64,000 bases of DNA from Saccharopolyspora gloriosae (GTDB taxonomy: Bacteria > Actinomycetota > Actinomycetes > Mycobacteriales > Pseudonocardiaceae). Shown here in pieces: positions 1 to 64,000 of the stretch (position 1 is the stretch's first letter; every line of letters starts with the position of its first letter). Under the pieces are notes generated by a model. It did not search any database and was not told the DNA's origin. It worked only from the letters and a program-made list of their open reading frames with translations. The position numbers and the translations under genes are program-made. The stretch covers positions 5,147,501-5,211,500 of the forward strand of contig NZ_JACHIV010000001.1 of the NCBI RefSeq assembly GCF_014203325.1. The letters are read 5' to 3'.

Positions 1-958
1 CGATGAGCAGCGGTCGCCTGCCGACCCGGTCGATGAGCAGCAGGGCGATCGCGGTGAACACCATGTTCGTGGCGCCGATGCCCACCGAGGACAGGATCGC
101 CGCTGAGTCGCCGAGCCCGGCCTGCTTGAGGATGGTGGGCGCGTAGTAGATGACGGCGTTGACGCCGACGAGCTGGTTGGTGGCGGCGACGGCGACGCCG
201 AGCAGCACGGCCGGGCGCAGCCGGGGCCGGAACAGGTCGCGGTAGGAGAACGCGTTCTCCTCGCGCATCGCCTCGCTGATCTCGACGAGTTCCGCTTCGG
301 CCTCGTCCGGGGTGCGGGTGCGCAGCAGCGCGGCGCGGGCCTGTTCGGTGCGACCGCGCGAGAGCAGCCACCGGGGGCTCTCGCTGAGGCCGAACAGCCC
401 GGCGAGCATCAGCAGCGACGGCACGGCGGCGAGCCCCAGCATCCACCGCCAGCCCCCGCTCTCGGCGAAGGCGTAGCCGACCAGGTAGGACACGAAGATC
501 CCGATGGTGATCATGAGCTGGTTCATGGACACCAGCCGGCCGCGCAGCGCGGGCGGCGCGATCTCGGCGATGTAGGTCGGCACGACCAGCGAGCTCGCCC
601 CGATGGCGACGCCGAGCACGACGCGCGCCACGATCAGCACGGCCACGTTCATCGCCAGTGCCGAGAGCAGCGCGCCGACGGTGAACACCACCGACACCAG
701 CAGCAGGGTCCGCTTGCGCCCGAGCCCGTCCACGACCCGTCCGCCGCCGACGGCACCGGCGATGGCGCCGAGCAGCAGCGAGGCCACCACGACCTGCTGC
801 ATCCCGTCGTCGAGCCCGAAGGCGGGCGCGATGTAGAGCAGCGCGGCGGAGATGACTCCGGTGTCGTAGCCGAACAGCAGCCCGCCGAGCGCGGCGATGG
901 TGGAGGCGCCGAGGACGGCGCCGCGTCCTCGCCCCGGGGTGGGTGGTGCGGAACTCAT
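1..958 (-). CDS. Sugar porter family MFS transporter (3' end cut by window edge)
   Basis: The product is a secondary transporter of the sugar porter family, a membrane protein importing a monosaccharide or polyol, probably with protons. Visible landmarks are GYDTGVISAAL in the first membrane segment, GRKRT in the loop after segment 2, the family block around PTYIAEIAPPALRGR, ESPRWLL before the central loop, QLVGVNAVIYYAP in segment 7 and DRVGRRPL. About 319 residues are present, against roughly 460 for the family, so the last helices lie beyond the left edge. The ATG at 958 is preceded by a GAGGAGG ribosome binding site. The substrate cannot be told from the sequence. Confidence 0.9.
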   Translation of the reverse strand, partial: MSSAPPTPGRGRGAVLGASTIAALGGLLFGYDTGVISAALLYIAPAFGLDDGMQQVVVASLLLGAIAGAVGGGRVVDGLGRKRTLLLVSVVFTVGALLSALAMNVAVLIVARVVLGVAIGASSLVVPTYIAEIAPPALRGRLVSMNQLMITIGIFVSYLVGYAFAESGGWRWMLGLAAVPSLLMLAGLFGLSESPRWLLSRGRTEQARAALLRTRTPDEAEAELVEISEAMREENAFSYRDLFRPRLRPAVLLGVAVAATNQLVGVNAVIYYAPTILKQAGLGDSAAILSSVGIGATNMVFTAIALLLIDRVGRRPLLI

Positions 959-1150
959 GGGCTGGGGGTCCTCCTCGACGTTTCCCGCGTGCGCGACGGC
1001 GTTCGGCCGACGAGACGCTAGAGGACTGCCGACGCCGTGACCAGCATTGCCACGGAATCGATGCACAGCAACCGATTGCCCGCCCGAAACGCCCGACTGA
1101 TCACCAAAGCCACGGCGAGCAAACCCGCCCGGTGGCCGAAACCCGCGCCT

Positions 1151-1251
1151 TCGCGGCGAAGCCGTGCCTTGGGCTGCGAAGCAAAGCCTGCATTGCGGCC
1201 GAAGGCCGTGCCTGTATGTGCGAAGCACATAGCCCACGTCACAAAGGTGAC
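1151..1251. repeat. Array of short hairpins, three with GCGAAGC loops
   Basis: Five small inverted repeats follow each other about every 20-25 bases. They are GCGAAGC-centred hairpins at 1156-1162, 1176-1182 and 1220-1226 (the last inside TATGTGCGAAGCACATA), CGGCCGAAGGCCG at 1196-1208, and GTCACAAAGGTGAC at 1238-1251. The d(GCGAAGC) heptamer is known from biophysical work as an unusually stable DNA mini-hairpin. Four units are trailed by GCC or TGCC, so the array looks like a degenerate tandem repeat whose stems vary while the loop is kept. Confidence 0.65.
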
Positions 1252-1263
1252 AACCCGCGGGTT

Positions 1264-1348
1264 CTCAGTGGCTTCCTCGCGAGGACGGCTTTTTCCCTCG
1301 TGGCGGAGCCACTTGGGAAAAAGATCCCGCAGCGAGGAAGACACTGAG
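1264..1348. repeat. Dispersed nested palindrome, copy 1 (full length)
   Basis: The outer arms are CTCAGTGGCTTCCTCGC at 1264-1280 and GCGAGGAAGACACTGAG at 1332-1348, pairing at 16 of 17 positions. They enclose an inner hairpin, CTTTTTCCC at 1289-1297 against GGGAAAAAG at 1315-1323, capped by GTGGC-GGA-GCCAC. The interior is nearly identical to the copy at 37532-37616. The element lies between the sugar porter and espG-like genes. Confidence 0.8.
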
Positions 1349-1379
1349 GTTCCGCCACCCGACCACCAAAGCAAAGAGA

Positions 1380-2183
1380 TCAGTCATCGACGGTATCGTC
1401 GACGAGTTCCCGCACGTAGTCGACGAGGCGGCGGTTGTCGCAGGGGGCGACGGTGCTCCACTGCCTGCCGTCGCCGCTGGCGCGCACGGAGTGCAGGTAG
1501 CGCCCGTCCGGGGTGTCGTGGAAGCCGACGACGCGGTCGGAGCGCAGCGGTTTCGCCGAGCGGGTCGGGGTGTGCTCGACGCCGAACTGCCCGCGCATGC
1601 CCATGCCTTCGGCCATCCGGGACAGCATCTCGGCGTCGTCGGGTTCCACGCCGAGTCCGCGGAGTTCGTCGGCGAACGCGCGCATGTCCTGCCCGGCGCG
1701 CGCGCCGGCGTCCATCAGCACGTCGTGCGGCACGCTCACCGGCCGCCCGCCGCCCGCCGGTCCGTCGCCCGCGACGGAGACGACGGCTTCGGGCAGCGAA
1801 CCGCCCCGCACCGGCGCGAGTTCGACGATGTCACCGTCCACGATGGTCACGAGCCCGGCGTTGCCGTTGGCGGATGCGAGCGCCCGGATGGAGCGGTCCG
1901 GCGCCCAGATCCGCAGGTCGACGGCGAGCTGCGGCCGGTCCAGCAGCACCAGCAGGTCGGCGAAGTCCTCGTCGAGCCGGTCCTTGCCGGGTTCGGCGAG
2001 TTGCCGCGCCCGCAGCTGCGACCACGCCTGCGCGACGATGTCGGCGCGCTCGGTGTGCGTGGCGCCCGGACTGGGCACGGTGAGCACGATGTGCCTGCGC
2101 TCGGTGAGCCCTTCCGATTCGCACGCCACGTCGAACTCCACCGTCGAGAGCACGATGGGTTCGGCGTCTGCTCCTGGACGCAC
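1380..2183 (-). CDS. ESX secretion-associated protein, EspG family
   Basis: This 267-residue soluble protein matches the EspG family, cytosolic chaperones that bind PE-PPE type substrates and keep them competent for type VII secretion. Supporting features are the N-terminal stretch VLSTVEFDVACESEGL, the central VDLRIWAPDRSIRALA strand region and the C-terminal GRYLHSVRASGDGRQWSTVAP block typical of actinomycete EspG. Its start lies two bases after the stop of the upstream PPE-like gene, so the two are co-translated. That arrangement fits a chaperone made with its client. No ESX ATPase or membrane component lies in the window. Confidence 0.85.
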   Translation of the reverse strand: MRPGADAEPIVLSTVEFDVACESEGLTERRHIVLTVPSPGATHTERADIVAQAWSQLRARQLAEPGKDRLDEDFADLLVLLDRPQLAVDLRIWAPDRSIRALASANGNAGLVTIVDGDIVELAPVRGGSLPEAVVSVAGDGPAGGGRPVSVPHDVLMDAGARAGQDMRAFADELRGLGVEPDDAEMLSRMAEGMGMRGQFGVEHTPTRSAKPLRSDRVVGFHDTPDGRYLHSVRASGDGRQWSTVAPCDNRRLVDYVRELVDDTVDD

Positions 2184-2185
2184 CG

Positions 2186-3445
2186 TCAGCCCTTCTTCGG
2201 TTCGTCGTCGTCACCGGGCTCGCGGTCCGCGCCGAACACCGGCGGGGCCACGAGGCGGTTGTCGTCGAACGGCGTTTCCTCTTCGTAGTACTTGTTCTCG
2301 TGCTCGCTGTCCTCGCCGGAGCCGCCCTGCCCGCGGGTGGCGGCGGGGCCCATCGCGGAGCCGGGAGCGGGTTTGCTGGTGGCGGAACCGCTCGCGGTGC
2401 GCCCGGCCGTGGTGTCGCCCGGACCGCCGCCGATTCCGGAGGAGCCGCCGCGCAACGACCCGGCCTTGCCCTTGTCCGCGCCCGCGGAACCACCGCGCAC
2501 GCTGCCTTCGGGAGTGCCGGCCTTGCCGCCGAGCAGCTTGCTCGCGGCGACCGCGCCGATCCCCGCGACGGCGGCGCCGCCCGCGCCGATGCCGAGGACG
2601 CCGCCGAGCCCGATGCCGCCCTGCTTCGGGTCGTCGTGCGGGTTGGTGTCCGGGTCGCCGCCGGTCCCGCGACCGGGCTCCTGCCTGCTGCCGCTGCGCC
2701 CACCGCTGACCGGGGTGTCGCCGCCTCCGCCGGAGCCACCGGCACGACCGCCGGTACCGCCGCCGATGGCACCGATCCCGCCGACGCCACCGGCGTATCC
2801 GGCAGCGCCACCCGCACCGCCGCCGGGCGAGGCGAACGCGCCGATCCCGGAACCCGCGCCCCCACCGGGCGCCGCGGCCTGCGCGGTGACGGCGGCGGGC
2901 TGCATCTCCGGCATGGGCTGGAAGCTCTCGGCCTGCGTGACCGTGGTGTCCCGGTACGAGTTGAGGGCCTGCTGCGCGACCTGCTTGCGGCCGTCGATCT
3001 TCTTGGCCTCTTCGTCGTAGTCGCTGGTGTAGCCGAAGACGCCGGCGCCCTTCTCGAAGATGTTCTCGGACTCGTTGTTCTGCATCTCGTTCTGGTTCGG
3101 CAGCGTGTTCTTCGCCGACTCGAACCCGCGCCCCTGCGCTTCCACGCTGGTCGCCGAGGTCGCCAACGGGTCCTGCGACTGCTGCATCACCGCGGATTGC
3201 TTGGCGGTGGCCTCCTGCGCGATGGCCCCGGCGTTGCCGGTCCACTCGATCTGCAGCTTGCCGAGCTCGGTGCGCAGGGTGTCGTCGAGCTCAGTGACGA
3301 TCTGCGCGCACTGCTGCAGCGCGGTCGCGGCCTGGTCCATCGACTCCGTGCCGCGCCCGTCCTTGATCTTGCCGATCCAGTCCAGCAGCTCCGGGATGTC
3401 GAAGCCCTGGAACCGGAGGTTCCGGATCGGATTCAAATCCTCCAC
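2186..3445 (-). CDS. PPE-like type VII secretion substrate with glycine-rich tail
   Basis: This 419-residue protein has a helical N-terminal domain (about residues 1-185) and a low-complexity Gly/Ala/Ser/Pro-rich tail. The helical part carries LLDWIGKIKDG, a WTGNAG turn resembling the WxG of WXG100 proteins, and a predicted coiled second helix. It resembles the PPE-like substrates encoded next to espG in Pseudonocardiaceae. It is probably exported through an ESX system with the neighbouring EspG as chaperone. The tail (about 190-370) is rich in GG repeats, and the C-terminal 45 residues are acidic. The identity of the partner protein is unknown; the small helical protein two genes upstream is a candidate. 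Confidence 0.75.
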   Translation of the reverse strand: MEDLNPIRNLRFQGFDIPELLDWIGKIKDGRGTESMDQAATALQQCAQIVTELDDTLRTELGKLQIEWTGNAGAIAQEATAKQSAVMQQSQDPLATSATSVEAQGRGFESAKNTLPNQNEMQNNESENIFEKGAGVFGYTSDYDEEAKKIDGRKQVAQQALNSYRDTTVTQAESFQPMPEMQPAAVTAQAAAPGGGAGSGIGAFASPGGGAGGAAGYAGGVGGIGAIGGGTGGRAGGSGGGGDTPVSGGRSGSRQEPGRGTGGDPDTNPHDDPKQGGIGLGGVLGIGAGGAAVAGIGAVAASKLLGGKAGTPEGSVRGGSAGADKGKAGSLRGGSSGIGGGPGDTTAGRTASGSATSKPAPGSAMGPAATRGQGGSGEDSEHENKYYEEETPFDDNRLVAPPVFGADREPGDDDEPKKG

Positions 3446-3464
3446 GCCAGCCCCCTCAGCTCGT

Positions 3465-4070
3465 TCAGCCCTGCGCCTGCAGGTTGGTCACCGCGAACTC
3501 CGCCGCCTGCTTGGCCTTCGCGCACATGTCCTGGTTCGGGACGGATCCCGCAATGGTCGGCGTGTAGAACACCTCGAGGGTCTGCCCGTCGGCGACGTCG
3601 ACGTCCACTCGGCACCCCATTCCCTCGAGCCCAGCACCGTTCTGACCTTGCTCTGCCGGAAAACCTTGCACGGTGTACGTCGCTGCCGTTTCGGGAAACG
3701 GGTCCCCGGAACGTTCGACGGCTTGCGCGAGATCCATTGGCAAAGCCTGGACCTGAACGCCGACATCAGGATTCGCGCCAGGAAGGCTCAACCATCCGCA
3801 CCCGACGTCCTGCCCGGTCAGCGGACTGGACCGGCCTACACCGACGGCTGCTTGCTGTTCGGGGGACAGCAACGTGCAGAGCTCCGCGCTCTGCTTACCG
3901 GCGAGCGCCAGTTCCCGAGGCCGTTGGGGAGCAGGCTGCGGCGCAGGTGACATCGAGCCCGAGGGCGGCTGATCCGATCCCTCGCCACCGTTCAACGCAC
4001 ATCCAGTACCGAGCAACCCGACCATCGAGAGCACGGCGGCACAGCGGCTCACACTTGAAAGCACTTGCAC
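3465..4070 (-). CDS. DUF3558 family lipoprotein
   Basis: This 201-residue secreted lipoprotein has a hydrophobic signal segment (about residues 8-23) ending in the lipobox LGTGC, so Cys24 should be lipidated. A Pro/Ser-rich linker follows. The folded part contains CTLLSPEQQAAVGV and a later CGWLSLPG block, typical of DUF3558, a family frequently encoded beside ESX genes in actinomycetes. The biochemical role of the family is not established. It sits between the small WXG100-like gene and the PPE-like gene in the same direction, and is probably anchored on the outer face of the cytoplasmic membrane. Confidence 0.85.
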   Translation of the reverse strand: MQVLSSVSRCAAVLSMVGLLGTGCALNGGEGSDQPPSGSMSPAPQPAPQRPRELALAGKQSAELCTLLSPEQQAAVGVGRSSPLTGQDVGCGWLSLPGANPDVGVQVQALPMDLAQAVERSGDPFPETAATYTVQGFPAEQGQNGAGLEGMGCRVDVDVADGQTLEVFYTPTIAGSVPNQDMCAKAKQAAEFAVTNLQAQG

Positions 4071-4076
4071 GTCTCC

Positions 4077-4442
4077 CTAGAACCGGGCTTCGCTCGACTT
4101 GAACGAGGCCTCGATCTCCTCGTCGGTGAAGCCGTACGCCTTCGCGGCTTCTTCCAGCTGGTTCGCCAGCTCCTCAACGCTCTCGACGTATGAATGCAAG
4201 CGTTCGAAGTGCGATTCAGGGCCCACCAGCAAGTTGCGGTTCCAGACGGCTGCGGCAGTGGTGCTGATCTCGTCGCGCGCCGACGCTTGCACCATCAGTT
4301 TCGTGCGGAGGTTCTGCAGCTTGAACTTCGCGTCCTCGGCCGCCTCCCCGATCACCCGGCGTGCTGCCAGGACGTTCTCCGGCGTGACGGTGATGGTCTG
4401 GCCCGGCCCGCCCGGAGCGGGGGGCGGTGCTGGTGCGGTCAT
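4077..4442 (-). CDS. Small helical WXG100/PE-like protein
   Basis: This 121-residue protein has a Pro/Gly-rich N-terminus and two predicted long helices (about 25-65 and 75-118). There is no signal peptide. The size, helical hairpin layout and place at the head of the lipoprotein, PPE-like and EspG string suggest a type VII secretion substrate acting as partner of the PPE-like protein. A clear WxG turn is missing; the nearest equivalent is around AAAVWNRNLL. The tail FTDEEIEASF recalls the acidic or aromatic C-terminal secretion signals of these substrates, but this is inference. Confidence 0.65.
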   Translation of the reverse strand: MTAPAPPPAPGGPGQTITVTPENVLAARRVIGEAAEDAKFKLQNLRTKLMVQASARDEISTTAAAVWNRNLLVGPESHFERLHSYVESVEELANQLEEAAKAYGFTDEEIEASFKSSEARF

Positions 4443-4646
4443 CGCGGGGAACCCCCAAGTCGCGGCTGCTGATCACCAGTGCGACGCAGACAGTAGCAGC
4501 GCCGGTTCCACCCCCGACCGAACTTCCGCGAACTTCACACGGACCGCACAGCCGCCACCCGATCGGTCCTCCTCGACCGACCATGGTCCGACTCAGGGAG
4601 GTCAGCAGCTGCGGAACCGCCGAAGTTCACGCCGCGCCGCGGTTGG

Positions 4647-5723
4647 TCAACGTTGACACGAGGCTCTGTTGCCCCCGAACCCTTTTGGACCAGCCCACCT
4701 ATGATGCCAAGTCATTTGGCGTATCACGTGAAAGTCGTCCTCATCGACGTTCTCCGGCGTCCCCAAGGCATCGACTTGTTCCTTCATCGGCGGGCGAGTC
4801 ACGTTGGTATAGATCCGAACGTGGGCGATCCCGCACGGAAAGGCTTGGTTGCTGCCCCACGCTTGGCGCAGACCGGCGTTCACCAGCACGTCCCAGGAAT
4901 CCGCGAACAGGTCCAGGCGGATCTTTCGAAGCGCCTCGAACAGGTTGTCCTCCTCAGCGCTGTACTGGCCGAACGGGCCGGTGCGCCGCAGGTGCACGCC
5001 GCCCCTGTCACGGCGGCCCCACTCCGCCAAAGTCCTCACCCGCTCCTTGTTCTCTCTCGGCACACGCCCGCGCACGTAGATCTCTTCCGCGTGCGGAAGT
5101 ACTTCGTTCCGCTGCTGCTCGGTGGGCACGCAGGCCGGTACGTATCCACCAGCCTCCGCAGGCTTCACCGCAACGTTCCGGATCGCGTCACGGTCAGCTT
5201 TCGTCCGCCTCTTGCCATGGCGCATCGACTCGATGACGTGCCAATACTCTTCCCTGTCACCGGATCCCGTCTCCGCACCGACTTCCCAGTTCTTTCGTAA
5301 AGTCCACTGCAACCTCGGGCTGTATTCGTAGTCGAGCTCTGCAGACGCGGTCACGTCCAATGCGTCGACCGGATCCGCGTCCGGCGGCTCGCCGTACTCC
5401 CGAAATATCCGGACCTGGTCGACCGCACACGGATGCTCCTCGGTAGGCCCCCAAGCGGTGATCAAGGAAGCGTTCACGAGAACGGACCAGCCCCAGCCGT
5501 CGTCGTGGAGGTCGGCGCGCAACACCATCAGCGCAGAGAACACGTCGGCGCCGGGCGAGCTGACCGTCTTCGTCGGGAGTTCCAATTCGACATGCACGCC
5601 GGTTCCGAGGCGCACCCAGGTCAACCGGGCCTTCTGGAACACCAAAGTCCCAGCATCGGTCGGGGCGGGTCCGTAGACCTGAACCTCGCGGACGTGCCGC
5701 TGAGCAGGCTCGGGCTGTGCCAT
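4647..5723 (-). CDS. Protein of unknown function with two copies of an unrecognised domain
   Basis: I do not recognise this family. About 358 residues are encoded from the ATG at 5723. An upstream in-frame ATG at 5795 is possible, but the added residues look non-coding, and neither start has a strong ribosome site. The protein is an internal duplication: a block with SVLVNASLITAWG, then HPCAVDQVRIF, in the N-terminal half recurs as DVLVNAGLRQAWG, then FPCGIAHVRIY, in the C-terminal half. The neighbouring gene at 5827-6363 carries one more copy. There are no membrane segments or signal peptide. Its place after a type VII secretion effector-like gene raises the possibility of an immunity or accessory role, unproven. 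Confidence 0.7.
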   Translation of the reverse strand: MAQPEPAQRHVREVQVYGPAPTDAGTLVFQKARLTWVRLGTGVHVELELPTKTVSSPGADVFSALMVLRADLHDDGWGWSVLVNASLITAWGPTEEHPCAVDQVRIFREYGEPPDADPVDALDVTASAELDYEYSPRLQWTLRKNWEVGAETGSGDREEYWHVIESMRHGKRRTKADRDAIRNVAVKPAEAGGYVPACVPTEQQRNEVLPHAEEIYVRGRVPRENKERVRTLAEWGRRDRGGVHLRRTGPFGQYSAEEDNLFEALRKIRLDLFADSWDVLVNAGLRQAWGSNQAFPCGIAHVRIYTNVTRPPMKEQVDALGTPENVDEDDFHVIRQMTWHHRWAGPKGFGGNRASCQR

Positions 5724-5826
5724 CACGTTCGTTCTGTTCCTCTCCGAACACGCCTGCCCACCACCTGCGCGATACTGGGTCCGGGCATCCGACATCTAGG
5801 CGTGCCGTGTTGCTCGGCTGCGGGAC

Positions 5827-6363
5827 TCAAGACTTCCGAGCCTGGAACGCCCTTCGTTCCCGGTCGTACTCGGTCCAGCTCCATTCGCCCGGCCCCACTC
5901 GCCCGGCCCACTCCTTGCGCCAGAGCAGCTGCTCGTCCACAGAACCCCCTCCGATCTCACCCAGGTCGTCGGGTAACGCCAGCGCGTGCAGCGAATACGG
6001 CTCCGGCGGACGGCCGAACGCCGGATAGATGCGGACTTGGTCGATGTGGCACGGGTACCGGCGGGTGGAGCCCCACGCATTGCGACGGGAAGCGTTGACC
6101 AAGACATTCCAACCGTGCTGCTGCAGGTCCGAACGCATCCCGAGCATGGTGGAGAAGACATCGCGCCCAACACTGGCCATGTCGCCCACAGGTAGGACGA
6201 TGTCCACAAGCACCTCGCCGTCCGTGGTGGGGAACCACGTGATCTGGGCCGATTGGAGTGCCCACTGCTTCGGGTCCTGCGGTGAGGGTCCGTACACGGG
6301 AACCTCGCACGACTGCGACGGCCCGTTCTGGATCGGCTCGCTTTGATCGCTCACAGCTCTCAT
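5827..6363 (-). CDS. Protein of unknown function, single copy of the same unrecognised domain
   Basis: This 178-residue soluble protein is related to the next gene downstream. The shared signature is NVLVNASRRNAWG followed by YPCHIDQVRIY, and both start their domain with a VYGPSP or VYGPAP motif. Its ATG overlaps the stop of the preceding effector-like gene in an ATGA arrangement, so it is translationally coupled to it. Such tight coupling after a polymorphic-toxin-like gene is typical of immunity proteins, but the toxin part cannot be identified, so the role stays open. Confidence 0.7.
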   Translation of the reverse strand: MRAVSDQSEPIQNGPSQSCEVPVYGPSPQDPKQWALQSAQITWFPTTDGEVLVDIVLPVGDMASVGRDVFSTMLGMRSDLQQHGWNVLVNASRRNAWGSTRRYPCHIDQVRIYPAFGRPPEPYSLHALALPDDLGEIGGGSVDEQLLWRKEWAGRVGPGEWSWTEYDRERRAFQARKS

Positions 6364-7745
6364 CTCAATCTTGCTTCCAGATCGCGGATCTGCTTGCGTA
6401 TTTCAACGATGTCCTCTCGGTGCTTCGCCAAATCTTGCGGCCGATGCTGCTCCAGTTCGGTCTGGTAATCGCGCGCCTCCTCATTCGCCTTGTAGAGACG
6501 CTGCAAGTTCTCCTCAGCAGCCGCCCGCCAGGACGCCGACGGCGGTTCCGCTGCACGAGGCGGTTCCGACTCGGGGGTGCTCGGCCCGTCACCCGGGTTC
6601 ATCGGGTCGAGCACGTCTTCGTCCATCCAGTCGGGACGGCCCCTGGGGAAGTAGTCCTCGTCCGGGGAGTTGCGTTCGACGGGTTCCGGTTCCGGTTCGG
6701 GTTCGGGGGCCGGGCGGTTCTCGTTCAACCGCGGGCCGTGCTCGTCGTAGCCGTAGGGCGGGTCGAAGTGGCTGCGCTTCTCCACCGGCGGCGCCCCGTC
6801 GAACGGGCTGCCCGAGGGTGCTTCCGGGGCGAGTTTGCCGACTCTGCCCACTTTGCCGCCGAGTCCGGCCGCTTTCGCGCCCGCGCCCGCGCCGCCGCCG
6901 GCGACGGTGGTGCCGATGTTGGTGGCGGCTTTGCCGAGGGCGGCGGCGGGGTCCTTCTTCCACTCGTCGAGGGAGCCGATGGTCTGGCCCCAGCCCTCCT
7001 TCGTGGTGACCATGTGCACGATTCCGGCGCCCGCCGAGAATCCGGCGGAGATCGTGGCCGCCGGGTCCGTCATCAGGTGCAGGGGTTTCGCGGCCATCCC
7101 GAGCACGCCCATGCCCATCTCGCCGACCGCGCCGAGCGCTCCGCCGGTGAAGCTCTTGTACGCCTCGAAGTAGGTGCCGCCGGTCGCGCGGGCCATGTCC
7201 GCGAGACGTTCCAGCACGGACGGGTCGGGGGCGCTCTCGGCGGCCTGCTTCAGGGCGGTGCGGGTGGCGGCGCTCGCCGAGCGGAGTTCGCTGCGCGCCT
7301 GGTCGAGGATCGCCTGCGCTTCGGCCGTCTTGGCCGCGCCGGGGTCTTGGAAGGGCGCGACCCGATCTTCGGGACCGGCCGCTTTCACCTGCGCCGCATG
7401 GGCTTTCTCCGCGCGGGCGCTGTCCTGCTCGCCCTGGCGGTGCAGTTCGATCGCGCGGGCCGCCTTGTCCTGCGCGGAGCGCAGCGCGTTGCCGTGGTCG
7501 GTGAGCGCCGACGCCGCCTTGCCGAACGCGGCGGCGGCGACGTCCCAGCGCTGCTGCTCGTCGCGCACCGTTTTGCGGTAGGCGTCGGCGGCCGGGCCGG
7601 TCCAGGCGTGTTCGGAGTCGATGCGCCGCACCGCGCCGAGCCCGTCGGCGATGCGGCGGAGCGTGTCGGCCTTGTCCCCGGTTCCCGCGACGTCGCCGGG
7701 CACGAGTTCGGTGGGGTCGTCGGTGTCGCCCAGTTGCGCCGCCAT
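6360..7745 (-). CDS. Large type VII secretion substrate-like protein (polymorphic toxin architecture, no toxin domain seen)
   Basis: This 461-residue protein has an N-terminal helical WXG-like region (about 10-125, with HAWTGPAADAYRKTVRDEQ) like that of putative type VII-secreted toxins. A Gly/Ala-rich hydrophobic stretch (about 195-310) follows, then a Pro/Glu-rich linker with EPEPEPEPV, and a C-terminal coiled coil (about 415-461). Where polymorphic toxins carry a catalytic domain, only the acidic linker and coiled coil are present. The ATG at 7745 overlaps the upstream stop as TGATG, which decides the start; a TTG just before it is less likely. It is coupled to the unknown-domain genes downstream. 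Confidence 0.75.
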   Translation of the reverse strand: MAAQLGDTDDPTELVPGDVAGTGDKADTLRRIADGLGAVRRIDSEHAWTGPAADAYRKTVRDEQQRWDVAAAAFGKAASALTDHGNALRSAQDKAARAIELHRQGEQDSARAEKAHAAQVKAAGPEDRVAPFQDPGAAKTAEAQAILDQARSELRSASAATRTALKQAAESAPDPSVLERLADMARATGGTYFEAYKSFTGGALGAVGEMGMGVLGMAAKPLHLMTDPAATISAGFSAGAGIVHMVTTKEGWGQTIGSLDEWKKDPAAALGKAATNIGTTVAGGGAGAGAKAAGLGGKVGRVGKLAPEAPSGSPFDGAPPVEKRSHFDPPYGYDEHGPRLNENRPAPEPEPEPEPVERNSPDEDYFPRGRPDWMDEDVLDPMNPGDGPSTPESEPPRAAEPPSASWRAAAEENLQRLYKANEEARDYQTELEQHRPQDLAKHREDIVEIRKQIRDLEARLR

Positions 7746-8302
7746 CAACGATCATTCCACTCGCGCAGAGCGGGGTTCATGACCTCGGCGCCGGCCTGTC
7801 CCGCCGTCCACAGGTCGTCACCGACCTGGCCGAACGACTCGCCGACTTCGCCGAGCTCCTCGCCCCAGCCGCCGTAATCGGGCCTGGCGGCCTCGCCCAG
7901 TTCGCTCCAGCTCATGTCGCGGGCACCGGCGACCTTCTGCTGATCAGGTGAGGCGACGGTCATGTAGATCTCCTTGAACAGTCCCGAAACCTCGTCGTCC
8001 TGACCGCGGTACTCCCGCACGACTTCGGTGAGCTGGTCGGCCATTTCCTGCCCGGTGCGCAGCAGGCTGCCCAGGCCGTGCTCCCACTGGAGGCAGAACA
8101 TGGCGAGCGCGCCCCGCACCTCGGAATCCTCACCGAGGTCACCGGCGCTGAGCGCCAGGGCTTGCAATCCGGCGCCCGAACCCGCGTCAGCGACGTATCC
8201 GCCACCGGGGATCAGGTCGGACAGCGCCTGCACCGTCTGCTCGTGTCCCGCGATCACCGCGTCCAGCGCGGCCGGGTCGATCCCGAAGTTCCCCTCAGGC
8301 AT
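7745..8302 (-). CDS. WXG100-like helical protein of the type VII secretion neighbourhood
   Basis: This 185-residue protein is predicted to be mostly helical, with no signal peptide or membrane segment. Residues 8-120 resemble the helical hairpin of ESX substrates or their partners, with a central tryptophan in LQWEHGLGSLL and a long amphipathic helix through MADQLTEVVREYRGQ. The last 60 residues are Gly/Glu-rich. It lies between the SseB-like gene (8-base overlap) and the large effector-like gene (TGATG overlap), so all three should be made together. A role as chaperone or heterodimer partner of the large protein is inferred. Confidence 0.65.
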   Translation of the reverse strand: MPEGNFGIDPAALDAVIAGHEQTVQALSDLIPGGGYVADAGSGAGLQALALSAGDLGEDSEVRGALAMFCLQWEHGLGSLLRTGQEMADQLTEVVREYRGQDDEVSGLFKEIYMTVASPDQQKVAGARDMSWSELGEAARPDYGGWGEELGEVGESFGQVGDDLWTAGQAGAEVMNPALREWNDR

Positions 8303-8732
8303 CGCGCACCTCCTGCGCCGCCAGCACCAGCTGGTGCTGCTCGCCGGAGTCGACGACGACTCCGACGCTCGGTGGCAGGTAGTGCTCGAACAGCCGCTTC
8401 GCGGGCAGCGACACGGTGTTCACCGAACCGTCCGCGTCCGCCATCCCGGCCGCACCGGCGTAGTCGGCGACCCGTTGCCGCGTCGAGAACACGGGCAGCC
8501 ATTCGCGACCGCCGAGCAGCACCGTGGTGGCCTCGGCGTGCAGGTGGACCGTCGCGTTGCGCAAGGTCGAGAGCAGCAGCGTCGGGTCCGGGCGTTCCTC
8601 CGCCGCCTGCCAGCGGCGCGCCGCCAGCACCAGCACCGGTTCGGGTTCCGGCGGAGGCGCCGGCGCCTGCTCCGGGGGAGGCTTAGGAACAGGTCCGAGG
8701 AGATCCCCGGACAGCGTCAGCACCTCACGCAT
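8295..8732 (-). CDS. SseB-like domain protein
   Basis: This 145-residue protein has a short Pro-rich segment (about 17-33) followed by a domain resembling the SseB N-terminal fold: PVLVLAARRWQAAEE, a central LLGGREWLPVFSTRQRVADY strand-helix and a hydrophobic C-terminal part. Proteins with this domain are often encoded with type VII secretion genes in actinomycetes, and their function there is unclear. It is the first gene of the leftward group. A GGCGG stretch before the ATG gives only a weak ribosome site. Confidence 0.6.
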   Translation of the reverse strand: MREVLTLSGDLLGPVPKPPPEQAPAPPPEPEPVLVLAARRWQAAEERPDPTLLLSTLRNATVHLHAEATTVLLGGREWLPVFSTRQRVADYAGAAGMADADGSVNTVSLPAKRLFEHYLPPSVGVVVDSGEQHQLVLAAQEVRDA

Positions 8733-8890
8733 CCAGCACCGCCAACATCCTGACCAGCACGTTCATCCGCGTTCTTCCCTTCCGCACCGCCCATTCCCGG
8801 CGCCGGCGACCGCCTCCCCCATGAGATGATCTCCAGCGCCCGGAGGACGCTAACAGCGCGGATTCACGCGCGTGGCCACTTCGGAGAACG

Positions 8891-9148
8891 TCACACGGAA
8901 CCCGCACCGCGCAGCGCGGCGAGGAAGTCCGCCCACCGCCGAGCGGGCACGACGAGCACCCCGGTCTCCGGCGACTTGGAGTCCCGAACCCCGACGAAGC
9001 CCCCACCGGGGGCGACCTCGACGCAGTTGGCGGTGTCCGCGCTGCGGCTGGACTTTCGCCAGTTGAACGCCACCTCTACGCAGTTGGCAGTGGTTGCGCT
9101 GCGACTGGACTTCCGCCAGCGGACTTGCTCAACGTGAAGCTGCTTCAT
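8891..9148 (-). CDS. DUF397 protein with internally duplicated motif
   Basis: This 85-residue protein is of the DUF397 family, small proteins nearly always paired with an XRE-DUF5753 regulator. The hallmark WRKSSRS...NCVEVA block occurs twice in tandem, instead of once, followed by the normal tail VGVRDSKSPETGVLVVPARRWADFL. The duplication is a 57-base direct repeat (9015-9071 and 9072-9128). The XRE gene lies 12 bases upstream in the same direction, so the two form an operon. By analogy with Streptomyces pairs, a regulator-modulator or toxin-antitoxin-like relation is possible. Confidence 0.9.
   Translation of the reverse strand: MKQLHVEQVRWRKSSRSATTANCVEVAFNWRKSSRSADTANCVEVAPGGGFVGVRDSKSPETGVLVVPARRWADFLAALRGAGSV
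9015..9128. repeat. 57-base tandem duplication inside the DUF397 gene
   Basis: Unit 1 (9015-9071) and unit 2 (9072-9128) are in-frame direct repeats of 19 codons, differing at a small number of mostly silent positions. They duplicate the conserved N-terminal DUF397 motif. The divergence shows that the event is not very recent. Confidence 0.85.
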
Positions 9149-9160
9149 GCACGAAGGATG

Positions 9161-10021
9161 TCACCCATGCTGCTCACGTTGAACAGCTAGATGACGCAGG
9201 TACTCGACGGTCTTCTCCGGTGGAAACGCAATCGTCGATAGCTCCTCCCACGCCGCGCGGTAGAGATCGAGATGCTCTTCTTCTTCAAGGAACAGACTGG
9301 AGGACAACTGTTCCAACCAGACCAAGCTCGGCTCGTCGTCGTACTCAAGCAGGATGAACGCCCCGGCCATGGCTGCATGAAAACTGACATCGGCCGGCAA
9401 GACCTGAACGGTCACGTTCGGCCGCGTGGCCTCGTCCGACAAGTGCCGAAGTTGCCGCGTCAGAGCCCCAGATTCCCCGAAGGGCCTGGTCAGGACTGAC
9501 TCTTCGAGGATGACGTGCAGTTCCAGCGGTTGCGTTTTGGACAAGAGTCCTCGCCGCGCCATCCTGCTGGACACCAGCTCGTCTACCTCTCGGTTCAGCA
9601 GAGAACCGCCCGTAGCCCGAATGATCGAAGTGGCGTATTCGGAGGTTTGCAGCAGGCCGGGGATGCCGAGCGGTTCGTAATGCCGCAACCCCGTCGCTTC
9701 GTCCTCGAAGTCGCTCCAGGTCTGCCAGTCCGCCGGGAAGTGCGCGTTGCGCGTGCGCAACCAGCTGCGCTGCTCCGCGTGGCGGGCGATGTCGAGGAGT
9801 TCGACGCGGCGCTGCTGGGTCACCTGGTAGAAGTCGAGCACCTTCTCCAGGTCGTCCAGGTAGATGCCGATCTCGCAGGTCTCGATCCGGTTGATCTTGC
9901 TGCCGGACATGCCGAGCTCCTTGCCGACTTCAGCGGCACTGACGCCCTTCTCGGCGCGAATCTTGCGCAGGGTCTGCGCGAGACGACGGGACCGGGCGGA
10001 CGGTCCGGGACGGCGAGGCAT
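9161..10021 (-). CDS. Helix-turn-helix regulator, XRE family with DUF5753
   Basis: This 286-residue DNA-binding protein has an N-terminal XRE helix-turn-helix (about 14-70, with LRKIRAEKGVSAAEVGKELGMSGSKINRIE). The C-terminal DUF5753 domain is recognised by EPLGIPGLLQTSEYATSII and PFGESGALTRQLRHLSD. Such proteins are common in actinomycetes and act in development and stress together with a DUF397 partner, which follows 12 bases downstream. The ATG at 10021 is chosen over a TTG one codon earlier. Palindromes between this gene and the divergent small gene are candidate binding sites. Confidence 0.9.
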   Translation of the reverse strand: MPRRPGPSARSRRLAQTLRKIRAEKGVSAAEVGKELGMSGSKINRIETCEIGIYLDDLEKVLDFYQVTQQRRVELLDIARHAEQRSWLRTRNAHFPADWQTWSDFEDEATGLRHYEPLGIPGLLQTSEYATSIIRATGGSLLNREVDELVSSRMARRGLLSKTQPLELHVILEESVLTRPFGESGALTRQLRHLSDEATRPNVTVQVLPADVSFHAAMAGAFILLEYDDEPSLVWLEQLSSSLFLEEEEHLDLYRAAWEELSTIAFPPEKTVEYLRHLAVQREQHG

Positions 10022-10080
10022 CAACGATCTCCTGTCGTTGCGGGGAATGTGCTCCCAGCCTGGCAGGAATGATCAGCTTC

Positions 10081-10127
10081 CGCGATCACTCGATCGCGTA
10101 ATTGCGCGCCTTCTTGCGTTCACGCAA
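10081..10127. promoter_or_regulatory. Candidate operators between XRE and divergent gene
   Basis: Two inverted repeats lie in the 143-base divergent promoter region: CGCGATC-actc-GATCGCG (10081-10098) and TTGCGT-tc-ACGCAA (10114-10127). The second is also part of a wider AATTGCG/CGCAATT pair. They are placed where a regulator could control both directions. Binding by the adjacent XRE protein is inference. Confidence 0.45.
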
Positions 10128-10164
10128 TTCTTGAAAGCGTGATCCACAACCCCAGGAGGCAGTG

Positions 10165-10458
10165 ATGGACGAGAAGATCGCGCGGTTCGGTTCCGAGAGT
10201 CCGCAGCGGGAGTGGCTGTGCCGGTGCAGCGACGACGACGAGGAGATGGCCGTCTGCACCGTCGGGGTCGCCTCCGGCGACGTCGAGGTCTTCGGCCCGG
10301 AGTACCAGGGCTACTTCCGCTTGCGCTACAGCGAGATCGCAGTCTTCCGGCACGCGCTGGACGAGGCGATCACCGTGGCCGAACAGGACCTCGCCAGGAA
10401 AGCGCGGCTAGGAACTCGGAGCTCGAACCTTGAAGGTGGTCCTGCGGACGTTAAGTGA
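10165..10458 (+). CDS. Small acidic protein of unknown function, divergent from XRE regulator
   Basis: This 97-residue soluble protein is not recognised. It starts at ATG 10165 with AGGAGG five bases upstream; the GTG one codon before would be too close to that site. The sequence is rich in Asp/Glu near residues 24-30 and has a cysteine pair WLCRCSDDD. Single genes of this kind often sit divergently beside XRE-DUF5753/DUF397 pairs, so regulation by the neighbour is plausible. A hairpin follows at 10479-10511. Confidence 0.65.
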   Translation: MDEKIARFGSESPQREWLCRCSDDDEEMAVCTVGVASGDVEVFGPEYQGYFRLRYSEIAVFRHALDEAITVAEQDLARKARLGTRSSNLEGGPADVK

Positions 10459-10478
10459 AGCGTCGCTCGGCGAAAGCT

Positions 10479-10511
10479 GGACCCGCTACCCCACGCACGT
10501 GGGACGGGTCC
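10479..10511. terminator. Hairpin between convergent genes
   Basis: An outer stem GGACCCG/CGGGTCC (10479-10485, 10505-10511) encloses an inner stem CCCACG/CGTGGG. It lies between the small + strand gene and the end of kdpE and could end transcription from either side. There is no U-run. Confidence 0.55.
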
Positions 10512-10614
10512 GCGACGCGGACTGTACTCGGTGGGCACAAGCAAGAACGAGCAGCATGCGCGGGCAAGACCAGAACAGCCAAGGGAAAGCGGCGCAGAAG
10601 GCCGAACCCGAGGC

Positions 10615-11295
10615 TCAGAGCTCGAACCGGTAGCCCATCCCCGCTTCCGTGATCAGGTGCCGGGGGCGGCTCGGGTCCGGTTCGAGTTTGCGGCGCAGTT
10701 GGGCCACGTACACGCGCAGGTAGTGGAACTCGTCCGCGTAGGCCGGGCCCCACACCTCCTGCAGCAGCTGCCGCTGCGCGACGAGCCTGCCCCGGTGGCG
10801 CACCAGGACTTCCAGCATTCCCCACTCGGTCGGCGTCAGGTGCACCTCCGCGCCCTCGCGGTGCACCTTCTTCGCCGCCAGGTCCACCTGGAACGACTCG
10901 GTCCGCACCACCGGTTCGTCCTCGGCCGCCGACACGTGCGAGCGGCGCACCGCCGCGCGCAGCCGCGCCAGGAGTTCGTCCATGCCGAAGGGTTTCGTGA
11001 CGTAGTCGTCGGCGCCGGCGTCGAGGGCGTGCACCTTGTCGGTCGACTCGGTGCGCGCGGACAGCACGATGATCGGCAGCGTCGTCCAGCCGCGCAGGCC
11101 CGCGATGACCTCGACGCCGTCCAGGTCCGGCAGGCCGAGGTCGAGCACCACCACGTCCGGTTTCGCGTCCGCCGCGACGCGCAGCGCCGTCGCCCCGTCG
11201 GGAGCCACCACGACCTCGTAGCCGTGGGCGGTGAGGTTGATGCGCAGGGCGCGCAGCAGCTGCGGCTCGTCGTCGACCACCAGGACCTTCGTCAT
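10615..11295 (-). CDS. kdpE: Two-component response regulator KdpE
   Basis: This 226-residue OmpR/PhoB-type regulator activates kdp transcription under potassium limitation. The receiver domain (1-118) has the acidic pocket VVDDEP and phospho-acceptor Asp52 in VVVLDLGLPDLDG. The winged helix (about 130-226) has the typical HYLRVYVAQLRRKLEPDPS...GMGYRF end. Its ATG overlaps the kdpD stop as ATGA, so kinase and regulator are translationally coupled. It is the last gene of the operon. A longer reading frame upstream of the ATG lies inside kdpD and is not coding. Confidence 0.95.
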   Translation of the reverse strand: MTKVLVVDDEPQLLRALRINLTAHGYEVVVAPDGATALRVAADAKPDVVVLDLGLPDLDGVEVIAGLRGWTTLPIIVLSARTESTDKVHALDAGADDYVTKPFGMDELLARLRAAVRRSHVSAAEDEPVVRTESFQVDLAAKKVHREGAEVHLTPTEWGMLEVLVRHRGRLVAQRQLLQEVWGPAYADEFHYLRVYVAQLRRKLEPDPSRPRHLITEAGMGYRFEL

Positions 11296-13793
11296 CGCCC
11301 CTCCGTCGCCACCGGCAGCGCCAGCACCATGGTGAGACCGCCGCCGGGCGTGTCCTCCGCGCGGATCGTGCCGTGCATGGCCTGCATGAAACCCTGCGCC
11401 ACGCTCAACCCCAAGCCGACACCGGGCGGGCCCGTGTCCGCGTGGCCGTCGAGGCGTTCGAACGGGGCGAACACGGCCTCCGCGGCGTCCTCGGGCAGGC
11501 CGGGGCCGTGATCGACGATGCGCAGCTCCACCCACCGGGCGTGCTCGCTGGCCCGCACGCTCACCCGGTCGCCGCCGTACTTCACCGCGTTCTGCACGAC
11601 GTTCGCGATGACCCGCTCCAGCAGTCCGACGTCGGCGAGCACGGCGGGCAGCGACTCGTCGGTGTCGACCTCGACGCGCTCGCGGCCCTCCAACCCGGCC
11701 AGCGCTCCCGCGACGACCTGGTCGTAGCCCACCGGGTGCAGCTGCGGCACGATCGCGCCCGTCGCCAACCGGGACGAATCCAGCAGGTTGTCCACCAGAT
11801 CCGTCAGCCGATCAGTGGATTCCTCCACGCCCGCCAGCAGCTCCGCCGTGTCCTGTTCGGACAGTTCCAGGCCGGGGATGCGCAGGCTGCTCACCGACGC
11901 CTTGATCGACGCCAGCGGCGTGCGCAGGTCGTGCCCCACCGCGGAGAGCAACGCCGTGCGCAGGCGGTTCGCGTCGGCTTGGCGTTGCGCCTCCGCCGTC
12001 TCCGCCACCATGCGCTGCTGGCGCAACGCGACCAGCGCCTGCCCGGCCGCCGCCTCCAGGACCGTGCGGTCGTCCGCGGGCAGCGCCCGGCCGTCGGGGC
12101 GGCTCAGCGCCAGGTGCACGTCCGGGGTCACCTCGATGTCCACATCGGACTGATCCGGTCGAGTGCACGGGCGGGCGCCGAGGGACGCGGCGATGGTCCA
12201 GCCGTCATCACCCCGCTCCAGCAACGCCGCCGACGAGAGCCCGAAGTTCTCCACCAGCTTCTCCAGCAACCTCGGCAGCGGATCGGGGTGTGTCAGCACC
12301 GTGCGCGCGTACGAGGCGAGCAGCGCGGCCTCCGTGCGGGCGCGCGCGGCGCGCTCGGCCAATCGGGCGGCGCGGTCCACCACCACCGCCACCATCAGGC
12401 CCGCGCCGATCATCGCGAACACCGTCACCAGCGTGCCCGGATGGCTCACCGCCAGCGAATGCCGCGGCTCCGTGAGGAAGAAGTTCAGCAACCCGCCCGC
12501 CAGCAGCGCCGTCGCCACCGACGGAGCGACCCCGCCGACCAGCGCCACCACCACCGTCGCCAGGAAGTAGCCGACCACGTCGGTGGAGAGCTCGAAGTTC
12601 CCCAACAGCGCGCTGAGCACCGTCACCAGCGTCGGCAGCACCACCGCCAGCCCCCAGCCCCAGGCCCGGCGCACGCGGGACAGCGGGTTGCGCGCGGGGC
12701 GGCGGAACGGGCGCGCACCGGCCTGGCCGTGCGTCACCATGTGCACGTCGATCTTCCCGGAGTGCTGCACGACCGTGGAGCCGATGCCCTCGGCGGTCAC
12801 CCGCGCCCAGCGCGAGCGCCGCGACGTGCCCACCACCAGCTGCGTCGCGTCCACGCCACGGGCGAACTCCAGCAACGCCTCCGGGACGTCGTCGCCCACC
12901 ACCGTGTGGAAGCTCGCGCCCACGTCGTCGGCGACCCGGCGGGCCCGAGCCAGGTTCGCCGGGGAGGCACCGGCCAGCCCGTCGCCGCGCAGCACGTGCA
13001 CCACCTGCAGCTCCGCGCCCGCGCGGGCGGCGATGCGGCGGGCGCGGCGGATCAGCGTCTCGCTCTCCGCTCCGCCGGTGATCGCCGCGACGACCCGCTC
13101 CCGGGCCTCCCACGTGTCGGTGATGTGGCGTTCCGCGCGGTAGCGGCGCAACGCCACGTCGACCTGGTCGGCCAGCCACAGCAGCGCCAGCTCGCGCAGC
13201 GCCGTGAGGTTGCCGGTGCGGAAGTAGTTGCCCAGCGCGGCATCCACCTTGTCGGCGGCGTAGACGTTGCCGTGCGCCAAGCGGCGCCGCAGGGCCTGCG
13301 GGGTGATGTCGGCGAGCTCGATCTGCTCGGCGCGGCGCACCACCTCGTCGGGGACCGTCTCCTGCTGGCGAACTCCGGTGATCGACTCGACGACGTCGTT
13401 GAGGCTCTCCAAATGCTGCACGTTGACCGTGGACAGCACGGTGATCCCGGCTTCGAGCAGTTCCTCGACGTCCTGCCAGCGCTTCTCGTTGCGGGAACCG
13501 GGAACGTTGGTGTGCGCGAGCTCGTCGACCACCGCGACCTGGGGTTTCCGCGCGAGGACCGCGTCGAGGTCCAGCTCGGTCACCGGCACGCCGCGGTGCA
13601 CCAGGGTGCGGCGCGGCACCTGCTCCAGGCCGTCGAGCAGCCGCCGCGTCTCCTCCCGGCCGTGCGTCTCCACCAGGCCGACGACCACGTCGGTGCCGCG
13701 CGCGCCGCGCCGCCGCGCCTCGCCGAGCATCGCGTAGGTCTTGCCCACGCCCGGCGCGGCGCCGAGGTAGATCCGCAGGTCGCCCCGCTTCAT
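11292..13793 (-). CDS. kdpD: Osmosensitive potassium sensor histidine kinase KdpD
   Basis: This membrane sensor kinase of 833 residues responds to potassium limitation or osmotic stress and phosphorylates KdpE. In order come the N-terminal KdpD domain (LRIYLGAAPGVGKTYAM Walker-type loop, then VVDELAHTNVPGSRNEKRW), a universal-stress-like domain, four hydrophobic segments, a GAF-like region, the HisKA box with SAVGHDLRTPLASIK, and the ATPase domain (DHGPGLPEDA). The start at ATG 13793 has a GGAAGG ribosome site. A GTG at 13853 that overlaps the kdpC stop as GTGA would add 20 residues and is the alternative. Confidence 0.95.
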   Translation of the reverse strand: MKRGDLRIYLGAAPGVGKTYAMLGEARRRGARGTDVVVGLVETHGREETRRLLDGLEQVPRRTLVHRGVPVTELDLDAVLARKPQVAVVDELAHTNVPGSRNEKRWQDVEELLEAGITVLSTVNVQHLESLNDVVESITGVRQQETVPDEVVRRAEQIELADITPQALRRRLAHGNVYAADKVDAALGNYFRTGNLTALRELALLWLADQVDVALRRYRAERHITDTWEARERVVAAITGGAESETLIRRARRIAARAGAELQVVHVLRGDGLAGASPANLARARRVADDVGASFHTVVGDDVPEALLEFARGVDATQLVVGTSRRSRWARVTAEGIGSTVVQHSGKIDVHMVTHGQAGARPFRRPARNPLSRVRRAWGWGLAVVLPTLVTVLSALLGNFELSTDVVGYFLATVVVALVGGVAPSVATALLAGGLLNFFLTEPRHSLAVSHPGTLVTVFAMIGAGLMVAVVVDRAARLAERAARARTEAALLASYARTVLTHPDPLPRLLEKLVENFGLSSAALLERGDDGWTIAASLGARPCTRPDQSDVDIEVTPDVHLALSRPDGRALPADDRTVLEAAAGQALVALRQQRMVAETAEAQRQADANRLRTALLSAVGHDLRTPLASIKASVSSLRIPGLELSEQDTAELLAGVEESTDRLTDLVDNLLDSSRLATGAIVPQLHPVGYDQVVAGALAGLEGRERVEVDTDESLPAVLADVGLLERVIANVVQNAVKYGGDRVSVRASEHARWVELRIVDHGPGLPEDAAEAVFAPFERLDGHADTGPPGVGLGLSVAQGFMQAMHGTIRAEDTPGGGLTMVLALPVATEGR

Positions 13794-13849
13794 CCGATCC
13801 CTTCCTGACGTGAACGGCCACCACCGATCCTGCCGCTCCTGCCGACCGC

Positions 13850-14458
13850 TCACCCGCTGTGGGCCGCGGCGACGGCGGCGTTGAGCGCGGGCACGGCGAC
13901 GGTGCGCTCGGCCACGACGCCACCCGAGGTGGACTCCGCGATGAGGCGCTGCACCTGCGGCAGCGGCAGACCCGTCGTGCGGGCGACGCGCGGCGCCTGC
14001 AACGCGGCGTAGGCGGGGCTGATGCCCGGATCGACACCGCTGGCCGAGGCGGTGACCGCGTCGGCCGGGACCGCCGCGGGCGCCACGTCCTCGCGGGCGG
14101 CGACGGCGGCTCGGCGTTCCTGCACGGCGGCGAGCTGTTCGGCGTTGTCCGCGCTCCGGTTGGAACCGCCGGACGTCGCCGGATCACCCGGGCCGAGGTT
14201 CCCCGCCGCCGACGCCGACGGCCGGGTGTGGAAGAACGGGTCCCGCGCCGGGTTCGCGGGCACCGGATCGACCCCGATCAGCTCGGAGCCGACGACCCGG
14301 CCGTCCACCACCAGCGGCGAGCCCTCCGCGTGGTCGTGCAACCCCGGCACCCGGCTCACGCCCCACACGGCCAGCGGATACCCGATGCCCAGCAGCACCG
14401 TCGCCACCAGCAGCACCCGCAACCCGGTCCCGGCCTGCCGCAACAGCGTCATGAACAT
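13850..14458 (-). CDS. kdpC: Potassium-transporting ATPase subunit KdpC
   Basis: This 202-residue single-span subunit of the high-affinity KdpFABC potassium pump stabilises the complex and helps ATP binding by KdpB. One N-terminal membrane helix (about 13-35) is followed by an extracytoplasmic domain with the family motifs DPFFHTRPSASAAG and SNRSADNAEQL. The GVDPGISPAYAALQAPRVA and GLPLPQVQRLI blocks complete it. It follows kdpB by 27 bases and precedes kdpD, which may start within its stop codon. Confidence 0.96.
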   Translation of the reverse strand: MFMTLLRQAGTGLRVLLVATVLLGIGYPLAVWGVSRVPGLHDHAEGSPLVVDGRVVGSELIGVDPVPANPARDPFFHTRPSASAAGNLGPGDPATSGGSNRSADNAEQLAAVQERRAAVAAREDVAPAAVPADAVTASASGVDPGISPAYAALQAPRVARTTGLPLPQVQRLIAESTSGGVVAERTVAVPALNAAVAAAHSG

Positions 14459-14485
14459 GATCTCCCCTCGCTTTCCGGAAACTCG

Positions 14486-16549
14486 TCAGCCCAGTCCGGG
14501 CAGGTGGCGGACGACGAGGTCGATGAGCCAGATGCCGAAGAACGGGGTGATGACTCCGCCCACGCCGAACAGCAGCAGGTTGCGGCGCAGCAGCGACGCC
14601 GCGCTCGCCGGGCGGTAGCGGACGCCGCGCAGCGCCAGCGGGATCAGCGCCACGATGATCAGCGCGTTGAAGATCACCGCCGAGATGATCGCCGAGGACG
14701 GCGTCGCCAGGTGCATCACGTTCAACCGGCCCAGCTGCGGGTGGATCGCCACGAACAGCGCGGGCAGGATGGCGAAGTACTTCGCCAGGTCGTTGGCGAT
14801 GCTGAACGTCGTCAACGCCCCGCGCGTGATGAGCAGCTGCTTGCCGATCTCCACGACCTCGATGAGCTTCGTCGGGTCGGAGTCGAGGTCCACCATGTTC
14901 CCGGCCTCCTTCGCGGCGGCCGTTCCGGTGTTCATCGCGACCCCGACGTCGGCCTGCGCGAGCGCGGGCGCGTCGTTGGTGCCGTCGCCGGTCATCGCGA
15001 CCAGCCGCCCGCCTTCCTGCTCCCGGCGGATCAGCTCCATCTTGTCCTCGGGCTTCGCCTCGGCGAGGTGGTCGTCGACGCCCGCGTCCCGCGCGATGGC
15101 GGCGGCGGTGAGCGGGTTGTCGCCGGTGACCATGACGGTGCGGATGCCCATCGCGCGCAGCTGCGCGAACCGCTGCGCCATGCCGGGTTTGACGACGTCG
15201 GACAGCCGGATCACGCCGAGCACCCGCACGGCTCCGCCACGCTCCTCCGCGACGGCAAGCGGTGTGCCGCCGTCCCGCCCGATGCCGTCGGCCACGTCGT
15301 CCACTTCGGACTCGACGGTGCCGCCGCCGGAGCGCACCCACTCGCCCACCGCGCTCACCGCGCCCTTGCGGATCCGCCTGCCGGGCAAGTCGATGCCGCT
15401 CATCCGGGTCTGCGCGGTGAACTCGACGGTCTCGCCGGATTCCGCGGGCAGGCCGCCGAAGCGCTCGCGGCAGAACTCGACGACGCTGACGCCCTCGGGC
15501 GTGGGGTCGGCGAGGCTGGACAGGCTCGCCACCTCCGCGAGCTCCCGCTCGGAGACTCCCCCGACCGGCACCAGCTCGGTGGCCCGCCGGTTGCCGAAGG
15601 TGATGGTGCCCGTCTTGTCCAGCAGCAGCGTGTCCACGTCCCCGGCGGCCTCCACCGCGCGCCCGGACTTGGCGAGCACGTTGCGCTGCACCAACCGGTC
15701 CATGCCCGCGATGCCGATCGCCGAGAGCAGCGCGCCGATCGTGGTCGGGATCAGGCACACCAGCAGCGCCGTCAGCGTCACCACCGACAGCGGCGAACCG
15801 GAGTAGCCGGCCATCGGCTGCAGCGCGGTGACCGCGAGCAGGAAGACGATCGTCAGCGTGCACAGCAGGATCGTCAGCGCGATCTCGTTCGGCGTCTTCT
15901 GCCGCCGCGCGCCTTCGACGAGCGCGATCATCCGGTCCACGAAGGTCTCGCCGGGAGCGGTGCCGATCCGCACCACGATCCGGTCCGAGAGCACCGTGGT
16001 GCCCGCGGTGACGGAACTGCGGTCACCGCCGGATTCCCGGATCACCGGCGCGGATTCTCCGGTGATGGCGGACTCGTCGACGGTGGCGATGCCTTCGACG
16101 ACGTCGCCGTCGCCGGGGATCACCTCGCCCGCCTCGACGACCACCCGGTCGCCGACGCGCAACGCGGTGCCCGCGACGGATTCCTCGCCGTGCTCGGTGA
16201 TCCGGCGTGCGACGGCTTCGGATTTGGCGCGGCGCAACGAATCGGCCTGCGCCCGGCCACGCCCTTCGGCGACCGCTTCGGCCAGGTTCGCGAACAGCAC
16301 GGTGAACCACAGCCACGCCGCGACGACGATGCTGAACACACTGGGTTCGACGACGGTCAGCGCGGTCACCAGCACCGATCCCACCCAGACCACGAACATG
16401 ACGGGGTTGGCGAGCTGGTGGCGCGGGTGCAGCTTGCGCAGCGCGCGGGGCAGCGCGGCGAGCAGCTGGCGCGGGCTGAACGCCCCGGCGGCCACGGCCC
16501 GTTCTCGGTGCGGCGCCTGCTTGTCCGGTGGGGTCAGGACGGTGGTCAT
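14486..16549 (-). CDS. kdpB: Potassium-transporting ATPase ATP-binding subunit KdpB
   Basis: This 687-residue P-type ATPase catalytic subunit hydrolyses ATP to energise potassium import through KdpA. Landmarks are the actuator motif TGES at 163-166, the phosphorylation motif DKTGTIT with Asp311, the hinge [12 protein letters not shown] and about seven membrane segments, with [17 protein letters not shown] before the phosphorylation domain. The ATG at 16549 overlaps the kdpA stop as ATGA. The reading frame is open far upstream of this ATG, but that part lies within kdpA and is not coding. Confidence 0.97.
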
Positions 16550-18207
16550 GCCAATGCCTCCGCGATCGGGCCGAGCGCCAGCGCGGGCAGGAACGTCAGC
16601 GCGGCGACGAGGACGACGGTGCCGGTGAGCAGGCCCGCGAACAGCGGACCCGTGGTCGGCAGGGTTCCGGCGGTGGCCGGGACGCGCCGCTGCCGGGCGA
16701 GCGCGCCTGCGAGCATCAGCACCGCCATGATCGGCACGAACCGGCCGAACAGCATGGCCAGCGCCAGCGTCACCTGGAAGAAGTCGCCGGTGGCGGTGAG
16801 CCCGGCGAACGCGCTGCCGTTGTTGTTGGCCGCCGAGGCGTACGCGTAGAGGACCTCGGACAGGCCGTGCGCGCCGGAATTCCCCATCGCCGCCGAAGTC
16901 GTGGGCAGCGCGATCGCGGTCCCGGTGCCGAGCAGCACCAGCGTCGGCATCACCAGGATCGACAGCGCGGCGGCGGTGATCTCGCGGCGGCCGAGCTTCT
17001 TGCCCAGGTACTCCGGGGTCCGCCCGACCATCAGCCCGGCCAGGAACACCGCGATCACGGCCAGCACCAGGATTCCGTAGAGCCCCGCTCCCACTCCGCC
17101 GGGCGCGACCTCGCCGAGCAGCATGTTCAGCAGCGCGACACCACCGCCGAGCCCGCTGAGGCTGTCGTGCGCCGAGTTCACCGCACCCGTCGAGGTTCCG
17201 GTGGTGACCACGGCGAACAGGCCGGACAGGTACGTCCCGAACCGGGCCTCCTTGCCTTCCATCGACGCGCCGGCGGCCAGCGCGGCCGGACCGTTCGGGT
17301 GCGCCTCGGCCCACCACGCGATCGCGAGCATCGCGGCGAGCAGCCCGCCCATGACCGCCAGCAGCGCCCGGCCCTGCCGCCGATCGCCGACCATCGTGGC
17401 GAAGGTGCGGGTCAGGCAGATCGGGATCAGCAGCATCAGGAACACCTGCAGCAGGTCGCTGAGACCGCCGGGGTTCGAGAACGGGTGCGCCGAGTTCGCG
17501 TTGAGCACGCCGCCACCGTTGGTGCCGAGCACCTTGATGGCCTCCTGGCTAGCGACCGGCGCGGTGGCGATCGTGTGCGGCTGCCCGTCGAGGCCCACCA
17601 CGTGCAGGCCCGGCGCGAAGCTCATCACCGCGCCGAGCGCGACCAGCAGCACCGCAGCCACGGCCGCGACGGGCAGCAGGATTCGCACCACTCCCCTGGT
17701 CAGGTCCACCCAGAAGTTCCCGATGCGGTCGGTGCCGGAGCGGCTGAACCCGCGCACCAGCGCGACGGCGACGGCCATGCCGACCGCCGCGGACAGGAAG
17801 TTCTGCACGGTGAGCCCGGCGACCTGCACGGCGTGGCCGAGCACCTGCTCCGGCACGTAGGACTGCCAGTTGGTGTTGGTCGCGAAGCTGACGGCGGTGT
17901 TGAACGCCATCGCGGGTTCGACGGCGCCGCGCCCGAAGTTCCACGGCAGCAGCGCTTGCACCCGCTGCAGCAGGTAGAGCAGCGCGACCGAGACGAACGA
18001 GAAGCCGAGCACGGCGGCGGCGTAGGTGCTCCAGCGCTGGCCGGAGTCGCCGTCGACCCGCAGCAGGCGGTAGAGCCACCGCTCCACGCGCCAGTGCCGG
18101 TCGTCGGTGTAGGTGCGCGCCATGTGGTCGCCGAAGGGGCGGTAGACCACCGCGAGGGCGAGGACGAGGAGGCCGACCTGGACCAGGCCGACCGCGAGGG
18201 TGGACAT
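16546..18207 (-). CDS. kdpA: Potassium-transporting ATPase channel-like subunit KdpA
   Basis: This 553-residue membrane subunit, related to the SKT potassium channel superfamily, selects and conducts potassium. About ten hydrophobic segments are visible. The four selectivity-filter regions can be seen at [39 protein letters not shown] and [10 protein letters not shown]. Its ATG overlaps the kdpF stop (TGATG). Length and motif order are normal for the family. Confidence 0.97.
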
Positions 18208-18302
18208 CAGAACTTCTCCGGCCTGATCAGGGCGACGAACAGGAAGACGACGAGCAGCAGCGCGAGCGCTCCGCCCGCGATGTCGGCCACGAGCGCGATC
18301 AC
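18207..18302 (-). CDS. kdpF: Potassium-transporting ATPase small subunit KdpF
   Basis: This 31-residue, single-helix peptide ends FLFVALIRPEKF, matching the KdpF consensus tail. KdpF sits in the interface of the complex with the lipid bilayer and stabilises it. The GTG at 18302 is chosen because it overlaps the stop of the preceding 27-residue gene as GTGA. The stop overlaps the kdpA ATG as TGATG. The start is therefore fixed by coupling on both sides. Confidence 0.9.
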   Translation of the reverse strand: MIALVADIAGGALALLLVVFLFVALIRPEKF

Positions 18303-18382
18303 AACCGCTCCAAACCGCGCAGGGACAGCGCCAGCACGAGGAATCCGCCGATCAGCAGCACGGCGCAGGCCAGGTCGGCCAT
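18299..18382 (-). CDS. 27-residue membrane peptide leading the kdp operon
   Basis: This tiny gene starts at ATG 18382, seven bases after an AAGGGGG ribosome site, and ends within the kdpF start as GTGA. The peptide is one hydrophobic helix (CAVLLIGGFLVLALSL) followed by RGLERL. Both the size and the basic tail resemble KdpF itself, which follows immediately. I infer a second KdpF-like peptide or a companion of the pump. Similar short genes before kdpF occur in some other actinomycetes as far as I recall, without assigned function. Confidence 0.75.
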   Translation of the reverse strand: MADLACAVLLIGGFLVLALSLRGLERL

Positions 18383-18779
18383 CGCTGCGCCCCCTTCTCC
18401 GGTGCACCGGGCGCCCCGGTGGCGCCCTCCGGCCACCACTCAAGTCCTGCCGCGGCGGCTCGGACAGGTCTCTGACACCGGTTTGACGCGGGCGGCCGCG
18501 GTCTTGACGCGTCCCTTACGGAACTCCGGCGGAGCGGTTCAGGTTCACCCGTGCGAGTGAGGCAGTGGCGTCTTTCACTCCTCCGGCGGCAGCGGCCGTG
18601 TTACGACCGCGTTACCTGCCCAGATGCCCGCACCGAACACGCACAGCTACGGATTTTCGCCCGTTTTGGCTGGTCTGGGCGTTGTGTCGCCGAAAATCGA
18701 CATCCCGAAATTGGTTTCGTCGATGCAACGAAGTAGTTACCTTGCCTAAGTAAGAACCTTCGCGAAGGGAGCTACGCCC
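18383..18779. other. Divergent promoter region between kdp operon and asnB
   Basis: No gene is supported in these 397 bases. The region should hold the KdpE-controlled kdp promoter (minus) and the asnB promoter (plus). It becomes relatively A/T-rich near 18705-18755. No clear palindromic KdpE site or riboswitch fold was identified by eye. Confidence 0.5.
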
Positions 18780-20615
18780 ATGTGCGGCATCTCCGGCTGG
18801 ATCGACTTCCGCCGAGACCTCACCCGTGAACAGCCCGTCATCGACGCCATGTGCGACACCATGGCCTGCCGCGGGCCGGACGGAGCCGGGACCTGGGTCC
18901 AGCCCCACGCAGCGCTCGGCCACCGCAGGCTCGCGATCATCGACCTGCCCGGCGGCGCGCAGCCCATGGAGGTCGACACCGCCGACGGCAAGGTCGGCAT
19001 GGTCTACAGCGGTGAGGCCTACAACTTCACCGAACTGCGCGACGAACTGCGCCGGCGCGGCCACTCCTTCGACACCGACAGCGACACCGAGGTCGTGCTG
19101 CACGGCTACCTCGAGTGGGGCGCAGGCGTCGCCGAGAAGCTCAACGGCATGTACGCGTTCGCCGTGTGGGACACCCGCACCGACCAGCTGCTGCTGATCC
19201 GGGACCGGATGGGCATCAAGCCGCTGTACTACCAGGAGACCGAGAACGGGATCATGTTCGGCTCCGAGCCGAAGGCCATCCTCGCCAATCCCGAGGTCGA
19301 GAAGGTCGTCGACGCCGACGGGCTGCGCGAGCTGTTCTCCGTGACCAAGTCGCCCGGCAAAGCCATCTGGCAGGGCATGCGCGAAGTCGTGCCCGGCACC
19401 GTGGTCACCTTCGACCGCAACGGCCTGCGCGAGCACACCTACTGGAGCCTCGACGTCGCCGAGCACACCGACGACCAGGAGACCAGCGTCGCGCACGTGC
19501 GCGAGCTGCTCGACGACATCGTGCGCCGCCAGCTCGTCGCCGACGTGCCGCGCTGCCTGCTGCTGTCCGGTGGCCTCGACTCCAGCGCGCTGACCGCGCT
19601 GTCCGCCCAGCAGCTCGCCGAGCAGGGCGAGAAGGTCCGCAGCTTCGCCGTGGACTTCGTCGGGCAGACCGAGAACTTCAAGCCCGACGAGATGCGCGCG
19701 ACGCCCGACGGGCCGTTCGTGCAGGACGTGCACAAGCACGTCGGCTCGCAGCACCAGGACATCGTGCTCGACCCGCAGGCCCTGGCCGACCCCGCCGTGC
19801 GGCGCGCGGCCGTGCAGTCCCGGGACTTCCCGATGGGCCTCGGGGACATGGACAACTCGCTGTACCTGCTGTTCAAGGCCATCCGCGGCCACTCGACCGT
19901 GGCGCTGTCCGGCGAGTCCGCCGACGAGGTCTTCGGCGGCTACAAGTGGTTCCACGACCCGAAGGTGCAGCAGGCCCGCACCTTCCCGTGGCTGGCCGCG
20001 TTCGACACCCAGCAGGCCGCGGGCACCCAGATCCTCGACCCGTCGATCTCCTCGACGCTGGACCTGCCCGGCTACATCTCCTCGGAGTACGAGCAGGCCG
20101 TCGCCGGGATGCCGAAGCTCGACTCGGACAGCCCGTTCGAGGCGAAGATGCGCGAGATCAGCTACCTGCACCTCACCCGCTTCGTCCGGATGCTGCTGGA
20201 CCGCAAGGACCGGATGAGCATGGCCGTGGGCCTGGAGGTCCGGGTGCCGTTCTGCGACCACCGGCTCGTCGAGTACGTGTTCAACGCGCCGTGGTCGCTG
20301 AAGACCTTCGACGGCCGGGAGAAGAGCCTGCTGCGCGGCGCGTCCGCCGACGTGCTGCCGAAATCGGTGGTGGAGCGGGTCAAGAGCCCGTACCCGTCCA
20401 CCCAGGACCCGGCCTACGCCGCCGAGCTGCAGAAGCAGGTCAAGGAGCTCATCGCCAACGGCGACCGCGCAATGGAGCTGCTCAACGCCGACTGGGTGCG
20501 CAAGGCCGCGGACCTCGATCCGTCCGAAGTGGACACCCCCACCCGGAACGTGTTCGAGCGTGCCCTGGACGTCTCGGTGTGGTTCGACCTGCACAACCCG
20601 ACGGTGAAGATCTGA
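18780..20615 (+). CDS. asnB: Asparagine synthase (glutamine-hydrolysing)
   Basis: This 611-residue cytosolic enzyme makes asparagine from aspartate, glutamine and ATP. The N-terminal class II glutaminase domain begins MCGISGW, with Cys2 the nucleophile after Met removal, and contains the RGPDGAG block. The synthetase domain begins around residue 235 and carries the ATP pyrophosphatase loop LLSGGLDSSALT and SGESADEVFGGY. The ATG has GAAGGGAGCT upstream, a good ribosome site. It is a single-gene unit followed by a hairpin at 20641-20674, ending convergently with an MFS gene. Confidence 0.95.
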   Translation: MCGISGWIDFRRDLTREQPVIDAMCDTMACRGPDGAGTWVQPHAALGHRRLAIIDLPGGAQPMEVDTADGKVGMVYSGEAYNFTELRDELRRRGHSFDTDSDTEVVLHGYLEWGAGVAEKLNGMYAFAVWDTRTDQLLLIRDRMGIKPLYYQETENGIMFGSEPKAILANPEVEKVVDADGLRELFSVTKSPGKAIWQGMREVVPGTVVTFDRNGLREHTYWSLDVAEHTDDQETSVAHVRELLDDIVRRQLVADVPRCLLLSGGLDSSALTALSAQQLAEQGEKVRSFAVDFVGQTENFKPDEMRATPDGPFVQDVHKHVGSQHQDIVLDPQALADPAVRRAAVQSRDFPMGLGDMDNSLYLLFKAIRGHSTVALSGESADEVFGGYKWFHDPKVQQARTFPWLAAFDTQQAAGTQILDPSISSTLDLPGYISSEYEQAVAGMPKLDSDSPFEAKMREISYLHLTRFVRMLLDRKDRMSMAVGLEVRVPFCDHRLVEYVFNAPWSLKTFDGREKSLLRGASADVLPKSVVERVKSPYPSTQDPAYAAELQKQVKELIANGDRAMELLNADWVRKAADLDPSEVDTPTRNVFERALDVSVWFDLHNPTVKI

Positions 20616-20640
20616 CCACCCCCGCCACGGGTTGAGTCAA

Positions 20641-20674
20641 CGGACCGTTCGTCCAACGCTGGGCGAACGGTCCG
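20641..20674. terminator. Hairpin between asnB and convergent MFS gene
   Basis: The arms CGGACCGTTCG (20641-20651) and CGAACGGTCCG (20664-20674) pair perfectly over 11 bases with a 12-base loop. The right arm overlaps another palindrome, CGAACGG-t-CCGTTCG. The same 11-mer occurs again at 20761-20771, just before the end of the MFS gene. It is a likely bidirectional terminator without a U-run. Confidence 0.65.
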
Positions 20675-20777
20675 TTCGTCGCCACCGGCGAGTGCCGACG
20701 CCCGCGAGCGGGTGGCCTCCGGGCTCGACGCGCGGGACCGGACCGCCCGATCACGTCGGTCGAACGGTCCGCTCACC

Positions 20778-22001
20778 TCACCCGGCGCGGGGGCCCGGCG
20801 GGAATCCGTGGCGGCGGGCGAGCAAGGCGGCGCCCCCGGCGAGAGCCGCGAGCACGACCGCCGCCCACGGGAACGCGACGGGCCCCGGAGTCGCCAGCAG
20901 CACCGCGCCGACGGCGCCGCCGCCGAAGATGGCCATGTTGAACACCACGGTGAGCAACGCCTGCGCGAGGTCGATCTCGCTGCCCGCCGCATCGGCCGAG
21001 GCGGTCTGCACCTGGACGGAGGAACCGCCGAAGGCCACGCCCCAGAGCACCGTCGCGAGGTAGAACAACGGCGGCACGTCGCCCCACAGCCCGAACAGCA
21101 CGCCGGCGAGGCCGAACACGGCCACGCTGCCCAGCACCAGCCGACGCAGCGAACGGTCGATCGCCCGGCCGGTGAACCAGATCCCCCCGAGCGCGGAGAG
21201 CCCGAACAGCAGCAGCACGAGATCCACCCGGCCCGGAACTCGCACGTAGGCGAGGTACGGGGCGATGTAGGTGTAGAGGATGTTGTGGGCGAGCATCCAG
21301 GTGAACACGACCAGCAGCACCGGCGCGATACCCGGGATGCGCAGCACTTGGAGCACCGGCGTGCGCCGCGGCCCGGATGTGCCGGGCCGGTCCGGCACCG
21401 CGGCCAGCACCCATCCGATCAGCGCCATCGAGATCACCGACAGCCCGGCGAACGTCGATCGCCAGCCCACCAGCGCCCCGGCGAAACTGCCCAGCGGCGT
21501 GCCGATCGACAGGGCGACCGGCGTACCGACCATCGCGACGGCGAGTGCGGTGCCCGCCCTGGAGATCGGCACGATCGCCCGCGTGTAACCGGAGATCATC
21601 CCCCACAGGAGCCCGGAGAACGCGCCGGCGACGAAGCGGGCCGCCATTGCGACGGCGTAATCCCCGGCAAGCGCGGTGACGGTGTTCGCGACCAGGAATC
21701 CGGCGATCCCGCTCAGCAGCAGCGGTTTGCGCCGGACCGGGGCCGTGAGCCGGATGGCCGGGACGGCCGCGAGGACGGTGCCGAGCGCGTAGACGCTGAC
21801 GAGCTGCCCGGCCGAGGCTTCGCTGACGTCGAGTCCCGCGGCCAGTTGCGGCAGCAGTCCGGCCGGAGCGGTCTCGGTCATGATGATCACGAATCCGGTC
21901 AGCGCCATCGCCAGCAGCGCCGACCACGGCAGCCGTCCGCCGCCGTCCCCCTTTCGCTCGTGCCCCGCCGGTTCGCTCACATCAACTTCTGGATTGGTCA
22001 C
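20778..22001 (-). CDS. MFS efflux transporter (drug or sugar exporter type)
   Basis: This 407-residue protein has about twelve hydrophobic segments. The first segment, FVIIMTETAPAGLLPQLAAGL followed by SEASAGQLVSVYALG, is typical of the DHA1-like exporters grouped with AraJ and CmlR. Substrate is unknown. A GTG at 22001 is the best available start, but its ribosome site is weak. It is divergent from a TetR-type regulator with an 83-base gap containing palindromes, the usual layout of a regulator controlling its efflux pump. Confidence 0.85.
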   Translation of the reverse strand: MTNPEVDVSEPAGHERKGDGGGRLPWSALLAMALTGFVIIMTETAPAGLLPQLAAGLDVSEASAGQLVSVYALGTVLAAVPAIRLTAPVRRKPLLLSGIAGFLVANTVTALAGDYAVAMAARFVAGAFSGLLWGMISGYTRAIVPISRAGTALAVAMVGTPVALSIGTPLGSFAGALVGWRSTFAGLSVISMALIGWVLAAVPDRPGTSGPRRTPVLQVLRIPGIAPVLLVVFTWMLAHNILYTYIAPYLAYVRVPGRVDLVLLLFGLSALGGIWFTGRAIDRSLRRLVLGSVAVFGLAGVLFGLWGDVPPLFYLATVLWGVAFGGSSVQVQTASADAAGSEIDLAQALLTVVFNMAIFGGGAVGAVLLATPGPVAFPWAAVVLAALAGGAALLARRHGFPPGPRAG

Positions 22002-22009
22002 TCCACAAG

Positions 22010-22056
22010 TATGTGCGAACGGGTGATGACGTTGTCAACGAATTCTGGAACACATA
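22010..22056. promoter_or_regulatory. Candidate TetR operator in divergent MFS-tetR promoter
   Basis: The 83-base gap holds the palindrome CGTTG-t-CAACG (22030-22040), centred inside a wider inverted pair TATGTG (22010-22015) and CACATA (22051-22056). TetR proteins typically bind such symmetric sites over the promoters they repress. The assignment to the adjacent regulator is inferred from position only. Confidence 0.45.
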
Positions 22057-22084
22057 GTCTTGAAGTGTTCGGGAAGGAGCGGGC

Positions 22085-22699
22085 ATGGCACGCACGGGGC
22101 GTCCGCGCGAATTCGATCGCGATGCAGCGCTGCAGGCCGCACTGCGGCTGTTCTGGGAACACGGCTACGAAGCGACCAGCCTGGCGCAACTGCGGACCGC
22201 GCTGGGAATCTCCTCGGCCAGCTTCTACGCCGCCTTCGGTTCCAAAGAAGCGCTGTTCGAAGAGGTCGTCCAGACCTACATGGCCTCGTTCGGCCGGGTC
22301 ACGGACGCCGTCGGACGGGAGGACCTGCCGCCGCGGGACGCCGTCGAGCAGGTCCTGCGCGCCTCTGCCCGGACCCAGGCCGACCCCACCCACCCGGCGG
22401 GCTGCCTGCTCGTCCTCGCCGCAACCGTCGGCTCCGCCGATCACGGAACCGTCCGAGCCTTGCTGACCGAGCGCCGGGCGGTGGTGCGGCGCAACGTCGC
22501 GGCCTGCGTGCGACGGGCGGTCGCAACAGGCGAACTCGACGCCGAGACGGACCCGGAGAACCTGGCCGTGGTGTTCACCTCGTTCATGTACGGCCTGTCG
22601 ATCGAAAGCCGCGACGGCGCGACCCCGGAAAGCCTGGACGCGGCGATCACCCACCTGATGAAGGTGTGGGACGACGCCCGCTCCGAACCGGCGTCCTGA
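22085..22699 (+). CDS. TetR family transcriptional regulator
   Basis: This 204-residue protein has an N-terminal helix-turn-helix (about 10-60: FDRDAALQAALRLFWEHGYEATSLAQL, then LGISSASFYAAFGSKEALF) and an all-helical ligand-binding part. The GRPREFD start and the HPAGCLLVLAA motif place it near the group with the TetR C-terminal domain seen in YcdC/AcrR-like regulators. It probably represses the divergent MFS gene until a ligand binds. GGGAAGGAGC upstream of the ATG is a good ribosome site. Confidence 0.9.
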   Translation: MARTGRPREFDRDAALQAALRLFWEHGYEATSLAQLRTALGISSASFYAAFGSKEALFEEVVQTYMASFGRVTDAVGREDLPPRDAVEQVLRASARTQADPTHPAGCLLVLAATVGSADHGTVRALLTERRAVVRRNVAACVRRAVATGELDAETDPENLAVVFTSFMYGLSIESRDGATPESLDAAITHLMKVWDDARSEPAS

Positions 22700-22713
22700 A
22701 GCCGCCGGACCCG

Positions 22714-24159
22714 TCAGCTCAGCGGGATGAGGAGGCGGAAGGTGGAGCCTCCCGCCGGGTTCGCGGTGAGTTCGACGCGGCCGTTGTGGGCCTCGGCGAT
22801 GGCGGCGGTGATCGCCAGGCCCAGGCCGGTGCCGCCCTCGGAGCGCTCGCGGCCGTCGTCGACGCGGTAGAACCGGTCGAAGATCCGGCGCGCGTGCTCC
22901 GGCGGGATGCCCGGACCGCCGTCGCTGAGCGAGACCACGCCCATCGGCGTGCCCGGCTCGATCGCGGCACCCGCCGCGAACACGTCGTCGCGCGCCGCCC
23001 CGTGCTCCACCTCCACCCGCACCGGGGCGCCCGGAGTCGTGTGCACCAGCGCGTTCGTCATCAGGTTCGTGAGCACCTGCCGCAGTCGCGGCCCGTCGCC
23101 GAGCACCCGCACCGACCGCCGCGGCACCACCAGCTCGATCTCGCGGCCGGTGTCGCGCACCCGCGCGTCCCCCGCGACGTCCCGCGCCAGCGGCACCAGG
23201 TCCAGGTCCACCAGGTCGATCGTGCGCTCCCGGTCCAACCGGGCCAGCAGCAGCAGGTCCTCCACCAGGTCGCCCATCCGGACCGCTTCGCTCTCGATGC
23301 GCGACATCATCAGCCGCACGTCCTGCTCGCCCGGCGACTCGCTGCGCCGGTACAGCTCGGCGAAACCCCGGATCGAGGTCAGCGGCGTGCGCAGCTCGTG
23401 CGAGGCGTCCGCGACGAACCGGCGCAACCGGTGCTCGGACTGCTCGCTCTGCTGCAACGCCGCCACCAGCCTGCCCAGCATGGTGTTCAGCGCCGCGCCG
23501 AGCCTGCCCGTCTCGGTGCTCGGGTCCTGGTCGGCGATGCGGCGGTCCAGTTCGCCGGTGGCGATGGCGTGCGCGGTGTGCTCGATGCGGGTCAGCGGCC
23601 GCAACCCCAGCCGCACCGTCACCATCGACACCACCGCCAGCACCGCCACCACGATCGCGCCGACCACCAGCTCGATGATCAGCAGCCATTGCAGCGTCAG
23701 GTCCACGTCACCGGTCGACAGCGCCAGCGACACGCTCTCCCCGTCGGACCTGGTCTCGGTGAGCACGCGCCAATCCGCGCCGCCGGAACCGTCGGGCACC
23801 GTGATGACCCGGCCCTCCGGACCGGGGTGGCGCAGCATCGGCTTGCCCGGGTCGGTCTCCGTCGGCCCGATCACCTTCCACAGCTCGCCGTCCGCGGTGA
23901 AGAACAACGCGCGGAAGTCCGTGGGCAGGTTCGGGCCGCGACCCGGTTTCTCGTCGGGCATCGGCGGCGGGTGCCGATCGTCCACCCATGGCCGGGACAT
24001 CTCGTGCAACCGCCCGTCGAGCTTGTCCATCAACGAGTTCCGCAGCAGCAGCTGGCTCGCGAAACCCATCGCGACCAGCCCCGCCACGGTGGCGCCGATC
24101 AGCACCAGCAGCAGCCTGCCGCGCAACGTGCGGGCGAACCGCCGCATCCCGGTCAGCAT
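22714..24159 (-). CDS. Sensor histidine kinase with HAMP domain
   Basis: This 481-residue membrane kinase has two hydrophobic helices (about 14-36 and 155-180) flanking an extracytoplasmic sensor region. A HAMP linker, the HisKA box with DASHELRTPLTSIRGF (phospho-acceptor His) and an ATPase domain with DGGPGIPPEHARRIF and GGTGLGLAI follow. It shares a 7-base overlap with the upstream response regulator, its evident partner. The architecture resembles TrcS/PrrB-like kinases. The signal is unknown. An upstream in-frame extension lies inside the regulator gene and is not coding. Confidence 0.92.
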   Translation of the reverse strand: MLTGMRRFARTLRGRLLLVLIGATVAGLVAMGFASQLLLRNSLMDKLDGRLHEMSRPWVDDRHPPPMPDEKPGRGPNLPTDFRALFFTADGELWKVIGPTETDPGKPMLRHPGPEGRVITVPDGSGGADWRVLTETRSDGESVSLALSTGDVDLTLQWLLIIELVVGAIVVAVLAVVSMVTVRLGLRPLTRIEHTAHAIATGELDRRIADQDPSTETGRLGAALNTMLGRLVAALQQSEQSEHRLRRFVADASHELRTPLTSIRGFAELYRRSESPGEQDVRLMMSRIESEAVRMGDLVEDLLLLARLDRERTIDLVDLDLVPLARDVAGDARVRDTGREIELVVPRRSVRVLGDGPRLRQVLTNLMTNALVHTTPGAPVRVEVEHGAARDDVFAAGAAIEPGTPMGVVSLSDGGPGIPPEHARRIFDRFYRVDDGRERSEGGTGLGLAITAAIAEAHNGRVELTANPAGGSTFRLLIPLS

Positions 24160-24896
24160 CGGGCGCGCTCCTCCGGCGGGATGCGCAGCACGTAACCGAC
24201 CCCGCGGATGGTGTGGATCAGCGCGGGCGAGGTGAAGTCGACCTTGCGGCGCAGGTAGCTGATGTAGGACTCGACGATGCGGCTGTCCCCGCCGAACTCG
24301 TAGTTCCACACGCGGTCGAGGATCTGGCCCTTGCTGACCACCTTCTCCGCGTTGATCAGCAGGTAGCGCAGCAGCTTGAACTCCGTCGGCGACAGGTTCA
24401 CCAGCCGCCCGTCCCGGCGCACCTCGTAGGTCTCCTCGTCGAGCTCCAGGTCCTGGTAGCGCAGCCGCGAATCCGGCTCGGCGACCTGCGCGGGCTGGGC
24501 GCGGCGCAGGATCGCGCGCAGCCGCAGCACCACCTCGTCCAGGCTGAACGGTTTCGTCACGTAGTCGTCGCCGCCCGCGGTGAGCCCGGCGATGCGGTCC
24601 TCCACGGCGTCGCGCGCCGTCAGGAACAGCACCGGCACGGCGTCACCGCCGTCGCGCAGCCGCCGGGCCACGGTGAACCCGTCCTGGTCCGGCAGCATCA
24701 CGTCCAGCACCACGATGTGCGGGCGGAAGTCGCCGGCCGCGCGCAACGCCTCGGCCCCGCTCGCGGCGCCGCGCACCTCGAAACCGCTCAGCCGCAGCGC
24801 GGCGGTGAGCAGCTCCAGGATGTTGGGTTCGTCATCGACGACCAGTACCCGCGCCGACGGCGCCTTCGCATCAACCACCGGACCAGGATCTCTCAC
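24153..24896 (-). CDS. OmpR-type response regulator
   Basis: This 247-residue regulator has a receiver domain with VVDDEPNILELL and phospho-acceptor Asp65 in VVLDVMLPDQDGF, and a winged-helix domain from about 150 with SPTEFKLLRYLL and SYISYLRRKVD. It starts at GTG 24896. It is co-translated with the downstream kinase. The GT39 glycosyltransferase gene downstream of its promoter side is transcribed in the same direction, so a shared regulon with cell-surface glycosylation is possible but unproven. Confidence 0.92.
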   Translation of the reverse strand: MRDPGPVVDAKAPSARVLVVDDEPNILELLTAALRLSGFEVRGAASGAEALRAAGDFRPHIVVLDVMLPDQDGFTVARRLRDGGDAVPVLFLTARDAVEDRIAGLTAGGDDYVTKPFSLDEVVLRLRAILRRAQPAQVAEPDSRLRYQDLELDEETYEVRRDGRLVNLSPTEFKLLRYLLINAEKVVSKGQILDRVWNYEFGGDSRIVESYISYLRRKVDFTSPALIHTIRGVGYVLRIPPEERARC

Positions 24897-24929
24897 TCAT
24901 CTGGGGACTCGCTGAACAGATGCTGGGAA

Positions 24930-24963
24930 CCCGGTGGGACGGGGAATCCCCGGTCCCACCGGG
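24930..24963 (-). terminator. Terminator hairpin after the GT39 gene
   Basis: The arms CCCGGTGGGAC (24930-24940) and GTCCCACCGGG (24953-24963) pair perfectly and enclose an inner GGGG-aat-CCCC hairpin. It lies just downstream of the glycosyltransferase stop and ahead of the response regulator gene. Confidence 0.7.
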
Positions 24964-24971
24964 CAGGGACG

Positions 24972-27095
24972 TCAGCCCCGGCAGTCGTAGAGGCCTTCTG
25001 AGGTGCCGCCCTCGCCTTGTTCGGCGGCGGCTTCCTCGCCCCCGTAGGCGGCCGGGTCGACCAGGGCGCAGTGCTGCCGCACCCACTCCTGCCGCTCGCT
25101 CGCGGCGCCGCCCTGACCGCCGGGCATGCCCTGCGGCCGGCCGTCCCCGGCCTGGTCGCCCTCGTTCTGGCCGCCGGGAGCCCGCCCCGGGCCGCCCCCG
25201 CCGGGACCACCCCGGCCACCGAGCTGCACGAAGCCGAGTTCGCCCTGCTGCCGCCACTGCTCCAGCAGCTCCACCGACGGCGCGTCGTCGCTGCCCATGA
25301 AGCCGCCCATGCCGATCACCCGGAGATCGCTGTTGATGATGTAGGAGCCCGCGCCCATCGCGCCGCCCTCGACCGCCAGCGGGATCTCCCGATCACCGGC
25401 GCCGCCGGTGACGTAGGCCAGCAAGGACCGCTGCTGGTCGCTGAGCGATTCCCCGCCCATGCCACCGGGCATCCCGCCCTGCGGCCGGGCGCCGCGACCG
25501 TCCCGGTCCTGCTGATCCGGCCGATCGCCACCGCCCTGACCGGGCATCCCGGGCGGGCCGCCGCCACCGGGACCGCCCATCCCGGTGGACGGCCCGGCCG
25601 TCGGGTTGGCGCCGCCCATGCCGCCGGTGGATCCGGCGAACGCCGTTGCCGCCGACCACGTGCTCGGCACCGCCAGCAGCGCCGCCAGCGACAGCGCCAG
25701 CGCGACCGCGCCCAGCCGCGCCTTCCGGCGGCCCAGCAGCAGCGCGAGCACCGCGGCGACGCCCAGGCCGATCGCGAGGTACCCGGCCCAGCCGTTCCAG
25801 TCCGGGTCGCGGAACACCAGCACCGCCGCCCACCCCACGGTGATCACCACACCGAGCGGCAGCAGCACCCAAGCCGCGCCCTCCGGCCGCCGGTAGGCCG
25901 CCCAGAACCGGACGAGCCCGGCACCGGCCACCGCGCCGACCGCCGGGGCCAGCATCGTCGTGTAGTACGGGTGCATCGTGCCCTGGGCGAAGCTGAACAT
26001 GAGCCAGATGAAGCCCAGCCAGCCGCCCCACAGCACCCAGCCGGCCGCGCGGAACCGATCGCCCGGCTCGCCCGCACGCCGCCGCAGCACCGCGCCACCG
26101 GCGACCGCGACCAGGACCAGCAGGCACAACGGCAGCAACCAGCTGATCTGGCCCGCGAGCTGCTCGTTGGCGAAGCGCAGCACACCGGACTCACCGGAGA
26201 AACCACCGCCACCACCGGGACCACCGCCGCCTGGGCCGCCACCGCCGCCGTTGCCCTCGCCGCCGAGGATCCGCCCGAACCCGTTGTAGCCGAAGATCAG
26301 ATCCCAGGCCGAGCCGTCCTCGCTGCCCCCGACGTAGGGCTTCGGCGACGGCCACAGCATCGTCACCGCGACCCACCAGAACGACGTGACCAGCACCGTC
26401 ACCGCCGCCACGGCCAGGTCGACCGCCTTGCGCGCCCAGGACGCCTCGCGCCCCACCAGGTACACCGCGATGAACACCGGCAGCAGCATCCACGCCTGCA
26501 GCATCTTCGTGAGGAAGCCGCAGCCGATCAGCGCGGCCGACAGCACCAGCCACCAGGTCGCCCGCGACGAGCGCTCGGCCCGCAGTGCGCGGGTCAGCGC
26601 GTACGCGGCGGCCACCACCAGCAGCACCAGCAGCGTGTCCGGGTTGTTGTCCCGGTTGATCGCCACCGTGATCGGCGTCAGCGCCAGCACCAGCGCCGCG
26701 AGCAGCGCCGCGTGCTCCCCCGCCCATCGGCGCACCGTGCGGTGCAGCAGGAACACTCCCGCCACGCCCAGCACGGCCTGCGGGAGCAACACGGCGAACT
26801 TGTTGTAGCCGAACACCTGCACCGAGATGACCTGGACCCACAGCGCCATCGGCGGCTTGTCCACCGTGACGACGCCCGCCGGGTCGAACGCGCCGAACAG
26901 GAAGTTCTCGAAGCTCTGCGACATCGACTTGACCGCCGCCGAGTAGTACGTGTTGCCCCAGGAGTCCCCGATCCCCCAGGCGTAGAGGACGGCCGAGAGC
27001 AAGCAGATCGCCGCGAGCGCGAACGGTTGCCACCGGCTCCGGGCGGGTGCGTCGGCGGCGTCCGATCGAGGCGCGCCGAGAGCGACCGTGGTCAT
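24972..27095 (-). CDS. GT39/ArnT-like membrane mannosyltransferase
   Basis: This 707-residue multi-pass protein probably transfers a sugar from a polyprenyl phosphate donor to extracytoplasmic acceptors. The N-terminal part shows the family signature NTYYSAAVKSMSQSFENFL and VDKPPMALWVQ, with an acidic residue in the first loop expected for GT-C enzymes, and about ten hydrophobic segments follow. Two Gly-rich stretches (about 285-310 and 525-590) interrupt it. The C-terminal domain ends VRQHCALVDPAAYGG...LYDC, as in YkcA/B-like mannosyltransferases. Its ATG overlaps the upstream GT2 stop as ATGA, pairing donor synthesis with transfer. Confidence 0.85.
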   Translation of the reverse strand: MTTVALGAPRSDAADAPARSRWQPFALAAICLLSAVLYAWGIGDSWGNTYYSAAVKSMSQSFENFLFGAFDPAGVVTVDKPPMALWVQVISVQVFGYNKFAVLLPQAVLGVAGVFLLHRTVRRWAGEHAALLAALVLALTPITVAINRDNNPDTLLVLLVVAAAYALTRALRAERSSRATWWLVLSAALIGCGFLTKMLQAWMLLPVFIAVYLVGREASWARKAVDLAVAAVTVLVTSFWWVAVTMLWPSPKPYVGGSEDGSAWDLIFGYNGFGRILGGEGNGGGGGPGGGGPGGGGGFSGESGVLRFANEQLAGQISWLLPLCLLVLVAVAGGAVLRRRAGEPGDRFRAAGWVLWGGWLGFIWLMFSFAQGTMHPYYTTMLAPAVGAVAGAGLVRFWAAYRRPEGAAWVLLPLGVVITVGWAAVLVFRDPDWNGWAGYLAIGLGVAAVLALLLGRRKARLGAVALALSLAALLAVPSTWSAATAFAGSTGGMGGANPTAGPSTGMGGPGGGGPPGMPGQGGGDRPDQQDRDGRGARPQGGMPGGMGGESLSDQQRSLLAYVTGGAGDREIPLAVEGGAMGAGSYIINSDLRVIGMGGFMGSDDAPSVELLEQWRQQGELGFVQLGGRGGPGGGGPGRAPGGQNEGDQAGDGRPQGMPGGQGGAASERQEWVRQHCALVDPAAYGGEEAAAEQGEGGTSEGLYDCRG

Positions 27096-28351
27096 GCGGA
27101 TTCCTTTGCAGAGGTGGAGGGAGCGGAAGCGGAGCGGAAGACCCAGGACCGCAGCAGCACGAACCGCAGCGCGGTACCGACGACCGACGACGCGACCAGC
27201 ACTAGCACTTCGAGCCAGCGCGAGGCGTCCGGCACCGCCGCGTCCAGCGCGAGCAGCGCGCCCGAGGTCACGACGTAGTACAGGGCGAACACCACGAGCC
27301 CCTGCACGTGCACCCGGCCGGAGGCCGCGGACCGGCCGACGAAGGTGAACCGGCGGTTCGCCTCGGTGTTCCACAACGTCGTCACCGTGAGCGCCACCAG
27401 GTTCGCCAGCAACGGCGGCCACCACGACCGCAGCAGCGCGTAGAGCACCGAAGTGACCACAGTGGACAGGATGCCGATCAGGCCGAACGAGAACAGCTGC
27501 CACAGCAACCCGTTCTCCCGCTCGGCCAGCACCGCCTGCGGGTGCGCGGCGCGCGGTTCCGGGCGCCGCGGCAACCCCGGCACCGTCGCCGCGCCGGTCA
27601 CCTTCGCCCGCGCCACCCGCAGCAGCCCCGCGAGGTCGTCGGTGGCGGTCTTGGCGACGTTGACGCGGGTGTCGACGTCCTCGACCCAGTCCACCGGAAC
27701 CTCGTGCACCCGCAGGCCGTTGTGCTCGGCCAGCAGCAGCAGCTCGGTGTCGAAGAACCACGCGTCGTCGTGCACGTGCCGCAGCAGCGGCTTCACCACG
27801 TCGGTGCGGGCCGCCTTGAAACCGCACTGCGCGTCGGAGAACCGCGCGCCGTGCGTCCAGCGGACGACCTTGTTGTAGCCGCGCGAGATCAGCTCCCGCT
27901 TGGCACCCCGGACCGTGCGCGAACCCGGCGCCAGCCGAGAACCGATCGCCAGGTCCGAATGCCCGTTGACCAGCGGCGCGACCAGCGGCAGCAGCGCGTC
28001 CAGCCCCGTCGAGAGGTCCACGTCCATGTAGACCACGACATCGGCGTCGCTGTAGCCCCACGCGGTGCGCAGCGCCAGGCCGCGGCCCTTGCGGTCCAGG
28101 TGCAGCACCCGCACGTTCGGCATCGCCTCGGACATCTCGTTCGCGACCCGCAGCGTGGCGTCGGTGCTGGCGTTGTCCACGACCGTGATCGACCAGTCGA
28201 ACGGGAAATCGTGCTCCAGGTGCTCCCGCAGCACCTGCAGGCAACCGGGCAGCGACCGCTCCTCGTTGTGGACCGGGATCACCAGATCGACCGTCGCCGT
28301 CTCACGCGCCGTCGCCTCCCGGTGCGCGACCTCGACACTTCCTTGCGGCAT
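27092..28351 (-). CDS. GT2 polyprenyl-phosphate glycosyltransferase with GtrA-like domain
   Basis: This 419-residue protein has an N-terminal dolichyl-phosphate-mannose-synthase-like GT2 domain (about 20-265: VDLVIPVHNEERSL, VVDNASTDATL, VVYMDVDLSTGL with its DxD metal site). It is fused to a C-terminal GtrA-like membrane domain of four helices (about 290-405). It probably loads mannose or another hexose on polyprenyl phosphate and flips or hands it to the GT39 enzymes next door. The ATG at 28351 is favoured by AAGGGAG upstream; a GTG one codon earlier is possible. Confidence 0.88.
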   Translation of the reverse strand: MPQGSVEVAHREATARETATVDLVIPVHNEERSLPGCLQVLREHLEHDFPFDWSITVVDNASTDATLRVANEMSEAMPNVRVLHLDRKGRGLALRTAWGYSDADVVVYMDVDLSTGLDALLPLVAPLVNGHSDLAIGSRLAPGSRTVRGAKRELISRGYNKVVRWTHGARFSDAQCGFKAARTDVVKPLLRHVHDDAWFFDTELLLLAEHNGLRVHEVPVDWVEDVDTRVNVAKTATDDLAGLLRVARAKVTGAATVPGLPRRPEPRAAHPQAVLAERENGLLWQLFSFGLIGILSTVVTSVLYALLRSWWPPLLANLVALTVTTLWNTEANRRFTFVGRSAASGRVHVQGLVVFALYYVVTSGALLALDAAVPDASRWLEVLVLVASSVVGTALRFVLLRSWVFRSASAPSTSAKESA

Positions 28352-28765
28352 CACGTTCTCCCTTTCCGCGTTCTCCCGCTCCTGACGTCACGGCCGGCAG
28401 CGGCGGCGACCCGGGTTCCATGGAGCACCGCCGGGTTTTCAAGCGGCTAGGCGCGAGGTGGGAGTTCGCTGGGAATCACGGCCGCCGGGGCACGGGAACC
28501 CCGCCGACGGCGCCGAGCGCTCGTGCGCTCCGTCGTCGTACCGGTGGCGAACCCGCCGAGCGGTGACCGTCCCGAGCGCAACGGCGAACGACGGGTGCTC
28601 AGCGGCTTCCGCGCGGGAGGGCGACGTCGCCGCACGGCGGCACCTCGATCAAGCGACGACGGAAACCGCCGCGCGGGCATGCCGGGGACCTCGCAGCGGA
28701 CGTCCAGCCGATTCCCAGGTTCGCCGTCCACCGTCGGGGCCGACGGCGAGCAGAGGAGAAACGCG
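28352..28765. other. Divergent promoter region between glycosyltransferase genes
   Basis: These 414 bases separate the GT2 gene (minus) from the second GT39 gene (plus). The plus reading frame stays open from 28523, but the residues before 28766 are Arg/Gly-rich and lack homology to the family, so I leave them non-coding. No repeat or clear operator was seen. Confidence 0.5.
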
Positions 28766-30913
28766 GTGCGCAAGCTCGAACGGTCCCGGGCGGCCCGGCT
28801 GGTGCTGGGCGGCAGCACCGATCCGCCGTGGGCGCGACCGGCGCTGATCGGGGTGCTCGCGGTGGCGGCGGTGCTCGACACCTGGGCGTTGTCGATCAAC
28901 GAGTGGGCGAACACGTACTACTCGGCCACCGTGCTCGGCATGACGCGCAGCTGGGAGGCGTTCTTCTACGGCTCGCTGGACGCGGCCTCGTTCATCACCG
29001 TCGACAAGCCGCCGCTGGCGCTGTGGGCGCAGGCGCTCTCCGCGCGGGCGTTCGGCTTCAACTCCTGGAGCCTGCTGGTCCCGCAGGCCGTGTTCGCGGT
29101 GCTGACGGTGCTCGTGCTGCACCACCTGGTGCGCCGGAGCTTCGGGCACGCGGCGGGCCTGCTGGCCGCGCTGGTGCTGGCGGTGACGCCGATCGCGGTG
29201 GCGATGGCGCGGCACAACAACCCGGACTCGCTGCTGGTGCTGCTCACGGTGCTCGCCCTGTGGGCGGCGTCCAACGCGATCCGCTCCGGCAAGGCGCTGC
29301 CGCTGCTGTGGTGCGCGGTGGCGATCGGGCTCGCATTCAACGTGAAGATGCTGCAGGCGTACTTCGTGCTGCCCGTCATCGCGGTCGTGCACCTCGTCGC
29401 CGCCCGGCCGCGGTGGCCGCGCAAGCTGCTGCACCTCGGTGCCGCGACCGCCGTGCTGGTCGTGGTGAGCGCGTCGTGGATGGTCGTCGTGGACTCCGTC
29501 CCGGCCGGCTCGCGGCCGTACGTCGGTGGCAGCACCGACAACACGGTGCTCGACCTGCTGCTGGGCTACAACGGGCTCGGCCGCGTCTTCGGCCAGGACC
29601 ACATCGCCTCCCCCGGCATGATGGGCGGCGGCCCGGGCGGGGGCGGCACGGGCGGCGGCCCGCCGGGCGGCATGCCGGGGCAACTGCCGCCCGGCGGCCC
29701 CGGCGGCGGAGGTCCCGGCGGCGGCCCCGGAGGGGGTGGCCCTGGTGGTGGCCCCGGCGGCGATGACGGCGGGCTCACGCGGCTGATCGGCGACCAGGTC
29801 GCCGGGCAGATCTCGTGGCTGTTCCCGCTCGCGCTGTGCGGCGCGATCGCGGCGCTGGTGTACCTGCGCCGCCGACCCCGCCACAGCGCCCAGCGCGCGG
29901 ACTTCCTGCTGTGGTCGGGAACCCTGCTGGTGACGGCCGCGGTCTTCAGCTTCGCCTCCGGCATCTGGCATCCGTACTACACGGTGGCGCTGGCACCGCC
30001 GCTCGCGGCGGTCGTCGGCATCGGCGTGGTGTGCATGGTCCGGCTGTTCCGCGTCTCCACCCGCTGGGGCGCGCTGCTGCCGACGTCCATCGCGGCGACG
30101 GGGGCCTGGGCGTACCACTTGCTCGACGACGACTTCGTGCCGTGGCTACCGCCGCTGATCGCGGTGCTCACGGCCGTCTCGGTGCTGGTGCTGGCGCTGC
30201 TGCTCGCGTTCCCCCGGCAACGCCGGATCAGGCGGGCGAAGGCCGGGATGGCCGCCGTGCTCGCCGGGATCGTGGCGATGTTGTCCGGACCGACGGCGTA
30301 TGCGCTGACTCCGCTGAGCACGCCGATCCAGGCGACCTTCCCGTCGGCAGGCCCGTCCGGCCAGGGCGGTCCCGGCGGCGGAGGACCCGGCGGCGGACGC
30401 GGTGGTCAGGGCGGGCCGAAGCAGGGACAGCGGGCAACGCCCCCGAACACCGCGCCGGACGGCCGGAACGCCGACGGCACGCGCGGAGGCGGGCCGGGCG
30501 GGCAGAGCACCGAGGTCAGCGACGAGGTGGTGCGCTACCTGACGGACAACCACCGCGACGAGACCTGGCTCGTGGCCGTCGTCGGTGCCATGGTGGCCGC
30601 GCCGATCATCCTCGACACCGGACGGCCCGTGATGGCGGTCGGCGGCTACAACGGCAACGACCCGGCCCCGACGGTGGACGCGCTGCAGAACTACGTGCGG
30701 GAAGGGAAATTGCGCTACGTGTGGACCGACGGCACCTCCGGGGTGCGGAGCACGGGCGGCGAGGTCGACACCCGAGTCGTCGACGAGTCGATGACCTGGG
30801 TCGTGCGGCACTGCACGGCCGTCGACCCCGCCGCCTACGGCGACACCGGCGACACCGGCACGGCCGACGACACGACCCGAACTCGGCTCTACGACTGCGA
30901 AACCCCGCACTGA
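28766..30913 (+). CDS. GT39/ArnT-like membrane mannosyltransferase, second paralogue
   Basis: This 715-residue paralogue of the gene at 24972-27095 shares ANTYYSATVLGMTRSWEAF, VDKPPLALWAQ, the Gly-rich loops, and the end VRHCTAVDPAAYGD...RLYDC. It starts at GTG 28766, preceded by AGAGGAG at good spacing. The longer in-frame extension to 28523 is Arg-rich and unlikely. It is a GT-C enzyme of the cytoplasmic membrane with an extracytoplasmic C-terminal domain. Its stop overlaps the alpha-galactosidase ATG as TGATG, so a sugar-adding and a sugar-removing enzyme are co-translated. Confidence 0.85.
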   Translation: MRKLERSRAARLVLGGSTDPPWARPALIGVLAVAAVLDTWALSINEWANTYYSATVLGMTRSWEAFFYGSLDAASFITVDKPPLALWAQALSARAFGFNSWSLLVPQAVFAVLTVLVLHHLVRRSFGHAAGLLAALVLAVTPIAVAMARHNNPDSLLVLLTVLALWAASNAIRSGKALPLLWCAVAIGLAFNVKMLQAYFVLPVIAVVHLVAARPRWPRKLLHLGAATAVLVVVSASWMVVVDSVPAGSRPYVGGSTDNTVLDLLLGYNGLGRVFGQDHIASPGMMGGGPGGGGTGGGPPGGMPGQLPPGGPGGGGPGGGPGGGGPGGGPGGDDGGLTRLIGDQVAGQISWLFPLALCGAIAALVYLRRRPRHSAQRADFLLWSGTLLVTAAVFSFASGIWHPYYTVALAPPLAAVVGIGVVCMVRLFRVSTRWGALLPTSIAATGAWAYHLLDDDFVPWLPPLIAVLTAVSVLVLALLLAFPRQRRIRRAKAGMAAVLAGIVAMLSGPTAYALTPLSTPIQATFPSAGPSGQGGPGGGGPGGGRGGQGGPKQGQRATPPNTAPDGRNADGTRGGGPGGQSTEVSDEVVRYLTDNHRDETWLVAVVGAMVAAPIILDTGRPVMAVGGYNGNDPAPTVDALQNYVREGKLRYVWTDGTSGVRSTGGEVDTRVVDESMTWVVRHCTAVDPAAYGDTGDTGTADDTTRTRLYDCETPH

Positions 30914-32187
30914 TGCCGTCCCGCGCCACCCTCCGCCGCACCGCGCCACGCGTCGGCGCCGCGCTGCTCGCGGTGCTGTGCACGGCGAGCACCGCCGCCG
31001 CTCCCAGGGAAACCGTTGCGGCGGCACCACTTCCGGTGCCGCCCGCGGCGACCCCGCCGATGGGGTGGAACAGCTGGAACACCTTCGGCTGCGACATCGA
31101 CGAAGCCGAGATCCGCGGCGTCGCCGACGCGATGGTGCGCTCGGGCATGCGCGACGCCGGCTACCGCTACGTCGTCGTCGACGACTGCTGGTACGAACCG
31201 GAACGCGACGCCGACGGGAACCTGCGGGCCGACCGCGCCCGCTTCCCCGGCGGCATGGCCGCGCTCGGCGACTACCTGCACGCGCGCGGCCTGCTGTTCG
31301 GCCTCTACATGTCGCCGAACGTCGAGACCTGCGCCCAGCACACCGGCGCCTACCCGGGGCAGACCGGCAGCGGGGACCGCGAGTTCCAGGACGCCCGCAC
31401 CTTCGCGTCCTGGGGCGTGGACTACCTGAAGTACGACTGGTGCAGCGGAGCCGGTTCCCCGCGCACCCAGCGGGCGGCGTTCACCGCGATGCGCGACGCG
31501 CTGACCGCGACCGGCAGGCCCATCGCCTACAGCATCAACCCGAACAGCAACTTCCCCGGCGCACCGGGCGAATCCGAGAGCTGGTGCGGCGTCGCGCACC
31601 TGTCCCGCACGACCGAGGACATCCAGCCCGTCTGGAGCACGGGCCACCGCAACGAACACCCGATGGGCGTGCGCGACATCATCGAAGTCCACAGTGGAGT
31701 GAACGATCGCCCGGAACCCGGATGCTGGAACGACCCGGACATGCTCGAAGTCGGCGTGCACGACGTCGGCGGCTACGCGGGACTCACCCCGCAGGAGCAG
31801 CGCACTCACCTGAGCATGTGGGCGATGTTCGCCGCACCGCTCATCGCGGGCAACGACCCGAGGACCACGACCGCACCCGTCCTGGACCTGCTCACCGACC
31901 CCGGAATCCTCGCCATCGACCAGGATCCGCTCGGCGCCGCCGCCACCCGCACCACCGGCGGCGACCACCAGGTGTGGGTCAAACCGCTGCACGACGGCAC
32001 CGCCGTGGCGCTCTACAACCGCGGCGACGAGCCCGCCCGCATCAGCACCGCCCTCGCCGAAATCGGGCTCAGCGCGAGAATCCATCGCGTCCGCGACCTG
32101 CGCGACGGCCGGATCACCGAGACCGCCGACCGCGTCACCGCCGACGTTCCCGCCCACGGCACCGCCCTGCTGCGGCTCGATCAGTAG
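30913..32187 (+). CDS. Secreted alpha-galactosidase, glycoside hydrolase family 27
   Basis: This 424-residue enzyme has a signal peptide (about 1-30, hydrophobic core [16 protein letters not shown]). The GH27 barrel is seen in [25 protein letters not shown], the nucleophile motif DYLKYDWC, and [13 protein letters not shown] with the expected acid/base aspartate. A short beta domain ends the protein. It should release terminal alpha-galactose outside the cell. There is no carbohydrate-binding module. It is coupled to the GT39 gene upstream. Its 3' end overlaps the convergent mutM gene by seven bases, leaving no space for a terminator. Confidence 0.93.
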
Positions 32188-33095
32188 TGCGCGTTGCGCG
32201 GCTTCGGCTGGCACACCGGGCAGCTGTAGGACGAGCGGTTCATGAACGCGTTCCGGCGCACCACCGCCCCGCAGCGCGGGCACGGGCGGTCGGCCTGGCC
32301 GTACACCGCGAGCGACCTGTCGAAGTAGCCGGATTCGCCGTTCACGTTGACGTACAGCGCGTCGAACGAGGTACCACCGGCCTCCAGCGCGGTGGACATC
32401 ACCTCGGTCACCGCCGCCAGCAGCGCGCGCACCTCCGGCCGGGTCAACGTCTCCGTCGGGCGCGCCCAGTGCAGCTTCGCCCGCCACAACGCCTCATCGG
32501 CGTAGATGTTGCCGACGCCCGAGACCAGGCTCTGGTCCAGCAGCGCGCGCTTGACCCCGGTGCGCCGCGACCGCAGCTTCGCCACCACCGCTTCGAGGTC
32601 GAAGACCTCCTCCAGCGGATCAGGGGCGATGTGCGCCACCGGCGTCGGCAGCAGCACCCCGCCGACCTCCACCTGATCGGCCAGGCTCAGCCCGCCGAAC
32701 GTGCGCTGGTCGACGAACCGCAGCTCCGGGCCGCCATCGGCGAAGCCGAACCGCACCCGCAGGTGCTTCTCGTCCGGAGTCCCCACCGGCTGCACCAGCA
32801 GCTGGCCGCTCATGCCGAGGTGGGTCAGCACCGCCTCGCCCGGCGCCTGCGCGGTACCGACGAACTCGGTGGCCTGCGGCGCCGCGTCCTCGGCGAGCTC
32901 CAGCCACAGGTACTTGCCGCGCCGCCGCGCCGCGCGGACCTCGCGCCCGGCCAGCCGAGCCTGGAAGTCCTCCGGCCCCGGCACGTGCCTGCGCACCGCA
33001 CGCGGATGCAGCACCTCCACGGCGGACACGGTGCGACCGGTGACGTGCTCGGCGACCCCGCGCCGAACGACCTCCACCTCGGGCAACTCCGGCAC
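32181..33095 (-). CDS. mutM: Formamidopyrimidine-DNA glycosylase
   Basis: This 304-residue base-excision repair enzyme removes oxidised purines such as 8-oxoguanine and cleaves the strand. It starts at GTG 33095, giving the mature N-terminus [12 protein letters not shown], where the proline after Met removal is the catalytic nucleophile and Glu follows. The central helix-two-turn-helix includes [18 protein letters not shown]. The C-terminal zinc finger has CPRCG and CPVC. It lies downstream of rnc, as in other actinobacteria. A short in-frame extension upstream of the GTG is not supported. Confidence 0.95.
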
Positions 33096-33250
33096 GAACC
33101 CACCTTCCAGCACGCCCGGACCACCAGCGGCCGAGGCGATCAGTTGATCTAGCAGAGCGCGAAAAGGCCGGTCGAGCAGAGGATTCCGCGGCGGATGCCG
33201 CCGGAGAGTCCACCGCTCAACCGGCCTCGAAACGGCTCACAGCCAGGCGA

Positions 33251-34078
33251 TCACGCAGAATCGCCGGTGCGAGCAGACCCCTCGGCGGGCTCCGCGGCGG
33301 ACTCCTCCGCCGCGACGTCTCCGCCACCGGCCTGCTCGGCTTCACCCTGAGCGGCTTGTTCCTGCCGCTCGGACAACGAGCGCCACGCCGCCTCGGCGGC
33401 CTTCTGCTCGGCTTCCTTCTTGGTCCGGCCGTCACCCTCGCCGAGGGTGTCACCGGCCACGGACACGAACGCGCTGAACTCCTTGCGGTGATCAGGGCCG
33501 CGCTCCTGCACCCGGTACTCCGGCACGCCCTGACCGGTGGCCGCGGTGAGCTCCTGCAGGCTGGTCTTCCAATCCAGCCCGGCACCGCGCTGCGGCGCCT
33601 CGGTCAGCAACGACCCGAACAGGCGGTAGATCATGTCCCTGGCCACGTCGATGCCGTGTTCCAGGTACACCGCGCCGAGCACTGCCTCCAAGCTGTCCGC
33701 CAGGATGCTCGCCTTGTCCCGGCCGCCGGTGAGCTCCTCACCGCGGCCCAGCAACAAGTACTGGCCGAGCCCGCCCTCGCTGAGGGAACGGGCCACCCCT
33801 GCCAGCGCGTGCATGTTCACCAGGCTCGCGCGCAGCTTCGCCAGCTGACCTTCCGGCAGATCCGGGTGCTCCCGGTACAGCCGGTCGGTGATCACCAGTC
33901 CGAGCACGGAGTCCCCGAGGAACTCCAAGCGCTCGTTCGGCGGCAGGCCACCGTTCTCGTACGCGTAAGAGCGGTGCGTCAGGGCAAGCGTGAGCAGCTC
34001 GGCGTCGAGTTCGACGCCGAGCGCTGACATCAACGGGGCCCGGTCCGTCAAGCGGTTCCGGGACTGCTTTCCCCCCAC
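33251..34078 (-). CDS. rnc: Ribonuclease III
   Basis: This double-strand-specific endoribonuclease matures rRNA precursors and some mRNAs. The catalytic domain carries the signature [13 protein letters not shown] and a second acidic site in [15 protein letters not shown]. The dsRNA-binding domain follows (about 180-245: [16 protein letters not shown] and [13 protein letters not shown]), then an Ala/Glu-rich tail. The start is uncertain. GTG 34078 gives 275 residues, while ATG 34030 would remove the conserved-looking [12 protein letters not shown] beginning; a TTG between them is another option. It sits between rpmF and mutM. Confidence 0.93.
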
Positions 34079-34095
34079 GCCGCGATCCGCGGGCG

Positions 34096-34278
34096 TCAGG
34101 CGGGCTGGACGACCTGGCGGCCGTCGTACTGGCCGCAGGCCGGGCAGACGACGTGCGGCAGCTTCTGCTCCCGGCAGGCCCGGTTCGAGCACTGCACCAG
34201 GGTCGGCGCGGTGGCCTTCCACTGGGACCGGCGGTGCCGGGTGTTGGAGCGGGACATCTTGCGCTTGGGGACGGCCAC
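34096..34278 (-). CDS. rpmF: 50S ribosomal protein L32
   Basis: This 60-residue ribosomal protein begins [20 protein letters not shown], diagnostic for L32. The zinc ribbon has its first knuckle at CSNRAC and its second at CPAC, so this is the zinc-containing form. It follows the DUF177 gene by two bases, an arrangement found in most bacteria. Confidence 0.97.
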
Positions 34279-34280
34279 GA

Positions 34281-34859
34281 CTAGTTCTCCTCTTCGTTTC
34301 CGCCGAACCGCTCACGCAGCGCGGCCCAGCGAGGGTCCATCGTCTCATGGGTGTGCTCGGGATCGAGCTCGGCCCACTTCACCCCGCACCCGGTGCACAG
34401 GCCCTGGCAGTCCTCACTGCACACCGGGGACGTGGGCATCGTCAGCAGCATGGCGTCCCGCACCGCGGGCTCCAGGTCGATCAGTTCATCGACGACGCGG
34501 CTGACCTCGTCCTCGTCGGTGGTGGCGTCGGTCGTGCTGTCCGGGTAGGCGAACAGCTCGCGCAGCTCGATCTCGATCTCCTCGGAGAACTTGTCGAGGC
34601 AGCGCGCGCACTCACCCGTGAACTCCGCCGTAGCGGTGCCCGAGATCAGCACTCCTTCCACCACGTTCTCCGCCAGCACGTCGAGCCGGACCGGATCGCC
34701 CTCGGGCACTCCGATCATGTCCAGGCCGAAACCGGCAGGCGCCGGCGCACTGCGGGTAAAGCTGCGGCTGCTGCCCGCGCGGTTGCCGAGCTCGCGGGTG
34801 TCGATCACCCACGGGCCGACCTGCGGGGCGGCGCTTGCTGCGTCACGGTTCTGGGACAT
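34281..34859 (-). CDS. DUF177/YceD family protein
   Basis: This 192-residue member of the DUF177 family is encoded just before rpmF, as in most bacteria. In plants and E. coli, relatives are linked to 23S rRNA accumulation, so a role in ribosome assembly is likely. Conserved features are the CARCLDKF motif and the later cysteine cluster [13 protein letters not shown], probably a metal site. The region ends [17 protein letters not shown]. The ATG at 34859 is chosen; the open frame further upstream lacks conservation. Confidence 0.9.
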
Positions 34860-35350
34860 CACGGATCTCGTCGAAGCGAAGGGGCGGGTCAGGTGTGCCA
34901 GCCGAAGGCTGAGCGACCGTCCCGGGCCGGTGCTGCTTGGTCCAGGTGCGGTACCGATGGCGTGAACGGCCGGAGCCGTCCAGCTCGCGCGGAGCACCCG
35001 GCCGGGCCGGCACCAGGTCCGGCCCACCGCCCGGCCCGCGCGGAGTCAGCACTCCGGAAAGCGGGATCAACGGGCCTCCGTGGGACCGGCCAGGCGACCG
35101 GAACGCATCCGGACGGACCTCGCACGGCCATCGGGGCCAGGGTACGCCACGCCTCCGACCACCGGAAATCACCCCGGCGCAAAGCGCGTACCAGGGAGTG
35201 GGCCCCGGAAACCGATCTTTCGATCCGCGCCTCGTCCGCGGAGAAACCGATCAGAGTGAGCGAGCGGACCACCGGCGGTCCTCAGCGGCTCCCTCGCGAG
35301 AAGTTGATCCCGCAGCGAGGAAGCCGCTGAGCTACCGGCCGAACAGGAGG
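34860..35350. other. Intergenic region with palindrome copy 2, no gene
   Basis: These 491 bases lie between the DUF177 gene and sepIVA. Several open frames are Arg/Pro-rich and carry no recognisable domain, so I call none. A short copy of the dispersed palindrome lies at 35281-35331. The rest should hold the promoter for the DUF177-rpmF-rnc-mutM group. Confidence 0.6.
35281..35331. repeat. Dispersed palindrome, copy 2 (inner hairpin missing)
   Basis: The outer arms CTCAGCGGCTCCCTCGC (35281-35297) and GCGAGGAAGCCGCTGAG (35315-35331) pair at 16 of 17 positions. The 17 bases between them keep only the edges of the interior seen in copies 1 and 3; the inner T-rich/A-rich hairpin is gone. It sits just downstream of the sepIVA stop. 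Confidence 0.75.
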
Positions 35351-36130
35351 TCAGTTCTCCTCGTAGGCGTTCGCCCCGGCGCGCGAGTCCTCGTAGTCGA
35401 ACGGCACGCCGACCGGGCTGCGCAGCTGCTGGCGCCCCTTGCCGACCGTGCGCAGCGTGCGGCTGAGCAGGTCTTCGAAGTCCGCCAAGCGCGAGTCCAC
35501 GTAGGCGTCGCACTCGGTGCGCAGCCGTTCCGCGTCCTCGTTGGCGACCTCGACGATGCGCCGCGACTCGCTGTGCGCGGCCTGCGCGACCTCGGTGTCG
35601 GCGACGAGGCGAGCCTGCTCGGACCGCCCCTCGTGCACCGACTGCTCGTAGGCCGCCCGGCCCGCCTGCACCATGCGGTCCGCCTCGGACTGGGCGCGGC
35701 CCACGTAGTCCTCGTACTCGCGGCGACCGGCGGTCACCGACTCCTCCGCGCGGGCGCGGGCGTCGGCGATGAGCTGGTCGGCCTGTTCCTGGGCGTCGGC
35801 GATCAGCTGCTCGGCCTCGGCGCGCGCCGAGGAGACGGTGCGGTCCGCCTCCGACCGGGCGTCCCCTATGGCCTTGCCGGACTGCGCCTCCGCCTTGGAC
35901 ACCACGTCATCGCGGTGGTCGAGCACGTCCTGGGCGTCGTCGAGCTCCTGCGGGATCGCGTCCCGCACGTCGTCGAGCAGCTCCAGCACATCGCCACGGG
36001 GTACGACGCAGCCCGAGGTCATCGGTACCCCGCGCGCCTCCTCCACGATCGTGACGAGCTCGTCCAGCGCCTCGAAAACCCGGTACACCTCGATCTCCCT
36101 GCCGTCGTAGCCGTCCGGAGCGGCAAGCAT
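35351..36130 (-). CDS. sepIVA: Septation protein SepIVA, DivIVA-like coiled coil
   Basis: This 259-residue protein begins with a DivIVA-like segment (VYRVFEALDELVTIVEEARGVP) and continues as a long coiled coil (about 60-225) of Ala/Glu/Arg heptads. It ends in a short non-coiled tail. It matches mycobacterial SepIVA in neighbourhood, since in M. tuberculosis the order is fpg, rnc, DUF177 gene, sepIVA, and in overall layout. SepIVA is needed for division and for membrane-domain organisation of envelope precursor enzymes. ATG 36130 is the clear start. Confidence 0.85.
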   Translation of the reverse strand: MLAAPDGYDGREIEVYRVFEALDELVTIVEEARGVPMTSGCVVPRGDVLELLDDVRDAIPQELDDAQDVLDHRDDVVSKAEAQSGKAIGDARSEADRTVSSARAEAEQLIADAQEQADQLIADARARAEESVTAGRREYEDYVGRAQSEADRMVQAGRAAYEQSVHEGRSEQARLVADTEVAQAAHSESRRIVEVANEDAERLRTECDAYVDSRLADFEDLLSRTLRTVGKGRQQLRSPVGVPFDYEDSRAGANAYEEN

Positions 36131-36278
36131 GACACCAGACTCCGGCCCCGGGGATCACGGGTCGGCCGATCACCAGTGTGCCGCCGCAGGCCATGCGAGG
36201 TGTGGACCCTCGCCGCGCGTGTCCCGATTCACGCCGAACGCCACGAACGCGCCGGGTCCCGCTCCCGAGACGACGAAC

Positions 36279-36310
36279 GGGCCGCCCGCCCCGCGTGGGG
36301 CGAGCGGCCC
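36279..36310 (-). terminator. Hairpin after the ribonuclease gene
   Basis: GGGCCGC (36279-36285) pairs with GCGGCCC (36304-36310), with an inner GCCCC/GGGGC pairing. It lies about 105 bases downstream of the ribonuclease stop and could terminate that transcript. No U-run follows. Confidence 0.45.
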
Positions 36311-36415
36311 GGCGTCGATGCTCTCCTCGTCGAGCGGGCGGAACCCGCGGAGTTCGATCTCGCGGCGCGACGGCCGCCGAGCTCCGTATCGCCCGTCGAG
36401 GCCGGGGCGAACCGG

Positions 36416-36850
36416 TCAGCCGTCGATGTTCGTGATGGAGAAGCTCTCGTAGTGGTCGTCGGTGTAGAAGAACTCCGTGCCGCCACCGACGACGAAGCGG
36501 CGGGCGCCGCGGTCGTCGCTACCGGGGGTCTCCACCGTGTACTCCTTGTAGTAGCCGTCCTCGCAGTCCGGCAGGATGCCCTCGCGGTTGGAGAAGGTCT
36601 GGTCGTCCTGCGGGTACGGGTAGGGCCCACCGGCCTTGATCAGGTTCACGGTGTCGGTGGCCTCGGGGGGCAGCGCCGAGAGGTCCACCGGGGGGAACTC
36701 GGCGGTGTCACCGCACGCGGCGGCGGCGACCTGCTCGGTCTGAGCGGTGACCGGACCGGCGGCCACCGCGGCGGCGGAGACCCCGAACAGGCCCGCGACG
36801 GCGAGCAGCCCGGCCAGCAGGACGTTCATGGCTTTCGACGAGATCTTCAT
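36416..36850 (-). CDS. Secreted guanyl-specific ribonuclease, RNase Sa/N1 family
   Basis: This 144-residue protein has a Sec signal peptide (about 1-31, ending AAVAAG). The mature enzyme resembles Streptomyces RNase Sa: DLSALPPEATDTVNLI, then FSNREGILP, then YYKEYTVETPG with catalytic Glu103, GARRF with Arg117/Arg118, and DDHYESFS with His133 as the acid. It should cleave RNA after guanosine outside the cell. No barstar-like inhibitor gene is adjacent, which is usual for exported forms because only the cytoplasm needs protection. It is a single gene upstream of and divergent from the acetyltransferase. Confidence 0.92.
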   Translation of the reverse strand: MKISSKAMNVLLAGLLAVAGLFGVSAAAVAAGPVTAQTEQVAAAACGDTAEFPPVDLSALPPEATDTVNLIKAGGPYPYPQDDQTFSNREGILPDCEDGYYKEYTVETPGSDDRGARRFVVGGGTEFFYTDDHYESFSITNIDG

Positions 36851-36952
36851 GTCGCGGACGCTAACCGCAGGTCATGATCACCTGGCGGGTTGTCGTGAAC
36901 ACGAAGCCGAACGCGAGCACAGTTCACCCGGCCGTGGCTCTACGGTCGATCC

Positions 36953-37408
36953 GTGACATCTCCCGTTCTCCGGCGAGCCGCCGAATCCGACCTGGACGCC
37001 ATCGTCGACCTGCTCGCCGACGATCCCCTCGGACGCACCAGGGAACACCCCGGCGACCCCGCGTACGCCGCCGCGTTCGCCGCGATCGACGCCGACCCGA
37101 ACCAGCTGCTCGCCGTCGCCGACCTCGACGGAGCGATCGTGGGAACGCTGCAGCTGACCTTCATCCCGGGCCTGTCCCACGCGGGCGCCACCCGCGCGCA
37201 GCTCGAAGCGGTGCGGGTGCGGACGGACCGGCGCGGCGACGGGCTCGGCCGGGAACTGGTGACGTGGGCGATCGAGCAGGCCCGGCGGCGGGGCGCGGCG
37301 ATGGTGCAGCTGACCAGCAACGTCTCCCGCGAGCGAGCGCACCGGTTCTACGAACGGCTCGGTTTCGAGCACACCCACGTCGGCATGAAGCTCGACCTGC
37401 GCGCCTGA
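36953..37408 (+). CDS. GNAT family N-acetyltransferase
   Basis: This 151-residue enzyme of the GNAT fold transfers an acetyl group from acetyl-CoA to an amine substrate that cannot be predicted. The CoA-binding motif is RTDRRGDGLGRELV (R-x-x-G-x-G type). The end NVSRERAHRFYERLGFEHTHVGMKL is typical of small-molecule or peptide acetyltransferases. It starts at GTG 36953 and is transcribed alone, convergent with coaD, with a nested palindrome between the two stops. Confidence 0.88.
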   Translation: MTSPVLRRAAESDLDAIVDLLADDPLGRTREHPGDPAYAAAFAAIDADPNQLLAVADLDGAIVGTLQLTFIPGLSHAGATRAQLEAVRVRTDRRGDGLGRELVTWAIEQARRRGAAMVQLTSNVSRERAHRFYERLGFEHTHVGMKLDLRA

Positions 37409-37474
37409 GCCGAGCTCACCACCCGCCTTTGAGCTCGTCTTCCCAGCTGAGCGGGATTGTTCGTCATTTTCTTG

Positions 37475-37493
37475 TCAGCGGCGAAGCCGCTGA
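37475..37493. repeat. Mini-hairpin with GCGAAGC loop before palindrome copy 3
   Basis: TCAGCGGC-gaa-GCCGCTGA is a perfect 8-base-pair hairpin whose tip is GCGAAGC, like the array before copy 1. It lies about 40 bases before the nested palindrome, so the loop sequence and palindrome appear to belong to one composite element. Confidence 0.7.
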
Positions 37494-37531
37494 GCAGTGA
37501 CCAGCTTGAGCAAGGTGACCACCGGCGGGTT

Positions 37532-37616
37532 CTCAGCGGTTTCCTCGCGAGGACAGCTTTTTCCCTCGTGGCGGAGCCACTTGGGAAAAAGATCCCGCAG
37601 CGAGGAAACCGCTGAG
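37532..37616. repeat. Dispersed nested palindrome, copy 3 (full length, perfect arms)
   Basis: The outer arms CTCAGCGGTTTCCTCGC (37532-37548) and GCGAGGAAACCGCTGAG (37600-37616) pair perfectly over 17 bases. The inner hairpin (CTTTTTCCC against GGGAAAAAG, tip GTGGC-gga-GCCAC) is the same as in copy 1. It lies between the convergent stops of the acetyltransferase and coaD and may also act as a bidirectional terminator. Confidence 0.85.
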
Positions 37617-37666
37617 GTTCCGCTGAGCGACCCCGCCACGCAAGTCAAGATCAAAGAGCAGGGCGA

Positions 37667-38161
37667 TCAAGAGCCTTCGGCGTTGCGTTCCTGGACGCGC
37701 TGCACCAACCGCTGCTCGATCTTCGGCGGCACCAGGCTGGCCACGTCACCACCGTAGGTGGCGACCTCCTTGACCAGGGAGCTCGCCAGGAAGCTGTAGA
37801 GCGGGTTGGTCGACATGAACAGCGTTTCGACCCCGGACAGGCGCTGGTTCATCTGCGCCATCTGGAGCTCGTAGTCGAAGTCGCTGACCGCGCGCAGGCC
37901 CTTGACGATCGCGGCGATCCCGTTGGTCTGGCAGTAGTCCACCAGCAGGCCGTGCCAGGAGTCGATGCGCACGTTCGGCCACGGCGCGGTGACCTCGCGC
38001 AGCATCTCCAGCCGCTCGTCGACGGAGAATAGGCTGCGCTTGCTCTTGTTCACCAGGACCGCGACGACCACCTCGTCGAACAGGCCCGCGGCCCGCTCGA
38101 TGATGTCGAGATGACCGTTGGTGGCCGGGTCGTAGGAGCCTGGGCACACGGCACGCCTCAT
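37667..38161 (-). CDS. coaD: Phosphopantetheine adenylyltransferase
   Basis: This 164-residue enzyme of coenzyme A synthesis makes dephospho-CoA from phosphopantetheine and ATP. It has the nucleotidyltransferase T/HxGH-type motif in [14 protein letters not shown], the Lys-containing [18 protein letters not shown] region, [19 protein letters not shown] and [11 protein letters not shown]. The start MRRAVCPG at 38161 is standard for actinobacteria; six upstream residues are excluded. In M. tuberculosis coaD is adjacent to rsmD, whereas here about 12 kb separate them. Confidence 0.96.
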
Positions 38162-38234
38162 GAGGCGGGACGTTAGCACCGGCGGCCCCCGCCCTCAGGC
38201 CGGACGTGGCGGGGGTCACCGCGGCCTCGACCGG

Positions 38235-38852
38235 TCAGATCCACCCCTCGTCCCACGCCTTCTTCGCCGCTTCGACCCGGGTCACCGCGTGCAGTTTGGT
38301 CATCGCGGAAGACAGGTAGTTGCGCACGGTCCCCGGCGCGAGGTGGACGCGTTCCGCGATCACGTTCACGGTGGCGCCGTCCAAGGCCTCTCGCAGCGCT
38401 TCCAACTCCCTGGCGGTCAGCGGGCAGTCGCCTTCGGTCAGCGCGGCGCTGGCGATGCGCGAGTCGACGTAGCGACCGCCCTGGTTGACGGTCCGGATGA
38501 TCCGCGGGAGTTCCTCGCTGGAGGTCGTCTTGGTCACGAACGCCGCCGCTCCCGAGGCGAGCGCGCGGCGCAGCGCGGCCGGCCGGGCGTGCCGGGTCAG
38601 CAGCACGATCTTCACCAGCGGTACTTCCCGCAGGATCTCGGCCGTGGCCGACAACCCGTCCAGCACCGGCATGTCCAGGTCGAGGATGGCGACGTCCGGC
38701 TGGTGCTCGCGCACCGCTTCGATCGACTCGGCCCCCGTGCACGCCTGGGCCACCACTTCCAGGTCGTCCTCGAGCGACAGCAGCAGCGAGAGGGAGTCCA
38801 GCAGCAGGTTCTCGTCGTCGGCGAGCACCACTCGAATGTTCGCCCCGCTCAT
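38235..38852 (-). CDS. LuxR/NarL-type response regulator
   Basis: This 205-residue regulator has a receiver domain with LADDENLLLDSL and the likely phospho-acceptor Asp58 in AILDLDMPVLDG, and a C-terminal LuxR helix-turn-helix (about 142-205: LTARELEALREALDGATVNVIAERVHLAPGTVRNYLSS). It is coupled to the upstream kinase by an ATGA overlap. It is the last gene of a leftward string starting in the RiPP cluster, so it may regulate that cluster. A separate regulon is equally possible. Confidence 0.9.
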   Translation of the reverse strand: MSGANIRVVLADDENLLLDSLSLLLSLEDDLEVVAQACTGAESIEAVREHQPDVAILDLDMPVLDGLSATAEILREVPLVKIVLLTRHARPAALRRALASGAAAFVTKTTSSEELPRIIRTVNQGGRYVDSRIASAALTEGDCPLTARELEALREALDGATVNVIAERVHLAPGTVRNYLSSAMTKLHAVTRVEAAKKAWDEGWI

Positions 38853-40057
38853 CGGCGCCCCTCACCGCAGTTCGCCGTCGCGCCCGCCGGGATCATTCCC
38901 GACAGCTCGTGCTCCCGGCCATTCCTACATCGATGCCGCACAGTTCCTCCCAGTTCCGCGAACCTGTCCTGCAATCCCGCGATCCCGCGATCCGGGCCGG
39001 CACCTTCGACTCCACCTGAAACCCCATCGTTCAGAATGGTGACCCGATAGTCGGGTTGCGCCGAAATGGTGACCGAACAGCTCGAACCGCGCGAATGCCG
39101 GATTATGTTCGTCACGCCCTCGCGTATCAGCAATCCGAACATCGGCGCGATCGACTCCGGTATGTCCTCGGCCGAACCGTCGATGCGCGTGCCGACTCCC
39201 GCAGATTCCAGAATGCGTACCGCGTTGGCCAGTTCCTCCGCGAGGTGAACCGCTCGATAATCGTGCACTACGGCGTGCATCTCATCCAGCGCGGCAGTGG
39301 CGAGAGATTGCAGCCGCCGCGCCCGCTCGACCGCCGCGTCGGGGTCCTTGGCCAGCAGCTTCGGGAGGAGTCCGGCCTCCAGCGCGATCACCTGCAGGTG
39401 CTGGCCCTGGATGTCGTGGAGGTCCCCGGCGAAGCGCAGCCGTTCACGCGCCACCGCGAGATCGGCGGAGACCGCCCGCAGCTGGTCCAGCGTGAGCACC
39501 AGCCTGCTCACCCAGTTCTGGCAGAGCACCGCGGTGGTCAGTCCTGCGCAGATGCCCGCGCCCATCCCGGCCACCGCGATCGACCGCCCGCTGCCGGCGC
39601 CCGCCGCCACGCCCACCAGGACGACCAGGGAGCACCCGGCGGCGATCCGCACCACGGCGGCGCGCCAGGACTGCTCCGATTCGACCCAGGTGATGATGCC
39701 GACGGCGATCGGCAAGGCGCTGATCCACGCCGATTCGGCGACCGGCCCGTCGAACGCCCAGAAGATCAGTGCCGCGACCGTACCGATCACCCGGATGTGC
39801 GCACGTCGCGGATGCTTTCCCGGGAACAAAGAACGCCCCAACAACCACAGCGAACATCCGGTGGACACCACCAGGAGGAGGGTTTTGGCGGTATCTCCCC
39901 CACTCCATTGCCGCTCGCCGAGAAGTTGTTGCAGCGGCAGAAATCCCGCGATGAGCGCCAGCGCTGATTGAGTCAGAGCAGCATAGCCCTCGATCCAGCG
40001 CAAGGTGCTCCGATCCACCGGATGCGGCGGATCGAGCGGGGTCCGAAATTCTGCCAC
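38849..40057 (-). CDS. Sensor histidine kinase, DesK/NarX-like
   Basis: This 402-residue membrane kinase has several hydrophobic helices in the first 170 residues. A HisKA_3 dimerisation region with RLRFAGDLHDIQGQHLQVIALE (phospho-acceptor His in the DLHD box) and an ATPase-like domain with NIIRHSRGSSCSV follow. In the ATPase part the usual glycine-rich G boxes are reduced (LNDGVSGGVEGAG, then GIAGLQDRFAELGG), as is common in this kinase family. It is co-translated with the LuxR-type regulator. It begins 144 bases after the RiPP protease gene in the same direction. Confidence 0.88.
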   Translation of the reverse strand: MAEFRTPLDPPHPVDRSTLRWIEGYAALTQSALALIAGFLPLQQLLGERQWSGGDTAKTLLLVVSTGCSLWLLGRSLFPGKHPRRAHIRVIGTVAALIFWAFDGPVAESAWISALPIAVGIITWVESEQSWRAAVVRIAAGCSLVVLVGVAAGAGSGRSIAVAGMGAGICAGLTTAVLCQNWVSRLVLTLDQLRAVSADLAVARERLRFAGDLHDIQGQHLQVIALEAGLLPKLLAKDPDAAVERARRLQSLATAALDEMHAVVHDYRAVHLAEELANAVRILESAGVGTRIDGSAEDIPESIAPMFGLLIREGVTNIIRHSRGSSCSVTISAQPDYRVTILNDGVSGGVEGAGPDRGIAGLQDRFAELGGTVRHRCRNGREHELSGMIPAGATANCGEGRR

Positions 40058-40201
40058 TGACCGAGACTAGCACGGACATACCGGAAAAGTTGCGCTTTTC
40101 GCAATGTCGAAACCATGCACCGATACCACCGCCGAAAACGTTTCGCCCTTATCCGATCCGCACTCCGAACGCCACCCCGGAAAGAGACTTCTCGTCCCTG
40201 A

Positions 40202-42193
40202 TCAGCCGTCCCCGATCCGCAACCCCGTCTTCTCCGCGAGGAAGACCAGATCCACGCTCGCCGCCCGGACCAGATCCGCCACCGGAGTGCTCTCGTGGCC
40301 CGCTGCGGAGTCGTGCACCAGCATCGTCCGCGTTCCAGGAGAAGCCTCCTGCAACCGCGCGCACATCTTCCGGGCGTGACACGCGTCGACCCGGACGTCA
40401 CCGGCCGAGGCCAGCAGCAGCACGTCCGGGTACCGGCACCCGTCCTCGACCCGGTGGTACGGCGAGTAGGCGGCGAGCCAGCCGAGCTCTTCGGCGACCT
40501 CGGGCGAGCCGTATTCGTCGGTCCACAGCGCAGCGGCACCGAACCGGTCGTAGCGCACCATGTCGCACAGCGGGGACCAGCAGCTGGCCGCGGCGAACAG
40601 GTCCGGGCGTCGAGTGACGGCCGCCGCGACGGTCAGGCCGCCGTTGGAGGTCCCGGTAGCGGCGAGCCGGGACGGCGTGGTCCAGCCTTCTCCGATCAAG
40701 TGCTCGGCCGCGGCCTCGAAGTCGTCGAAGGTGCGCCGCTTGTGCTCACGGCGCCCGTCGTCGTGCCACCGGGCGCCCAGCTCCGCGCCGCCGCGCGCCA
40801 AGACCTTCGCCCAGATCCCCCCGGCCCGCACCCATTCCAACGCGGCGGCGGAATAGGACGGCACCTGGTTCACGCCGAATCCGCCGTATCCGGTCAGCAA
40901 CGCGGGTTTCGGCCCGCCGGAGGTGTCTCCCAGCACGAACATGGGCACCGCGGTCCCGTCCGCAGAGCGCACGTGGACCTGCCGCACCGTCGGTTCCGCG
41001 CGATCCTGCGCCTCCCCCGCAGCCGGGTGGGCCCCGGTCGCGAGGTCGGCGACCCGCACCGACGGCGGGGTGCTGAAGCTCGTCCAGGTGAACGCCAGCA
41101 CGTCAGGCCGCTCCGGCACCGACGCCAGTTCGGTGACGGTCCCGACGCCCGGCAGTGCCACCTCCACCGGTTCGCCCGTCCCGTCCGCGGGGTGCACGCG
41201 CAGTTCGGACCGCGCGCGGTCCTGCGCCAGCACCGCCAAGCGCGGGGCATCTCCCGGCAGGAAGCAGAAGTGCCGCAACGCCTTCCCCGGATGCTCGGGG
41301 ACGACCACGTCCCAGTTCTCCCGCGCCGGGCTCGCCGGGTCCACCCGCACGATCCGACCGAACGGAGCGTCCACAGTGGTCATGATGTACAGGTGGCCGT
41401 CCGCCTCAACCCGGCCCCGGTAGCGCCCGGAAGCCGTCTCGTCGGAGACGAGAACCGCCGCACTCGACGCCACGAGGTCGACCAGCCACATCGATTGCGC
41501 CGAACCAGGTCCGTCGCCGACGTGCACCACGAGCCGGTCGCTGCCCGGCGCGAGTTGCAGGTCGAACACTGCGGTGGCCCACTCGCCCGCATCCAGCAGG
41601 AGGACGTCTTCGTTCGCGGGCGCGCCCACCCGGTGCCGATGCACCGCACGCCGGCAACGCTCGCCGGACTCGGCGGAGACCACGTAGGCGAACTCCTCGC
41701 CGCCGGGCAGCCACACCGCGGATCCCGGGTGCACCCGCTGGACGGGGCCGTCCAGCAGGGCGCCGGTCGCCACGTCGACCACGTCCAGCACCGTCCGCTC
41801 CTCGCCCGGATTCGAGGTGCACACCGCGATCCGGGTGCCCTCGTGGCTCACGTTCCACGCACCGAGCAGCGCGTCCGGCCGCCCGGCGCCCGCACCCGAC
41901 CACACCACCCGCGCGCGGCCGTCCTCGATCACCTTCAGCACCGGGTCGGCGCCGTCGGCCGCGGCGATGAACTTCCGCGCTCCTCGCAGCACCGGGATTC
42001 GCTGCGCGCCGGTGCCGAGCGACGCCTGCAGCCGCCTCCGCACCGCGTCGATCCGATCTCGGCGGGCGTCGGTCCAGCCCGTCAGGTGCCGCCGCTGCTC
42101 GTCCAGCCACCGAGTGGTGCGCTCGTCACCGAGGTCCTCCAGCCACCGGTGCCGGTCTTCGACGTCGACGAGAGCTCCAGGGTCACGCGGCAT
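40202..42193 (-). CDS. Prolyl oligopeptidase family serine protease, candidate leader peptidase of the RiPP cluster
   Basis: This 663-residue cytosolic S9 peptidase has an N-terminal beta-propeller (about 60-400) and a C-terminal alpha/beta-hydrolase domain. The catalytic triad is visible: Ser516 in GTSNGG, Asp599 with Arg601 in AGDVRVD, and His633 in AAGHES. POP-type proteases such as FlaP remove leaders in class III lanthipeptide clusters. Its ATG lies 11 bases inside the decarboxylase gene, so it is the last member of the coupled precursor operon and probably trims the leader. A general peptidase role cannot be excluded. Confidence 0.88.
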   Translation of the reverse strand: MPRDPGALVDVEDRHRWLEDLGDERTTRWLDEQRRHLTGWTDARRDRIDAVRRRLQASLGTGAQRIPVLRGARKFIAAADGADPVLKVIEDGRARVVWSGAGAGRPDALLGAWNVSHEGTRIAVCTSNPGEERTVLDVVDVATGALLDGPVQRVHPGSAVWLPGGEEFAYVVSAESGERCRRAVHRHRVGAPANEDVLLLDAGEWATAVFDLQLAPGSDRLVVHVGDGPGSAQSMWLVDLVASSAAVLVSDETASGRYRGRVEADGHLYIMTTVDAPFGRIVRVDPASPARENWDVVVPEHPGKALRHFCFLPGDAPRLAVLAQDRARSELRVHPADGTGEPVEVALPGVGTVTELASVPERPDVLAFTWTSFSTPPSVRVADLATGAHPAAGEAQDRAEPTVRQVHVRSADGTAVPMFVLGDTSGGPKPALLTGYGGFGVNQVPSYSAAALEWVRAGGIWAKVLARGGAELGARWHDDGRREHKRRTFDDFEAAAEHLIGEGWTTPSRLAATGTSNGGLTVAAAVTRRPDLFAAASCWSPLCDMVRYDRFGAAALWTDEYGSPEVAEELGWLAAYSPYHRVEDGCRYPDVLLLASAGDVRVDACHARKMCARLQEASPGTRTMLVHDSAAGHESTPVADLVRAASVDLVFLAEKTGLRIGDG

Positions 42194-42770
42194 TCGAGCG
42201 CACCGCCTTCGCCACGACGTCGAGCACGGCGGGCAGATCAGGCATCATCCCCGGCTCGGCCGCGCCGTTGAACGCCGCTCGGCCGGTGGTGGTCGGTACC
42301 AACGCGCGACCGTCGCCCGCCAGCAGCGCCAGGTTCCGCTCGGTCGCCGGTGCGCTCAGCAGGCGCCGCCCCAACGCAGGCGCCAGCACTACCGGTGCCT
42401 CGGTGAACGCGACGGTGGCGCTCGCGACGTCGTCGCTGAAGCCGTGCGCGCACTTCGCGAGGAAGTTGTTCGTCGCCGGTGCCGCCAGCACCAGGTCCGC
42501 CCACTCCGCCGCCCACCGGTGGACGACCTCGCCGGTTCCGGCATCCCAACCGGGGCCGATGACGGGGCGCCCGCACGCCGCGGCCAGCGCGGCCGGCCGC
42601 ACCAGCTCCGCCGCGGTCCGGGTCACGCACCCAGTGATGTTCCAGCCGTAGCGGTCCCGCAGGACCATCACCCAGGCCGGGAGCACCGACACCATGATCG
42701 AACCGGTTCCGATGAGCAGCAGGTTTCCGCGGGGGAGTTCGATTTCGGGAAACGTCGCGGTCACGTCCAC
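42183..42770 (-). CDS. Flavoprotein cysteine decarboxylase (HFCD family, LanD/TvaF-like)
   Basis: This 195-residue flavin enzyme is of the homo-oligomeric Cys decarboxylase family. The flavin-binding and catalytic landmarks are present: GTGSIMVSVLPAWV near the N-terminus, His84 in EVVHRWAAEWADLVLAAPA, and PATNNFLAKCAHG, which matches the PASANT motif. It should oxidatively decarboxylate the precursor's C-terminal cysteine to an ene-thiol, which then forms an aminovinyl-cysteine (avionin) ring with a dehydrated Thr/Ser. The precursor does end in Cys. Its start overlaps the unknown gene upstream by 10 bases. Confidence 0.88.
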   Translation of the reverse strand: MDVTATFPEIELPRGNLLLIGTGSIMVSVLPAWVMVLRDRYGWNITGCVTRTAAELVRPAALAAACGRPVIGPGWDAGTGEVVHRWAAEWADLVLAAPATNNFLAKCAHGFSDDVASATVAFTEAPVVLAPALGRRLLSAPATERNLALLAGDGRALVPTTTGRAAFNGAAEPGMMPDLPAVLDVVAKAVRSNAA

Positions 42771-43408
42771 CTCCGCTGTCCGCCGTCGAGCAACGCCGCC
42801 GCCGTGGACAGGTGCGCTGCCATCCGCACCGGTTCGACTCCCCCGCGTACAGCGGCCCGCACGCGATCCAGCAGGTGGTAAGCGACCACCGGCGGGCGCA
42901 CCGGCGTACCTCGGGCCAGCCGGTCCGTCAGCTCGCGCAACGCGGGTGCGGCGACCTTGCTCCCAGCGGTGAAAGCGGTGGACAGCAGCAACGCGTCGGC
43001 GACGAGGCGGTGGGCGACGGCGTCCTGCTGCCAGCGCGGTCCGGGCCGCTGCACCTGCACGACGACGCCTTCAGCCGAACCGAGCACGAAGATCGAGGTG
43101 AAACCCACGGCTGCGGCGGGAACCGGCCCGGTGTCGTCCGCTTCGACCGCGACCGCCGCGTCCGGGACGACTTCGCGCACGGACTCCTCGGCGAGGAATC
43201 GGCGTGCCCGCTCCACGAGTTCGTCCGGCGGCCGATCGAGCCGGGCGTGCTCGCCGGGGCCGCGCGCGATCGACGGAGCCGCGGACACCAGCAGCTCGAC
43301 GACGCCGGGATCGGGCGGATGCTCGGTCGACAACTCCGCCAGCAGCGACCTCGCATGCTCCGGGGGGTGCGGCGCGTCGGTGAAGCGCACCGCGGCGGGC
43401 GACGTCAT
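42761..43408 (-). CDS. RiPP cluster protein of unknown family
   Basis: This 215-residue soluble protein is not recognised with confidence. It starts at ATG 43408, overlapping the HopA1-like gene's stop as ATGA, and overlaps the decarboxylase start by 10 bases. It is therefore an obligate member of the modification set. It has a mixed alpha/beta N-terminal half with FTSIFVLGSAEGVVVQVQRPGPRW and a helical C-terminal half. Class V lanthipeptide and thioamitide clusters contain a third conserved small protein beside the kinase and HopA1-like proteins; by position this could be its equivalent. That is inference. Confidence 0.75.
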   Translation of the reverse strand: MTSPAAVRFTDAPHPPEHARSLLAELSTEHPPDPGVVELLVSAAPSIARGPGEHARLDRPPDELVERARRFLAEESVREVVPDAAVAVEADDTGPVPAAAVGFTSIFVLGSAEGVVVQVQRPGPRWQQDAVAHRLVADALLLSTAFTAGSKVAAPALRELTDRLARGTPVRPPVVAYHLLDRVRAAVRGGVEPVRMAAHLSTAAALLDGGQRRWT

Positions 43409-44301
43409 GCGGGTTCCTCCAGAACGTGCGGGCGTAGCTGTTCGACGAGCCGTTCGGCGCGCACCGGTCGCCCCTCTCGGCCTGCCTCGACCAGGAACGT
43501 GGCGAACAGGTGGGCCACCTCGACCCCGAAGCTGTGCTCCCCGCCGGCGAGCGCGCCGTGGGCGCTCGCGATGCCGGTGCCGCAGCGGAACGCGAAGCCC
43601 GGCACGGGGTCGGCCAGCGCGGGACGCGCCCGCATCAACGCCGCCAGCACATCGGCACGCCGCGCCGCGGCCAGGTAGATCACCACGTTGTCCGGGCGGT
43701 CGCCCGCCCCGGTCGAGGTGCAGAACTTCGCGCGCCACCGGACTTCGCGCAGCGCGTCGAGGGCCTCGAGCACCTCGGCGCACCCGTCTCCGACGTCTGC
43801 CAGGTGCAAGTAGATCCGGTTCTCCAGCCGGGCGGGCGCTCCCCAGGCGCTCACCACTCCGAACCATCCGACCAGCGGGGCCCGCTGCGATCGGGGCAGT
43901 GCGACGGTCAGCGTTCCCGGCTCCGGACCAGGGGTCGCGCTCGATACCGGGACCAGCAGTCGCACCCCGTGCCGTCGAATCTGCCGGTTTCCGCCCTGCG
44001 GCGGTCCGATCGGGTGCCATCCGGTGCTCGGATACGACCCGTCCACCGCGGCGACGAGTCGTCCGAGGACGCGTTCGTCGGCAGTGGTGGTCTCCGGAGC
44101 GTTCCCGGTCAGGTGGACGTCGTGGTAGAGCCAGCTCCGGACCACCGCGACCGAAGTGCCGTCCGCAGCGTTCACGACGGCGCCGTCGGATTCGCGCCGC
44201 AGCCCTGCGGCCCCGGTCCGGGACACGTGAGCGCGGACCTGCTCGGCCCACCGCCGGACCTCGTCGTTCAAGGCCGAGCCGACCTCGTCGGTGCGCATCA
44301 C
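43405..44301 (-). CDS. HopA1-like protein, candidate dehydration lyase or cyclase partner
   Basis: This 298-residue protein resembles the HopA1 effector family. The diagnostic region is RIYLHLADVGDGCAEVLEAL, then WRAKFCTSTGAGDRPDNVVIYLAA, and near the end PGFAFRCGTGIASAHGALA with HSFGVEVAHLFATFLVEAG. HopA1-like proteins (LanX/TvaD types) act with an APH-fold kinase in class V lanthipeptide and thioamitide pathways to turn Ser/Thr into dehydroamino acids and to close rings. The GTG at 44301 lies 8 bases after AAGGAG, giving this start its own strong site downstream of the hairpin. Confidence 0.82.
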   Translation of the reverse strand: MMRTDEVGSALNDEVRRWAEQVRAHVSRTGAAGLRRESDGAVVNAADGTSVAVVRSWLYHDVHLTGNAPETTTADERVLGRLVAAVDGSYPSTGWHPIGPPQGGNRQIRRHGVRLLVPVSSATPGPEPGTLTVALPRSQRAPLVGWFGVVSAWGAPARLENRIYLHLADVGDGCAEVLEALDALREVRWRAKFCTSTGAGDRPDNVVIYLAAARRADVLAALMRARPALADPVPGFAFRCGTGIASAHGALAGGEHSFGVEVAHLFATFLVEAGREGRPVRAERLVEQLRPHVLEEPA

Positions 44302-44346
44302 CGCTGGCGCTCCTTAGTCTCCAGCCCCGGACTCGCGTGGGGAGTG

Positions 44347-44386
44347 CTGTCTCGCACCCGCCCGCGCGGGGGCGGGTGCGAGACAG
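44347..44386 (-). terminator. Attenuator hairpin between RiPP precursor and modification genes
   Basis: CTGTCTCGCACCCGCCC (44347-44363) and GGGCGGGTGCGAGACAG (44370-44386) form a perfect 17-base-pair stem with a 6-base loop. It begins 8 bases after the precursor stop and ends before the HopA1-like gene. Such hairpins let the abundant precursor mRNA end or be stabilised, while a minority of transcripts read through to the enzymes. Confidence 0.8.
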
Positions 44387-44393
44387 CGCGGCA

Positions 44394-44546
44394 TCAGCAG
44401 CCGCCGGCGACCGTGATCACGCAGGGCGCCGAGGTGGGGGTGTCCGCGTTCTCCACCGACACCGAGTGCTCGGTGGCGCTCAGCGCCGCCGCGTCGGTGC
44501 TGACGGCCTCGAAAACGTCGCCGAAGATTGCCTCAGAAGCATTCAT
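44394..44546 (-). CDS. RiPP precursor peptide (class V lanthipeptide/avionin type)
   Basis: The gene encodes a 50-residue peptide from ATG 44546; an in-frame ATG at 44561 would add five residues. The leader begins MNASEAIFGDVFEAV and is acidic and helical. The C-terminal part reads DTPTSAPC, then VITVAGGC, with two Cys, a Ser and three Thr available. The last six residues, TVAGGC, have the same Thr-to-Cys spacing as the TVAFHC ring of thioviridamide. SAPC recalls the SSAPC start of cacaoidin. Predicted: avionin closure between that Thr and the decarboxylated last Cys, plus one possible lanthionine at the SAPC Cys. The exact leader cut is unknown. Confidence 0.85.
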   Translation of the reverse strand: MNASEAIFGDVFEAVSTDAAALSATEHSVSVENADTPTSAPCVITVAGGC

Positions 44547-44708
44547 GACGTACCATCCCATCTGTACGGATCTTATTTGTTTCACTGCACTGCTTCGGTC
44601 GACTTTGCCGAGTCGGCCGAAGCCCTCAGCGGCGTTCTGGACGCGCTGAAGTGAATAGCGTTCCCAAGACGCGCACAAAATGGGCGCATCCGATCAGAAC
44701 GCAAGATC

Positions 44709-45782
44709 TCAAGAAACCTGGAATCGCTGATAACTGCGATAGCGCGTCGGACCGCGCTGCCCGGACAACGTCAGACCCGCGGCGTTCGCGAGTTCGGACA
44801 ATCGCGCGAGACTCCGTTCCCGGCCGGGCACCATGGCAGCCATCCGGAGTTTGGTCCCGTTGTCCGGGAATTCACCCCACCCGTCCAGGGTTATCTCGCA
44901 CACCAGGATCGAACCCGATGACCCGGCCGCGCTAGCGCAATTGCGCAACAAGCGCACCGCAGCGTCGTCGTCCCAGTCGTAGAGAATGCTCGACAGCAAG
45001 TACACGTCGGCCCCTGCCGGCAGCGGGTCGAAGAAGCTCCCGCCGATCGCGCGGGCCCGGTCACCGAGCCCGTGCTCCTCGAACAGCCGCGCCGCGTGCT
45101 CGGCGAACGGAGGCAAGTCGACGACGCTGCCGCTCAAGTGCGGATGCCGCCGCAGCAAGCGGGACAGCAGGCCCCCGTCGCCGCCGCCGACGTCCACCAC
45201 CGAGTCGGCCGCGGCCCAGTCCGGCGACTCCACGATCAGGTCTTCGTCGAAGACCCCGGACCGCACGCGCAGGGACTGCAGATGTTCGGCGAGCTCGGGC
45301 CGCGCGTCCACGTCCGCCCAGTACCCCCGCCCGTAGGCCAGCTCGTACGCGGGCACCCCGCGCAGCACGCTGTCCTTCAGCCAGGTGGCGGCCAGGTCGG
45401 CCCGCCCCGCGCAGCCGTCGGAATCCAGCAGGCTGCGCAGCCGCGCCGGATGCTCCGACCCGAGCAAGGCGCCCTTGCCGGTCACAGCGAGCCGATCCCC
45501 GCTGCGCACCAGCACTCCCAGGTCGACCAGGTTCGCCACCAGCACGTCCACGCGGTAGACGTCCGCATCGAGCCGTCCGGCGAGGTCCAGTGCGGTGTCC
45601 GCGCCTGATTCGACCAGGTCCACGAGCCGCAACGTCGCGGCCGTCCGCAGCACCATCGGAGCGAGCAGGTCGGCCTGGCCGACCACCTCTCCGATCAATT
45701 CCGCTTCCGGAACACCCGCGGATGCAGCATCCACCGCATCGCTTATTCTTCGGCCCGTCGCCTCTTCTACATGCAAATCCAC
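44709..45782 (-). CDS. S-adenosylmethionine-dependent methyltransferase (plant/bacterial O-methyltransferase type)
   Basis: This 357-residue enzyme has an N-terminal winged-helix dimerisation domain (about 30-110) and a Rossmann methyltransferase domain. The SAM-binding motif I is VVDVGGGDGGLLSRLL, followed by GSVVDLP and the late motif LSSILYDWDDD. Methyltransferases of this and related families N- or O-methylate residues of RiPPs, for example the N-terminal amine in lexapeptide. It lies upstream of the precursor in the same direction, with 162 bases between, and divergent from the exporter genes. It starts at GTG 45782 with a weak ribosome site. Confidence 0.85.
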   Translation of the reverse strand: MDLHVEEATGRRISDAVDAASAGVPEAELIGEVVGQADLLAPMVLRTAATLRLVDLVESGADTALDLAGRLDADVYRVDVLVANLVDLGVLVRSGDRLAVTGKGALLGSEHPARLRSLLDSDGCAGRADLAATWLKDSVLRGVPAYELAYGRGYWADVDARPELAEHLQSLRVRSGVFDEDLIVESPDWAAADSVVDVGGGDGGLLSRLLRRHPHLSGSVVDLPPFAEHAARLFEEHGLGDRARAIGGSFFDPLPAGADVYLLSSILYDWDDDAAVRLLRNCASAAGSSGSILVCEITLDGWGEFPDNGTKLRMAAMVPGRERSLARLSELANAAGLTLSGQRGPTRYRSYQRFQVS

Positions 45783-45992
45783 GTGCTAGGCACCCCCAGG
45801 ATTTATTTCCGCCGACCGTCCTGACCCCTCAGAACCGGACGCCGTTGCCGACCAATCCTGACCTCCGAAAAAAACGATCACTAGTAACGGATGTAACGGA
45901 ACAACACTGACATCCGTCATCAACGTCGCGGCGCGAGTGTCATAAGACTCCATTACTTCCGCCTCTGCCCAAAAAACGTGCCGTGCAGCACC
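45783..45992. promoter_or_regulatory. Divergent promoter region of the RiPP cluster with direct repeats
   Basis: The region between the methyltransferase and the exporter genes contains two 9-base direct repeats, GTAACGGAT (45884-45892) and GTAACGGAA (45893-45901). An inverted ATCCGT follows at 45912-45917. It is more A/T-rich than its surroundings. This is the natural place for a cluster regulator, perhaps the LuxR-type one, to act on both arms. Binding is inferred. Confidence 0.45.
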
Positions 45993-47015
45993 ATGTCCTT
46001 CATGACGATGAGCAACGGCACCGCGGCCCGCGGCGCCATTCCGCACCACCGGGAAGACGCGACGGTATCCGTGCGCGATCTGGTCTACCGCTACGGCGAA
46101 TTCGTCGCCGTCGAAGGCGTGAGCTTCTCCATCCGGCGCGGTGAGGTGTTCGCGCTGCTCGGTACCAACGGTGCAGGTAAGACCACGACGCTGGAAGTGC
46201 TCGAAGGGTTCCGCAAACCCACTTCGGGTTCGGTCGAGGTGCTCGGCCACTCGCCGTTCCAGGAACGGTTCGAGGTTCAGGCGCGCACCGGGATCATGCT
46301 CCAGGAATCCGGGCTGATCGACGAGATGACCGTCGTGCAGATGCTGGAGCTGTGGCAACGGCTGAGCCCGCGGGACGATGACCCGAGCCGCCTGTTGGAT
46401 CTCGTGCACCTGGTCGAACGCCGCGACGTCCCCGTCTCCTCGCTGTCCGGCGGGGAGAAGCGCCGGCTCGACTTCGCGATGTCGGTGTGGGGATCGCCGG
46501 AGTTCGTCGTCCTCGACGAACCCACCACCGGCCTGGATCCGCAGTCGCGCGACCAGCTGTGGCAGGTCGTGCAGCGAATCCGGGACGACGGCGCGACGAT
46601 CCTGCTCACGACGCACTACCTGGAGGAGGCCGAAGCCCTGGCGGACCGGGTAGCGATCATGAACTCCGGGCGCGTCGCGGTCGCCGGCACCATGTCGGAG
46701 GTCTTGGCCACCGTGCCCGCGAGGATCAGCGCGGTGTCCACGTCGCTGCCCGGTCACGTGCTCGGCGGTCTCGACCGCGAGGTCCTCGGTGAGCTCACCC
46801 TCACCACCGAAGGAGCCCAGGTCTTCCTGAGCCTGGAAACCCGGCAGTTGCAGCGGGACCTGACCCGGTTGCTCGACTGGGCCAGGCAGCACGACGTCCA
46901 CCTCGACGAGCTCCGGGCGAGCCCGGCGAGCTTGTCGGAAGTGTTCATGGCCGTGCCGCGGAACGACTCCGCGTTCGGCGACACCGCTGTGCGAGCCGAA
47001 GGAGCGCGGAACTGA
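45993..47015 (+). CDS. ABC transporter ATP-binding protein (RiPP export/immunity)
   Basis: This ATPase of about 340 residues is of the drug-export type. Walker A is LLGTNGAGKTTTLE, the signature is SSLSGGEKRRLDF, Walker B is FVVLDEPTTGLDP, and the switch His is in LLTTHYLEEAEALAD. Several start codons lie close together (GTG 45978, ATGs at 45993, 46002 and 46008), none with a strong ribosome site, so the true start is uncertain. It overlaps the permease gene by one base. Its place in the cluster suggests export of, or self-protection from, the RiPP product. Confidence 0.92.
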   Translation: MSFMTMSNGTAARGAIPHHREDATVSVRDLVYRYGEFVAVEGVSFSIRRGEVFALLGTNGAGKTTTLEVLEGFRKPTSGSVEVLGHSPFQERFEVQARTGIMLQESGLIDEMTVVQMLELWQRLSPRDDDPSRLLDLVHLVERRDVPVSSLSGGEKRRLDFAMSVWGSPEFVVLDEPTTGLDPQSRDQLWQVVQRIRDDGATILLTTHYLEEAEALADRVAIMNSGRVAVAGTMSEVLATVPARISAVSTSLPGHVLGGLDREVLGELTLTTEGAQVFLSLETRQLQRDLTRLLDWARQHDVHLDELRASPASLSEVFMAVPRNDSAFGDTAVRAEGARN

Positions 47016-47770
47016 TGCGCGGAATCAAACCGACGATCGGCCTGGCTCTGTCGGAGCTGGCATTGCTGGTTCGACAGCGCACCATGGTGGCGCTGGTGCT
47101 GCTGCTGCCAGCCGTGCTGGTCTTCATGGCGGGCGTGGTGGAGAAGCCGCAGACCCCCGAGGCGTGGGCCGCCATCGCGGCGCGCAACTGCGTGGCGATC
47201 CTGTGCATCACGGTGTACTTCATCTCGACGAGCACGCTGACCGCGCGGCGCCAGACGCTGGCGCTCAAGCGGTTCCGCACCAGCGGCATCCCGGACGCGG
47301 GGCTGCTGATCGGGCTGCTGTCCCCCGCCGTCGTCGCCGGCCTGGTGCAGTCGCTGATCTACTTCGGCGGGATCCTCGCGATGGGGGCCCCGATGCCGCG
47401 TCAACCCGGAGTGCTGGTGGTGGCCCTGGTCAGCGGAATCGTCGTGGCGACCGTGGCGGGCACGGTGACCAGCGCAGTCACCGCGACACCGGAGCGGGCG
47501 CAGTTCACGATGATGCCGCTGCTGGGAGTGGCGCTCGGTGGTGCCGCGCTGATCACGGCGGTCAACGATCCGCTGCTGGGCCGGATCGCACTCGTCGGCC
47601 CCCTTGTGTCCAATGTGGACATGATCTTCAAGGCATGGGGCGGCCCGCAACTCGGCGTGCAACTGCCCGCCGGGACGTGGTTCGCGATCGGCGCCGGTGC
47701 CGTGCTGATCTGGCTGGTGATCTTCTCTTACGCCGCGCGCCGGTTCTTCCGCTGGGACGCCCGGAAATGA
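47015..47770 (+). CDS. ABC-2 type transporter permease
   Basis: This 251-residue membrane protein has about six hydrophobic segments (for example VALVLLLPAVLVFMAG and CVAILCITVYFISTSTL) and the cytoplasmic motif ARRQTLALKRFRTSGIPDAGLL, typical of ABC-2 exporters. It pairs with the ATPase just upstream (TGATG overlap) and is coupled to the kinase-like gene downstream (ATGA overlap). Confidence 0.9.
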   Translation: MRGIKPTIGLALSELALLVRQRTMVALVLLLPAVLVFMAGVVEKPQTPEAWAAIAARNCVAILCITVYFISTSTLTARRQTLALKRFRTSGIPDAGLLIGLLSPAVVAGLVQSLIYFGGILAMGAPMPRQPGVLVVALVSGIVVATVAGTVTSAVTATPERAQFTMMPLLGVALGGAALITAVNDPLLGRIALVGPLVSNVDMIFKAWGGPQLGVQLPAGTWFAIGAGAVLIWLVIFSYAARRFFRWDARK

Positions 47771-48741
47771 CCGGCCACGCGCCCGCCCACGACTCGTGCC
47801 CGTGGGACACGGCTTGGGACACGGCCGAGCGCATCCCCCACCACGACCGGGTCCGCCTCACCGAACGCGACGGGTCGCGCTACGTGCTCAAGGTCGCCCG
47901 CCCGTCGACACCGCTGGAGCACGAGGCGACCGTGGCCCGGTGCGCCGCCGATGTCCGCGTCGACAACCGGCCGATCGCGGACCGGTCGTTGCGCGCCGAC
48001 TCGGCGATGCTCGTCACCGCCTGCGATCCCACCGCCGAAAGCCTGCACGACCGGCTGCTGCGGCGGTGGGAGGCGCCGCCGCTGACCGGTGTGGGGCGAG
48101 CGCTCGCCGCGATGCACGGCCACCGGGCGCCGGTCCGGCTCCCCGATGCTCGGCCGGAACGGCCGCGGTTCTTCCCGCTCACCCCCGAGCAGCACGCCGC
48201 GATGCCGATCGGCACGGTCCAGGTGCTCCGCGTCCTCGACGAGCACCGCGATGCGCGAGACCTGCTGGAAACCGCCGCCGCTCGTCCGCCGAAGGCCCGG
48301 ACTCTGGTCCACGGGGACTGCAAGCCGGACAACATCCGGCTGCGGCGGGACGGATCGGTTCTGTTCATCGACTGGGAGCTCGGCGGGGCCGGAGATCCGA
48401 TCGAGGACCTGGCCGGGGCGGTGGGGGCCCTGATCGCGGTCTCGGTGCAGGACCGGCTGGCCACCGCGGGCCCGACCGCCGCGGACATCGGCCGCGCTCT
48501 GTCCGAGGGGATGAACCGGGCGTGGGAGTGCGTCGCGACGATGCTCGCGGCGTACGCCGACGCCGGGGCCGAGGTCGCGGACCTCGACGACCTCGTGCTG
48601 CTCACCGCCGTGAAGGTGCTGTGCCGCGCCCAAGTGCAGGCCGCACTGATGGGCAAAGTCGGTGCGACCGCGCACGTGCTGCTGCAGGCGGCGCTCGCCA
48701 TCACTCGCAACCGCGACCGCGTGGCCGGACTGCTGCGTTGA
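47767..48741 (+). CDS. APH-fold kinase of the RiPP cluster (LanK/TvaC-like), catalytic motifs intact
   Basis: This 324-residue protein has the aminoglycoside-phosphotransferase fold. Lys42 in YVLKVA, Glu53, the catalytic loop HGDCKPDN (182-189) and the metal-binding Asp202 in LFIDWELGGAGDP are all present, so it should be an active kinase. In class V lanthipeptide and thioamitide pathways an APH-like protein phosphorylates Ser/Thr of the precursor, and elimination by a partner gives dehydroamino acids. Its ATG overlaps the permease stop as ATGA. An antibiotic-resistance role is less likely given the cluster. Confidence 0.85.
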   Translation: MTGHAPAHDSCPWDTAWDTAERIPHHDRVRLTERDGSRYVLKVARPSTPLEHEATVARCAADVRVDNRPIADRSLRADSAMLVTACDPTAESLHDRLLRRWEAPPLTGVGRALAAMHGHRAPVRLPDARPERPRFFPLTPEQHAAMPIGTVQVLRVLDEHRDARDLLETAAARPPKARTLVHGDCKPDNIRLRRDGSVLFIDWELGGAGDPIEDLAGAVGALIAVSVQDRLATAGPTAADIGRALSEGMNRAWECVATMLAAYADAGAEVADLDDLVLLTAVKVLCRAQVQAALMGKVGATAHVLLQAALAITRNRDRVAGLLR

Positions 48742-48858
48742 AGCACGGGCGTTAAGCACGGGTGTTCCCGGCTCGGCGCGCGACAGGACTTGGAGAACTC
48801 GACGGCCGGGCGGCCGGGCTTCCTCGCCGCCCGGCCGCCCTCGCCGGAGGTGGCCGAC

Positions 48859-49761
48859 GTGCCGAAAGACCGACCGCTGCGGGACGAACCGGTGCGCCAA
48901 TGGCGGACCGGCCTGCAGCACACCACCGTGCACCACGCCGAGGACGGGTGGTTCACCTGGTCGTTGCGCGCGGGCAGTGCCGCACCGCCCCGGCCCGCGC
49001 CGCGACTCTCATCGCTGGACTCGTGGCGAGCGCTGCCGGGCCTCGCGGTGGCGCGGCAGGACGGTAGCGCGTTGTCCTACCGTGCTCCCGGCTCCACCTC
49101 GCTGGCCCAGGCGTTCCTGGACGGCACCGGAGACGGGGTCCTCGACGCGGTGGAACGAGCGGGGGCACTGCTGCGCACGGCCCACGACGCTCCGGTCCCT
49201 GCGGCCGCGCGCGCCTGGCCTTCGCCCGCCGTGATCCGCCTGCTGCACGGAACTTCGCCGCAGTTCGCGCCGACGCGCTTGCACGCGCGGATGCAGGCGG
49301 TGCTCGGGCGGCGCCGGTGCGAGCGGCTGCGCTCCTGGGCCGCGGAACCGCCCTCGGACGGGAGCGACGAAGTTCTGCTGCACGGCAGCGCCACCCCGCG
49401 AGCGGTGGTGGTCAGCGGCGACTCCCGCTGCACGCTGCGCATCGGGGCCGACTGCGTGACGGGCGACCGCAGCTGGGACCTGGAGTGGTTCCTGGCGTCG
49501 TTGTTCGAACTCTGCGCCGGTACCGAACCGAGCATCGGCCTGCACACCGGCACGTCGTACCGGCAGGCCCACGAGGCGCTCATCACCGGATACGGCAGGG
49601 AGTTGCCCGCCACGGCCGGACCGGTGGCCGTGCTCGGCGTGCTCGGCCACGTGCACGACTTCGCCGCCTACGTCGGGTGGAGCGACGAGCTCGACGACTA
49701 CCTGCGGGCCTCGGCGCAGCTGATCGATGAGGCGGGAGCGCAGATCGTCTCCCCCGCGTGA
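48859..49761 (+). CDS. Kinase-like protein with degenerate APH catalytic motif
   Basis: This protein of about 300 residues starts at GTG 48859, placed 8 bases after GGAGG; an earlier TTG is possible. The overall layout mirrors the kinase upstream, but the catalytic loop reads HGSATPRA (from 175) in place of HGDxxxxN. The metal-binding region reads IGADCVTGDRSWDLEWF, without the normal IDWE. The late GDxxxDL element is kept. It looks like a pseudokinase that may bind precursor or activate the true kinase. Homology to the APH fold is inferred from motif spacing. Confidence 0.68.
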   Translation: MPKDRPLRDEPVRQWRTGLQHTTVHHAEDGWFTWSLRAGSAAPPRPAPRLSSLDSWRALPGLAVARQDGSALSYRAPGSTSLAQAFLDGTGDGVLDAVERAGALLRTAHDAPVPAAARAWPSPAVIRLLHGTSPQFAPTRLHARMQAVLGRRRCERLRSWAAEPPSDGSDEVLLHGSATPRAVVVSGDSRCTLRIGADCVTGDRSWDLEWFLASLFELCAGTEPSIGLHTGTSYRQAHEALITGYGRELPATAGPVAVLGVLGHVHDFAAYVGWSDELDDYLRASAQLIDEAGAQIVSPA

Positions 49762-49815
49762 GCGCGCCCGCCTGCCGATCGACAGCGGCGGGCGGGGTCG
49801 TTCCCGAACGGGCGG

Positions 49816-50040
49816 TCAGTGGGCGTCCTCGCGCTGCTTCGAGCGCGCCGCGACCAGTGCCACGCGCACGATCGCCCAGGTCAGGATCACCGCCAGCAGC
49901 CCGTACTGCACGACCGGGTTGTCGGTGACGAAGAACAGCAGCGGCGCGATGACCACGACGTTGACCGACTGGGCGAGAGCCTCGCGCTTGAGCGTCGGAG
50001 CGAGCGTGATCCGGACCATGTCCACCAGCAGATTCGACAC
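49816..50040 (-). CDS. Small two-helix membrane protein of unknown function
   Basis: The gene encodes 74 residues from GTG 50040, with AAAGGA seven bases upstream. Two hydrophobic helices are visible (about 24-41 VNVVVIAPLLFFV and 45-64 VVQYGLLAVILTWAIVRVAL), with a basic tail. No family is recognised. It lies at the edge of the RiPP cluster and convergent with the pseudokinase gene, so it could be a self-protection peptide or unrelated. A good ribosome site (GGGAGG) and open frame further upstream (from 50176) suggest that the transcript starts earlier. Confidence 0.6.
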   Translation of the reverse strand: MSNLLVDMVRITLAPTLKREALAQSVNVVVIAPLLFFVTDNPVVQYGLLAVILTWAIVRVALVAARSKQREDAH

Positions 50041-50186
50041 GGGTCAGTCCTTTCGGTACGTGCGGAAGCCACCGCTTCGCCATCGAGCGGGCGATCCGCT
50101 GCGGGGTGGCTCCCATGCTCGTCCGACCGGTGCACGCCGAGTAGTCGACAACGTCATCGACCCGTGTGGCATCCATGTCGCCTCCC

Positions 50187-50204
50187 GCATGACAGGTGTC
50201 ATGC
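50187..50204. promoter_or_regulatory. Perfect 18-base palindrome, candidate operator
   Basis: GCATGACA-gg-TGTCATGC is a perfect inverted repeat with 8-base arms, placed just upstream of a GGGAGG ribosome site reading leftward towards the small membrane protein, and 14 bases beyond the rsmD stop. Its length and symmetry suit a dimeric repressor. The cognate regulator is unknown. Confidence 0.5.
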
Positions 50205-50217
50205 GAGCGCGGCTCGG

Positions 50218-50793
50218 CTAGTCGGCGGGTTCTGGGTCTTCTTCGAGGTGGGCCCAGTGCACGGCGGTGTCGCCGTAGCGGCGGGTGCGGTCCGGGATGA
50301 GCGGGGCGGGCCACGCCGGGTCGCCGGTGCGGGTCGACTGCTCCAGGACGACGAGTCCGCCGGGCGCGGTCCAGCCGCCGGTGGCCAGCGCGGCCAGGAC
50401 CTGGGCCAGCCGGGCGGGGTCGAGGTCGTAGGGCGGGTCGGCGAGCACCAGGTCGTAGGGCTCGGCGGGCGGGGTCGCGAGTGCGGTCTCGGCCTTGGCC
50501 TGTTCGACGGCGACGTCGCGGAATCCGAGGGTGCCGGCGTTGCGGCGGATGATCTGCGCGGCCCGCCGGTCGGCCTCGACGAAGGTGGCGTGCCCGGCCC
50601 CGCGGGAGAGCGCTTCGAGACCGAGCGCGCCGGAGCCGCCGTAGAGGTCGAGCACCCGAGCGCCGTCGAGGTCGACGGCCGCTTCGAGGGCGCTGAACAC
50701 GGCTTCCCGGACCCGGTCCGAGGTGGGGCGGGTCCCGCGCGGCGGGACCTCGATCCGACGGCCTCCCGCACTGCCTGCCACGATCCGCGTCAC
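50218..50793 (-). CDS. rsmD: 16S rRNA (guanine966-N2)-methyltransferase
   Basis: This 191-residue enzyme methylates G966 of 16S rRNA. It shows TRIVAGSAGGRRIEVPP at the start, the SAM motif VLDLYGGSGALGLEALSRGA and the catalytic motif LVLADPPYDLD (NPPY-like). The GTG at 50793 is the normal start. rsmD lies next to coaD in many actinobacteria, including M. tuberculosis. Here it is about 12 kb from coaD because the RiPP region lies between. Confidence 0.95.
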   Translation of the reverse strand: MTRIVAGSAGGRRIEVPPRGTRPTSDRVREAVFSALEAAVDLDGARVLDLYGGSGALGLEALSRGAGHATFVEADRRAAQIIRRNAGTLGFRDVAVEQAKAETALATPPAEPYDLVLADPPYDLDPARLAQVLAALATGGWTAPGGLVVLEQSTRTGDPAWPAPLIPDRTRRYGDTAVHWAHLEEDPEPAD

Positions 50794-50842
50794 CGGGACA
50801 TCTTCGCACCGGCCGCGGGCGTCGCGGGCACGGGTGCGCACG

Positions 50843-50880
50843 CGAGCAGGGGCGGCACCCTCGGGTACCGCCCCTGCTCG
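50843..50880 (-). terminator. Terminator hairpin after L,D-transpeptidase gene
   Basis: CGAGCAGGGGCGG (50843-50855) pairs perfectly with CCGCCCCTGCTCG (50868-50880) around a 12-base loop. It is placed about 70 bases after the transpeptidase stop and just ahead of rsmD. Confidence 0.75.
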
Positions 50881-50951
50881 TAGGTTCTCGGATGCCGGTC
50901 GGTGACCTCCCGGCGGAGCCCCCGGGGAATCGTCCGCGCCGGACGACGCCG

Positions 50952-51407
50952 CTACTGGACGACCTGGACCTCGTCGCCGGGGTTGAGCGAGTCGAAGAAC
51001 TTCTTCGACGCGGTCGTCGACAGGTGGATGCAGCCGTTGGACTCCTGTTCGAGGCTGCCTTCGTGGAAGGCGACCCCGGTCTTGGTGAAGAACACCGAGT
51101 TCGGCATGGGCGCGTTGTTGAACTCGGTGCTGCGGTGGTCGGCGTCCTTCCAGAGCACCTGGTGCGTCCCGACCGGTGTTTCCGCGCCGACCTTGCCGGA
51201 GGTCAGCGGTACCGGGCCGTAGAAGCCCGTGCCGTTCTCCTGCAGCCAGGCCTGCTTGGACGACAGGTCCACGCAGGCCTTCGCCGTCGCCTGGCACGGC
51301 GTCACGTCGCCGGCGTCCGCGTAGGCGGCGGCACCGGTGAGCGCACCCCCGGCGACCAGGGCGGCCACGGTGGCCACTCTGCCGAGACGCTTGTTCACGT
51401 TGCGCAT
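50952..51407 (-). CDS. L,D-transpeptidase, YkuD family
   Basis: This 151-residue exported enzyme has a signal segment (about 8-31, ending AAAYA). The YkuD catalytic site is AFHEGS with His115, then SNGCIHLS with nucleophile Cys126. It would form 3-3 cross-links in peptidoglycan or process tetrapeptide stems. At this size it is a minimal catalytic domain without a binding module, shorter than most YkuD proteins. ATG 51407 is used; a GTG three codons upstream is possible. A hairpin at 50843-50880 follows. Confidence 0.9.
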   Translation of the reverse strand: MRNVNKRLGRVATVAALVAGGALTGAAAYADAGDVTPCQATAKACVDLSSKQAWLQENGTGFYGPVPLTSGKVGAETPVGTHQVLWKDADHRSTEFNNAPMPNSVFFTKTGVAFHEGSLEQESNGCIHLSTTASKKFFDSLNPGDEVQVVQ

Positions 51408-51722
51408 GGGCTTCACGTCCTTCCTGCCTTCGCAGTTCACTCCACAGTGCCACAGGCACAGGGGTTCGAACACACTGCGGTCCTGGAATTGCGCTCAGCA
51501 CCAACACTTTCATCTCATCGGACGCATAAACCCCGTTCGTCCTGGGGTTTCCGATCACCCGAGATCGAATTCACCTTGCGCCGCAACGCATTCACCACCG
51601 GAACCAGCACGTCGGGCACGTGATCGCGCACGGTCCGACATCGTTCCGAGCGGGTTCGAGCACGATGGGAGAGGTCCGTCACGAGAACCGCGCCGTGCCG
51701 CCTCCGCCGAACCTGGCCGGGG
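51408..51722. other. Intergenic region upstream of L,D-transpeptidase
   Basis: About 315 bases lie between the transpeptidase start and the end of the DUF574 gene. They contain the transpeptidase promoter and some A/T-richer stretches near 51480-51600. No gene, repeat or clear regulatory structure was identified. Confidence 0.45.
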
Positions 51723-52523
51723 TCAGCTGCGCGGGGTCGCTACGGCGGCGTAGCAGGCGGCGCGGGACGGGTCGTGGCCCGCCGCCGGTGGGCCGTCCGG
51801 GCGCCACTGCGCCGGGTACACCAGGCCGGGCTCGACGAAGTCGAAGTCGGCCAGCAGCCCGGTGATCTCCTCGCGGGACCGCAGCACCAGCTGCTCCGAA
51901 CTTCCCGCGTTGAAGGCCTCCGCCGTGCGGTGCACCTCGGGGTAGTCGTCGGCCGTCATGTGCGAGAACACCAGGAACGAGCCGGGCCGCATCACCTCGC
52001 GGTACGCGGCGAGCGCGGCGGCCGGGTCGTCCTCCTTGGTGAGGTAGTGCGTCATGGCCACCATCAGCACCGCGACCGGCTCGTCGAAGTCGAGCAGCTC
52101 CAGCGCGTCGGGGTCGGCGAGGATCGACTCCGGTTCGCGCATGTCGGCGTGCAGCACGCGCGTGTTCGAGTTCCCTTCGAGCAGCGATCGGCTGTAGGCG
52201 ACGGCGACGGAGTCGATGTCCACGTAGACCACGCGCGCCTCCGGGGCGTCGCGCTGCGCGATCTCGTGCACGTTGCCGACGGTCGGCATGCCGGAACCGA
52301 GGTCGAGGAACTGCCGGATCCCGGCCTGCAGGCAGTACCGCACGGCGCGGCCGAGGAAGGCGCGGTTGTCCCGCGCGGGCTGCGGCGTCGCCGGGTAGAT
52401 CTTCTTGATCTCGTCGAGGACCCTGCGGTCGACCGCGAAGTTGTGCGAGCCGCCGAGGCCGTAGTCGTAGATCCGGGACGCGCTCGACTTGCTGATGTCG
52501 GCACCTCGGGGCAGCTCCACCAC
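51723..52523 (-). CDS. SAM-dependent methyltransferase, DUF574 family
   Basis: This protein of about 266 residues belongs to an actinomycete-specific family with a methyltransferase fold. The hallmark start SSASRIYDYGLGGSHNFAVDR, the motif FLDLGSGMPTVGNVHEIAQ, VVYVDIDSVAVAYSR and a late FDFVEPGLVYPAQWRPDG are all present. Substrates of the family are unknown. The start is one of two adjacent GTGs (52523 or 52520) following GGAGG; the reading frame extends further upstream without conservation. It is a single gene between pyc and the L,D-transpeptidase. Confidence 0.9.
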   Translation of the reverse strand: MVELPRGADISKSSASRIYDYGLGGSHNFAVDRRVLDEIKKIYPATPQPARDNRAFLGRAVRYCLQAGIRQFLDLGSGMPTVGNVHEIAQRDAPEARVVYVDIDSVAVAYSRSLLEGNSNTRVLHADMREPESILADPDALELLDFDEPVAVLMVAMTHYLTKEDDPAAALAAYREVMRPGSFLVFSHMTADDYPEVHRTAEAFNAGSSEQLVLRSREEITGLLADFDFVEPGLVYPAQWRPDGPPAAGHDPSRAACYAAVATPRS

Positions 52524-52667
52524 GGTTTCCTCCGTCGCTTCGCGCCCGGCGGCGAGTCTCACCGGGCACGCGGTCCCCGCCCGCCTCGCGGAGACCGCAA
52601 CGATGCAAAAGGTACCTGCACGATCGCGCAACACGCCCCGGTCGCCGGTCACGACCCCGGGAACACC

Positions 52668-52700
52668 GGTGGCGCAGGTGCCCGGAGCACCTGCGCCACC
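52668..52700 (-). terminator. Terminator hairpin after pyc
   Basis: GGTGGCGCAGGTGC (52668-52681) and GCACCTGCGCCACC (52687-52700) form a perfect 14-base-pair stem with a 5-base loop, 15 bases after the pyruvate carboxylase stop. Confidence 0.8.
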
Positions 52701-52715
52701 AGCGCTGGAAGACCG

Positions 52716-55700
52716 TCAGCCGATCTCGATGATCAGGTCGCCGCCTTCCACCTGCTGCACCTTGCCGATGGCCAGCCGCTTGACCCGGCCCGCCTGCGGA
52801 GCGGTGATCGCGGCCTCCATCTTCATCGCCTCGATGGTCGCGACGGTCTGCCCGGAGCTCACCTCGTCGCCCTCGGCCACCGCGAGCGTGACGACACCCG
52901 CGAACGGCGAGGGCACGTGGCCGGGGCTGCCGCGGTCCGCCTTCTCCGCCACCGGCAGGTCCGTGGCCACCGAGCGGTCCCGCACCTGGATGGGGCGCAG
53001 CTGCCCGTTCAGGATCGCCATCACCGTGCGCATGCCGCGCTCGTCGGCCTCGCTGATCGCCTCCAGGCCGATGAGCAGCCGCACGCCCTGGTCGAGGTCC
53101 ACGGAGTACTCCTCGCCGGGGCGCAGCCCGTAGAAGAAGTCCTTGCTGCGCAGCAGCGAGGTGTCCCCGTAGGCCTCGCGGTGCTCGGTGAACTCCTTGG
53201 TCGGCTTGGCGAACAGCAGCCGGTTGAGGGTGGCGCGCCGGTCCTCCACGAGCCCGGTGCGGTCCTCCGCGGTGAGCTCGGCCAGCGCGCGCTCCCCCGT
53301 GCGCCCTTCCAGCGCCCGGGTGCGGAACGGCTCCGGCCAGCCCGCCGGCGGTTCGCCCAGCTCGCCCTGCAGGAAGCCGATGACCGAGTCGGGGATGTCG
53401 AACCGGCGCGGCTCCGCCTCGAAGTCGGCGGGGTCGACCCCGGCCCCGACCAGGTGCAGCGCCAGGTCACCGACGACCTTGGAGGACGGCGTGACCTTCA
53501 CCAGCCTGCCGAGGATGCGGTCCGCGGCCTCGTACATGGCCTCGATCTCTTCGAACTTGTCGCCGAGGCCGAGCGCGACGGCCTGGGTGCGCAGGTTCGA
53601 CAGCTGACCGCCGGGGATCTCGTGCCGGTACACCCGCCCCGTCGGCGCGGCCAGGCCCGCCTCGAAGGGCAGGTAGATCTTGCGCACCGACTCCCAGTAC
53701 GGCTCCAGGTCGCACACCGCGCGCAGGTCCAGCCCGGTGGCGCGGTCGGTGTGGTCGGTGGCGGCGACCACCGAGGACAGCGCGGGCTGCGAGGTGGTGC
53801 CCGCCAGCGAGGCCGAAGCCCCGTCGACGGCGTCCACCCCGGACTGCACGGCGGCCAGGTAGGTCGCCAGCTGCCCGCCCGGCGTGTCGTGGGTGTGCAG
53901 GTGCACCGGCAGGTCGAACTCCCTGCGCAGCGCGGTGACCAGCTCCGCCGCGGCCGGAGCGCGCAGCAACCCGGCCATGTCCTTGATCGCCAGCACGTGC
54001 GCGCCCGCGTCGACGATCTGCTCGGCCAGCCGCAGGTAGTAGTCCAGCGTGTAGATCTTCTCGGCCGGGTCCAGCAGGTCGCCGGTGTAGCACAGCGCCA
54101 CCTCGGCCACGGACTTCCCGGTGTCGCGCACGGCCCGGATCGCCGGGCGCATCTGCTCGATGTCGTTGAGCGCGTCGAAGATCCGGAAGATGTCGATGCC
54201 GGTGTCGGTGGCCTCCTGCACGAAGTGCTCGGTCACCTCGGTGGGGTACGGCGTGTAGCCGACGGTGTTGCGCCCGCGCAGCAGCATCTGCAGGCAGATG
54301 TTGGGCACCGCCTCGCGCAGCTTCGCCAGCCGCTCCCACGGGTCCTCCGCCAGGAACCGCAGCGCCACGTCGTAGGTGGCGCCGCCCCAGCACTCCAGCG
54401 ACAGCAGCTCCGGCGTCATCCGCGCCACGTGCGGCGCCACGGCCAGCAGGTCCTTGCTGCGCACCCGGGTCGCCAGCAGCGACTGGTGGGCGTCGCGGAA
54501 GGTCGTGTCGGTGACGCCTACGGCGTCGGATTCCCGCATCCAGCGCGCGAAGCCCTCCGGGCCGAGCTCGGTGAGCCGCTGCTTGGACCCCTGCCGCGGC
54601 GGTGCCGTCAGGTCGATGTCGGGCAGCTTGAACACCGGGTCCGGAACGGTCGGCCGCGACCCGTTGGGCTGGTTCACGGTGACGTCGGCCAGGTAGTTCA
54701 GCAGCCGGGTGCCGCGGTCCGCGGAGTGGCGCGCCGTGAGCAGGTGCGGGCGTTCCTCGATGAACGAGGTCGTCACGCGCCCCTCGGCGAAGTCGTCGTT
54801 GTCCAGCACCGCCTGCAGGAACGGGATGTTCGTCGCGACGCCGCGGATCCGGAACTCGGCGAGGGCGCGCCGTGCGCGGGCCACGGCGGTCGGGAAGTTC
54901 CGCCCGCGGCAGGACAGCTTCACCAGCATCGAGTCGAAGTGCGCGCTGATGCTGGTCCCGGCGAACGCGGTGCCGCCGTCGAGCCGGATTCCGGCGCCGC
55001 CCGGCGAGCGGTAGGCGCTGATCATGCCGGTGTCCGGGCGGAACCCGTTGGTGGGGTCCTCGGTGGTGATGCGGCACTGCAGCGCGGCGCCGCGCAGCCG
55101 CACCTCGTCCTGCGTCATGCCGAGGTCGGCGAGCGTCTCACCGGCGGCGATGCGCAGCTGCGACTGCACGAGGTCGGCGTCGGTGACCTCTTCGGTGACG
55201 GTGTGCTCGACCTGGATGCGCGGGTTCATCTCGATGAACACGTGCCTGCCCTGCTCGTCGACGAGGAACTCGACGGTGCCCGCGTTGACGTAGCCGATCT
55301 TGCGGGCGAAGGCGACCGCGTCGGCGCAGATGCGTTCGCGCAGCTCCGGGTCCAGGTTCGGGGCGGGCGCGATCTCGATGACCTTCTGGTGCCGACGCTG
55401 CACCGAGCAGTCCCGCTCGTAGAGGTGGATCACGTTGCCGGCCTGGTCGGCGAGGATCTGCACCTCGATGTGCCGCGGGTTCACCACGGCCTGCTCGAGG
55501 ATCACCGTCGGGTCGCCGAAGGCGGACTCCGCTTCGCGCATGGCGGCTTCGAGGGCTTCGCGCAGCGCGCCGAACTCGGCGACGCGGCGCATGCCGCGAC
55601 CACCGCCACCGGCGACGGCCTTGACGAACACGGGGAACTGGAGGGATTCGCCGACGGACATGAGCTCGTCGATGTCCGCGGAGGGGGCTGAGGAGTCCAG

Positions 55701-56093
55701 CACCGGCACGCCCGCCTCGCGGGCGGCGGCGACGGCGGTGGCCTTGTTCCCCGTCATCTCGAGGATGTCGTGGCTCGGTCCGACGAAGGTGATGCCCGCG
55801 TCGTGGCACGCCTTGGCCAGGTCCGGGTTCTCCGACAGGAAGCCGTAACCCGGGTAGATCGCGTCGGCGCCCGCGGTCTGCGCCGCTTTGATGATCTCGT
55901 CGACCGACAGGTAGGCGCGGACGGGATGTCCGGGCTCGCCGATCTCGTAGGACTCGTCGGCCTTCAAGCGGTGCAACGAGTTGCGGTCTTCGTGCGGGAA
56001 CACCGCGACGGTGCCCGCGCCGAGCTCATAGCCCGCGCGGAAGGCTCGAATCGCGATTTCGCCACGGTTGGCGACGAGGACCTTGCGAAACAT
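52716..56093 (-). CDS. pyc: Pyruvate carboxylase
   Basis: This 1125-residue biotin enzyme carboxylates pyruvate to oxaloacetate to refill the TCA cycle. In order it has a biotin carboxylase domain (about 1-450, with AGGGGRGMRRV ATP loop and EMNPRIQVEHTVTEEV), the carboxyltransferase domain (about 520-800, with DTTFRDAHQSLLATRVR and the metal-binding HTHDTPGG), the tetramerisation region and the C-terminal biotin carrier with IEAMKMEA, in which Lys is biotinylated. AGGAGG precedes the ATG at 56093. Its place between rsmD and recG agrees with M. tuberculosis. Confidence 0.97.
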   Translation of the reverse strand: MFRKVLVANRGEIAIRAFRAGYELGAGTVAVFPHEDRNSLHRLKADESYEIGEPGHPVRAYLSVDEIIKAAQTAGADAIYPGYGFLSENPDLAKACHDAGITFVGPSHDILEMTGNKATAVAAAREAGVPVLDSSAPSADIDELMSVGESLQFPVFVKAVAGGGGRGMRRVAEFGALREALEAAMREAESAFGDPTVILEQAVVNPRHIEVQILADQAGNVIHLYERDCSVQRRHQKVIEIAPAPNLDPELRERICADAVAFARKIGYVNAGTVEFLVDEQGRHVFIEMNPRIQVEHTVTEEVTDADLVQSQLRIAAGETLADLGMTQDEVRLRGAALQCRITTEDPTNGFRPDTGMISAYRSPGGAGIRLDGGTAFAGTSISAHFDSMLVKLSCRGRNFPTAVARARRALAEFRIRGVATNIPFLQAVLDNDDFAEGRVTTSFIEERPHLLTARHSADRGTRLLNYLADVTVNQPNGSRPTVPDPVFKLPDIDLTAPPRQGSKQRLTELGPEGFARWMRESDAVGVTDTTFRDAHQSLLATRVRSKDLLAVAPHVARMTPELLSLECWGGATYDVALRFLAEDPWERLAKLREAVPNICLQMLLRGRNTVGYTPYPTEVTEHFVQEATDTGIDIFRIFDALNDIEQMRPAIRAVRDTGKSVAEVALCYTGDLLDPAEKIYTLDYYLRLAEQIVDAGAHVLAIKDMAGLLRAPAAAELVTALRREFDLPVHLHTHDTPGGQLATYLAAVQSGVDAVDGASASLAGTTSQPALSSVVAATDHTDRATGLDLRAVCDLEPYWESVRKIYLPFEAGLAAPTGRVYRHEIPGGQLSNLRTQAVALGLGDKFEEIEAMYEAADRILGRLVKVTPSSKVVGDLALHLVGAGVDPADFEAEPRRFDIPDSVIGFLQGELGEPPAGWPEPFRTRALEGRTGERALAELTAEDRTGLVEDRRATLNRLLFAKPTKEFTEHREAYGDTSLLRSKDFFYGLRPGEEYSVDLDQGVRLLIGLEAISEADERGMRTVMAILNGQLRPIQVRDRSVATDLPVAEKADRGSPGHVPSPFAGVVTLAVAEGDEVSSGQTVATIEAMKMEAAITAPQAGRVKRLAIGKVQQVEGGDLIIEIG

Positions 56094-56375
56094 GCCGGCT
56101 ACCTCCTGGACAGGTGTCGGACGGTCGGCGAAACCGTACCGCGAAAATTCCGCCTGCCGAGAGGATCAGCGGGTGACCCACATCATTCGGTGATGTTGAC
56201 CTGCGATTACGACGACCCCGCACAAGACCTTGCGGAAAGAAAATCCACGATTCTTCCGTTTCCGGAATGATCGGGACGGAGATCCCACCGCCGCACGGAG
56301 GGCGGTGTTCACCTCCGGCGCGTTCCCCGCCACGGAAACGCGCCCGCCCCCCGCCCGGTTACGCAAGTCCGGGCG

Positions 56376-58607
56376 TCAGCTCTTCTCCAAGTAGCCCGCG
56401 CGGTCCTCGTCGACGACCTCCTCGACCATGCGCGCCAGGCCCGGGTGCTGCCGCAGCTGCGGATCGTCGGCGACGTAGCGCTGCGCCTCGTCCCGCGCTT
56501 CGGCGATGACGTCCTCGTCGCGCAGCAGCGACAACATCTTCAGCCCCGACCGGCGCCCGGACTGGGCCGCGCCCAGCACGTCCCCTTCCCGGCGCAGCTC
56601 CAGGTCGAGCCGGGCCAGTTCGAAGCCGTCCGTCGTGGAGGCCACCGCGTCCAGCCGCTCCCGGGTGGAGGTGCCGCCCATGGCCTCGCTCACCAGCAGG
56701 CACAGCCCCGGCGCCGAACCACGTCCGACGCGCCCGCGGAGCTGGTGCAGCTGGCTCACCCCGAACCGGTCCGCGTCCATGATCACCATCACGGTCGCGT
56801 TCGGCACGTTCACGCCGACCTCGACCACGGTCGTGGCCACCAGCACGTCCAGCTTCCCGTCGGCGAAGCCGCGCATCACCGCGTCCTTGTCGTCGGCGGC
56901 CAACCTGCCGTGCAGCACGCCGATCCGCAGCTGCGCCAGCGGTCCCTGGCGCAGCCGCTCCGCCACGTCGAGCACGGCCAGCGGCGGGCGGCGCTCGTCG
57001 GAACCCGCGCCCGCGTCCTCCGGTTCCTCCACCCCGTCGTCGGTGCGCGGCTTCTTCCCGCCCTTCTTCGGCGGGTTCTGCTCGTCGTCGCCGATGCGCG
57101 GGCACACCACGTACACCTGGTGCCCGGCGGCGACCTCCTCCCGGACGCGCTCCCACGCGCGGTCCAGCCACGTCGGCTTCTCCGCGACCGGCACCACGCT
57201 GGTGCTGATCGGCGAACGCCCGCTGGGCAGCTCGCGCAGCGCGGAGGTCTCCAGGTCGCCGTACACGGTCATCGCCACGGTCCGCGGGATCGGCGTCGCC
57301 GTCATCACGAGCACGTGCGGCGCGGATTCCGCCCCGCCGCGAGCCCGCAGCGCGTCCCGCTGCTCCACGCCGAACCGGTGCTGCTCGTCGACGACGACGA
57401 GGCCGAGGTCGGCGAACGACACCCTGTCCTGGATCAGCGCGTGGGTGCCGACGACGATGCCCGCCTCCCCGGAGGCCGCCTCCAACAACGCCTTCTTGCG
57501 CGCCGCGGCGGGCAGCGAACCGGTGAGCAGGGTGATCTTGGTGGACTGCTCGGCCGCGCCGAGCTGACCCGCCGCGCCCAGCTCGCCGAGCAGCTCCGCC
57601 AGCGACCGGGCGTGCTGGGACGCCAGCACCTCGGTCGGCGCCAGCATCGCGGCCTGACGGCCCGCGTCCACCACTTGCAACATGCCGCGCAACGCCACGA
57701 CGGTCTTGCCGGAGCCGACCTCGCCCTGCACCAGCCGGTTCATCGGCTGCTCGGTGGCCAGGTCGGCGGCGATCTCGGTGCCGATCTCGGTCTGCCCCGC
57801 GGTGAGCTGGAACGGGAGCCTGCGGTCGAACTCCGCGAGCAGCCCGTCCTCGCGGCGCGGGCAGGACGGCGCCGGATGTTCGTGCGCCGTCTCGCGCAGC
57901 CGTGCGAGCACCAGTTGCACCGCCAGCGCCTCGTCCCACTTGAGCCGGTTCTGCGCGGCGGCGACCTCGCTCTGGTCCTGCGGCCGGTGGATCTTGCGCA
58001 GCGCCGTCTCCAGCCCCAGCAGCCGATGTTCGGTGCGCAACACCTCGGGCAGCGGATCGTCCGCGCCGTCCCAGGTGTCGAGCACCTGGCGCACGCAGCG
58101 GGAGATCGACCAGGACGGAAGTCCTTGCGCCGACGGGTAGACCGGGATCAGCGCCGCCGCGAACTCCTCCGCCACCGAACCGGCCTGCTCCGCGTCCTCG
58201 CCGTCGAACAGCTGGTACTCGGGGTGGGCGAGCTGGAACGAGCCCCGGTAGGCGGTGACCTTGCCGGCGAACATGCCCTGCCGTCCGGGCAGCAGCTCCC
58301 GCTCCCGCCACGCCTGGTTGAAGAAAGTGCAGGTCAGCGAGCGATGCCCGTCGGTGATGCGAGCTTCGACGATGGTGCCGCGGCGGGATTTCATGGTCCG
58401 CTTCGAGACCCGTTCGACCTTCGCCAGCACCGTCACGTGCTCGTCGAGCTCCAGTCCGGCGATGGCGGTGAGCTCACCGCGTTCGGCGTAGCGGCGCGGG
58501 TAGTGCCGCAGCAGATCGCCCACAGTGGACAGTCCGAGCGACGATTCGAGCGCCTGCCCGGTCTTCGCGCCCAGCACCCGGTCGAGCCCCGTCTCCGAAG
58601 TGGTCAT
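56376..58607 (-). CDS. recG: ATP-dependent DNA helicase RecG
   Basis: This 743-residue branch-migration helicase remodels stalled forks and Holliday junctions. The N-terminal wedge/OB region (about 20-160) is followed by helicase motifs: Walker A LVQGEVGSGKTVVAL, DEQH box VVDEQHRFGVEQR, MTATPIPRT, and in the second RecA domain VVEVGVNVPNATVMVI and HQLRGRVGRGSAPG. An acidic insertion lies between the two helicase halves around GGKKPRTDDGVEEPED. The ATG at 58607 is the family start. Confidence 0.97.
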   Translation of the reverse strand: MTTSETGLDRVLGAKTGQALESSLGLSTVGDLLRHYPRRYAERGELTAIAGLELDEHVTVLAKVERVSKRTMKSRRGTIVEARITDGHRSLTCTFFNQAWRERELLPGRQGMFAGKVTAYRGSFQLAHPEYQLFDGEDAEQAGSVAEEFAAALIPVYPSAQGLPSWSISRCVRQVLDTWDGADDPLPEVLRTEHRLLGLETALRKIHRPQDQSEVAAAQNRLKWDEALAVQLVLARLRETAHEHPAPSCPRREDGLLAEFDRRLPFQLTAGQTEIGTEIAADLATEQPMNRLVQGEVGSGKTVVALRGMLQVVDAGRQAAMLAPTEVLASQHARSLAELLGELGAAGQLGAAEQSTKITLLTGSLPAAARKKALLEAASGEAGIVVGTHALIQDRVSFADLGLVVVDEQHRFGVEQRDALRARGGAESAPHVLVMTATPIPRTVAMTVYGDLETSALRELPSGRSPISTSVVPVAEKPTWLDRAWERVREEVAAGHQVYVVCPRIGDDEQNPPKKGGKKPRTDDGVEEPEDAGAGSDERRPPLAVLDVAERLRQGPLAQLRIGVLHGRLAADDKDAVMRGFADGKLDVLVATTVVEVGVNVPNATVMVIMDADRFGVSQLHQLRGRVGRGSAPGLCLLVSEAMGGTSTRERLDAVASTTDGFELARLDLELRREGDVLGAAQSGRRSGLKMLSLLRDEDVIAEARDEAQRYVADDPQLRQHPGLARMVEEVVDEDRAGYLEKS

Positions 58608-58729
58608 CCCGCCCTGCCCGTGTCGCCTGCTGTGCCGGTACCTAGCTCGAAGTTATCGGACGAACGCGGGCCGCGGTCGGACCGGTTCACCGAATCCGCG
58701 CCGCGCCGGACGATTCCGCGCCCGCCGCG

Positions 58730-60304
58730 CTACTCGACGCCCAGCAGCAGCGCCGCCGGGGAACCGCCCGCCGGGTAGCTGACGCACTCCACCTCCGGGC
58801 GGTGCTTCGCCAAGTACTCGACCAGCTCCGCCGACACCGGTTCCGGAGCGCCGTCGCCCACCAGCACCGTCACCAGCTCGCCGCCCGCCGCGAGCATCCG
58901 ATCCACCAGATCCCGCGCCACCGCGAGGAAATCCCGGCCCAGCAGCACGACCTCGCCGTCCACCAGCCCCAGCACGTCGCCGGGCACGCAGCGACCGGCC
59001 CAGGTCAACGCCTCCGACTCGGCGATGCGCAGTTCGCCGCGCCGGGTCGCCGCGGCGGCCTCCGCCATCACCACCGCGTCGTCCGAGCTGCGACGCGACG
59101 GATCGTGCACGGCCAGCGCCGCCAGGCCCTGCGCCGGGGACGCGGTGGGCACGACGACGACGTCGCGGCCGTCCCGGACGGCGCGCTTCGCGGCCAGCTC
59201 GGCGAGTTCGGTGATCGCCTCGCCGTTGGGCAGCAGCACGACGTGCGCGGCGCGAGTCCGCTCGATCGCCGCGACCAGCTCCGGCACCGAGGGATCCGCC
59301 GGGCGCAGCTCGAACACCTCGGCGCCCTCCGCGCGGAACAGCTCGGCGAGCTCGGCGCCCGCGACGCAGGCCAGGATCGCGTGCCCCACCGGGTGCGCGG
59401 CGGTCTGGTCGGCGAACCGCTGCACCCGGATGCGGCTGGGCCTGCCGGTCTCCACGCCCGCTTCGATGGCGCCACCGATGTCGTCGCAATGCACGTGCAC
59501 GGCCCATCCGCCCGCGCCGTCGCCGACCACGGACACGCAGTCGCCGAGTTCCGCCAGCACGGAGCGCAGCCGGTCCACACCGGCCGGTTCGGCGTCGGCG
59601 AGCAGGTACATCACTTCGTAGGCGTAGCCGCCGTGCTCGGCGGGGAGTTCGACGTGGCCGGTCGGCGGTTCCGGCGCGAGCCGCACTCCGTGCACCACCG
59701 AGTGCAACGCGTCGAGCAGCACGACCAGCCCTCGGCCGCCCGCGTCCACCACTCCCGCCGCGGCCAGCGCGGGCAGCTGCGCGGTGGTGCGCTCCAGCGC
59801 GCCGATCGCGGCCAGCGCGGCCGCGCGCACGGACTCGCCCAGCCCGGCGGCGCCGGACGATTCCTCTGCCGCCGCGTGCAGCACCGACAGCATCGTGCCG
59901 TCGACGGGTTCCGCGACGGCGTCCGTCGCGAGCACATCCGCATGGTGCAACGCGTCGTGCAACGCCGATCCGTCCATCGCCGCCGCGTCCCGCAGCTGCT
60001 CCGCCATCCCCCGCAGCACCTGCGAGAGCAGCATCCCGGAATTGCCGCGCGCCCCGGACACCGCACCCTCCGCGAGCGCCGCGAGCACCTCGCCCAGCCG
60101 CCCGTCCGGCACCCGCTCGGTCGCTTCCAGCGCCGCGCGCATCGTGTGCAGCAGGTTCGTCCCGGTGTCGCCGTCCGCCACGGGGTACACGTTGATCCGG
60201 TCGAGCGCGGCGCGATCCCGCGCCAGCGCCGCCACCGATTCCCGCGCCCACCGCCGCGCCGCTTCCGCGCCGAACTCCGGCAGCGCCTCCGGACTCCCCA
60301 CCAC
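58730..60304 (-). CDS. DAK2-domain phosphatase/kinase-like protein (FakA/YloV family)
   Basis: This 524-residue protein has an N-terminal DAK2 (DhaL-like) ATP-binding domain, with RINVYPVADGDTGTNLLHTM and GARGNSGMLLSQVLRG, and a central and C-terminal region as in FakA of fatty acid kinase (VVLLPNGEAITELAELA). In firmicutes FakA phosphorylates fatty acids bound to FakB; a FakB gene is not in the window, so the substrate here is open. It starts at tandem GTGs. Its location between recG and rpmB is conserved in actinobacteria. Confidence 0.88.
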   Translation of the reverse strand: MVGSPEALPEFGAEAARRWARESVAALARDRAALDRINVYPVADGDTGTNLLHTMRAALEATERVPDGRLGEVLAALAEGAVSGARGNSGMLLSQVLRGMAEQLRDAAAMDGSALHDALHHADVLATDAVAEPVDGTMLSVLHAAAEESSGAAGLGESVRAAALAAIGALERTTAQLPALAAAGVVDAGGRGLVVLLDALHSVVHGVRLAPEPPTGHVELPAEHGGYAYEVMYLLADAEPAGVDRLRSVLAELGDCVSVVGDGAGGWAVHVHCDDIGGAIEAGVETGRPSRIRVQRFADQTAAHPVGHAILACVAGAELAELFRAEGAEVFELRPADPSVPELVAAIERTRAAHVVLLPNGEAITELAELAAKRAVRDGRDVVVVPTASPAQGLAALAVHDPSRRSSDDAVVMAEAAAATRRGELRIAESEALTWAGRCVPGDVLGLVDGEVVLLGRDFLAVARDLVDRMLAAGGELVTVLVGDGAPEPVSAELVEYLAKHRPEVECVSYPAGGSPAALLLGVE

Positions 60305-60840
60305 ACCGCGAAGCCTAAGGGGTCCTTTCAGGATGACCTTCGCTGCTGGTCGCTCAGCGGAACCTCAGCGGCTTCCCCGCTGACGAAAGATCCTTCTGAT
60401 AGGACGCCTGAGCCGTCCTCGCCCGGCGCCCGGCGCCCGGCGCAGCGGATCGAAGATCATCACCGGAGGCCGGGCGCCCGCGCCGACCACCCCGCCCGGC
60501 TCCGCGCGCGGGCGACCTCGCACGATGCCGCGGAGCGCTTCCGGCGCCCCGGGTCAGGGGCCGACGGGCCCGATCAGGGCGTGGGGTAGGCTTATCGGGT
60601 CCCGGGTGGCGATGACCCAGGGCACCCGTAAGGCATGCAGGTCCGCACCGGCTTCCGGCCGGGAGGAGATCGCCGGGTACCCCTGGCGAGCAGCAAGCCC
60701 AGCGGTACGCGATCCGGTCCGCTCAGCGGTCGGGATCCCCAAGCGGGCAGCGCTCGCGTGGACTCATCGCCGCATCCGAACTCAGGCTTCCCCGCCGCGG
60801 GCGTGGGAGGACGTCGAACGCAAAGTAAGGGGTGTCTGAC
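60305..60840. other. Divergent intergenic region between DAK2 gene and rpmB
   Basis: These 536 bases contain a solo arm of the dispersed palindrome (60348-60383) and the promoters for both sides. Open frames within it are Arg/Ser/Pro-rich and not conserved, so no gene is called. A TAGGCT-TAT stretch near 60591-60599 could be a -10 element for rpmB, which would then have a leader of about 240 bases; this is weak. Confidence 0.5.
60348..60383. repeat. Dispersed palindrome, copy 4 (solo arm, reversed)
   Basis: The 29 bases from 60348 match, at all but one position, the reverse complement of the right edge of copy 3 and its flank, including CTCAGCGGAACCTCAGCGG. The remainder of the element is lost, but TCAGCGG (60365-60371) still pairs with CCGCTGA (60377-60383), leaving a small hairpin. 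Confidence 0.7.
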
Positions 60841-61032
60841 GTGGCTGCCGTCTGCGACGTCTGCAGTAAGGGTCCGGGCTTCGGTAACTCGGTCTCGCAC
60901 TCCCACCGGAAGACCAGGCGCCGGTGGAACCCGAACATCCAGACCGTGCACGCCAAGTTCGGTCTCTCCCAGCGCAAGCGCATGAACGTGTGCACCTCCT
61001 GCCTCAAGGCGGGCAAGGTCGTGCGCGGCTGA
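60841..61032 (+). CDS. rpmB: 50S ribosomal protein L28
   Basis: This 63-residue ribosomal protein starts at GTG 60841, after AAGGGGTG. The L28 pattern is clear: [24 protein letters not shown] is split across the start, and [12 protein letters not shown] and the second knuckle VCTSCLKAG follow. Two CxxC pairs make it the zinc-binding form. A frame extension upstream to 60832 is possible but would separate the start from its ribosome site. An intrinsic terminator follows at 61052-61084. Confidence 0.95.
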
Positions 61033-61051
61033 GCGCAGGCCTTTAGCGCCG

Positions 61052-61084
61052 AACCCCGGAGCGGCTCGCCGTTCCGGGGTTTTT
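61052..61084 (+). terminator. Intrinsic terminator after rpmB
   Basis: AACCCCGGA (61052-61060) pairs with TCCGGGGTT (61073-61081) and runs into a T-tract. This is the only textbook Rho-independent terminator in the window, 20 bases after the L28 stop. Confidence 0.9.
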
Positions 61085-61104
61085 GCGCGCCCGGAACCGG
61101 TTCG

Positions 61105-61695
61105 TCACGGCAGGTGGTGGCGCCAGCGCGGGCCGACCTGCGCCCATTCCGCCTCCCAAGCGGCCAACCGGCGCTTGCCCACGTACCAGCGGGCTCCCGT
61201 GAACAACCCGCCCAGCACCAGCCCCGAGCCGAGCAGAATCCCGGCTCCGGCGGTCCCGGCGGCTTGCGTCGCTTCGGAGCGGGTCCGCGGCGGCGGCACC
61301 GGAGTGTCCCGCGGGTCGACCCAGATCGGCACCGCGTCGGCGAGCTGCTGACCGGTCGGCACCTCGATGACCGCGACGTGCTGCGGGCCCGGCGGCGCTC
61401 CCCACCCGACCCGGATCGAACGGACCACCGCGCTCTCGCCCGGCACCTCCGCCAGCACCTTCGCCGACACCTGGTGGCGATCGGCGTGCTCGGCGTTCAC
61501 CTGCGCCAAGTGATCCCGCAGCACCGCCTGCGACGCCACGAACGACGCGATCAGGACCACCACCGCCGCCACCAGCACCACCAGCAGCGCGATGGGCTCG
61601 AACAAGTCGGTCCGGCGCCGCAACGGGTTGGCTCCGGGCCACACCCCACGTCGCAACCGCGCCAGGACTCCTCCACTGACCGGGCCGGCACCCAT
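61105..61695 (-). CDS. Two-helix membrane protein, Rv1733c-like family
   Basis: This 196-residue membrane protein has two hydrophobic helices (about 34-58 and 146-168) with a roughly 90-residue extracytoplasmic domain between them, flanked by NPLRRRTDLFEPIA and GKRRLAAWEAEW. The layout and the NPLxRxTDxxE entry to helix 1 recall the actinobacterial Rv1733c family, whose function is unknown. It starts at ATG 61695. It is convergent with rpmB, whose terminator separates them. Confidence 0.75.
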   Translation of the reverse strand: MGAGPVSGGVLARLRRGVWPGANPLRRRTDLFEPIALLVVLVAAVVVLIASFVASQAVLRDHLAQVNAEHADRHQVSAKVLAEVPGESAVVRSIRVGWGAPPGPQHVAVIEVPTGQQLADAVPIWVDPRDTPVPPPRTRSEATQAAGTAGAGILLGSGLVLGGLFTGARWYVGKRRLAAWEAEWAQVGPRWRHHLP

Positions 61696-62057
61696 GACAA
61701 GCCTTCTTCCATCGGCGAGCACAAGTCCACCGCAAGACTCGAATGTACGACCGGCGGAGGTCGAAATCCATCCGCCGAACCGGGACCTCGGCCGGTGCTC
61801 CCAGAGCACCCGATGATCACGGTGCGTGCAACTCGGGCACCCGCGCCGACGTGGAAGAACGCGCGGCGGAGCCGTCGGCCTGCTCCGCTCCGAATCGCTT
61901 CGAACAGGCGTTACGAGCACCGGAGAACGGGACGCGCGCGGCTCGGCTCCGGACTCGGCGCGCGACTACGTCGAGCCGACGCGACGCGGCGCGCTGTCAC
62001 TCAACGTGAACGTGGAAGGAAGTCCTGGATCGCTCGGCGACCCGGGTGCGGCAGCGG
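61696..62057. other. Intergenic region between membrane protein gene and ung
   Basis: These 362 bases contain the promoter for the leftward membrane-protein gene. Open frames here lack recognisable domains and start signals. No repeat or strong hairpin was seen. Confidence 0.45.
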
Positions 62058-62729
62058 CTAGGGGAGCTTCCAGTCGACCGGTTCCGCTCCTGCTCGCTGC
62101 AGGATCTGGTTCGCCCGGCTGAACGGGCGCGTGCCGAAGAAGCCGCGGTCCGCCGACATCGGGCTCGGGTGCACCGACTCGATGCACTCCACGCCCGGCA
62201 TCATGACCCGCGTGCTGCGAGCGTCGTTGCCCCACAGGATCGCCACCATCGGCTGCTGCCGGGCGGCGAGCGCGCGGATGGCCTGCTCGGTGACCGCTTC
62301 CCAGCCCTTGCCGCGGTGCGAGGCCGACTTGCCGGGCTGCACGGTCAGCGCCCGGTTGAGCAGCAGCACCCCGTTCTCCGTCCACGGCGTCAGATCACCG
62401 CTGGTGGGCCTGGGGTGGCCGAGGTCGTCGCAGTACTCCCGGAAGATGTTGATCAGGCTGCGCGGCGGCTGGACCCCTGGAGCGACCGAGAAGCTCAGCC
62501 CCACCGGGTGCCCCGGCGTCGGGTACGGGTCCTGACCGACGATGAGCACTCGCACGTCGTGGAACGGCTGCTGGAACGCACGCAGCACGTTCTCCCCCGA
62601 CGGCAGGTACTCCCGCCCGGCCGCGACCTCGGCGCGCAGGAAGTCGCCCATCGCGCCGATCCGGTCGGCGACGGGTTCCAGCGCCTCGGCCCAACCGGCC
62701 TCGACCACCTCGTGCAACGGACGTGCCAT
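62058..62729 (-). CDS. ung: Uracil-DNA glycosylase
   Basis: This 223-residue family 1 enzyme removes uracil from DNA. The catalytic water-activating motif GQDPYP (65-70, Asp67), the LLLNRALTV region and HPSPMS with His187 are intact. ATG 62729 (MARPLHEVV) is the best start; the frame upstream is open but not conserved. Its position near rpmB and recG matches M. tuberculosis. Confidence 0.96.
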
Positions 62730-63097
62730 GGTGGCGCACTCTAGCGAGCGGCCGAGATCGACTGCCCGGCGCCCCGGCCGCGTCGGCCACTGCGGGTCAA
62801 CGTGTTGTGCCCCACACTGCGGCCAGTCATCATCGACCCTCGTGCGGGTCATTCCCCCGGCCCAACGATCGTGATCTCCATAGCCGCCTGTGACCAGCGT
62901 TCCACCTCCGATCACCCCCTGGCGAGCCTCGCGGCAAACCTACTGCGGAGTGATGTTTTACCCACGACAACAATTATCGAAACGGACACAAGTAGGCGTT
63001 TTGGTGGCCAGGAGGCAGCCGCTCGGCTAAGTTCCTCAGTACTCCAAACGTGTTCACACACCGTGGACGGCACGACCCGGAGGTGGCACACACCCTC
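62730..63097. other. Divergent promoter region between ung and the symporter
   Basis: No gene is supported in these 368 bases. The stretch 62945-63050 is more A/T-rich than its surroundings (for example ACAACAATTATCGAAACGG) and probably holds the promoter of the rightward transporter. No palindrome convincing enough to annotate was found. Confidence 0.45.
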
Positions 63098-64000
63098 ATG
63101 ACTGCACAGGAAACGGAAGAGATAAGCCCGGAACAGCGATCACTGCTCCGGCGAGCAGTCGGCGCAGCGGCAATCGGGAACACGACGGAGTGGTACGACT
63201 TCGGCGTGTACGCCTACGTGGCGAGCTACGTGGGACATCAGTTCTTCCCCGGCCCGTGGGAGACCGTGTCCGCTTTCGGTGTCTTCGCGATCTCGTTCCT
63301 GCTGCGACCGCTGGGCAGCATGTTCTTCGGTCCGCTGGGGGACCGGATCGGACGCCAAAAGGTGCTGGCGATCACGATCCTGCTGATGTCCGGATCGACA
63401 TTCTTGCTCGGCTGCCTGCCGAACTTCGACACAATCGGACTTCTCGCGCCGATCCTGCTGTTGTTGTGCCGCATGGTGCAGGGCTTCTCCACCGGCGGTG
63501 AATACGGTGGCGCGGCCACCTACATCGCCGAGTACGCCCCGAACCGGAAACGCGGTTTCTACGGCAGCTGGCTCGAATTCGGCACCCTTGCGGGATTCGG
63601 GCTCGGCGCGCTGGTGCCGACCGTTCTGATCCTCACGCTCCCCGCGGAGTCGATGGAGTCCTGGGGCTGGCGAATCCCGTTCCTGCTGGCCGGTCCGCTC
63701 GGGCTGATCGGGCTCTACCTGCGGAGCAAGCTGGAGGACACTCCGGCGTTCAAGAACCTGGAGAAGAGCGACAACCTGGCGCGCTCGCCGCTGAAGTCCT
63801 TGGTGCGCGAGTACTGGCGGCCGCTGCTGATCCTGATGGGCGTCGTGGTGCTCATCAACGTCGCGAACTACACGATTCTGACCTACATGGAGAGCTACCT
63901 CACCGACACCCTGGAAATTCCGGAGGGTCGCGAATACGAGGTGCTCGTCCCGCTGCTGCTGGTGGTCGCGCTGATGATGGCGGCCATCGCCCCGGTGGGC
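63098..64000 (+). CDS. MFS metabolite-H+ symporter, ProP/ShiA type (3' end cut by window edge)
   Basis: The first 301 residues of a transporter of the MHS family are present; full length would be about 430. Typical features are GNTTEWYDFGVYAYVA in the first segment, RPLGSMFFGPLGDRIGRQKVL in the loop between segments 2 and 3, and CRMVQGFSTGGEYGGAATYIAEYAP, then RGFYGSWLEFGTL. The family imports osmolytes (proline, betaine) or acids such as shikimate; the substrate cannot be told here. GGAGGT lies 13 bases before the ATG, a long spacing. Confidence 0.9.
   Translation, partial: MTAQETEEISPEQRSLLRRAVGAAAIGNTTEWYDFGVYAYVASYVGHQFFPGPWETVSAFGVFAISFLLRPLGSMFFGPLGDRIGRQKVLAITILLMSGSTFLLGCLPNFDTIGLLAPILLLLCRMVQGFSTGGEYGGAATYIAEYAPNRKRGFYGSWLEFGTLAGFGLGALVPTVLILTLPAESMESWGWRIPFLLAGPLGLIGLYLRSKLEDTPAFKNLEKSDNLARSPLKSLVREYWRPLLILMGVVVLINVANYTILTYMESYLTDTLEIPEGREYEVLVPLLLVVALMMAAIAPVG

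Follow-up and report, generated by a model that had tools for sequence, protein, structure and literature searches.

Class Va lanthipeptides, among them the rosins, lexapeptide, and cacaoidin, are encoded by clusters in which LanK, LanY, LanD, and LanX occur together and LanC is absent. A four-enzyme logic of this kind also underlies kintamdin and the beta-bithionins, with the motif S-S/T-X-X-C-Xn-T-X4-C, while lipolanthine/avionin clusters encode a LanKC synthetase with a LanD-type decarboxylase, avionin being an AviCys-labionin linkage and S-x2-S-x3-C the labionin motif. LanX is the Avi(Me)Cys cyclase, for which three catalytic residues have been tested in RosX (Glu220, His269, and Asp272), and rings are described by a (Dhx)2-X-X-Cys rule (PMC12291118). 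In the lyase CaoY, residues Arg187, Lys219, Arg229, Tyr236, and His57 have been named (PMC9486802).

Here, we analyzed a window of 64,000 nucleotides of the Saccharopolyspora gloriosae genome (positions 5.148 to 5.212 Mb), for which an earlier note had proposed a RiPP cluster for a short, avionin-containing, class V-like lanthipeptide at positions 40202 to 49761. The genes it named are present and arranged as described, but the cluster spans 38235 to about 50040 and takes in a small membrane protein and a histidine kinase/response regulator pair as well (Table 1). It is likely that this RiPP cluster belongs to a sister lineage of the sampled class Va lanthipeptides that falls outside them, with dehydration by LanK/LanY, a largely spontaneous MeLan ring, an AviMeCys ring via LanD/LanX, and a 215-residue protein (U215) as a leftover.

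Table 1. Features of the cluster, in window coordinates, with the evidence for each.
Feature	Position	Strand	Evidence
Response regulator	38235..38852	-	44-46% identity to regulator adjoining precursor in 4/4 relatives; within segment absent from sister species
Histidine kinase	38849..40057	-	34-40% identity over 167-209 aa to kinase of 4/4 relatives
S9 prolyl-oligopeptidase-type protease, probable leader peptidase	40202..42193	-	Pfam S9 and S9_N
LanD, flavin-dependent Cys decarboxylase	42183..42770	-	PF02441; 52-55% identity in relatives
U215 (215 residues), counterpart of relatives' U by position, weakly by sequence	42761..43408	-	Synteny; hhalign
LanY, HopA1-type phospho-Ser/Thr lyase	43405..44301	-	PF17914; residues as in CaoY
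Strong hairpin between precursor and lanY	44346..44387	-	21-nt arms, 95% complementary
Precursor peptide, 50 aa, IFGD leader motif, core ...DTPTSAPCVITVAGGC	44394..44546	-	34-47% identity to 4/4 relatives
PF00891-type O-methyltransferase	44709..45782	-	Pfam
ABC exporter ATPase (start codon provisional)	45978..47015	+	Pfam; 52-53% identity in L047 and L083
ABC exporter permease	47015..47770	+	Pfam; 33-35% identity in L047, L048, and L083
LanK, Ser/Thr kinase of dehydratase pair	47767..48741	+	PF01636; LxmK; 34-38% identity in relatives
LanX, kinase-fold Avi(Me)Cys cyclase (start codon provisional)	48790..49761	+	Alignment with class Va LanX; RosX residue mapping
Small membrane protein, 74 aa	49816..50040	-	36% identity over 55 aa (E = 1.3e-5) to L047 protein adjoining exporter

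The cluster lies between coaD and rsmD, and the segment is absent from this site in all five sister species. The gene set is complete and was apparently acquired horizontally. No tRNA was found in the window, and a search of the junctions for direct repeats gave none that was conspicuous.

Pfam and NCBIfam scans covered ten proteins of the cluster. LanY matched HopA1 at 24.6 bits, a margin of only 1.9 bits over the cut-off of 22.7, and counterparts of all five CaoY residues were present in an alignment read by eye. LanK matched the APH family (E = 2.1e-17) and carries HGD...IDWE; its match to NCBIfam LxmK (E = 9e-12) reached 44.7 bits, the curated cut-off being far higher, at 315. Thus, the HopA1-like and kinase assignments of the earlier note came through the profile search that had been set beforehand as a refutation test. 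Its cysteine decarboxylase and POP-type protease were likewise recognized, by Flavoprotein (E = 6.6e-15) and Peptidase_S9 (E = 3.4e-39). The protease has Ser516, Asp599, and His633, which we take to be the catalytic triad, in the expected motifs, and its homologs show 33 to 35% identity in the four relatives described below and 32 to 39% in 4 of 18 class Va loci. The methyltransferase upstream matched Methyltransf_2 (E = 7.4e-33) and may act in tailoring, and the divergent exporter matched ABC_tran and ABC2_membrane_3. The L047 counterpart of the 74-aa membrane protein, perhaps involved in immunity or transport, has counterparts in L048 and L083. The hairpin region (44300 to 44396) folds at -59.3 kcal/mol (z = -4.9) and is a possible attenuator or mRNA stabilizer.

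The gene following lanK had been described as a degenerate kinase paralogue. The kinase Asp is indeed lost, but the protein is a LanX cyclase with the three catalytic residues intact. It had no Pfam or NCBIfam match, aligned at 28 to 34% identity to LanX of six class Va clusters, and keeps the residues matching those of RosX, a Glu/His/Asp set present in all 19 aligned LanX, including that of the window. Hence, K, Y, D, and X are all found in one cluster, in agreement with the proposed class V-like logic and as in class Va. LanC is absent from the cluster, as the note had said for the window: the two LANC_like matches of the genome, at 2.01 Mb and 5.54 Mb (the latter weak), are both elsewhere.

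Four genomes of another family (L047, L048, L083, and L084) carry this cluster as well; the precursor is conserved in them, and their gene order is K-Y-U-D-S9. Aligned with the four relatives, the precursor has 15 invariant columns, and this conservation, on which the first reading could have failed, makes it more than a chance open reading frame. With the window precursor as a tblastn query, L048 and L084 were recovered at an E value of about 3e-6; those of L047 and L083 were missed at E = 0.01 and found with the L048 peptide. An automatic precursor detector, which starts each frame at the first upstream start codon, accordingly lists none in the window. The core motif, TSAPC in the window and T[ST]VPC in all four relatives, fits (Dhx)2-X-X-Cys in both forms, and the relatives' cores have Ser at -5 from the last Cys and Thr at -3 and -7, so that their C-terminal ring may be of another size. 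The window spacings T-x3-C and T-x4-C are those of rosin A1 (Ser6-Cys10 and Thr20-Cys25).

In trees of LanD, LanY, and LanK, the window and its four relatives formed a single clade (support of 99/96, 99/98, and 98/96, respectively), bearing out the suggestion of a separate subfamily. The class Va rows are split from these five by branches with support of 94/96 (LanY), 98/96 (LanK), and 100/99 (LanD), so that the window enzymes fall outside the branch formed by class Va. An AU test also rejected a constrained grouping of the window, without its relatives, with 17 class Va rows (P = 3.4e-5 for LanY and 1.9e-60 for LanK), a result that in part only restates its tie to the relatives. Long branches were flagged in all three trees, those of the window's LanK and LanD among them. 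L035, the same record as L007, was omitted from trees and counts, and L029, where the searches recovered no more than D, X, and LLM, was included in the LanD tree and not in the other two.

Scanning a collection of genome contigs with LanY alone gave 125 pattern matches and no relative, and scanning these contigs with LanX yielded 13 class Va-type loci and no clade member. Three candidates were discarded: L011 (G381), an argininosuccinate-lyase-like chance match as judged from its reading frames; L010 (G375), with only K and Y within the stretch examined; and L108 (G501), with LanY (E = 2.8e-23), LanX, and LanK matches, where further clade genes were absent at E = 1e-3 and neither of the two precursor candidates has an FGD leader.

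Besides their position in the trees, several features separate this locus from class Va. The window adds U215 and the PF00891 methyltransferase, whereas a match to the LLM/LanJ F420 reductase, present in 18/18 class Va loci, is lacking in the window and in the examined stretches of the four relatives. The leaders also differ. Among the 11 distinct precursors tested, the LxmA-type leader profile (NF038146) matched all five from class Va (L007, L009, L024, and L026 above the cut-off and L025 below it) and, even at an E value of 10, neither the window precursor, nor those of the four relatives, nor that of L022; this leader is common in class Va rather than strictly defining. The FGD motif appeared in the peptide proper of 0 of 24 class Va candidates, its one occurrence (L034) lying in the upstream overextension before the likely start. 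Similar in content are the short class Va clusters containing a POP protease (L024, L031, L025, and L034), in which the S9 gene adjoins LanX; the L034 core ends in TVAGGC, as in the window, and L025 has a similar exporter and histidine kinase/response regulator pair. However, these have LxmA-type leaders (a profile match in L024, below the cut-off in L025) and LanJ, and lack U. L022, on a plasmid of Streptomyces sp. NBC_00212, shares an LFGD leader, a LanK that groups with the window clade (99/96), and, adjoining the kinase, a methyltransferase remnant cut by an IS (35% identity over 97 aa); the methyltransferase was not found in the examined stretches of the four relatives. On the other hand, the L022 core holds only one Cys, neither its LanY nor its LanD groups firmly with the clade, and no LanX, U, or S9 was found in its stretch.

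The window encodes both U215 and LanX, while U is the sole LanX-like protein of the relatives: searches of their four genomes did not find LanX (best E values of 0.07 to 0.55). Against the LanX profile, the relatives' U scored 55.8, with 200 column shuffles at 21.8 or less and, judged from this comparison, is a strongly diverged LanX. The 215-residue protein, called unknown in the first reading, is present as stated and can now be matched to U in place. Compared with U by hhalign, it scored 27.4 (maximum of 200 shuffles, 23.4); single-sequence E values were only 0.004 to 0.025, a profile of the relatives' U searched against the window open reading frames does not list it, and its score against the LanX profile alone was reached by 18 of 200 shuffles and is thus not above them. 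In an earlier profile comparison, no match of U215 exceeded 2% probability, and nothing pointed to a fragment of HopA1, kinase, decarboxylase, protease, or methyltransferase. A first search had given matches at E = 0.1 in 64 of 390 family genomes besides its own, the best of them (E = 2.6e-4) spanning 60 residues; we read these as composition noise. The same protein had no match on plasmids. The idea of a lineage orphan was dropped once a search of the LanY class had brought its counterparts to light. The structures that AlphaFold predicted for U215 and U were too poor to use (mean pLDDT of 39 and 43), and searching PDB sequences with LanX, U, or LanK as the query gave no meaningful match.

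U215 may be a second, eroded copy of the cyclase. It is shorter than U, lacking much of the N-terminal part and the His kept by the relatives, and shows the lowest conservation (29 to 32% identity) among the modification enzymes that the clade has in common. These features count against U215 (or U) being the active cyclase or an enethiol guard, with canonical LanX only assisting and two pseudokinases cooperating in the window, a scenario that we find rather unlikely even with four relatives carrying U and no LanX, and with charged residues invariant in all five U proteins (Arg125, Arg134, Lys151, Asp181, and Arg184 of the window among them). More speculatively, and with somewhat better prospects, the U proteins could constitute another type of kinase-fold Avi(Me)Cys cyclase, independent of LanX and lacking the Asp (perhaps also the Glu) that is required in RosX; canonical LanX would have moved recently into the window while the native U215 decays or gains a new role, and the clade would stand apart within class V, marked by an [ILV]FGD leader signal of its own.

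In the pathway that we favor, core Ser/Thr residues would be phosphorylated by LanK and then eliminated by LanY. The stretch Thr38-Ser39-Ala-Pro-Cys42 would yield, largely spontaneously, a MeLan ring between Thr38 and Cys42; LanD would oxidatively decarboxylate Cys50, and LanX would join the enethiol to Dhb45, closing an AviMeCys ring of six residues. Leader removal would fall to the POP protease, with the invariant Pro37 as a possible cleavage site, the ABC exporter would secrete the product, and the histidine kinase/response regulator pair would control expression. In the relatives, U would take the place of the cyclase, and U215 would be a shortened second copy or scaffold left after canonical LanX took over. 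The product is probably a very short ring-closed peptide in class V style from a separate enzyme and leader lineage, in keeping with the short product proposed earlier. The expected C-terminal residue is a plain AviMeCys (T-x4-C), whereas the avionin of the earlier note would require the AviCys-labionin linkage.

The core T-S-A-P-C-V-I-T-x4-C comes close to the beta-bithionin motif, and four proteins (KinC, D, H, and I) do kintamdin's work too, so that Cys42 and the Cys50 enethiol might both be tied to Dhb45 by a single MAbi-type crosslink rather than form separate rings. We consider such a kintamdin-like bis-thioether improbable: the first motif residue is Thr instead of Ser (the rest fits), n is 2 versus 10, which would make a very small bicycle, and neither an M16 peptidase nor an F420 reductase was found in the window, whereas kin has two metallopeptidases (KinE/F, described only as such), the F420 reductase KinJ, and a longer core. 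A thioamitide or avionin/lipolanthine cluster is far less probable still, the shared kinase, HopA1, and decarboxylase set notwithstanding, as the kinase and lyase are standalone proteins among the ten scanned, the window has no LANC_like domain, the core has no labionin motif, and YcaO has no match in the whole genome (G000), in line with the lack of thioamide genes noted earlier; some reserve is due to the three to seven YcaO in each relative's genome, all on contigs other than that of the cluster. Loci that we read as thioamitide-like from precursors and trees (L008, L049, and L085) share the kinase, HopA1, decarboxylase, and pseudokinase but have another leader, and both aligned pseudokinases (L049 and L085) have Gln at the place of RosX Asp272.

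Under the favored reading, with two separate rings, this would be a small, complete gene set that makes a very short peptide with AviMeCys and comes from a lineage outside the sampled class Va enzymes. Since the relatives have only U and the window has U215 and LanX, comparisons within the clade could show, as a natural experiment, on which residues the kinase-fold AviCys cyclases truly depend, and its leader motif and marker proteins are now available for mining.

Profile matches bore out the gene assignments that the earlier note had made for the cluster. The hairpin that lies between the precursor gene and lanY is strong (-59.3 kcal/mol, z -4.9).

Layout of the cluster (38235-50040 on window numbering)
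Features	Strand	Arrangement
O-methyltransferase (OMT), precursor, LanY (HopA1-type lyase), U215 (215-residue protein), LanD (Cys decarboxylase), S9 (POP) protease, then histidine kinase (HK) and response regulator (RR)	minus	
Two exporter genes, LanK (kinase), LanX (Avi(Me)Cys cyclase)	plus	divergent from precursor-side genes
Small membrane protein	minus	next after LanX

LanY was matched in 8 of 394 genomes of the class, namely the window's own, two full-length relatives (G718, E 2.4e-33; G488, E 1.3e-31) and five weaker ones. A LanY alignment itself containing G718 and G488 matched 50 of the 341 genomes of G718's family, four of them strongly: these two and the newly found G888 and G884 (E 4e-139 and 2e-135; next best, 4.8e-28). 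Weak matches (best, 9.4e-12) came from five more genomes among the 390 searched in the window's own family. One of 394 genomes in a third family attained E 1e-20 (2.8e-23); it is not a member of the cluster lineage. Elsewhere, locus L010 (G375) holds a LanK-LanY pair, with neither LanD nor LanX seen in the stretch examined.

The four relatives span two genera and share the gene order K-Y-U-D-S9, with the precursor adjoining RR. HK and RR are also common to them and the window, and identities to the window are 52-55% (LanD), 34-38% (LanK), 35-39% (LanY) and 33-35% (S9). The precursor, whose conservation in homologous clusters had been set as a test, is 34-47% identical to those of all four. A LuxR-type regulator immediately precedes LanK in each relative (L047, L048, L083, and L084); no counterpart was noticed there in the window.

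Window and relatives formed one clade in the trees of LanD (99/96), LanY (99/98), and LanK (98/96), parted from class Va by branches of 100/99, 94/96 (slightly under the star threshold), and 98/96, respectively. The AU test rejected a constraint that grouped the window, without its relatives, with 17 class Va rows (LanY, p 3.4e-5; LanK, p 1.9e-60), a rejection that in part repeats its tie to the relatives. An LLM/F420 reductase is present in 18/18 class Va loci, but was found in none of the five clade members (stretches examined: 64 kb in the window and 18-20 kb in each relative). Because long branches were flagged in the trees, the clade's wider position, near L022 or the thioamitides, is tentative. 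L022, a plasmid cluster (NZ_CP108116.1, 99871-118392), is perhaps an outlying member of the lineage: it carries LanK, LanY and LanD, and its precursor combines an LFGD leader with a core that has only one Cys. LanX was not seen in that stretch, and the methyltransferase gene of L022 adjoins an IS3 element that apparently cuts it.

The "degenerate paralogue" of the kinase in the earlier note does have Ser where kinases carry the Asp of HGD, but on its sequence it is LanX, 28-34% identical to LanX from six class Va clusters, with zero matches in Pfam and NCBIfam. The AviMeCys cyclase RosX, a LanX, requires Glu220, His269 and Asp272 (PMC12291118). With the sole fitting start, LanX of the ros strain, Microbispora rosea ATCC 12950 (L032), has them at RosX numbering, and all three are kept in 19/19 aligned LanX, the window's included. 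Window LanY has counterparts of the residues named for CaoY (PMC9486802), Arg187, Lys219, Arg229, Tyr236 and His57, in an alignment judged by eye.

U, the protein encoded between LanY and LanD in the relatives, has 287-319 aa. Its profile matched that of LanX across 221 columns with a score of 55.8 at 93% probability (maximum of 200 column shuffles, 21.8), while seven others (K, Y, D, S9, LLM, M16, and OMT) gave E 0.035 or worse, and LanX proper was not found in the four genomes (best E 0.07-0.55, a first look scoring 150 of 156-223 candidates). U is thus most likely a diverged LanX. When aligned, it retains the His in 4/4 relatives, with Arg for Asp and, possibly through misalignment, Leu for Glu. 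U215 occupies the same place and weakly resembles U (family score 27.4, maximum of 200 shuffles 23.4; single-sequence blastp E 0.025, phmmer E 0.004), but the relatives' U profile did not list it among window ORFs, and it lacks the aligned His. Its membership of the U family is probable, not proven.

The leader motif [ILV]FGD occurs in all five clade precursors and in L022; the LxmA leader profile matched none of these six, and 5/5 class Va precursors tested. The window core contains T38-S39-A-P-C42 and T45-V-A-G-G-C50. In (Dhx)2-X-X-Cys, Lan is reported to close spontaneously, and in rosin A1 AviMeCys links Thr20 and Cys25 (PMC12291118); a T-X4-C rule is given in PMC11162475. As Pro37 is invariant in the five precursors, we would guess leader cleavage there. 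The claimed lack of YcaO holds for the entire genome (zero). Class Va clusters L031, L024 and L034 combine a POP protease with very short cores, such as STPWCVLSIVVTVAGGC in L034, whose final six residues are the window's; their leaders are very unlike it. L007 and L009 (G193 and G190), class Va clusters in the window's own family, have four-Cys precursors; L007 and Crossiella sp. SN42 (L035) are one record.

What was consulted of the literature on class V lanthipeptides and related RiPPs (PMC9486802, PMC12291118, PMC9415263, PMC11162475 and PMC10885120) yielded no description of the window's lineage, which may be included among the 67 precursor clusters of PMC11162475 or the "type-C" group of PMC9486802.

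Sequences matching the flanks of 38.2-50.2 kb adjoin in 5/5 congeneric species (gap, 58 to 190 bases). No mobile gene was noticed among the listed window ORFs, and GC is equal in insert and surroundings (70.4% versus 70.8%). An older cluster lost repeatedly is conceivable. At the otherwise empty coaD-rsmD site of the nearest species (L102, G005), a short stretch at about 6560-6600 resembles, by eye, the 3'-terminal part of the RR gene, which suggests a cluster once present and then lost. Because of this remnant, our reading is that the cluster would have been gained before the split from the nearest species and lost there afterwards.
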